Part shown: in pieces, positions 1 through 21,959 of the stretch
How the letters are laid out: each line of letters begins with the position of its first letter
How positions within the stretch are numbered: the first letter of the stretch is position 1
Source: a virus
Reading direction: 5' to 3' (one strand)
Virus record (IMG/VR): IMGVR_UViG_3300017727_000192
Coordinates: 1 to 21,959 of that record
DNA length: 21,959 bases
Notes under the pieces: model-generated
Seen by the model: only the letters and a program-made list of their open reading frames with translations
Told to the model about the DNA's origin: nothing
Databases searched by the model: none
Position numbers and translations under genes: made by a program

Positions 1-585
1 AAAGGCGACATGAAAGGTGACATGGGACGTAAACCTAAGGCACTAACTAGTCTTGTGCGTAACACAGTAAACATGATTGGCAGTTATAACGTTGGTATGG
101 TGTGTACTAACCACACATACGCTTCACAGGACATGTTTGATCCAGATGACAAGATCAGTGGCGGACAAGGCTTTATCTATGCAAGTAGTATTGTTATTGC
201 AATGCGTAAACTAAAACTAAAAGAAGACCTAGATGGCAATAAAACTACTACTGTAAATGGTATTCGTGCAGCGTGTAAGGTTATGAAAACACGTTATGCA
301 AAGCCGTTTGAAGCAGTACAGGTTAAGATTCCATATGAAACAGGCATGGATCCCTATAGTGGATTACTTGACTTGTTTGAAGCAAAAGGTATGCTGACTA
401 AACAGGGCAATCGACTAAAGTATACAACTACCGCAGGCGAAGAAATGCTAGAGTTTCGTAAAGGATGGACAGGAGATAAACTTCAGGTTATTATGGATGA
501 CATTTCTAACGCAGATGGACTAAGTATTGATGACATTGTTGAGCAAACAGTGACAGAACCGGAGGAAGTAACATCTGATGAATGA
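1..585 (+). CDS. uvsX: UvsX recombinase, C-terminal part (5' end outside window)
   Basis: RecA/RAD51-like strand-exchange protein of T4-type phages; it coats single-stranded DNA and drives homologous pairing for recombination-dependent replication. The frame is open from base 1, so the gene is cut by the window edge and the Walker A region is missing. Visible are the GDMGRKPKALTSL segment, a hydrophobic strand ending in NHTYAS (the core strand before loop L2), and the DDKISGGQGFIYAS segment, which corresponds to the MSGGTGVMYAA-type loop of T4 UvsX. The C-terminus is acidic (TEPEEVTSDE), as is common for single-strand-DNA recombinases. It overlaps the next gene by 8 bp, whose ribosome site (GGAGGAAG, about 561) lies inside uvsX. 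The uvsY-like gene two positions downstream supports the call. The family call is firm; the N-terminal half cannot be judged. Confidence 0.93.
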   Translation, partial: KGDMKGDMGRKPKALTSLVRNTVNMIGSYNVGMVCTNHTYASQDMFDPDDKISGGQGFIYASSIVIAMRKLKLKEDLDGNKTTTVNGIRAACKVMKTRYAKPFEAVQVKIPYETGMDPYSGLLDLFEAKGMLTKQGNRLKYTTTAGEEMLEFRKGWTGDKLQVIMDDISNADGLSIDDIVEQTVTEPEEVTSDE

Positions 586-802
586 AGATATCTTTAAATC
601 GATATATAGTGTACTCAAACAATATATTCCTGCAAAAGATTTACAACAAGCAACAGATCATCTTGTAGATGATGCACAAGAGTTTTTAGAAGAAGATGAA
701 CTGTATAGACTAGCAGGACTTGACAAGCATATGAAAGCAAGTGTTAGCGAGATTATTGGCGAGCCAGACTTTGATCATGAAGACGAGGACCTAGACTATT
801 GA
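578..802 (+). CDS. Small acidic protein between uvsX and uvsY
   Basis: A 74-residue protein I do not recognise. It is strongly acidic, especially at the C-terminus (EPDFDHEDEDLDY), with a mid-region EFLEEDELYRLAGL that should be helical. No cysteines, membrane segment or catalytic motif are visible. The ATG at 578 is preceded by a good GGAGGAAG ribosome site and overlaps the uvsX stop by 8 bp; its own stop overlaps the TTG start of the uvsY-like gene (TTGA). Translation is therefore likely coupled across uvsX, this gene and uvsY. The position suggests a role near the recombination machinery, and the acidic tail might mimic DNA or regulate UvsX/UvsY, but that is inference from context only. 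Confidence 0.8.
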   Translation: MNEDIFKSIYSVLKQYIPAKDLQQATDHLVDDAQEFLEEDELYRLAGLDKHMKASVSEIIGEPDFDHEDEDLDY

Positions 803-1260
803 GTCAATGGTATAATAGAGTAGTAAACAATCTTGTTGAGATTCCTAAGTTCATTAGTTACTATGAAAGTGAACTAGAAGAAGCAAAGCATGAGTGTAAT
901 GTTAAAGGTATTGTAGAAAAAAATATCACTGCACTGCCAGGTATAACCGAGCATCGTTTCAATCAACTTCAAGAGATTGAAGCAGTGCTTAACTACTTAA
1001 ACATACAACTTCGTAAGATTAGACGCAAGCATTTCCAAAAATATTTGGAAGGATATGCCCGTGCGTTAACAAGTCGCGATGCTGAAAAGTATGTTGATGG
1101 CGAGGATGAAGTCATTGACTTTGAAACTATTATTAACGAAGTAGCACTGTTGCGCAATAGATGGCTAGGCATAATGAAAGGCTTAGATACTAAGCAGTGG
1201 CAGATGGGACATGTTGTTAGACTTAGAACAGCAGGCATGGAAGATATCAGGATAGATTAA
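799..1260 (+). CDS. uvsY: UvsY-like recombination mediator
   Basis: In T4, UvsY is a hexameric mediator that loads UvsX on single-stranded DNA covered by gp32. This 153-residue protein is slightly longer than T4 UvsY (137 aa) and shares its overall pattern: a helical N-terminal half, a basic central stretch (QLRKIRRKHFQKYLEGYARALTS), an acidic segment with conserved-looking Val/Asp spacing (VDGEDEVIDFETIINEVALLRNRWLGIMKGL), and a C-terminal helix containing VVRLRTAGMEDIR that resembles the T4 IKHIQDMRAFEAG ending. The start is TTG at 799, overlapping the preceding stop as TTGA; no ATG in this frame gives a sensible full-length protein. It ends TAATG into the next gene. Adjacency to uvsX supports the call; the sequence match alone is distant. 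Confidence 0.8.
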   Translation: MSQWYNRVVNNLVEIPKFISYYESELEEAKHECNVKGIVEKNITALPGITEHRFNQLQEIEAVLNYLNIQLRKIRRKHFQKYLEGYARALTSRDAEKYVDGEDEVIDFETIINEVALLRNRWLGIMKGLDTKQWQMGHVVRLRTAGMEDIRID

Positions 1261-1673
1261 TGGACTTATTTCAACAAGTAGAATTTATATCACACGCAGG
1301 CATTCCAATGACATGGAAGATCGAAATGGATGCGCTCACAGATGCCGAATGGGCAGCTTGTGCAAAAATGGTTATGGAATATCAAAAACGTCCTTTCTAC
1401 AAAGCAGTAGGAATTCCACGTGGCGGTGTTAAGTTTGCAAATGCACTTAACAAATACGCCAGTGGAGATCCCAACGATGAAGTGATGGTTGTTGATGATG
1501 TTTACACTACTGGTACAAGTTTCCGTGAATTTATTGCAGAGAACTATCCTATGTGGACAATGCAACAAGGTTTTCGTTGGTGTGTGTTTGCTCGCAAACC
1601 AAGTGATACTTTAGAAGGTGGATTTGTAAAAGCTCTGTTTACTATGCCAGAAGCAACGAACCAATATGATTAA
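1260..1673 (+). CDS. Type-I phosphoribosyltransferase family protein
   Basis: A 137-residue PRTase-fold protein. The PRPP-binding signature is clear at residues 75-87 (VMVVDDVYTTGTS): hydrophobic strand, paired acids, then the TTGT loop that holds the 5'-phosphate. An upstream strand-loop AVGIPRGGVKFANAL (about 49-63) fits the pyrophosphate-loop region. It is shorter than typical orotate (about 210 aa) or hypoxanthine (about 180 aa) PRTases, so the base-specific hood is minimal and the substrate cannot be assigned. The ATG at 1260 overlaps the uvsY stop (TAATG) and the gene overlaps the following apt-like gene by 8 bp, so the two PRTases are probably translated together. A pyrimidine or nicotinamide-type role is possible but unproven. 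Confidence 0.85.
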   Translation: MDLFQQVEFISHAGIPMTWKIEMDALTDAEWAACAKMVMEYQKRPFYKAVGIPRGGVKFANALNKYASGDPNDEVMVVDDVYTTGTSFREFIAENYPMWTMQQGFRWCVFARKPSDTLEGGFVKALFTMPEATNQYD

Positions 1674-2187
1674 GCAGTACATCAAAAGTTATCCAGACTT
1701 TCCCAAAGAGGGTGTAGACTTTAAATGTACAGCAAGTTTATGTGCAGGCGAAGGTTTAAGACTTGTAAACAACTATATGTATGATAACCTTTTGAAGTAT
1801 ATGCCTTGCGATAAGATTATAGGCTTAGATGCCCGTGGTTTTATATTTGGCGCAGTGCTAGCACATCGCACACGCTGTCCACTTGTACTGTGCCGCAAGC
1901 AGGGCAAACTACCTGGTGCTACCGTAAGCAACACATTTGAACTTGAATACGGTACTGCTACAATGGAAATACAAAAAGATAGTATCAACAGAGGCGATAG
2001 AGTAATCATTATAGACGACTTGATGGCTACTGGCGGTACTATGCAAGCCGCGATTGATATGATATATGAACTTCATGCCACTCCTGTTGCAGTCGCAGTC
2101 GCAATGGATCTAAGTTACCTAAATGGTAGCAAACGTATCAAAGAACAAGGAATACCTTTTTATGCAGCAACAGAATATCAATCCTGA
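1666..2187 (+). CDS. apt: Adenine phosphoribosyltransferase
   Basis: Catalyses adenine + PRPP to AMP + pyrophosphate (purine salvage, cytoplasm). The 173-residue length matches bacterial Apt (170-180 aa). Family landmarks appear in order: SYPDFPKEGVDF near the N-terminus, GLDARGFIFG (53-62), the adenine-side loop RKQGKLPGA (78-85), ELEYGTATMEIQKDSI, and the PRPP loop VIIIDDLMATGGT (113-125). All expected core residues are present, so it should be active. Start ATG 1666 overlaps the previous PRTase by 8 bp, and a methyltransferase begins inside its 3' end. A phage Apt could recycle adenine from host nucleic-acid breakdown; repair of adenine released by ATP-cleaving defence enzymes is a speculative alternative. 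Confidence 0.93.
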   Translation: MIKQYIKSYPDFPKEGVDFKCTASLCAGEGLRLVNNYMYDNLLKYMPCDKIIGLDARGFIFGAVLAHRTRCPLVLCRKQGKLPGATVSNTFELEYGTATMEIQKDSINRGDRVIIIDDLMATGGTMQAAIDMIYELHATPVAVAVAMDLSYLNGSKRIKEQGIPFYAATEYQS

Positions 2188-2911
2188 CCACAGTCTACTA
2201 ACACTAGAAGCACTAAATGAGTTTGACGACTTCAAGGCAAGTATTAAACACATGGCAGACTTTGGTTGCGGTAAAGGACTTGATCTAGAGTACTGGGGGA
2301 ATATGCGTGAGAACACAGAACAAGGCCCAGGTAGATACTTGGATTTTAACTGTGTAGGCTTTGATTTAAATGCAGAAAGCAATAAACCAAGTCGCAAAAA
2401 TATCAAATACAAAAACTTTGATTTAAACAGCAGTGATCCTATGTGGAGTGTTCCATTTGATTTGATTTGGTGTAACAACACAATGCAATACTTACACAGT
2501 CCTGTTGAGTTTTTAGGCAGAGTAAACAAAAATCTCAGCATGGGTGGGATGCTGTACTTGTGTGTTCCTAGCACAATAAATGTACTGCATCATAGGTTTC
2601 AAAACTATACTCCTGCAGGACATTTGAATACTTTCACTGTTACACAAATAATCTACTTGCTAGCTCTTAACGGATTCGACGTAAAAGACTTTTATTTACA
2701 AAAACGTAAGTTTGAGGATATTATACAAGTGATTGTATACAAAGAGCGCGAACCTCTGCCTTATAATACTACATGGTACGAGCTAGTAGACAAAGACATC
2801 CTCAATGATGAAATGAAAGAGATCGTGCTTAAAAACAATGTACTTACAGACTTGGGTGTAGTTACTACTTGGGTAGATGGCACAGTACAAGACTATAGAT
2901 GGCACACCTAA
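2162..2911 (+). CDS. Class-I SAM-dependent methyltransferase
   Basis: A 249-residue Rossmann-fold methyltransferase. Motif I is MADFGCGKGLDLEYW (GCG at about 35-37 from this start), a strand-turn VGFDLN follows as the acidic motif II, FDLIWCNNTMQYL is motif IV and MGGMLYLCVPSTI is the post-motif strand typical of Methyltransf_11/23 proteins. I chose ATG 2162 because an upstream start would give a 39-base longer overlap into apt; from 2162 the overlap is 26 bp. It ends tail to tail with the minus-strand gene, the two stop codons sharing bases 2908-2911. The substrate is unknown; the neighbours suggest a sugar or glycan. Methylation of a small molecule cannot be excluded. Confidence 0.85.
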   Translation: MQQQNINPDHSLLTLEALNEFDDFKASIKHMADFGCGKGLDLEYWGNMRENTEQGPGRYLDFNCVGFDLNAESNKPSRKNIKYKNFDLNSSDPMWSVPFDLIWCNNTMQYLHSPVEFLGRVNKNLSMGGMLYLCVPSTINVLHHRFQNYTPAGHLNTFTVTQIIYLLALNGFDVKDFYLQKRKFEDIIQVIVYKEREPLPYNTTWYELVDKDILNDEMKEIVLKNNVLTDLGVVTTWVDGTVQDYRWHT

Positions 2912-3762
2912 AGTTTATTGCGAATTCTATTCCACTGCACACCTATCTCATCAGCAAACCATTCAGTATATGTCATACGATTTAACCAGTTGTGTCTATC
3001 AGGCTTGCTTAACCATTCTCCCATGCTAGTACCTACTTCATATGCTAAACTACTTTCACTTACTACTGCAGGCACACCTTGTATAACGCTAGTAATGCCA
3101 GCGTTGCTACTATGACTAACAGTAAAGTGTGTGTGCTTGAGCATATGTTCTAAATCAAAACTGTCATAGGTTTGTTGTACATGCTTGGGTATATTCCATG
3201 TTACACCTTGATCCTTGTACCATTGCATATCGCAGTTCCAGTGCAGAGATTCTCTATAGCGAGGATGACTGCGAACAACTATAGGTTTGTCTGTAACTTT
3301 GCGCACTTCTTGGATAGTATTACGATAGTAATAATCCATAACAGGCATATTGCGCCATTGCTCACTGCACCCATGTTGTCCACATATTAGCACATACTCG
3401 CCTTCTTGTTGCCATGGCTGTAACACAATGCCAAACTTGCTTAGTCTGTCGTCAGGCATGTAAGCATCTACAGCAAAGTCTGCATCTCTGTTGATCCCGT
3501 TTATACCCAACTTCCAAGTAGTGTTGCGTATAAGCCCGCCCACTTCAATGACAATGATTGGCTTGTTTTGTGCGCGGTAATGATCCCATACACGTTTGTT
3601 AGCACTCATCTTTCCATACCATAGCACACTCCATATAAGTGCTGCATCAGCATCCATGCTACCTTCAACAAGTGTGTCTGTTTGTTGTATAGCATCTACA
3701 AGTTGTGGATATACTTCTTGTGCATTGTTTGGTAAGTTATTTGGGAAGTGCGCTATCTTCAT
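2908..3762 (-). CDS. KpsC/KpsS-like capsule-type glycan protein
   Basis: A 284-residue minus-strand protein with the look of the capsule polysaccharide synthesis (KpsC/KpsS-type) family: a central strand pattern PIVVRSHPRYRESL followed by the C-terminal acceptor/nucleotide-site signature HFTVSHSSNAGITSVIQGVPAVVSESSLAYEVG. The same signature occurs in the genes at 10188 and 10948. In capsule systems such proteins transfer Kdo-type sugars onto a lipid acceptor; here the substrate is not known. I took the ATG at 3762 (MKIAHFPNN) rather than one 27 bases further upstream because it has an AGAGAG ribosome site at normal spacing and gives a smaller (26-bp) overlap with the upstream minus-strand gene. 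Family assignment is from motif pattern only. Confidence 0.68.
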   Translation of the reverse strand: MKIAHFPNNLPNNAQEVYPQLVDAIQQTDTLVEGSMDADAALIWSVLWYGKMSANKRVWDHYRAQNKPIIVIEVGGLIRNTTWKLGINGINRDADFAVDAYMPDDRLSKFGIVLQPWQQEGEYVLICGQHGCSEQWRNMPVMDYYYRNTIQEVRKVTDKPIVVRSHPRYRESLHWNCDMQWYKDQGVTWNIPKHVQQTYDSFDLEHMLKHTHFTVSHSSNAGITSVIQGVPAVVSESSLAYEVGTSMGEWLSKPDRHNWLNRMTYTEWFADEIGVQWNRIRNKL

Positions 3763-4633
3763 CTTTGACTCTCTGTATGTTTTCCTCACTAATAGGAAAC
3801 TCTGGTAAAACTTTCTGCAAGTATTCTAAATGCAGTAAAGGTGTAGGATGATGGTCAACACGTTCCCATAACCTAAACTTCGTGATTTCCTCTAGGGTTT
3901 CTGCATTCATTTTGTCTAATAAAAAACTGGTACTACGGCTGTGACGATCGATGTTTCCTTGTTCTAAATCTTGTATTGTAGGCAGTATACTGTCCTCAGG
4001 ATTTTGATCGTAAAAATAGTTATCTGGAACATATAACTGTTCATACCAACTGCGATCCTTTACAAGCTCACTGCGTCTGTTATACCAGTTTCCTTTGTAA
4101 ACAACATCCAACATGCTAGGACGAACTTGATCAAAAAACCTTTGATATTTACGTTTATATAGACTTACTGTGTCATTGTTTAGTACTTGTTGTGTCCAAC
4201 TTAACCGTAGATATTCTTTTGCATTGTCCAGTGGCATCATACTAGTGAATATGTATTGACATCCTGTGTGTTCTAATGCTAAAAGTGCTGCAGATATATG
4301 TGCGCAATCTCTTATAAAAAAGCCTACAGGATCTACATACTCCATAAAGCCGTCATTGTATGTGTTTTGATTATATATACAACCAGGTGCAATCCAGTCG
4401 TCTCCTACATAACGGTCTTCTCTAATCGTATTGCTCCACATGACTATAACAGTGCTTGATTCTGATATCTTGCGTTCTGCTATACATTGTAGTATACTAT
4501 TGAAAATGTAAGTGTTACCTGCGCCACCTCTGCCGTGATTTTCAGAGTAATCAAACTCTCTGCCTAAGATGTCCGCCCAGGTGCTCCAGTTATAGCTCGT
4601 AAAACTACAACCAAACGTAAAAAGTTCACTCAT
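3737..4633 (-). CDS. SGNH/GDSL-type hydrolase-like protein
   Basis: A 298-residue protein with the block order of SGNH hydrolases: block I FTFGCSFT (Ser10 as the likely nucleophile), block II-like GRGGAGN (35-40), a block III strand with Asn (VIVMWSN, Asn68), and a block V-like DHHP at 260-263 where the catalytic Asp/His pair would sit. The Asp-His spacing is one residue shorter than the usual DxxHP. Such enzymes remove or move acyl groups, often O-acetyl groups on bacterial polysaccharides. No signal peptide is visible, so it should act in the cytoplasm. It is the first gene of a two-gene minus-strand unit and starts only 24 bp from the divergent plus-strand gene at 4658. Substrate inferred from context only. 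Confidence 0.68.
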   Translation of the reverse strand: MSELFTFGCSFTSYNWSTWADILGREFDYSENHGRGGAGNTYIFNSILQCIAERKISESSTVIVMWSNTIREDRYVGDDWIAPGCIYNQNTYNDGFMEYVDPVGFFIRDCAHISAALLALEHTGCQYIFTSMMPLDNAKEYLRLSWTQQVLNNDTVSLYKRKYQRFFDQVRPSMLDVVYKGNWYNRRSELVKDRSWYEQLYVPDNYFYDQNPEDSILPTIQDLEQGNIDRHSRSTSFLLDKMNAETLEEITKFRLWERVDHHPTPLLHLEYLQKVLPEFPISEENIQRVKDEDSALPK

Positions 4634-4657
4634 GTTTAAGGACCGATAAATAGTTAT
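4634..4657. promoter_or_regulatory. 24-bp divergent intergenic gap with a late-promoter-like GATAAATA
   Basis: The two start codons face away from each other across 24 bases. On the plus strand GATAAATA (4645-4652) differs from the T4 late-promoter box TATAAATA only at the first base and fits the looser NATAAATA form reported for T4-like cyanophages. T4 spacing would put transcription start at or next to the ATG at 4658, giving an almost leaderless mRNA. An AAGGA at 4639-4643 could alternatively serve as a distant ribosome site for a longer transcript. By eye I found no other NATAAATA in the window. No clear sigma70 promoter is seen for the minus-strand pair. Confidence 0.35.
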
Positions 4658-5548
4658 ATGCGTACATTATCAGTATTTACCACCTGGCATCCCACAGGTT
4701 ATAAGAAATATGGCAAGCAGTTTATTGAGGGATATAATCTAAACTGGCCCAAAGAAGTTCCTCTTACAATCTATGCAGAGGATCACAGCCCAAGTGTAGA
4801 AGGTAATCACAGTATTACTGTACACGACCAACGAACAACCTTGCCAGACCTTAAGGCTTGGCAAGAACGACACAAAGACAATCCGCATGCACACGGATGG
4901 AACAAAGATAAGAGCAAAAAAAGTTTTTTGTGGGACGCAAGTCGTTTTGCAAACAAAGTATTTGCACTGTGGCATTTTGCAGAACACTGTGATACAGATA
5001 TCTTCGTCTGGTGTGATGCGGATGTGAGAACACATACACCAATGACACTGGAGTTTTTACATAGTATTGCACCAAACGAAAATCAACTTGCAACATATCT
5101 AGGACGCAAGACTTGGCCCGAGTGTGGCTGGATGATGTTTAATCGTCGTCATCCACAGTTTGCGGAGTTAATGGAACAGTGGCGTTGGATTTACGAAAGC
5201 GATGATATTTTCAATCACGATGAAAGCCATGACAGTTTTATCTTTGGAGAACTTGTAGAGGACTTTAAAGCAGTGGGTGTAGAGTTTAATGACCTAGGCG
5301 GCGCTGACCAAGGCGGGCATATCTTTATTAACAGTGTACTAGGTGCTTACATGGATCACTTAAAGGGCTTTAGAAAAGAAGTAGGCAAAAGTCTTGCAGG
5401 CGATATCACTGGTGGTTTTCAGCATAAAGACAACGAATGGTGGCAGGACGTAAGACATGTTACTAAAAGTCAAATACAAGCAGAGAAACTTAAAAATCCG
5501 CATGAGTACGATGCTACTAAACAAGTGAAATCGAAAGGTATAAAATGA
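4658..5548 (+). CDS. GT-A-like glycosyltransferase with DxD motif
   Basis: A 296-residue cytoplasmic protein with a glycosyltransferase-like layout. The N-terminal strand MRTLSVFTTWHPTGY is followed by a charged loop, a helix (FANKVFALWHFAEHC), and the strand-end motif IFVWCDADV with Asp-Ala-Asp at 120-122, the usual metal/nucleotide-sugar site of GT-A folds. GWMMFNRRHPQF resembles the acceptor-side segment of phage and GT8-like enzymes, and an HDESHDSFIFGEL stretch follows. The ATG at 4658 is the only start that keeps the first strand; its ribosome site is weak (AAGGA 14 bases upstream). Its stop overlaps the next start (ATGA). Sugar donor and acceptor cannot be read from the sequence. Confidence 0.7.
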   Translation: MRTLSVFTTWHPTGYKKYGKQFIEGYNLNWPKEVPLTIYAEDHSPSVEGNHSITVHDQRTTLPDLKAWQERHKDNPHAHGWNKDKSKKSFLWDASRFANKVFALWHFAEHCDTDIFVWCDADVRTHTPMTLEFLHSIAPNENQLATYLGRKTWPECGWMMFNRRHPQFAELMEQWRWIYESDDIFNHDESHDSFIFGELVEDFKAVGVEFNDLGGADQGGHIFINSVLGAYMDHLKGFRKEVGKSLAGDITGGFQHKDNEWWQDVRHVTKSQIQAEKLKNPHEYDATKQVKSKGIK

Positions 5549-6318
5549 GTAACCTAAGTGTATTACAAAACATAACAGAAGTGCGCAGCGATCCATTTCC
5601 ATATGTGTGCGTGGAAGGCGCAATGCCTGATAGATTTTACAGAGAACTAGAAGCAACATTTCCAGAGGATATGATTGTTAATAATACACAGCCACATGAT
5701 GGCGGTATTTGTTATCGCTTTAAATGTAAAGAAGCAACTATGTGGCAACCGCCTGCTATTTGGCAAGACTTTTTTGCGTATCACTCAAGCACAGAATACT
5801 TTCGTAGTTGTGCAGAACTATTTGCTCCTCACATTGTTGCAGCATATGGTGAAGAGTTTTATGAAAACTTAAAAACAAAGCCAGTTAGTGTGCGTGATGT
5901 TGACCCCAGTGGACACTATGTAACAGACTGTCAGTTTGTTGTGCATGAGCCTGTGGATCAAACTGGCACTAGTCGTACACCGCATGTTGATAATCCTGTA
6001 GAGATTTATGCCGGACTACTATACATGCGCAAGCAAGCAGACATGGCAGAGGGTGGAAACTTTACAGTACATCGTGTAACAGGAGAAATCACAGAAGTAA
6101 ATAAGAGCTTGGGCAGACAAGTGGACAACAGTTTGCACGAGCCGGTGTTTGAAGTACCTTATCGTGCAAATAACTTTTGTATGTTCCTAAATGTAAAAAA
6201 CAGTGTACACAGTGTTACACCTCGCATTGCTCCGACAGAGCGCAGACACAGCATCAACATTATTGGTGAGTTCAACGGCACAGGCAAGATGTGGAAAGTA
6301 AAAGAAATCAAATCGTGA
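5545..6318 (+). CDS. 2-oxoglutarate/Fe(II)-dependent oxygenase
   Basis: A 257-residue oxygenase of the prolyl-4-hydroxylase-like double-stranded beta-helix type. The iron triad is visible: His147-x-Asp149 in TPHVDNP and His222 in VHSVTP, with Arg233/Arg234 (RRHSINI) placed to bind 2-oxoglutarate. Between them, GLLYMRK and EGGNFTVHR match the usual core strands. These enzymes hydroxylate amino-acid side chains, sugars, lipids or nucleobases using O2 and 2-oxoglutarate. Such genes are frequent in marine T4-like phages. Start ATG 5545 overlaps the previous stop (ATGA), and its stop overlaps the GTG start of the radical SAM gene, so the three are translationally linked. Substrate unknown. Confidence 0.87.
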   Translation: MSNLSVLQNITEVRSDPFPYVCVEGAMPDRFYRELEATFPEDMIVNNTQPHDGGICYRFKCKEATMWQPPAIWQDFFAYHSSTEYFRSCAELFAPHIVAAYGEEFYENLKTKPVSVRDVDPSGHYVTDCQFVVHEPVDQTGTSRTPHVDNPVEIYAGLLYMRKQADMAEGGNFTVHRVTGEITEVNKSLGRQVDNSLHEPVFEVPYRANNFCMFLNVKNSVHSVTPRIAPTERRHSINIIGEFNGTGKMWKVKEIKS

Positions 6319-7448
6319 AAGCACATTGTTTAATACCCTGGACTAACATAGACATAGGCCCACGTGGACACATGGTGCCATGCTGTAAGTATGAATGTGA
6401 CAACAGTGAAATGTTAAACATTACAGAAAACAGTGTACAAGATTATGTTGACAGTGACTTTCTCAAAGATATCAAAACCACTATGCTGAAAAATGAATGG
6501 CCCGAAGGTTGCATTCGTTGTCGCACAGAGGAAGAGAATGGTATTAAAAGCAAACGAGAACTTGACTACGAGCGTTGGCAAACTCACTATGATGACTACA
6601 ATGATCAAAAAGGATTTATTACAGCAAGCATAGGCTTCGGTAACACTTGTAACCTGAAGTGTATTACTTGTAATCCAACAAGCAGTAGTCGTTGGCGCAA
6701 AGAATACGCAGACATATATGGCGTAGACAAACCTCCTGTTGAAACAATCAGTCAAGCTGCTGACGACATTTATGCTAGCATGCCTAATCTCATACACTTG
6801 GATGTTATTGGTGGTGAACCTCTTATCAGTGAACCAGAAAAACAACAAGAACTACTATTACGTTATGTACAAAGCGGACAAGCAAAAGACATGACACTGC
6901 ACTATACTACAAATGCACAACAGTTTCCCAGTGAGATATGGTGGGACATTTGGTGTAACTTTGCAGAGATTGACATGCAGTTGAGCATTGACGCAGTAGG
7001 TCCTCGCTATGAATACATACGTCATCCTGCATGCAGTGTAACACTTGAAGACAATGTAAAGAGCTGGCAAGAGGCTACACGAGAATATAGTAACCTACGA
7101 CTTAGTGTAAGTCATACACTAAGCGCATACAACGTTTATTATTTGGATGAGTTTTTTAGTTGGTGTGAACATTTTGAGTTGCCTAGACCGTGGGTAGGAA
7201 GAGTACACACGCCCAAACACATGCGAGTAGATGTATTTCCTATGCAAGTAAAACAAAATATTATAGAGCATTTGCAGACAAGTAAATACCGAGACGTAAA
7301 TACTTGGGCAAAGTTTTTATCAAGTAACGACAGCAGCGAATACTATGCAGACTTTAGGCGTTATACAGATCAACACGATTTATACAGACACACTAACTTT
7401 GCAGAAACATTCCCAGAACTAGAAAGGGTTATAAATGGCGTTCAATAA
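6315..7448 (+). CDS. Radical SAM protein with extra N-terminal cysteine cluster
   Basis: A 377-residue radical SAM enzyme. The CxxxCxxC iron-sulfur motif is NTCNLKCITCNP, with Cys112, Cys116 and Cys119 from the GTG start. A glycine-rich GGEP follows downstream (VIGGEPLISEPE), typical of the SAM-binding strand. Before the core is a second Cys-rich part (Cys5, PCC at 22-24, Cys28, CIRC at 66-69) that looks like a twitch/SPASM-type auxiliary cluster placed N-terminally rather than C-terminally. I chose GTG 6315, which overlaps the upstream stop as GTGA and starts just before HCLIPW; an in-frame GTG 24 bases upstream is less likely. The gene overlaps the next by 14 bp. Substrate unknown; peptide, sugar or nucleotide are possible. 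Confidence 0.87.
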   Translation: MKAHCLIPWTNIDIGPRGHMVPCCKYECDNSEMLNITENSVQDYVDSDFLKDIKTTMLKNEWPEGCIRCRTEEENGIKSKRELDYERWQTHYDDYNDQKGFITASIGFGNTCNLKCITCNPTSSSRWRKEYADIYGVDKPPVETISQAADDIYASMPNLIHLDVIGGEPLISEPEKQQELLLRYVQSGQAKDMTLHYTTNAQQFPSEIWWDIWCNFAEIDMQLSIDAVGPRYEYIRHPACSVTLEDNVKSWQEATREYSNLRLSVSHTLSAYNVYYLDEFFSWCEHFELPRPWVGRVHTPKHMRVDVFPMQVKQNIIEHLQTSKYRDVNTWAKFLSSNDSSEYYADFRRYTDQHDLYRHTNFAETFPELERVINGVQ

Positions 7449-8250
7449 CATTATGCAGTTAGCAACTGCTACACTAGTGCAGCAAAATGCTTTTGCTCCT
7501 GATGCAACAGTTGTTGAATGGGGTAATCAAAGATTTAGATACAGTGATAGTTGGATTGACATATGTGCAGCTGTAAGCGGAAAGACACTGCGTAAACCCA
7601 CACAGTATGTCTGGGAATACTTTGAAGATCTTGGATTTAGTGATTATCTTGCTATTGATATCAACACTGAACTGCGCAGTATTGCAATGGATCTCAACTT
7701 TATTCTTAAAGACAAATACAACTACACCCGACAGTTTGACTATGTAACAAACAACGGCACAGGCGAACACATCTTTGACCAGCGCACAGTGTTTGAAAAC
7801 ATGCACAACTTGTGCAAAGTTGGCGGTACAATGATAAATGTACTGCCATTTGCGCCATGGTTTAATCATTGTTTTTACAGTTTTCATCCGCAGTTGTTCC
7901 GTGACATTGCCGCTGCAAATGGATACACTTGGCAGTTTATGTGGTTAGCACAAAACACAGGCAAGTATGTAGACTGCCCTACAGACTTTGAAAGTTGGAC
8001 ATACTATGAACAAAAAAAGCCTCGCACTCCTGTTAGTGATTTGGAAAAGCATTTTGATGCCCTTCATAATCGCGAAGGCAAAACTCATAATGTTAGTATT
8101 GTTACTGCGTATACTAAAACAGAAGATAAGCCGTTTCAGATCCCGTTCCAAGGAAGATATGTAAACGATATTGTTGATGATTTGAAGAGCGAGTATAGTG
8201 AAACAAACGTAGATGTAAGACAAAAGGATCATACCAGTGCAACTTACTAG
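7435..8250 (+). CDS. Methyltransferase-like protein
   Basis: A 271-residue protein that keeps the order of class-I methyltransferases but with a degenerate motif I: TVVEWGNQRF replaces the usual DxGxGxG. YLAIDIN is the motif II strand, FDYVTNNGTGEHIF is motif IV and VGGTMINVLPF is the strand after it; a long C-terminal part follows (PFAPWFNHCFYSFHP and onward). Start ATG 7435 lies within the 3' end of the radical SAM gene (14-bp overlap), and its own 3' end is overlapped by the FkbM gene. The NxxG/E-type motif I is seen in other phage and cyanobacterial methyltransferase-like proteins, so SAM binding is probable but not certain. Confidence 0.72.
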   Translation: MAFNNIMQLATATLVQQNAFAPDATVVEWGNQRFRYSDSWIDICAAVSGKTLRKPTQYVWEYFEDLGFSDYLAIDINTELRSIAMDLNFILKDKYNYTRQFDYVTNNGTGEHIFDQRTVFENMHNLCKVGGTMINVLPFAPWFNHCFYSFHPQLFRDIAAANGYTWQFMWLAQNTGKYVDCPTDFESWTYYEQKKPRTPVSDLEKHFDALHNREGKTHNVSIVTAYTKTEDKPFQIPFQGRYVNDIVDDLKSEYSETNVDVRQKDHTSATY

Positions 8251-8815
8251 TGCAGATGTATGCCGTATTACATTTGAAAAGTGTATACCGCATATTACAA
8301 ACTTTACTACAGCAATAGATGTAGGCTGTCGTTATGGACAGTTTACTAGACCTATTTTAGAATATTTTGATCATTGTTATAGTTTCGATTACAGGTTGAC
8401 GAAAGACATGAAGGCGTTGCTAGCAGAAACACTTGGAAAAAAAATAACCTACTATGAAACAGGACTCAGTGACAAAGAAGAAACTGCTACGGCATGGGGT
8501 GGCGTTATCGTAGAAAACAGACAAGGACACTTCAGCGACAGTAAAAAGATGCAAGCACATTTAACAACCATGGACAGTTATGGTATACAAGACGTGGGCT
8601 TTATTAAGATAGATGTAGAAGGGCACGAGCTCATGGTACTGCGAGGTGCGCTGAACACAATAGAAAGAAATAATCCTGTTATTTGCATAGAGCAAAATGA
8701 TGCTACAGAGAAATGGGGAAAAGGCAAGGAGTTTGAGGCACTAGACTTTCTTAAAGACATAGGCTACACAGTGGTTGATACAAGAAAGCATGATTACATT
8801 ATGGTACGCAAATAA
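8237..8815 (+). CDS. FkbM-family methyltransferase
   Basis: A 192-residue methyltransferase with the two hallmarks of the FkbM family: motif I AIDVGCRYGQF (about 26-36) and the highly diagnostic GFIKIDVEGHELMVLRGA (121-138), followed by PVICIEQN. FkbM proteins O-methylate sugar or polyketide hydroxyls and are common in O-antigen and capsule loci, which fits the neighbours. The start is GTG at 8237 with an AAAGGA ribosome site 9-14 bases upstream, overlapping the previous gene by 14 bp; the stop overlaps the next start as TAATG. It is slightly shorter than stand-alone FkbM enzymes (220-280 aa) but both key motifs are intact. Confidence 0.88.
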   Translation: MQLTSADVCRITFEKCIPHITNFTTAIDVGCRYGQFTRPILEYFDHCYSFDYRLTKDMKALLAETLGKKITYYETGLSDKEETATAWGGVIVENRQGHFSDSKKMQAHLTTMDSYGIQDVGFIKIDVEGHELMVLRGALNTIERNNPVICIEQNDATEKWGKGKEFEALDFLKDIGYTVVDTRKHDYIMVRK

Positions 8816-9507
8816 TGTTTATTACAACAAATCACGAGCTGGGATTCATACACATTCCTAAATGTGGCGGAAGCAGTGTGTATCTAGCATTTGCAGGAGA
8901 AGATAAACGCTACAGGAAACGTGCAGACATGCCGTGGGCACCATGGCCCATACATAAAGCACACTCAAAATACAGAAGTGCATACCCTTATAAATCAGAT
9001 AATAAACAACTGCCATTATTTCCACCACCTAAGCAGTGGTTCGCTACAGTGCGTAATCCATATGCACGTTATCACACTTGGTTTTACTATCAACAAGAGT
9101 GGGATAGAAAACGATACGAAGGCGAACTGCCGTTAAAAGGTGGACTAACAATGGAAATGCTGGAATGGAGAATGCGTTATTGGGATACTGCAACTCCGCT
9201 CGGTGTTATTAAAACGTTTGATACAATCGACAAAGACGACTGTTGGCTATATGCTGTTGGTAATATTAGAACTCCTCAGTGGATGTGGATTACTGGCAGT
9301 GATGCAAAGTGCTTCAAACTAGAAAATATTGATAAAATGTGGACTTGGCTAGAAGACATGGGCACACATGTTGAGCCTTTACACAATAAAAAGAACACAG
9401 CCAAAAAAGGCACATGGCTAGACCTAGACGAAGAAGTACTAGTGCTTATTCAACAACGCTACAAGCAGGATTTCAATAAGTTTAAATATGACATGGTTAT
9501 TACCTAA
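8815..9507 (+). CDS. Sulfotransferase family protein (first of tandem pair)
   Basis: A 230-residue carbohydrate-sulfotransferase-like enzyme, expected to move sulfate from PAPS to a hydroxyl or amine. The 5'-phosphosulfate loop is FIHIPKCGGSS (PKCGGSS at 15-21) and the 3'-phosphate motif is VRNPYARYHT (Arg80 to Thr88), where Thr occupies the usual Ser position. The N-terminus starts right at the first strand, without the transmembrane anchor of Golgi enzymes, so it is a soluble cytoplasmic form. Its stop lies inside the next gene, a second sulfotransferase (20-bp overlap). The two share motif layout but little else, so they probably act on different positions or acceptors. Confidence 0.85.
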   Translation: MFITTNHELGFIHIPKCGGSSVYLAFAGEDKRYRKRADMPWAPWPIHKAHSKYRSAYPYKSDNKQLPLFPPPKQWFATVRNPYARYHTWFYYQQEWDRKRYEGELPLKGGLTMEMLEWRMRYWDTATPLGVIKTFDTIDKDDCWLYAVGNIRTPQWMWITGSDAKCFKLENIDKMWTWLEDMGTHVEPLHNKKNTAKKGTWLDLDEEVLVLIQQRYKQDFNKFKYDMVIT

Positions 9508-10198
9508 TACAGACTTACTGTTTATCCATATTCCTAAATGTGGTGGTACAAGCATAAGCAAAAGTTTAACTCGTTGCGCTATTGATTTAACAGTTCCGAG
9601 ATTTCCACAAAGCACAATAGAAACTATTTGGCCCAGGGATGTTAGAAAAAAAGCACCACCTCACATTAAAGTAAGTGAATATATTGCACTGGGATATGAT
9701 CTAAGTAAGCATCATGTGTTCACACAAGTACGCAACCCTTACACACGATTAGTCAGTGTATATTATTTTGTTAAACGACAAGACAAAGCAAGAATGCATG
9801 GCAGAGACACAGATTTAAAAACAGATATACAGTTTTACCGCCGGCGTTACACGATGTTCAAGCACATGAGCTTCGAAGAGTTTGTTAAGACTTTTTTAGA
9901 CCGTGATCAACAACCTGATTTAATCAATAAATGGGTAGTAGAAACTACCAGTCAACTAGTGTATGGACTTACTCCTCAGTATGCATGGACAGATGGACAC
10001 CCTGTACAAATCTTTAAAATGGAAAAAGCAAACAAAGCAGTAAGGTTTATACAAGAAAAGATGGGTAAAGAGTTTTTCTATAGACATATGAAATGGCAAA
10101 GAATACAAGACTACATGGGACATTACAACGATGAACTCAGAGAACTTGTATATGAATACTATAAACAAGACTTTGCGAAGTTTGACTATGCTGCATAA
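9488..10198 (+). CDS. Sulfotransferase family protein (second of tandem pair)
   Basis: A 236-residue PAPS-dependent sulfotransferase-like protein. LLFIHIPKCGGTS carries the phosphosulfate-binding PKCGGTS (16-22), and QVRNPYTRLVSVYY (82-90 for the core) is a near-consensus 3'-phosphate site with Arg82 and Ser90. The C-terminal helix ELRELVYEYYKQDFAKFDY is the ending typical of Sulfotransfer_2 proteins, and the first copy ends the same way (QRYKQDFNKFKYD). The only good start is ATG 9488, within the 3' end of the first copy. Its 3' end overlaps the KpsS-like gene at 10188 by 11 bp. No membrane segment is visible. The acceptor is unknown. Confidence 0.87.
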   Translation: MTWLLPNTDLLFIHIPKCGGTSISKSLTRCAIDLTVPRFPQSTIETIWPRDVRKKAPPHIKVSEYIALGYDLSKHHVFTQVRNPYTRLVSVYYFVKRQDKARMHGRDTDLKTDIQFYRRRYTMFKHMSFEEFVKTFLDRDQQPDLINKWVVETTSQLVYGLTPQYAWTDGHPVQIFKMEKANKAVRFIQEKMGKEFFYRHMKWQRIQDYMGHYNDELRELVYEYYKQDFAKFDYAA

Positions 10199-10955
10199 AA
10201 ATCTCAACAATCCTGACAGTAAATGCAACTGGGTAATGAACAGTTTACAAACGGGTTGGCAAGGACCCGAGCATCATTTCTGGGGTTTTATTGGCAACAA
10301 TGAACAACAAATAAAAAAACTAACAGCCGAAGGCAAGGACTGGTATTTCTGGGACATGCCATATTATGGAAGATGGAATGGACTTAAACAAGCACTCAAT
10401 CCTGAACAAGATTTTTATTGGCGGGCAAGCCGTAATCACATACACTATCGTCGCACTGAGGACTATCCGGACGATAGATTTAGACAATGGGGTGTACAAC
10501 CAAAGCCACATACCCTTGGATCCAAAATACTAGTATGTCCTAGCAGTGAAACAATGACACGTTGGTGTACTGGTATGGATGTAAAAATGTGGACAAATAC
10601 CATTGTTACTGCACTGCGTAAGTATACTGATAGATATATTGAAGTTAGATATAAGCCTCGCAAAAACGGCACAAGCGGTCCTAGTGTTGCAGATATTCCT
10701 TTTGCACAGCAATGTGAAAATACGCACTGTGTAGTTACTTGCATAAGTTTAGCGGCAGTGGAAGCACAACTATTAGGTATTCCAACCATATGTCATCCAT
10801 ACAGTTTTGCAGCGGACATAAGTAGTACTAAGTTAGAAGAAATCGAAAATCCTCGTCGTGTAGACACACAGCAATGGTTTAATAATCTTGCATACAGCCA
10901 GTTTACACATGGTGAGATTGAAAGCGGATTAGCACAAGAGATACTCAATGCCTAA
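10188..10955 (+). CDS. KpsC/KpsS-like capsule-type glycan protein
   Basis: A 255-residue protein related in its C-terminal half to the genes at 2908-3762 and 10948. The diagnostic part is HCVVTCISLAAVEAQLLGIPTICHPYSF, where a polar residue/Ser turn is followed by an EA-helix and G-I/V-P strand as in KpsC/KpsS capsule proteins. KILVCPSSETMTRW before it is the start of the second Rossmann-like half, and VRYKPR matches the KP/HP strand end. I took ATG 10188 rather than one 57 bases upstream because it gives a short 11-bp overlap with the sulfotransferase gene and begins the conserved-looking region. The N-terminal half is shorter than in the other two copies. The donor sugar cannot be inferred. 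Confidence 0.65.
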   Translation: MLHKNLNNPDSKCNWVMNSLQTGWQGPEHHFWGFIGNNEQQIKKLTAEGKDWYFWDMPYYGRWNGLKQALNPEQDFYWRASRNHIHYRRTEDYPDDRFRQWGVQPKPHTLGSKILVCPSSETMTRWCTGMDVKMWTNTIVTALRKYTDRYIEVRYKPRKNGTSGPSVADIPFAQQCENTHCVVTCISLAAVEAQLLGIPTICHPYSFAADISSTKLEEIENPRRVDTQQWFNNLAYSQFTHGEIESGLAQEILNA

Positions 10956-11874
10956 ACTATATGTGTTTGACACACAGCGAAAAATAACCACAGACGTAAC
11001 CATTGCATTTGCCAGAGGTGTTGCGCATCATAATAATCTAACACAAGGTCCTTGGGAAGTTAGACACATTCCTATTCAAAACTTTTTGGACAACGGCATG
11101 CCAGGAGATCTTGAACCAGGCGTCGATGCAGTTGCTACACTGGGCATACTTCGTGGTACAGGACTTATGCTTAAACAAGCAAAACGCCAAGGACTAGATT
11201 ATTACTATATGGATCATGCTTACTTTAATCCAGGCTATAACGGTAAAGGCTGGATGCGTATTAGTAAGAATGGACACAGTTGCCCTATAATCAGAGAATG
11301 CGACAAAGATAAATTCAAAGGATTTCATAACAATCACGGACACACTATAGAACCATGGCGTACTAATGAACAACGCGGAGATAAAATACTTGTACTGCCT
11401 CCAACAAATGCTGTGGCATGGTTTTTTGATGAACCTGATTGGGCACAAAATACAGTGGCAGCACTAAAAAATATACTCCCTCCCGAACAACACACGAGAA
11501 TAGTTGTTAGAAATAAACCAAAAGAACCTGTTGTTGATGCTAGAGGCTTTTTAAAACATTTAAAAATAAATGATATGAATGGCTCAACGCCTATCCAACA
11601 AGATCTTGAAGATGCGCAGTGTGTAGTTGCTTACAATAGTATGGTTGCACTGCAAGCAACTATGATGGGTATTCCTGTTATTGCTAGCGAAAACAGTCCT
11701 TGTGCTAGGATTAGTTTTGCACTAGATGACATTGCAAATCCTCAAGTGTTCAACCAAGAACCACAAAATAGACATAAACTTGTGTATTGGTTAGCATACA
11801 ATCAATGGAAAATGAGAGACATTGACAACGGCAAAGCCTGGCAAATGTTGCAGGAGAACTATAGTGGTTTTTAA
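10948..11874 (+). CDS. KpsC/KpsS-like capsule-type glycan protein
   Basis: A 308-residue protein with the same two-part layout as its upstream neighbour: an N-terminal alpha/beta part (MPKLYVFDTQRK to YYYMDHAYFNPGY) and a C-terminal part opening with KILVLPPTNAVAWFF and ending in the signature CVVAYNSMVALQATMMGIPVIASENSPCA. RIVVRNKPKEPV corresponds to the basic strand end seen in the other copies. The shared segments DxxYYxDHxY and WFDMPYY in the two adjacent genes suggest an old tandem duplication. The ATG at 10948 overlaps the previous gene by 8 bp, and the kinase-fold gene starts inside its end. The function is inferred only as glycan transfer. Confidence 0.66.
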   Translation: MPKLYVFDTQRKITTDVTIAFARGVAHHNNLTQGPWEVRHIPIQNFLDNGMPGDLEPGVDAVATLGILRGTGLMLKQAKRQGLDYYYMDHAYFNPGYNGKGWMRISKNGHSCPIIRECDKDKFKGFHNNHGHTIEPWRTNEQRGDKILVLPPTNAVAWFFDEPDWAQNTVAALKNILPPEQHTRIVVRNKPKEPVVDARGFLKHLKINDMNGSTPIQQDLEDAQCVVAYNSMVALQATMMGIPVIASENSPCARISFALDDIANPQVFNQEPQNRHKLVYWLAYNQWKMRDIDNGKAWQMLQENYSGF

Positions 11875-12874
11875 AACTAATAAGTTAAGAGTTACATCAG
11901 AAGACTTCTACGCTAGTATAGATGAAGTGCCTGGTGTAATGGAACTGGCAAGACAAGGCTTTCATGATGCACTAGCAATGATAAAGCAAAATCTAGACAA
12001 ACCAAGTTTATGTTTACAAATAGTAGCGACACGTCAGGCAAGTAAAGTAGCTCACAGTGAACAAGGCGATATGATTGCTGCATATGGTTGGAAAGTTTGT
12101 GAAATATTAGGGCAAGGCAAGGATGGCATAACCTTCTGGGGTTATAGATATGATGACGACAGTGAAGAAATGAACATCGTAAAAATACTTACACAATATG
12201 CTAAACTGTATAATAACCATACAGAAATATTTAATGCTATTTTGAGGAAATGCCAAGAAAGAAAAGCTGCTCCACATACTGCTCTCTTGGATCATGTTGT
12301 AAAAAACGATTATACAAACTATAAATGTGATCAGGTTTACAAGCACATTAAACAAGATCGCAAACAAATACACAAAGCATTGAGTAATATATGTAAAATG
12401 AATGCTTGGTGTATTGCAAACACAGGATTTGTATTTTGGGATTTAGGTTATAGCAACGGACGAAACTTTATGATTGACCGTAAAGGCACAATAAAGTGGG
12501 TTGACTATGGCGGCGCTGGTATGCTACAATGTAAGAACTTTAAAGAAATATATGACAGTTATAAAGGACTGCCAGTGCTTACACAACAGGCATATCCAGG
12601 TAAGTTAAGTCTTGTTGCTGGACGCAGTGATTTTGTATTTTGTCAGTTTTTATTCAACTATGAGTTTTGGAGTCAACCAAATACAACAGCAGATTTGTAC
12701 AGCAGCATGCTTCAAGTAAAGAGTGAAGTTATTCCTGAGATAACAAAATGGGTACTGCCTAATGTATTGTCTACAAAAATATCTCGCCAACTATATGAGA
12801 AGTATAAAGGCTGGGATTGGCTAGATGACAGAACTTGGAAAAGCGTAGGAAAGTTTTTTGATGCAAACACTTGA
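11864..12874 (+). CDS. Kinase-fold protein (phosphotransferase)
   Basis: A 336-residue protein with protein-kinase/APH-like signatures. A Gly-rich nucleotide loop ILGQGKDG (81-88) is followed by a strand with Lys (NIVKIL, Lys107). The catalytic loop reads FWDLGYSNGRNFMI, with Asp193 and Asn198 at exactly the D+5 spacing of HRDLKxxN, and the metal-binding DFG equivalent is VDYGGAG (Asp214). The His of HRD is replaced by Trp. It may phosphorylate a sugar, lipid or protein; the context favours a glycan or small molecule. The start is GTG at 11864 with a strong AGGAG ribosome site 7 bases before it; upstream in-frame codons lie deeper in the previous gene. It overlaps its neighbours by 11 and 14 bp. 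Confidence 0.74.
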   Translation: MVFKTNKLRVTSEDFYASIDEVPGVMELARQGFHDALAMIKQNLDKPSLCLQIVATRQASKVAHSEQGDMIAAYGWKVCEILGQGKDGITFWGYRYDDDSEEMNIVKILTQYAKLYNNHTEIFNAILRKCQERKAAPHTALLDHVVKNDYTNYKCDQVYKHIKQDRKQIHKALSNICKMNAWCIANTGFVFWDLGYSNGRNFMIDRKGTIKWVDYGGAGMLQCKNFKEIYDSYKGLPVLTQQAYPGKLSLVAGRSDFVFCQFLFNYEFWSQPNTTADLYSSMLQVKSEVIPEITKWVLPNVLSTKISRQLYEKYKGWDWLDDRTWKSVGKFFDANT

Positions 12875-13538
12875 ACGAGCAGACATTGAAAGTATCACAT
12901 TTGGTGGACACGACAGTCCGATAACACAAGTACGAGGATATCAAAACTATGATATCAGTGACGAACAAGTGTTAGCATTAAATAATCCAGGACCAAAGCG
13001 TCCATGGGTAGATACAAAAATAAAAAGCAGAGATTTTGAACGTATATTTTTTGAGATAAGTCCTCGTAGTTATGCTGACTTTGGCAGTAATCTAGGCTAT
13101 TATGTTTTCAAAAGCGCACAAGAGTTTGATGTACCCAGTGTAGGTGTAGACTATAACCGAGAATACATCGGTGTATGCGAAACAATAAAGCAAAGACACA
13201 GTGCGGCATTGGCAACATTTGTAAACACTAACTTAGATACATGGTGCCTGGACTCAGACCATTATGATTTTATGACAGTGTTTAATGTTATTCATCATTT
13301 ATACAATCGAACAGAACGCTACATGGACATGGAGAAACTCGTAAACGACTTTGCTGACAAAGCAAGTGTAATATTATTTGAAGTACCCACAGAAAAAGAT
13401 AAAAAAGGTCACAAATGGACTATGGATACTGGCTACAGCGAAGCACTGTTTGTAGAATGTGCAAATGAAATCTTTGCTAGTGTTGAACACATGCCAGGAC
13501 AAACACAGCATCGTCCTTATTATTTGTGCAAGACTTGA
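12861..13538 (+). CDS. Class-I SAM-dependent methyltransferase
   Basis: A 225-residue methyltransferase. Motif I is YADFGSNLGYYVF (71-83), motif II VGVDYN (94-99), and motif IV YDFMTVFNVIHHL, followed by the strand VILFEVPTEK. The N-terminal 60 residues (MQTLERADIESITFGGHDS) form a separate alpha/beta lead-in, perhaps for substrate binding. I chose ATG 12861, which follows a TTG directly and sits 10 bases after an AGGA ribosome site. It overlaps the kinase-fold gene by 14 bp. Ten bases separate its stop from the next start, one of the few gaps in this block. Acceptor unknown; a methyltransferase of this type is commonly found beside sugar-modifying genes. Confidence 0.82.
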   Translation: MQTLERADIESITFGGHDSPITQVRGYQNYDISDEQVLALNNPGPKRPWVDTKIKSRDFERIFFEISPRSYADFGSNLGYYVFKSAQEFDVPSVGVDYNREYIGVCETIKQRHSAALATFVNTNLDTWCLDSDHYDFMTVFNVIHHLYNRTERYMDMEKLVNDFADKASVILFEVPTEKDKKGHKWTMDTGYSEALFVECANEIFASVEHMPGQTQHRPYYLCKT

Positions 13539-13549
13539 AAGGATCCTCA

Positions 13550-14239
13550 ATGAACAACATTTATGTAGGCTGGGACAGCCGTGAAGATATTGCATATCAA
13601 GTATGCGAACACTCAATACTAAGACGCACATACCGAGAGTTTGTAAATGTAATACCACTAAAGCAAAATGATCTACGAGAGCAAAAAGTTTATTGGCGCG
13701 AAGTAGATAAACTTGCTAGCACAGAGTTTACATTTACACGCTTTCTTATTCCGCATCTAAACAACTACAAAGGACTAGCAGTGTTCTGTGATAGTGATAT
13801 GGTGTTTTTAACTGATGCACATCATTTGTTTAACAACGGATTTAGAGATACTAGCAAAGCAGTTTGGGTAGTAAAGCATGACTACAATCCTCCGGAAGGA
13901 CTAAAGATGGATGGGCAAATGCAGTTGCAGTATCCTCGAAAGAACTGGTCGAGCTTTATGATCTTTAACTGCGAACATCCTAGTTGTAAGAACTTGGATT
14001 TAGAAACCGTAAACAGTGAAACAGGCGCATACCTGCACCGCTTCGAATGGTGCGATGATAGCGAGATTGGTGTACTGGGTCCTGAATGGAACTGGCTAGT
14101 AGGACATTACAACGAGCCTCAGGATGGTACACCTAAGGTACTACACTACACCGAAGGTGGTCCGTGGTTTGAAAACATGCGTGATTGCGAATATGATCAT
14201 GTGTGGAAAAAAGAAGTAATCAACATGTATAGTAGTTAA
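13550..14239 (+). CDS. GT8-like glycosyltransferase
   Basis: A 229-residue GT-A protein with the opening IYVGWDSREDIAYQVCEHSI, recurrent in phage and bacterial GT8-like transferases, and the donor site GLAVFCDSDMVFL with Asp81-Ser-Asp83. The acceptor-side strand NWSSFMIFNCEHP and the C-terminal VLHYTEGGPWF, where His would complete metal coordination as in GT8, are present. ATG 13550 follows an AAAGGA ribosome site by about 8 bases; an in-frame upstream codon would push the start into the previous gene. Its stop abuts the next ATG with no gap. GT8 donors are usually UDP-Glc or UDP-Gal; that is family knowledge, not read from this sequence. Confidence 0.8.
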   Translation: MNNIYVGWDSREDIAYQVCEHSILRRTYREFVNVIPLKQNDLREQKVYWREVDKLASTEFTFTRFLIPHLNNYKGLAVFCDSDMVFLTDAHHLFNNGFRDTSKAVWVVKHDYNPPEGLKMDGQMQLQYPRKNWSSFMIFNCEHPSCKNLDLETVNSETGAYLHRFEWCDDSEIGVLGPEWNWLVGHYNEPQDGTPKVLHYTEGGPWFENMRDCEYDHVWKKEVINMYSS

Positions 14240-15022
14240 ATGAAAAAAGTAGTATTAGTTACAGGCGGATTTGATCCCTTACATTCAGGACACATTGCAT
14301 ATTTTAAAGCGGCTGCTGAACTAGGCGATGAACTATGGGTTGGCTTAAACAGTGATGAATGGTTATCCCGTAAAAAAGGACGCAGTTTTATGCCTATACA
14401 AGAACGTGCAAGTATTGTAGAAGCAATGGGCTGCGTTAAGCAAGTTATAACTGGATTCAAAGATGATGACGATAGTGCTTGTGATGCTATTCGTTGGGCA
14501 CTAGAGTTAGGTGCTGAACATGTAGTATTTGCCAATGGCGGCGACCGCGGCGATGGTAACTGCCCTGAACTAGAAACTTACACAGCGCACGATGATGTAT
14601 CATTTGTTTGGGGTGTTGGCGGCACAGATAAAAAGAATAGCAGCAGTTGGATTCTCAAAGAATGGCGAGCACCTAAAGTAGAACGCGAGTGGGGACACTA
14701 CAGAGAACTATACAGCGGTGATGGATTTAGTGTCAAGGAACTGGTGATTGCTCCGCACAGTAGTCTCAGCATGCAGAAACATAAACATCGCAGTGAAACT
14801 TGGAATCTAGTAAGTGGCAGTGCATATGTACTAACCAGTACTGGTTCTGATCCATTTGACGGCGCAGGACGACAAACGCTAACTCCGCCTAATCCTGTGG
14901 ACATTCCACGTGGCGTATGGCACCAAGGCGTAAACGACAGCGATGAGCCTGCACACATTGTTGAAGTTTGGAAAGGCCCTAGCGAGCAGTTAACCGAAGA
15001 TGACATTGAGCGTTTTGAATGA
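14240..15022 (+). CDS. HldE-like nucleotidyltransferase fused to mannose-6-phosphate isomerase-type cupin
   Basis: A 260-residue two-domain protein. Residues 1-130 are a cytidylyltransferase-like domain: GGFDPLHSGH carries the HxGH site at 15-18, and LNSDEWLSRKKGR with the following PIQERASIVEAMGCVKQVI closely follows the adenylyltransferase half of HldE/RfaE (ADP-heptose) and related GDP/CDP-sugar enzymes; VFANGGDR parallels the KGGD segment. Residues 145-260 are a cupin like the C-terminus of ManC: EREWGHY, GFSVKELVIAPHSSLSMQ, metal His181/His183 and Glu186, PRGVWHQGVN (His228), ending VEVWKG and LTEDDIERFE. Together they could isomerise and activate a sugar phosphate. The ManC guanylyltransferase domain itself is absent. 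ATG abuts the upstream stop. Confidence 0.85.
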   Translation: MKKVVLVTGGFDPLHSGHIAYFKAAAELGDELWVGLNSDEWLSRKKGRSFMPIQERASIVEAMGCVKQVITGFKDDDDSACDAIRWALELGAEHVVFANGGDRGDGNCPELETYTAHDDVSFVWGVGGTDKKNSSSWILKEWRAPKVEREWGHYRELYSGDGFSVKELVIAPHSSLSMQKHKHRSETWNLVSGSAYVLTSTGSDPFDGAGRQTLTPPNPVDIPRGVWHQGVNDSDEPAHIVEVWKGPSEQLTEDDIERFE

Positions 15023-15744
15023 AAGAAGTAGCACTGGTATGTGCTGGCGCAAAGTTTGATCCCGATATTCATGTCCGCCAAATATACCTAAACTTACAAA
15101 AGAACTGTAGTGATTTTAGATTAACTGTTTTTACTGACAAAGGCAGAGGTCTAGACTTGCCAGGTGTGCGACTTATACAGTTACCAGATTGGAATCTATC
15201 ACCTAGACAGTTATGGTGGTATAAACTTTACATACACGCACAGCATGAATGGACTGGACCTGTGCTATACATGGATTTAGACACTGTAATCATCAACAAC
15301 ATAGACAAGTTTTGGGATTATCACCCGGGTGATTTTTGTATTTGCCAAGACTTTAATAGACAGTTTATCAGAGACTATGCTGTTAGCAACAGCAGTATTA
15401 TGCGGTTTGATCCCGGCACTACCTCGGAGATGTATAATAACTTTGTAGGTAATATAGAAAAACATCTGCGTCAGTTTCGAGGTGATCAAGACTATGTTAC
15501 TGATTGGTTTAAGAATCGTCCTGAGAAAACTTGGTGGCCCAAAGAATGGGCAATGAGTTACAAATGGGAAATAAAACATGGCGGTAGTCGTATAGGTGGA
15601 ATGGATGTAAAATATCCAGATGATTACTACCATCCGGAACATGATGAAGTCATTCCGGATAAATGCAGTATTGTAGTATTTCACGGAAAACCTGATCCAT
15701 ATGACACAGATTTTGGTAAAAAAAGGTTGACAGTTCCTATATAG
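15019..15744 (+). CDS. GT-A-like glycosyltransferase with DxD motif
   Basis: A 241-residue glycosyltransferase. The N-terminal strand KEVALVCAGAKFD starts the nucleotide-binding fold; PVLYMDLDTVIINNID holds Asp86-Leu-Asp88, the metal site. GDQDYV (about 155-160) and the C-terminal IVVFHGKPDP, with His as a likely third metal ligand, are typical of this group. It is the last gene of the accessory-enzyme block. The ATG overlaps the previous stop (ATGA). Its last codons contain the -35 box of the next promoter (TTGACA at 15727), so translation of this gene and initiation at that promoter may interfere. Donor and acceptor unknown. Confidence 0.8.
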   Translation: MKEVALVCAGAKFDPDIHVRQIYLNLQKNCSDFRLTVFTDKGRGLDLPGVRLIQLPDWNLSPRQLWWYKLYIHAQHEWTGPVLYMDLDTVIINNIDKFWDYHPGDFCICQDFNRQFIRDYAVSNSSIMRFDPGTTSEMYNNFVGNIEKHLRQFRGDQDYVTDWFKNRPEKTWWPKEWAMSYKWEIKHGGSRIGGMDVKYPDDYYHPEHDEVIPDKCSIVVFHGKPDPYDTDFGKKRLTVPI

Positions 15745-15760
15745 GTGCTATTATATATGT
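15727..15760 (+). promoter_or_regulatory. Sigma70-type promoter P1
   Basis: TTGACA at 15727-15732, exactly 16 bases, then TATTAT at 15749-15754. The -35 box lies inside the coding end of the preceding glycosyltransferase. The start of transcription should be near 15761, giving a short leader with a GAGAGAGAG-rich ribosome region before ATG 15791. It is one of four promoters of the same design in the window (see 16344, 18387, 18656). The consensus quality suggests recognition by the unmodified host RNA polymerase early in infection. Confidence 0.85.
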
Positions 15761-15790
15761 ATAGTTAGAAACAAGAGAGAGAGCGGAACT

Positions 15791-16135
15791 ATGCAACAGC
15801 AAATCGAAACACTGATCCAAGATATCAAAGCAGACTATATTAGGTTTGCAGAAGCTGCTAACCGCGGTCCAATCGCAAAGCAAACAGGTTATTTTGCAGA
15901 GCAGGTTGCCAAGTTTGATGATCTTATTACTGTAAAAACAGGTAACAAATACATCAAGATCGTTAGAGAAGGTAGCGTCTGGGGATTCATCGTTAACACT
16001 GATAAAGATAAAAAGTTTCAATATGGTGACATATTGATGGCTGCAGGGTTTAACGCTCCTGCTCGTAACAAAGCACGTGGTAACATTTTCAAAGGTTACA
16101 ACATTCAATGGACAGGTCCTAACTACCTGCGCTAA
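15791..16135 (+). CDS. Small phage protein of unknown function
   Basis: A 114-residue protein, first gene behind promoter P1. I do not recognise a family. The N-terminal third is helical (QQQIETLIQDIKADYIRFAEAANR), and the rest alternates short strands (KYIKIVREGSVWGFIVN) with a basic Gly-rich region containing GDILMAAGFNAPARNKARGNIF. No membrane segment, cysteines or catalytic motif. The compact strand-rich half with basic residues could bind nucleic acid, but this is a guess. ATG 15791 follows a purine-rich GAGAGAGAGCGGAACT leader. No clear terminator follows; the next gene begins 37 bases later. Confidence 0.85.
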   Translation: MQQQIETLIQDIKADYIRFAEAANRGPIAKQTGYFAEQVAKFDDLITVKTGNKYIKIVREGSVWGFIVNTDKDKKFQYGDILMAAGFNAPARNKARGNIFKGYNIQWTGPNYLR

Positions 16136-16172
16136 AACAATCCTCAATATAAAAAAGCAAAAGGAAGCATTT

Positions 16173-16361
16173 ATGAACAATATCAAAGGTAGAACTGCTG
16201 CAGAACAAGCCGCTATTGACGAGTATTTTGCCAATGGCGGTAAGGTTACAATCTGCCCTGTCAACGAACGTACAGAGGATCTTGTGGTCAATATGTTCAA
16301 ACGTGGACGAGGGCGTCCTAAGAAAAAAGATGCGGATAAGGGGTTGACATCTACCGAATAG
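16173..16361 (+). CDS. Small protein with C-terminal AT-hook motif
   Basis: A 62-residue protein with a conspicuous RGRP core at 46-49 inside KRGRGRPKKK (43-52), the canonical AT-hook that inserts in the minor groove of AT-rich DNA. The N-terminal part (GRTAAEQAAIDEYFANGGKVTICP) could form a short helix and strand. The chosen ATG at 16173 has an AAAGGA ribosome site about 8 bases upstream; an earlier in-frame start inside the preceding gene is unlikely. The stop codon lies within promoter P2's spacer, so the gene end and the next promoter overlap. Such proteins may regulate transcription or compact DNA; function not shown. Confidence 0.78.
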   Translation: MNNIKGRTAAEQAAIDEYFANGGKVTICPVNERTEDLVVNMFKRGRGRPKKKDADKGLTSTE

Positions 16362-16377
16362 ATGTTATTATAAATGT
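16344..16377 (+). promoter_or_regulatory. Sigma70-type promoter P2
   Basis: TTGACA at 16344-16349, 16 bases, TATTAT at 16366-16371. The -35 box is within the last codons of the AT-hook gene. After the -10 box the sequence AAATGTATAGTAAAC is nearly the same as after P1, and GGAGAGAG (16391-16398) serves as ribosome site for ATG 16401. Drives the series of small genes that follows. Confidence 0.87.
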
Positions 16378-16400
16378 ATAGTAAACATTTGGAGAGAGAT

Positions 16401-16679
16401 ATGTTTAAGTTCGAAAACCTCGCAAACATCGGTGATACTATTCGCAGCTATGACTTCGATCCTAAGATGATGGAAGCAATGGGCGAAACACCCAAGTACA
16501 TCCAAGGCAAGATCATTGCTAAAGGATGGATCAAGCATCCAGTACATGGCTTCGAAATGTACAAAGGGTACACTATCCAGATTGAAGAAGATACAGAAGG
16601 TCATCGTATTGGCGATGAAGGTTATGTGCCTTTTGAAACAAGTTTTATGGAATATGATAACCGTGTGGAGTTGGTATAA
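16401..16679 (+). CDS. Small phage protein of unknown function
   Basis: A 92-residue protein immediately behind promoter P2. The start is ATG 16401, preceded by a strong GGAGAGAG; an in-frame ATG 27 bases upstream would begin at the predicted transcription start and is rejected. Sequence features: GDTIRSYDFDP near the N-terminus, then strands KYIQGKIIAKGWI and GYTIQIEEDTEG, and an ending of EGYVPFETSFMEYDNRVELV. This pattern of a GDxIRxYDF opening followed by a small beta-barrel-like core occurs among unnamed early proteins of marine T4-like phages. No catalytic residues are evident. It ends TAATG into the next gene. Confidence 0.85.
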   Translation: MFKFENLANIGDTIRSYDFDPKMMEAMGETPKYIQGKIIAKGWIKHPVHGFEMYKGYTIQIEEDTEGHRIGDEGYVPFETSFMEYDNRVELV

Positions 16680-16894
16680 TGAAAGCATATCTCGAGTGCT
16701 TGGATCAAGCAGAAGAAAATATCCGTGCAATGTTTAGCACAGTTGAGCGTGAAGTTGAATGGTGCTTAACAGATGAAACAACGCTAGGTACAGCAAAATC
16801 TATTACAAGCAAAATTACTGCTGGGTTAGATGAAGCACTAGCGGCAATCGAAGAACAACGTGAAATATGTAAAAGGATAGAAGAATATGTCTAA
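16679..16894 (+). CDS. Small helical protein of unknown function
   Basis: A 71-residue, mostly helical acidic protein (ECLDQAEENIRAMFSTVEREVEWCL and ITAGLDEALAAIEEQREICKRIEEYV), with heptad-like spacing suggesting a coiled coil or helical hairpin. It has three cysteines, not arranged as a metal site. No recognised family. The ATG overlaps the preceding stop (TAATG) and its end overlaps the following gene by 8 bp, so it is part of the P2 transcript. Confidence 0.78.
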   Translation: MKAYLECLDQAEENIRAMFSTVEREVEWCLTDETTLGTAKSITSKITAGLDEALAAIEEQREICKRIEEYV

Positions 16895-17210
16895 AGAACT
16901 TTTTGAAGGAACACAGCAAGCAGTAAACCAACTGAGTTTGTTTAGTGTAACTCCTGAAACGATCCTTGCAGGCAAGTCATACACTTGTACATTCACTGTT
17001 CCTTGTATTCCACTAGACGAGTTTGGTCGTCCAGGCGGGATGATGAGTATGGCAGACTTGCCCGTTAATCGTGTAGATGATTATACTAGCACAGGCTATA
17101 TTGTCGCTCGTGACACTGAACAGCGTTTAGTAGAAGTCCAAGACGACAAATCAAATCGCAAGTTTGTTGTTGAATATGATAACCTCGAGAATATTGTAGA
17201 GGATGTGTAA
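16887..17210 (+). CDS. Small phage protein, possibly SH3-like beta fold
   Basis: A 107-residue protein. A first strand pair (KSYTCTFTVPCIPL), a Gly/Pro loop (GRPGGMMSMADLP), and a C-terminal set of short strands (STGYIVARDTEQRLVEVQD, KFVVEYDNLENIVEDV) suggest a small barrel that senses or binds a partner. Two cysteines at CTFTVPC are not a recognised zinc site. I do not recognise the family. Start ATG 16887 follows AAAAGGA by about 9 bases. It ends TAATG into a membrane protein gene, with which it is likely co-translated. Confidence 0.78.
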   Translation: MSKELFEGTQQAVNQLSLFSVTPETILAGKSYTCTFTVPCIPLDEFGRPGGMMSMADLPVNRVDDYTSTGYIVARDTEQRLVEVQDDKSNRKFVVEYDNLENIVEDV

Positions 17211-17401
17211 TGGAAGTCACAGTTAACAACAGCGGCAACTTAGAACTGTTATTGGACAAGTGGGATATTTTTGTAAACCTGTTAGCAATGGGTTTCACTA
17301 TCGCACTTGTTGTAACTGTGATTGTTGCTAGCATTAAGTTGGGTTGGAAACTTTGGCCCTATATTTTAGTTGCTGGTGCGCTGGCATTTTTGTTTGTATA
17401 A
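17210..17401 (+). CDS. Small two-helix membrane protein
   Basis: A 63-residue protein with two predicted membrane spans: roughly 20-41 (IFVNLLAMGFTIALVVTVIVAS) and 44-63 (LGWKLWPYILVAGALAFLFV), separated by a short basic turn. The N-terminus is polar (MEVTVNNSGN). The size and topology resemble holins and small superinfection-related phage membrane proteins, but there is no lysis gene nearby, so neither is claimed. The ATG overlaps the preceding stop (TAATG). Confidence 0.78.
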   Translation: MEVTVNNSGNLELLLDKWDIFVNLLAMGFTIALVVTVIVASIKLGWKLWPYILVAGALAFLFV

Positions 17402-17412
17402 AGGAGTATACA

Positions 17413-17598
17413 ATGAGTGAAGGACCTTTTGAAGCTGCGTTTAACATGGATACCACAGGTGTTGTTCGCAGAGAAATCGTCACATATCGTTATGTAAATG
17501 GAACGATCCGCATGGAAACTGCAACAAGAACCTATACCGGTGACGACTATAACGATTCTACGCAATCTATCCCAATGCCGGAGGGTACCAATGGCTGA
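17413..17598 (+). CDS. Small protein of unknown function
   Basis: A 61-residue acidic protein opening MSEGPFEAAFNMDTTG and continuing with strand-forming segments (EIVTYRYVNGTIRMET, TRTYTGDDYND). No family recognised. I chose ATG 17413 because AAGGAG (17401-17406) precedes it at a good distance; longer readings upstream run back into the membrane-protein gene. Its end overlaps the next gene by 8 bp. Confidence 0.75.
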   Translation: MSEGPFEAAFNMDTTGVVRREIVTYRYVNGTIRMETATRTYTGDDYNDSTQSIPMPEGTNG

Positions 17599-17782
17599 GC
17601 CAGTTGATCCCAGCAAGAAGCACTTTTACATTAGTCTTGTAAAAAGTGGGTTACGCCTAATAGGCTGTTATTTGCTTTGGAGTGCAGGCTATGTCATGGA
17701 TGACATTCCAGGCATGTTTGTAATGTACACTGCATATGCACTAGGTGCCGCTGAAGTATTAGGCATTGTGGAGGAACTGTAA
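17591..17782 (+). CDS. Small membrane protein
   Basis: A 63-residue protein with a polar start (MAEPVDPSKKHFY) and two hydrophobic stretches, LVKSGLRLIGCYLLWSAGYVM and GMFVMYTAYALGAAEVLGIV, compatible with two short membrane helices. ATG 17591 is preceded by a GGAGGG ribosome site at 17580-17585; readings from further upstream lack a ribosome site. It ends TAATG into the next gene. Function unknown. Confidence 0.75.
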   Translation: MAEPVDPSKKHFYISLVKSGLRLIGCYLLWSAGYVMDDIPGMFVMYTAYALGAAEVLGIVEEL

Positions 17783-18006
17783 TGGGACCGTTTGATTTAG
17801 AAAAACAACTTGCTCGTAAAAAAGCCATAGCAAGTTTATTGTTAAATACTAATCTCAGCGACGATGCTAGAGTAATCTGGGAATATCACCTTAATAACAT
17901 TACATTGGATGAAGGTGAATATAATCATCGTGTAAAGCAAATATTTGGAGGAACCGAATGGAACCGATATACTGGCACACACTCGCCTATATTGTTGGAT
18001 CAGTAA
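17782..18006 (+). CDS. Small helical protein of unknown function
   Basis: A 74-residue, largely helical and basic protein (LEKQLARKKAIASLLLNTNLSDDARVIWEYHLNNITLDEGEYNHRVKQIF). No membrane span or metal site. Start ATG 17782 overlaps the preceding stop (TAATG). The final 49 bases are shared with the next gene in a different frame, an unusually long overlap for this block. Family not recognised. Confidence 0.72.
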   Translation: MGPFDLEKQLARKKAIASLLLNTNLSDDARVIWEYHLNNITLDEGEYNHRVKQIFGGTEWNRYTGTHSPILLDQ

Positions 18007-18179
18007 TAGGCTATATCTTTGGTCGTCAAAGCGGACTTACAGTTGGTATTGTGTCCGCTATTGACAGTTTGATTGACGGCGGATTTGTTAAAACAAAAGA
18101 AGACAAAGACGGCGATATTGAACTTATTAAACTAACATGGGAAGAAAGACATGGAACTTCCAAATCAGAAACTAGTTAG
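17958..18179 (+). CDS. Small membrane-anchored protein
   Basis: A 73-residue protein with one N-terminal hydrophobic segment (YWHTLAYIVGSVIGYIFG) followed by GLTVGIVSAIDSLIDGGFVKTKEDKDGDIELIKL, a short amphipathic region and an acidic tail. Proteins with this IGYxxG and IDxLIxxGFVKT pattern are familiar as unnamed small proteins of T4-like marine phages. GGAGG at 17947-17951 precedes ATG 17958 at good spacing. The gene overlaps its upstream neighbour by 49 bases and its downstream neighbour by 29. Confidence 0.78.
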   Translation: MEPIYWHTLAYIVGSVIGYIFGRQSGLTVGIVSAIDSLIDGGFVKTKEDKDGDIELIKLTWEERHGTSKSETS

Positions 18180-18390
18180 GTTTGGTCCTGACTACGAACT
18201 AAGCATTGTTAGAGAAAAAGATCGCAATGATCTTTATGAAATGGCAGTGCTTTTCAAAGGTACGATTGTAAATATGCCAGGCATCAGTGATGAACATGAC
18301 GATGTCACACGTTTCAGAACGGCACAAGATGTGCAAAGTGTTATGAAAAAAATGCACATGCTTACCGGAAAACTACCAGAAAACAGTTGA
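18151..18390 (+). CDS. Small protein of unknown function
   Basis: A 79-residue protein: strands KLVRFGPDYELSIVRE and YEMAVLFKGTIVNM, then a helical end (TAQDVQSVMKKMHMLTGK). No family recognised. Start ATG 18151 follows GAAGAAAG. The stop codon TGA is the middle of the -35 box of promoter P3 (TTGACA at 18387), so gene end and promoter coincide. Last gene of the P2 transcript unless P3 is read through. Confidence 0.75.
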   Translation: MELPNQKLVRFGPDYELSIVREKDRNDLYEMAVLFKGTIVNMPGISDEHDDVTRFRTAQDVQSVMKKMHMLTGKLPENS

Positions 18391-18420
18391 CATATACCTC
18401 TCCTGTGCTATTATAAAGTA
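18387..18420 (+). promoter_or_regulatory. Sigma70-type promoter P3
   Basis: TTGACA at 18387-18392, 16 bases, TATTAT at 18409-18414, followed by AAAGTATAAGTTAAAAC and the ribosome site AAAGGAGAG before ATG 18445. Same design as P1, P2 and P4. The -35 box contains the stop codon of the upstream gene. Confidence 0.88.
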
Positions 18421-18444
18421 TAAGTTAAAACAAAGGAGAGACGA

Positions 18445-18654
18445 ATGGGACGAGTTAAAGCACTTGTAATGGACTTTGAAGATAAGTTTATTGATAATGT
18501 CAGTGAAATTATTGGCGGTTGTGAATGTGTTGATGAACTGTTGACAAGTCTTGAAAAAGACGGTTCGATGGATCTTATTACACACATGACAGACAGTGAT
18601 AAACTAGATTTTATCGGTGAACTTTGGAACGACTTTTGGCTTGAAAAAGTTTAG
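18445..18654 (+). CDS. Small acidic protein of unknown function
   Basis: A 69-residue acidic, mostly helical protein (VKALVMDFEDKFIDNVSEIIGGCECVDELLTSLEKD, then KLDFIGELWNDFWLEKV). A Cys-Glu-Cys pair is present but no full metal site. It is the only gene between promoters P3 and P4, so it has its own promoter on both sides, suggesting that its dosage matters. Ribosome site AAAGGAGAG lies 5-13 bases before the ATG. Family not recognised. Confidence 0.82.
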   Translation: MGRVKALVMDFEDKFIDNVSEIIGGCECVDELLTSLEKDGSMDLITHMTDSDKLDFIGELWNDFWLEKV

Positions 18655-18655
18655 G

Positions 18656-18690
18656 TTGACATACACTGTAGATGTGTTATTGTTAATAGT
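18656..18690 (+). promoter_or_regulatory. Sigma70-type promoter P4
   Basis: TTGACA at 18656-18661, 16 bases, TATTGT at 18678-18683 (one mismatch to the TATTAT of the other three). The leader AATAGTAAGTTAAATG and the ribosome site TTGGAGAG follow before ATG 18716. The -35 box begins one base after the stop of the preceding gene. Confidence 0.83.
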
Positions 18691-18715
18691 AAGTTAAATG
18701 TTTGGAGAGAAACAA

Positions 18716-19024
18716 ATGAACTATTCACCAGAACTTCAGAATGCATTAGATGCAATGCGCAAGATTACTGATACATCAGATATGCATGTATTGGCTCAGC
18801 AGTACAACTCACACATTACACTGCTTGGCAAGCGCAACGGTGCTGGCATTATCAAAGGCGATAAGATTGCTTGGGAGTATGGCGGACTTAAAAAGGTTGG
18901 TATTGTAACCAAAGTTAACCGCAAGACCATTGAAGTACAGAACTATGGTAACACACCATTTGGTTCAACACGCACACGCTTGGACAAGTCAATGATCCTG
19001 GGCAAAGTAACGGATAATGCCTAA
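18716..19024 (+). CDS. Small protein, likely SH3/KOW-like C-terminal domain
   Basis: A 102-residue protein with a helical first half (SPELQNALDAMRKITDTSDMHVLAQQ) and a second half that reads like a small barrel: GDKIAWEYGGLKKVGIVTKVNRKTIEVQN then a basic loop and LDKSMILGKV. The G-D-K-I-x-W...VGIVTKVN pattern is common to SH3-like/KOW modules that bind nucleic acid or protein. I used ATG 18716, just after GGAGAGA, rather than an in-frame ATG inside the leader 18 bases upstream. It ends TAATG into the SWIM gene. Confidence 0.8.
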   Translation: MNYSPELQNALDAMRKITDTSDMHVLAQQYNSHITLLGKRNGAGIIKGDKIAWEYGGLKKVGIVTKVNRKTIEVQNYGNTPFGSTRTRLDKSMILGKVTDNA

Positions 19025-19221
19025 TGTTTAGTCACAACAGTGATACAATCAATACAAAAGGACATCCATTCGTGGGTGTCCAGTGGCCCATTGTAGGCAG
19101 TCGCGGTGATAGTTACAGTGTAGAAATGACCGATTATGGTTTTAGTTGTGACTGCCCTGCTCGTGTTAAATGTAAACACATTAAAGGTGTTGAAAAAAGG
19201 TTAGACGATGTGGATCTTTGA
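19024..19221 (+). CDS. SWIM zinc-finger small protein
   Basis: A 65-residue protein whose second half is a SWIM-type zinc finger: Cys42-x-Cys44 then Cys50-x-His52 (SCDCPARVKCKHI), preceded by the strand pair SYSVEMTDYGF, as in the usual Y-x-V...C-x-C-x(n)-C-x-H arrangement. SWIM domains bind DNA or proteins and occur in recombination mediators, helicases and transposases. Here the domain stands almost alone; the spacer between the pairs (5 residues) is at the short end. The ATG overlaps the preceding stop, and its 3' end overlaps a 29-residue membrane peptide gene. It could bind phage DNA or a host factor; not shown. Confidence 0.82.
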   Translation: MFSHNSDTINTKGHPFVGVQWPIVGSRGDSYSVEMTDYGFSCDCPARVKCKHIKGVEKRLDDVDL

Positions 19222-19297
19222 AGAACTATTTAAGTGTGTTGCTATTGCATGGATAGCAATATTTGCAGTAATGTATTTGGTCAATGTCTTCGCATAA
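19208..19297 (+). CDS. 29-residue membrane peptide (candidate)
   Basis: A short reading frame from ATG 19208 to TAA 19297. The first nine residues are MWIFEELFK, then a hydrophobic run of about 20 residues (CVAIAWIAIFAVMYLVNVFA) suitable for one membrane span, with acidic/basic residues before it. AAAAAAGG lies about 7 bases before the ATG. It overlaps the SWIM gene by 14 bases and the next large gene by 14, which fits the spacing habit of this block and otherwise would leave a 62-base gap between genes. Function unknown; a small membrane regulator is possible. Confidence 0.6.
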   Translation: MWIFEELFKCVAIAWIAIFAVMYLVNVFA

Positions 19298-20306
19298 GTA
19301 TTGGCCCAATATTGTTAGAGAAGTTTTTCCAGGTGCGGTTGTAGTAGATGCTGCACTTGAGTATCCTATTACTGACCATGGCTGGCGTGTAAACCTTCCT
19401 ACCCCAAAAGACCTAGCATGGGAACTTCCTGATTTTAGACTTGTTTTAAATCTGCAGGATATGCTTACTCAAAGCAGAGAACACAAGTTTCCCATTGAGT
19501 TAAAAAATATACATGATTTTTATAGTGGATTTGATTTTGTAGATATGAACAAAATCATTGTGCTTGTGTGGCCCATGGGTTTACAAAAAGACTGGAATAT
19601 TGCAGACAGTTTTAAGATCGTTGAGTTCAGCAGTCATCAGTATGAAACTTGGTGTCAATATAAAGATGCTGAAGATGTTCTCCGCGATGCATTTAGTAGG
19701 GAACATAAAGACTTTGAATATAACTTTGTTTGCCCACAGCGAATATATAAGCCGCATCGTGGTGCACTGCACGGTAGTTTAAACAACAGTATTGGTAATA
19801 TTAGTTTACAAACCAAAGGTATAGAGCTTGCGTATCCAAGTTTAACAATGCAGGAATATGATGATACATATAACAATCTGCTAAACTTGTTGGCTATGAA
19901 AAAGAACTACAATACTAGTTTGTTTACTATTATTAGTGAAAGTCAGTATGCAGAAGAATATGGAATCATTACAGAGAAAACATGGAACGCTATCGTAGCA
20001 GGACATCCGTTTTTAATGTGTGCGCACCAGTTTGCACTAGTACAACTGCAAGGGCTAGGCTTTCATACATACAGCAACATTTTTGATGAGACATATGACG
20101 AACTAGATAATATTGTTCGTATGAAAGATATGTTAGACAGCAACTACAGTTTTACACATGAACGTTTGAGTTATACTGAGATGGAAAATATCTACAACGA
20201 ACTGCAAGGGCTGATTAACTACAACAGAGATTACTTTTTTGATCAGTTTGGTGACCAGCTGATTAGTGAACTAAGAATGGACTTGTTGCACCTATGGGGC
20301 AAATAG
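19284..20306 (+). CDS. Glycosyltransferase-like (fucosyltransferase-type C-terminal motif) protein
   Basis: A 340-residue protein. Its C-terminal part has the run ISESQYAEEYGIITEKTWNAIVAGHPFLM, then LQGLGFHTYSNIFDETYD, which matches the ...E...ITEKxxxxIxxGxPF... pattern of GT10/fucosyltransferase-like and exostosin-like enzymes, where the Glu-Lys pair contacts the nucleotide sugar. The N-terminal half (FPGAVVVDAALEYPITDHGW to VLVWPMGLQKDW) is the acceptor half and is not recognised further. The protein at 20611 shares the same C-terminal signature. Start ATG 19284 overlaps the tiny membrane gene by 14 bases. No membrane span. Assigned from motif pattern, not from strong similarity. Confidence 0.62.
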   Translation: MSSHKYWPNIVREVFPGAVVVDAALEYPITDHGWRVNLPTPKDLAWELPDFRLVLNLQDMLTQSREHKFPIELKNIHDFYSGFDFVDMNKIIVLVWPMGLQKDWNIADSFKIVEFSSHQYETWCQYKDAEDVLRDAFSREHKDFEYNFVCPQRIYKPHRGALHGSLNNSIGNISLQTKGIELAYPSLTMQEYDDTYNNLLNLLAMKKNYNTSLFTIISESQYAEEYGIITEKTWNAIVAGHPFLMCAHQFALVQLQGLGFHTYSNIFDETYDELDNIVRMKDMLDSNYSFTHERLSYTEMENIYNELQGLINYNRDYFFDQFGDQLISELRMDLLHLWGK

Positions 20307-20605
20307 AAAGAAACTTAGACGCATATGCAGCTACGATGTTTGAGCGCAATGTTAATATGATGATACCTTACTATCTCATGGCGGCATATGCTTACTATAA
20401 AGAAGACGATCCTATATTCAGTGACGCTTTTTTTGATTCATTGGCAAAAACAATACTAGAACGTTGGGACGACATAGAACATTTTCACAAGCATCTTCTT
20501 ACCAAAGAGGATTTAGTAGCAGGTAGTTATTTGGGCGAATACCCAGAGCGCCTTAAAGGCGGCTTACGCAGGTTGCGAGAAGATACAAGATCGAAGCGAA
20601 AGTAA
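20294..20605 (+). CDS. Small protein resembling LigA Ia segment
   Basis: A 103-residue protein with the run AAYAYYKEDDPIFSDAFFDSLAKTILERWDDIEHFHKHLLT (positions given 31-70), of which YYKEDDPIFSD and FFDSL recall the domain Ia motif YYxxDxPxxxDxxYDxL of NAD-dependent DNA ligases that binds the nicotinamide mononucleotide half of NAD. The remainder of a ligase is absent. A C-terminal basic region (GGLRRLREDTRSKRK) follows. This small protein is frequent in marine T4-like phages but usually unnamed. ATG 20294 overlaps the preceding gene by 13 bases. Family resemblance is seen, function is inference. Confidence 0.78.
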   Translation: MGQIERNLDAYAATMFERNVNMMIPYYLMAAYAYYKEDDPIFSDAFFDSLAKTILERWDDIEHFHKHLLTKEDLVAGSYLGEYPERLKGGLRRLREDTRSKRK

Positions 20606-20610
20606 AAGTT

Positions 20611-21534
20611 TTGGAATATAATCTAAACAATAAACTGCCGCCTTTAGGGTTAAAACAAGTTACAGGAACTAACGAAACCTTGAGAAGTTTGCACGATCCT
20701 GTTACAGGCTGGCCCATACGCACATTTAGATTACCTGCGCATATATGGTTGCAGGATGAACTAACATTTAAAGATGGTAAACTATTAGAACTTGAAAAAT
20801 ATATAGATCATTATGGAAATGATATTGATCAGGTTACTTTTTATGTGGACCACAAAAAGAAACTAACAGAGCTTTATCCAAACTTAAATTTTGTTAACTT
20901 TCCCCATTTCCTCAATGAACAACGTGCTAGCATAGAACATATCAATGTTCCGGAAGTTTTTACATTTACTCAAGACAAAGAGTTTGCATTTATGTGTTTA
21001 AATATGAACCGTAGAGCTCATAGAGACAAAACTGTAAAACTATTACAAAACATGCCTAGTAGATTGATTAGTTATAAAGCATTTGGTTGGGATATATTTG
21101 AACACGATGACTGGACTATAGAACAATATAATCAAGGTCCTGGATTGACTGGCAATAACGTCAATCTAAAACAACTGCAACCAGTATATAATCGTTGTGA
21201 GTTCAGCGTTGTAACTGAAACTAGATATGATTTGCCTTATGATTTTATAACAGAAAAAACAACACAGTGCTTTGTTGCACTGCATCCTGCACTTTATGTA
21301 AGTAATCGTGGACATGTTCAGGAACTTAGAAACTATGGATTTGATGTTTTTGATGATGTTTTTGATCACAGTTACGATACAGTAGAAGATGATAAACGAA
21401 TAGAATATATGATTGAAAGTAATAGATCAGTGCTTGAAAAAGGTATACCCAACTATGGTGACCTTAAAGATAGACTATTAGACAACAAACGGCATTACTT
21501 AGATCCTAACTGTCCCTTATATGAGGTAGTATAA
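20611..21534 (+). CDS. Glycosyltransferase-like (fucosyltransferase-type C-terminal motif) protein
   Basis: A 307-residue protein whose C-terminal region reads EFSVVTETRYDLPYDFITEKTTQCFVALHPALYVSNRG, then LRNYGFDVFDDVFDHSYDTV. The same order (S-x-x-x-E ... ITEKT ... hydrophobic-P ... L-x-GF/YGF ... FDxxYD) is in the gene at 19284, so the two are distant paralogs around the LigA-like gene. FAFMCLNMNRRAHRDKTVKLL forms a central strand-helix typical of these proteins. The start is uncertain: TTG 20611 is the only conventional choice and its ribosome site (AAAG) is weak. Next gene begins directly after its stop. Confidence 0.62.
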   Translation: MEYNLNNKLPPLGLKQVTGTNETLRSLHDPVTGWPIRTFRLPAHIWLQDELTFKDGKLLELEKYIDHYGNDIDQVTFYVDHKKKLTELYPNLNFVNFPHFLNEQRASIEHINVPEVFTFTQDKEFAFMCLNMNRRAHRDKTVKLLQNMPSRLISYKAFGWDIFEHDDWTIEQYNQGPGLTGNNVNLKQLQPVYNRCEFSVVTETRYDLPYDFITEKTTQCFVALHPALYVSNRGHVQELRNYGFDVFDDVFDHSYDTVEDDKRIEYMIESNRSVLEKGIPNYGDLKDRLLDNKRHYLDPNCPLYEVV

Positions 21535-21959
21535 ATGGCTATACATGGAATGATAGACCTAGAAACACTGGGCACTACTGCAGATACAGTAATACTTACT
21601 GTGGGTGCAATTAAGTTTGATCCACTTACAGATGCACAGCCCTATGCGGATATGTATCACAGATTGAACGTAGATCAACAAACAGATCTAGGACGTACAA
21701 TTGATGAAAGCACAATAGAGTGGTGGGGTAAACAGGACCCAGAGATCTGGGAAGAAGCACTGGGCGATGACAATCGCATTGACGTTGATGACTTTATCAG
21801 AGACTTGCAGAAGTGGATAGTGGGCGTGGACGTAGTATGGGCTCAGGGATATGGGTTTGATATTACTATCTTGGATCATTTGCTACTGAGCAAGGGACAT
21901 AACCTGCCCTGGAACTTTTGGAACGTGCGTGATAGCCGTACACTGTTTCAACTTATGCC
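21535..21959 (+). CDS. dexA: DexA-type 3'-5' exonuclease, N-terminal part (3' end outside window)
   Basis: DEDD-family exonuclease similar to T4 exonuclease A. The first acidic pair is MIDLETL (Asp8, Glu10), and STIEWWGKQDPEIWEEA, GYGFDITILDHL (second Asp) and FWNVRDSRT line up well with STIEWWKNQSPE, MSFDFPIL and FWNQRDIRT of T4 DexA. 141 codons are present before the window end; the remaining catalytic Asp is not visible. The ATG at 21535 lies directly behind the preceding stop (TAAATG). It degrades DNA (and possibly RNA) ends; in T4 it is non-essential. Expression probably runs with the upstream genes as no promoter is seen in front. Confidence 0.9.
   Translation, partial: MAIHGMIDLETLGTTADTVILTVGAIKFDPLTDAQPYADMYHRLNVDQQTDLGRTIDESTIEWWGKQDPEIWEEALGDDNRIDVDDFIRDLQKWIVGVDVVWAQGYGFDITILDHLLLSKGHNLPWNFWNVRDSRTLFQLM

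What the first reader, a model, noticed from the sequence alone, without database searches (positions are those of the whole stretch)
14240..15022. Fusion of an HldE-like nucleotidyltransferase with a mannose-6-phosphate isomerase-type cupin
In bacteria the cupin is usually fused to a GDP-mannose pyrophosphorylase (ManC), and HldE-type nucleotidyltransferases to a sugar kinase. Here the two halves are recombined into one 260-residue protein, with the metal ligands and HxGH site intact. It may isomerise and activate an unusual sugar phosphate and would define the sugar used by the island.
Basis: partly seen in the sequence, partly recalled or inferred. Interest (0 to 1): 0.65.

Follow-up and report, generated by a model that had tools for sequence, protein, structure and literature searches.

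The report
Phage nucleotidyltransferase–mannose-isomerase cupin fusion
A marine phage carries a two-part enzyme, also found on SAR86 chromosomes, that appears to be an alternative way to make activated mannose for surface sugars: a familiar mannose isomerase joined to a nucleotidyltransferase not known for this job.

Summary
In detail: the 260-aa ORF at 14240-15022 (+) is an HldE/TagD-type (HxGH) nucleotidyltransferase (NT) joined to a type II phosphomannose-isomerase cupin, with active-site residues intact. It is not a one-off. At least 597 IMG/VR stretches encode relatives; the best 80 are essentially full-length. It is also a chromosomal gene in 109 of 199 genomes of the SAR86 order, but was seen in none of 397 other Pseudomonadota.

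The bacterial copies point to a function. Fusion and canonical ManC never co-occur (0 of 18 ManC genomes; closely related SAR86 carry one or the other). Both sit in the same surface-polysaccharide island beside gmd/fcl. 27 of 36 gmd-positive genomes have the fusion and no ManC, six have ManC, three neither. No SAR86 genome sampled has a type I PMI. Two gmd-positive fusion genomes checked protein by protein have only GalU, MurU-like and GlmU as classical NTs.

Best reading: a non-orthologous ManC replacement, fructose-6-P to mannose-6-P (cupin), then mannose-1-P to GDP-mannose (NT). The phage probably uses it to feed its glycosyltransferase island. All of this is inferred from genomes. The NT's nucleotide and sugar are untested, and five SAR86 genomes keep the NT without a cupin.

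The parts
14240..15022 (+). NT-cupin fusion gene, 260 aa plus stop; the start follows the previous stop directly and the stop overlaps the next start (ATGA)
14240..14665 (+). HxGH nucleotidyltransferase domain (residues 1-142)
   Evidence: Pfam CTP_transf_like; AF2/VIA match to 3glv, 1coz TagD, 5xf2 HldC
14282..14293 (+). HSGH motif (residues 15-18)
   Evidence: H15, G17 and H18 invariant
14534..14548 (+). NGGDR motif (residues 99-103), aligns with KGGDY of HldE
   Evidence: invariant in 91 sequences; alignment
14630..14647 (+). KKNSSS motif (residues 131-136), at the place of STT in HldE
   Evidence: K131, N133, S134-136 invariant
14675..15019 (+). type II phosphomannose isomerase cupin domain (residues 146-260)
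   Evidence: Pfam MannoseP_isomer; VIA Z 16.0/15.8 to 7zvy/7zvm PMI
14774..14797 (+). QxHxxRxE motif (residues 179-186), proposed metal/substrate site
   Evidence: Q179, H181, R184, E186 invariant in fusions and ManC
14921..14923 (+). H228, proposed metal ligand
   Evidence: invariant
14996..15013 (+). ExDIxR motif (residues 253-258), shared with the ManC C-terminus; the ManC DxYGR tail is lost here
13526..14239 (+). GT8/GT24-like GT-A glycosyltransferase, the commonest neighbour of the fusion
   Evidence: within two genes in 58 of 90 loci; AF2 and Foldseek
15019..15744 (+). next gene of the operon, glycosyltransferase (phrog_1962)
   Evidence: 4-base overlap
10131..11874 (+). two related island proteins (10131-10955, 10948-11874) often found with the fusion; 10131-type is fused to the GT8-like gene in many loci
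10..1260 (+). UvsX C-terminal part (10-585) and UvsY-like protein (799-1260); T4-type replication genes that border the island
   Evidence: phrog_231; match to annotated cyanophage UvsX regions

Best explanation
The protein is a non-orthologous replacement for ManC. The C-terminal cupin interconverts fructose-6-P and mannose-6-P (type II PMI). A host phosphoglucomutase/phosphomannomutase makes mannose-1-P. The N-terminal HxGH nucleotidyltransferase then joins mannose-1-P to a nucleotide, most likely GTP, giving GDP-mannose. In SAR86 this feeds Gmd/Fcl and surface-polysaccharide synthesis; in the phage it feeds the adjacent glycosyltransferase island, probably to remodel a glycan during infection. 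Shown: domains, conserved residues, fold, genomic distribution, exclusion with ManC, shared island with gmd/fcl. Inferred: both reactions, the nucleotide, the phage's use of the product.
For: ManC and the fusion never co-occur in 199 SAR86-order genomes (18 and 109; 0 both; Fisher p 2e-7, not corrected for phylogeny). Closely related genomes differ: ManC G097 is sister to fusion G183; ManC G070 groups with fusion G149 and G175, which has neither; ManC G106 and fusion G173 are in the same clade (UvrC tree). Both lie in the same island after pgsA-uvrC, near gmd/fcl. Of 36 gmd genomes 27 have the fusion, 6 ManC, 3 neither; among non-ManC genomes gmd goes with the fusion (27/30 vs 82/151, p 2e-4). 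Type I PMI: 0 of 199. G019 and G052 (fusion + gmd) have only GalU, MurU-like and GlmU as PF00483 proteins, identified by NCBIfam; MurU-sized proteins also occur in ManC genomes. Two PGM/PMM proteins in 15 of 17 genomes tested. The cupin keeps the invariant residues of ManC cupins, and deep-branching fusions keep the ManC DxYGR tail. The model matches PMI structures.
Against: Five SAR86 genomes keep an intact NT without the cupin and have no gmd, ManC or detected PMI, so the NT may have another substrate. I know of no HxGH-family enzyme that uses GTP. 82 fusion genomes have no detected gmd. Gmd was found in only 1 of 31 phage records, mostly fragments. The neighbouring phage glycosyltransferase resembles GT8/GT24, whose known members mostly use UDP-sugars (my knowledge). 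Some deep-branching fusions sit beside NeuB and PseB/PseC. G149 also has an HddC-like guanylyltransferase fused to GmhB. Genomes are MAGs/SAGs, so absences are soft, and the Fisher tests ignore shared ancestry.
Confidence: 0.6

Rival explanations
1. The fusion isomerises and activates a different sugar phosphate (for example a pentose or heptose), giving an ADP-, CDP- or UDP-sugar; the link with gmd only reflects shared polysaccharide islands.
For: The NT is closest to HldE/TagD-type enzymes that use ATP or CTP. NT-only homologues exist in SAR86 and cyanophages. A parallel in T4-like phage RB69: a proposed UDP-arabinose gene module, with sugar-isomerase-like and NTP-transferase-like parts, between DNA polymerase and uvsX (PMC6024577).
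Against: Strict exclusion with ManC among close relatives; no type I PMI and, in two genomes checked, no other classical GDP-mannose enzyme although gmd is present; ManC-type cupin residues.
Confidence: 0.22
2. It is an HldE equivalent that makes ADP-heptose.
For: The best curated NT match is the HldE C-terminal domain (59.1 bits); PHROG annotation says heptose enzyme; pelagimyophage rfaE genes are reported (PMC7029224).
Against: Well under the HldE cut-off (59.1 vs 181.5 bits); no kinase domain; 12 genomes carry both full HldE and the fusion.
Confidence: 0.07
3. The cupin is not an isomerase but a sugar-nucleotide epimerase or binding module acting on the NT product.
For: Cupins include epimerases, and the best structural hit (CapF cupin domain) is not a PMI.
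Against: It passes the PMI cupin family cut-off, keeps residues that are invariant in ManC cupins, and matches PMI structures equally well (Z 16.0 vs 16.4, a tie).
Confidence: 0.08
4. It supplies a sugar for glycosylating the phage's own DNA, as in T4/RB69.
For: Close to uvsX-uvsY, and cyanophage homologues lie between gp43 and uvsX, the position of the RB69 arabinose module.
Against: The island holds sulfotransferases, FkbM and other methyltransferases and several glycosyltransferases, more like polysaccharide or glycoprotein decoration; the same gene is chromosomal in SAR86 polysaccharide islands.
Confidence: 0.03

Closest known systems
ManC / AlgA / CpsB (TIGR01479, bifunctional mannose-1-P guanylyltransferase / mannose-6-P isomerase)
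   Same: Same C-terminal type II PMI cupin with invariant residues; same island position next to gmd/fcl; mutually exclusive distribution in SAR86.
   Different: The N-terminal domain is an unrelated HxGH nucleotidyltransferase of about 140 aa instead of the roughly 350-aa NTP_transferase part; 62.9 vs 372.95 bits needed.
HldE C-terminal domain / HldC (TIGR02199)
   Same: HxGH fold; GGD and STT-like motifs align.
   Different: No kinase; NGGDR and KNSSS signature; below cut-off; co-occurs with true HldE.
TagD glycerol-3-P cytidylyltransferase (TIGR01518)
   Same: NT fold (VIA Z 14.7 to 1coz).
   Different: 41.5 vs 165.4 bits needed; carries a cupin; no teichoic-acid context seen.
Cyanophage stand-alone NT (S-SSM7 SSSM7_186, P-TIM68 gp149; phrog_7878)
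   Same: 54-58% identity over the NT domain; lies by uvsX.
   Different: No cupin; sits between gp43 and uvsX.
RB69 proposed UDP-arabinose module (ORF055c, ORF53_52c)
   Same: Phage-encoded sugar-isomerase-like and NTP-transferase-like parts near uvsX in a T4-like phage (PMC6024577).
   Different: SIS-type isomerase; proposed to serve DNA arabinosylation; different protein families.

Membership tests
ManC (TIGR01479) | Whole-protein score over the curated cut-off (372.95 bits) | tested here: not met
   62.9 bits, cupin part only
ManC (TIGR01479) | N-terminal NTP_transferase (PF00483) domain | tested here: not met
   The N-terminus is CTP_transf_like
ManC (TIGR01479) | C-terminal type II PMI cupin | tested here: met
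   PF01050 63.6 bits, residues 146-260; residues shared with E. coli and SAR86 ManC
ManC (TIGR01479) | Makes GDP-mannose from mannose-1-P and GTP | not testable with these tools
   Inferred from exclusion with ManC and gmd context
Type II PMI cupin (PF01050) | Score over the gathering cut-off | tested here: met
   63.6 vs 23.6 bits
Type II PMI cupin (PF01050) | Conserved QxHxxRxE...H...ExDIxR residues | tested here: met
Type II PMI cupin (PF01050) | Fructose-6-P / mannose-6-P isomerase activity | not testable with these tools
   Needs an enzyme assay
HldE (TIGR02199 / PRK11316) | Score over the curated cut-off (181.5 bits) | tested here: not met
   59.1 bits
HldE (TIGR02199 / PRK11316) | PfkB-type kinase domain | tested here: not met
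   No such domain in 260 aa
HldE (TIGR02199 / PRK11316) | HxGH nucleotidyltransferase fold | tested here: met
   HxGH invariant; VIA Z 14.5 to HldC 5xf2
TagD (TIGR01518) | Score over the curated cut-off (165.4 bits) | tested here: not met
   41.5 bits

The most novel reading that the evidence does not exclude
An HxGH-superfamily nucleotidyltransferase that makes GDP-mannose, fused to its own PMI: a second, independently assembled form of ManC, used by many SAR86 bacteria and carried by marine T4-like phages.
Probability: 0.5. Interest if true: 0.7.

Novelty: new variant of a known kind. Interest (0 to 1): 0.55.

Why it matters
GDP-mannose is the entry point for mannose, fucose and many deoxysugars. 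If right, SAR86, an abundant marine lineage, often uses an unrecognised enzyme for this step, current annotation misnames its phage relatives (heptose enzyme, glycerol-3-P cytidylyltransferase), and marine phages carry the gene as part of glycan islands. It gives a likely substrate for an otherwise unreadable phage glycosyltransferase cluster and a directly testable enzyme.

Tried and rejected
Rare one-off fusion: rejected, at least 597 viral stretches and 109 of 199 SAR86-order genomes. HldE replacement: disfavoured, 12 genomes carry both. MurU-like protein as hidden GDP-mannose source: unlikely, same-sized proteins also occur in ManC genomes, and in G019 and G052 it sits beside an APH-type kinase (AmgK-like); its score is below the MurU cut-off, so not excluded. 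Literature searches for the fusion, for phage ADP-heptose and for SAR86 GDP-mannose found nothing. Cyanophage loci for a split cupin gene beside the NT: none adjacent; S-SCSM2R has NT and a PMI cupin far apart. Gmd in phage records: 1 of 31, so weak for or against. The phage neighbour's fold does not tell its donor sugar.

Full report
Observation. The ORF at 14240-15022 (+) encodes 260 aa. Pfam finds CTP_transf_like at residues 7-72 and the ManC-type cupin MannoseP_isomer at 146-260, both well over their gathering cut-offs. NCBIfam gives only sub-threshold hits to ManC (cupin part, 62.9 vs 372.95 bits), HldE domain II (59.1 vs 181.5) and TagD (41.5 vs 165.4). The gene starts directly after the previous stop and its stop overlaps the next start, so it sits inside a tight operon.

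Fold and residues. AF2 with a 43-sequence alignment gives pLDDT 93.5. The first half aligns with 3glv, B. subtilis TagD (1coz) and Burkholderia HldC (5xf2), the second with CapF's cupin and Thermococcus phosphomannose isomerases 7zvy/7zvm (Z about 16). The relative placement of the two domains is uncertain (pTM 0.72). The key cupin residues are also invariant in E. coli and SAR86 ManC.

Distribution. IMG/VR holds at least 597 stretches that encode relatives; the best 80 cover essentially the whole protein at 52-81% identity. Isolate phages show only the NT half (or only a cupin), in cyanophages between gp43 and uvsX. Bacterial genome contigs include SAR86 single-cell genomes with full-length copies among housekeeping genes; the Neomarinimicrobiota and Rhodobacteraceae hits (L082-L084) share neighbours with viral loci and are probably viral. 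In 199 genomes of the SAR86 order, 109 carry a full or near-full fusion and five an NT alone; of 398 sampled genomes of the phylum only the SAR86 query genome matched. In the protein tree the phage copies lie together with the main SAR86 clade, inside a wider set of SAR86 sequences; the direction of transfer is not settled, and some branches are weak.

Phage context. The window borders are UvsX and a UvsY-like protein. In 58 of 90 loci the GT8-like gene (window 13526) lies within two genes of the fusion, often followed by the 10131/10948/2908-type proteins and a 4658-type protein. The GT is a GT-A fold like GT8/GT24 enzymes. Pelagimyophage genomes are reported to hold rfaE and GT8 genes, read by the authors as host O-chain modification (PMC7029224). 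One phage locus (L045) has a gmd-like gene about 3 kb away.

What the SAR86 copies say. Canonical ManC (nucleotidyltransferase part) is present in 18 of the 199 genomes, never with the fusion. A UvrC tree puts ManC and fusion genomes side by side: G097/G183, G070 with G149 and G175, and G106 and G173 in the same clade. The loci share rpsA-ihf-pyrF-pgi-uvrC-pgsA and then a polysaccharide island that holds either ManC or the fusion, with Wzz, gmd and often fcl. The islands differ in other genes, so this is exchange of island content and not a clean single-gene swap. Gmd, which needs GDP-mannose, occurs in 36 genomes: 27 fusion, 6 ManC, 3 neither. No genome has a type I PMI. In G019 and G052 the PF00483 proteins are GalU, a MurU-like protein and GlmU; in G109, G154 and G051 the sizes suggest no additional type, not checked one by one; G183 adds a confirmed RmlA. 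G149 and G112 have an HddC-like guanylyltransferase fused to GmhB, so they are not clean cases. Two PGM/PMM proteins were found in 15 of 17 genomes, one each in G183 and G084.

Conclusion and limits. The simplest account is a ManC replacement built from a different nucleotidyltransferase. It rests on co-occurrence, exclusion and family knowledge; no reaction was measured. NT-only genes with intact motifs, fusion genomes without gmd, NeuB/PseB/PseC neighbours of deep-branching fusions, and the UDP-like phage GT are not explained. Genome absences are soft because most are MAGs or SAGs.

Noticed in passing
L045:2937-4241 (also L005:1011-2348): Phage gene that fuses a CTP_transf_3 (CMP-sugar synthetase type) domain with an RraA-like aldolase domain, near the NT-cupin gene.
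   Followed up: no
L008:2887-4410: Phage gene with a MobA-like NTP transferase domain followed by an APH-type kinase domain, like a fused MurU-AmgK pair.
   Followed up: no
L117:10362-11882: SAR86 HldE-like protein with reversed domain order, NT first and kinase second, two genes after an NT-cupin fusion.
   Followed up: no
L134:6106-6549, L136:9102-9545, L137:6906-7343, L135:10011-10475, L138:9445-9894: NT-only homologues in SAR86 with intact motifs; three sit before the same 844-aa gene and one by metK/sahH-type genes, positions where other SAR86 genomes carry the full fusion.
   Followed up: partly
window 8815-10198: Two adjacent Sulfotransfer_2 genes in a phage glycan island.
   Followed up: no
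window 6291-7448: Radical SAM/SPASM protein beside a weak 2OG-Fe(II) oxygenase match (5545-6318).
   Followed up: no
L007:5764-7530, L008:5771-7465 and similar: The window 13526-type glycosyltransferase and the 10131-type protein are one 554-588 aa ORF in many viral loci.
   Followed up: partly
SAR86 genomes G048, G061, G092, G185 (L123 for G048): SAR86 genomes with two copies of the fusion.
   Followed up: no
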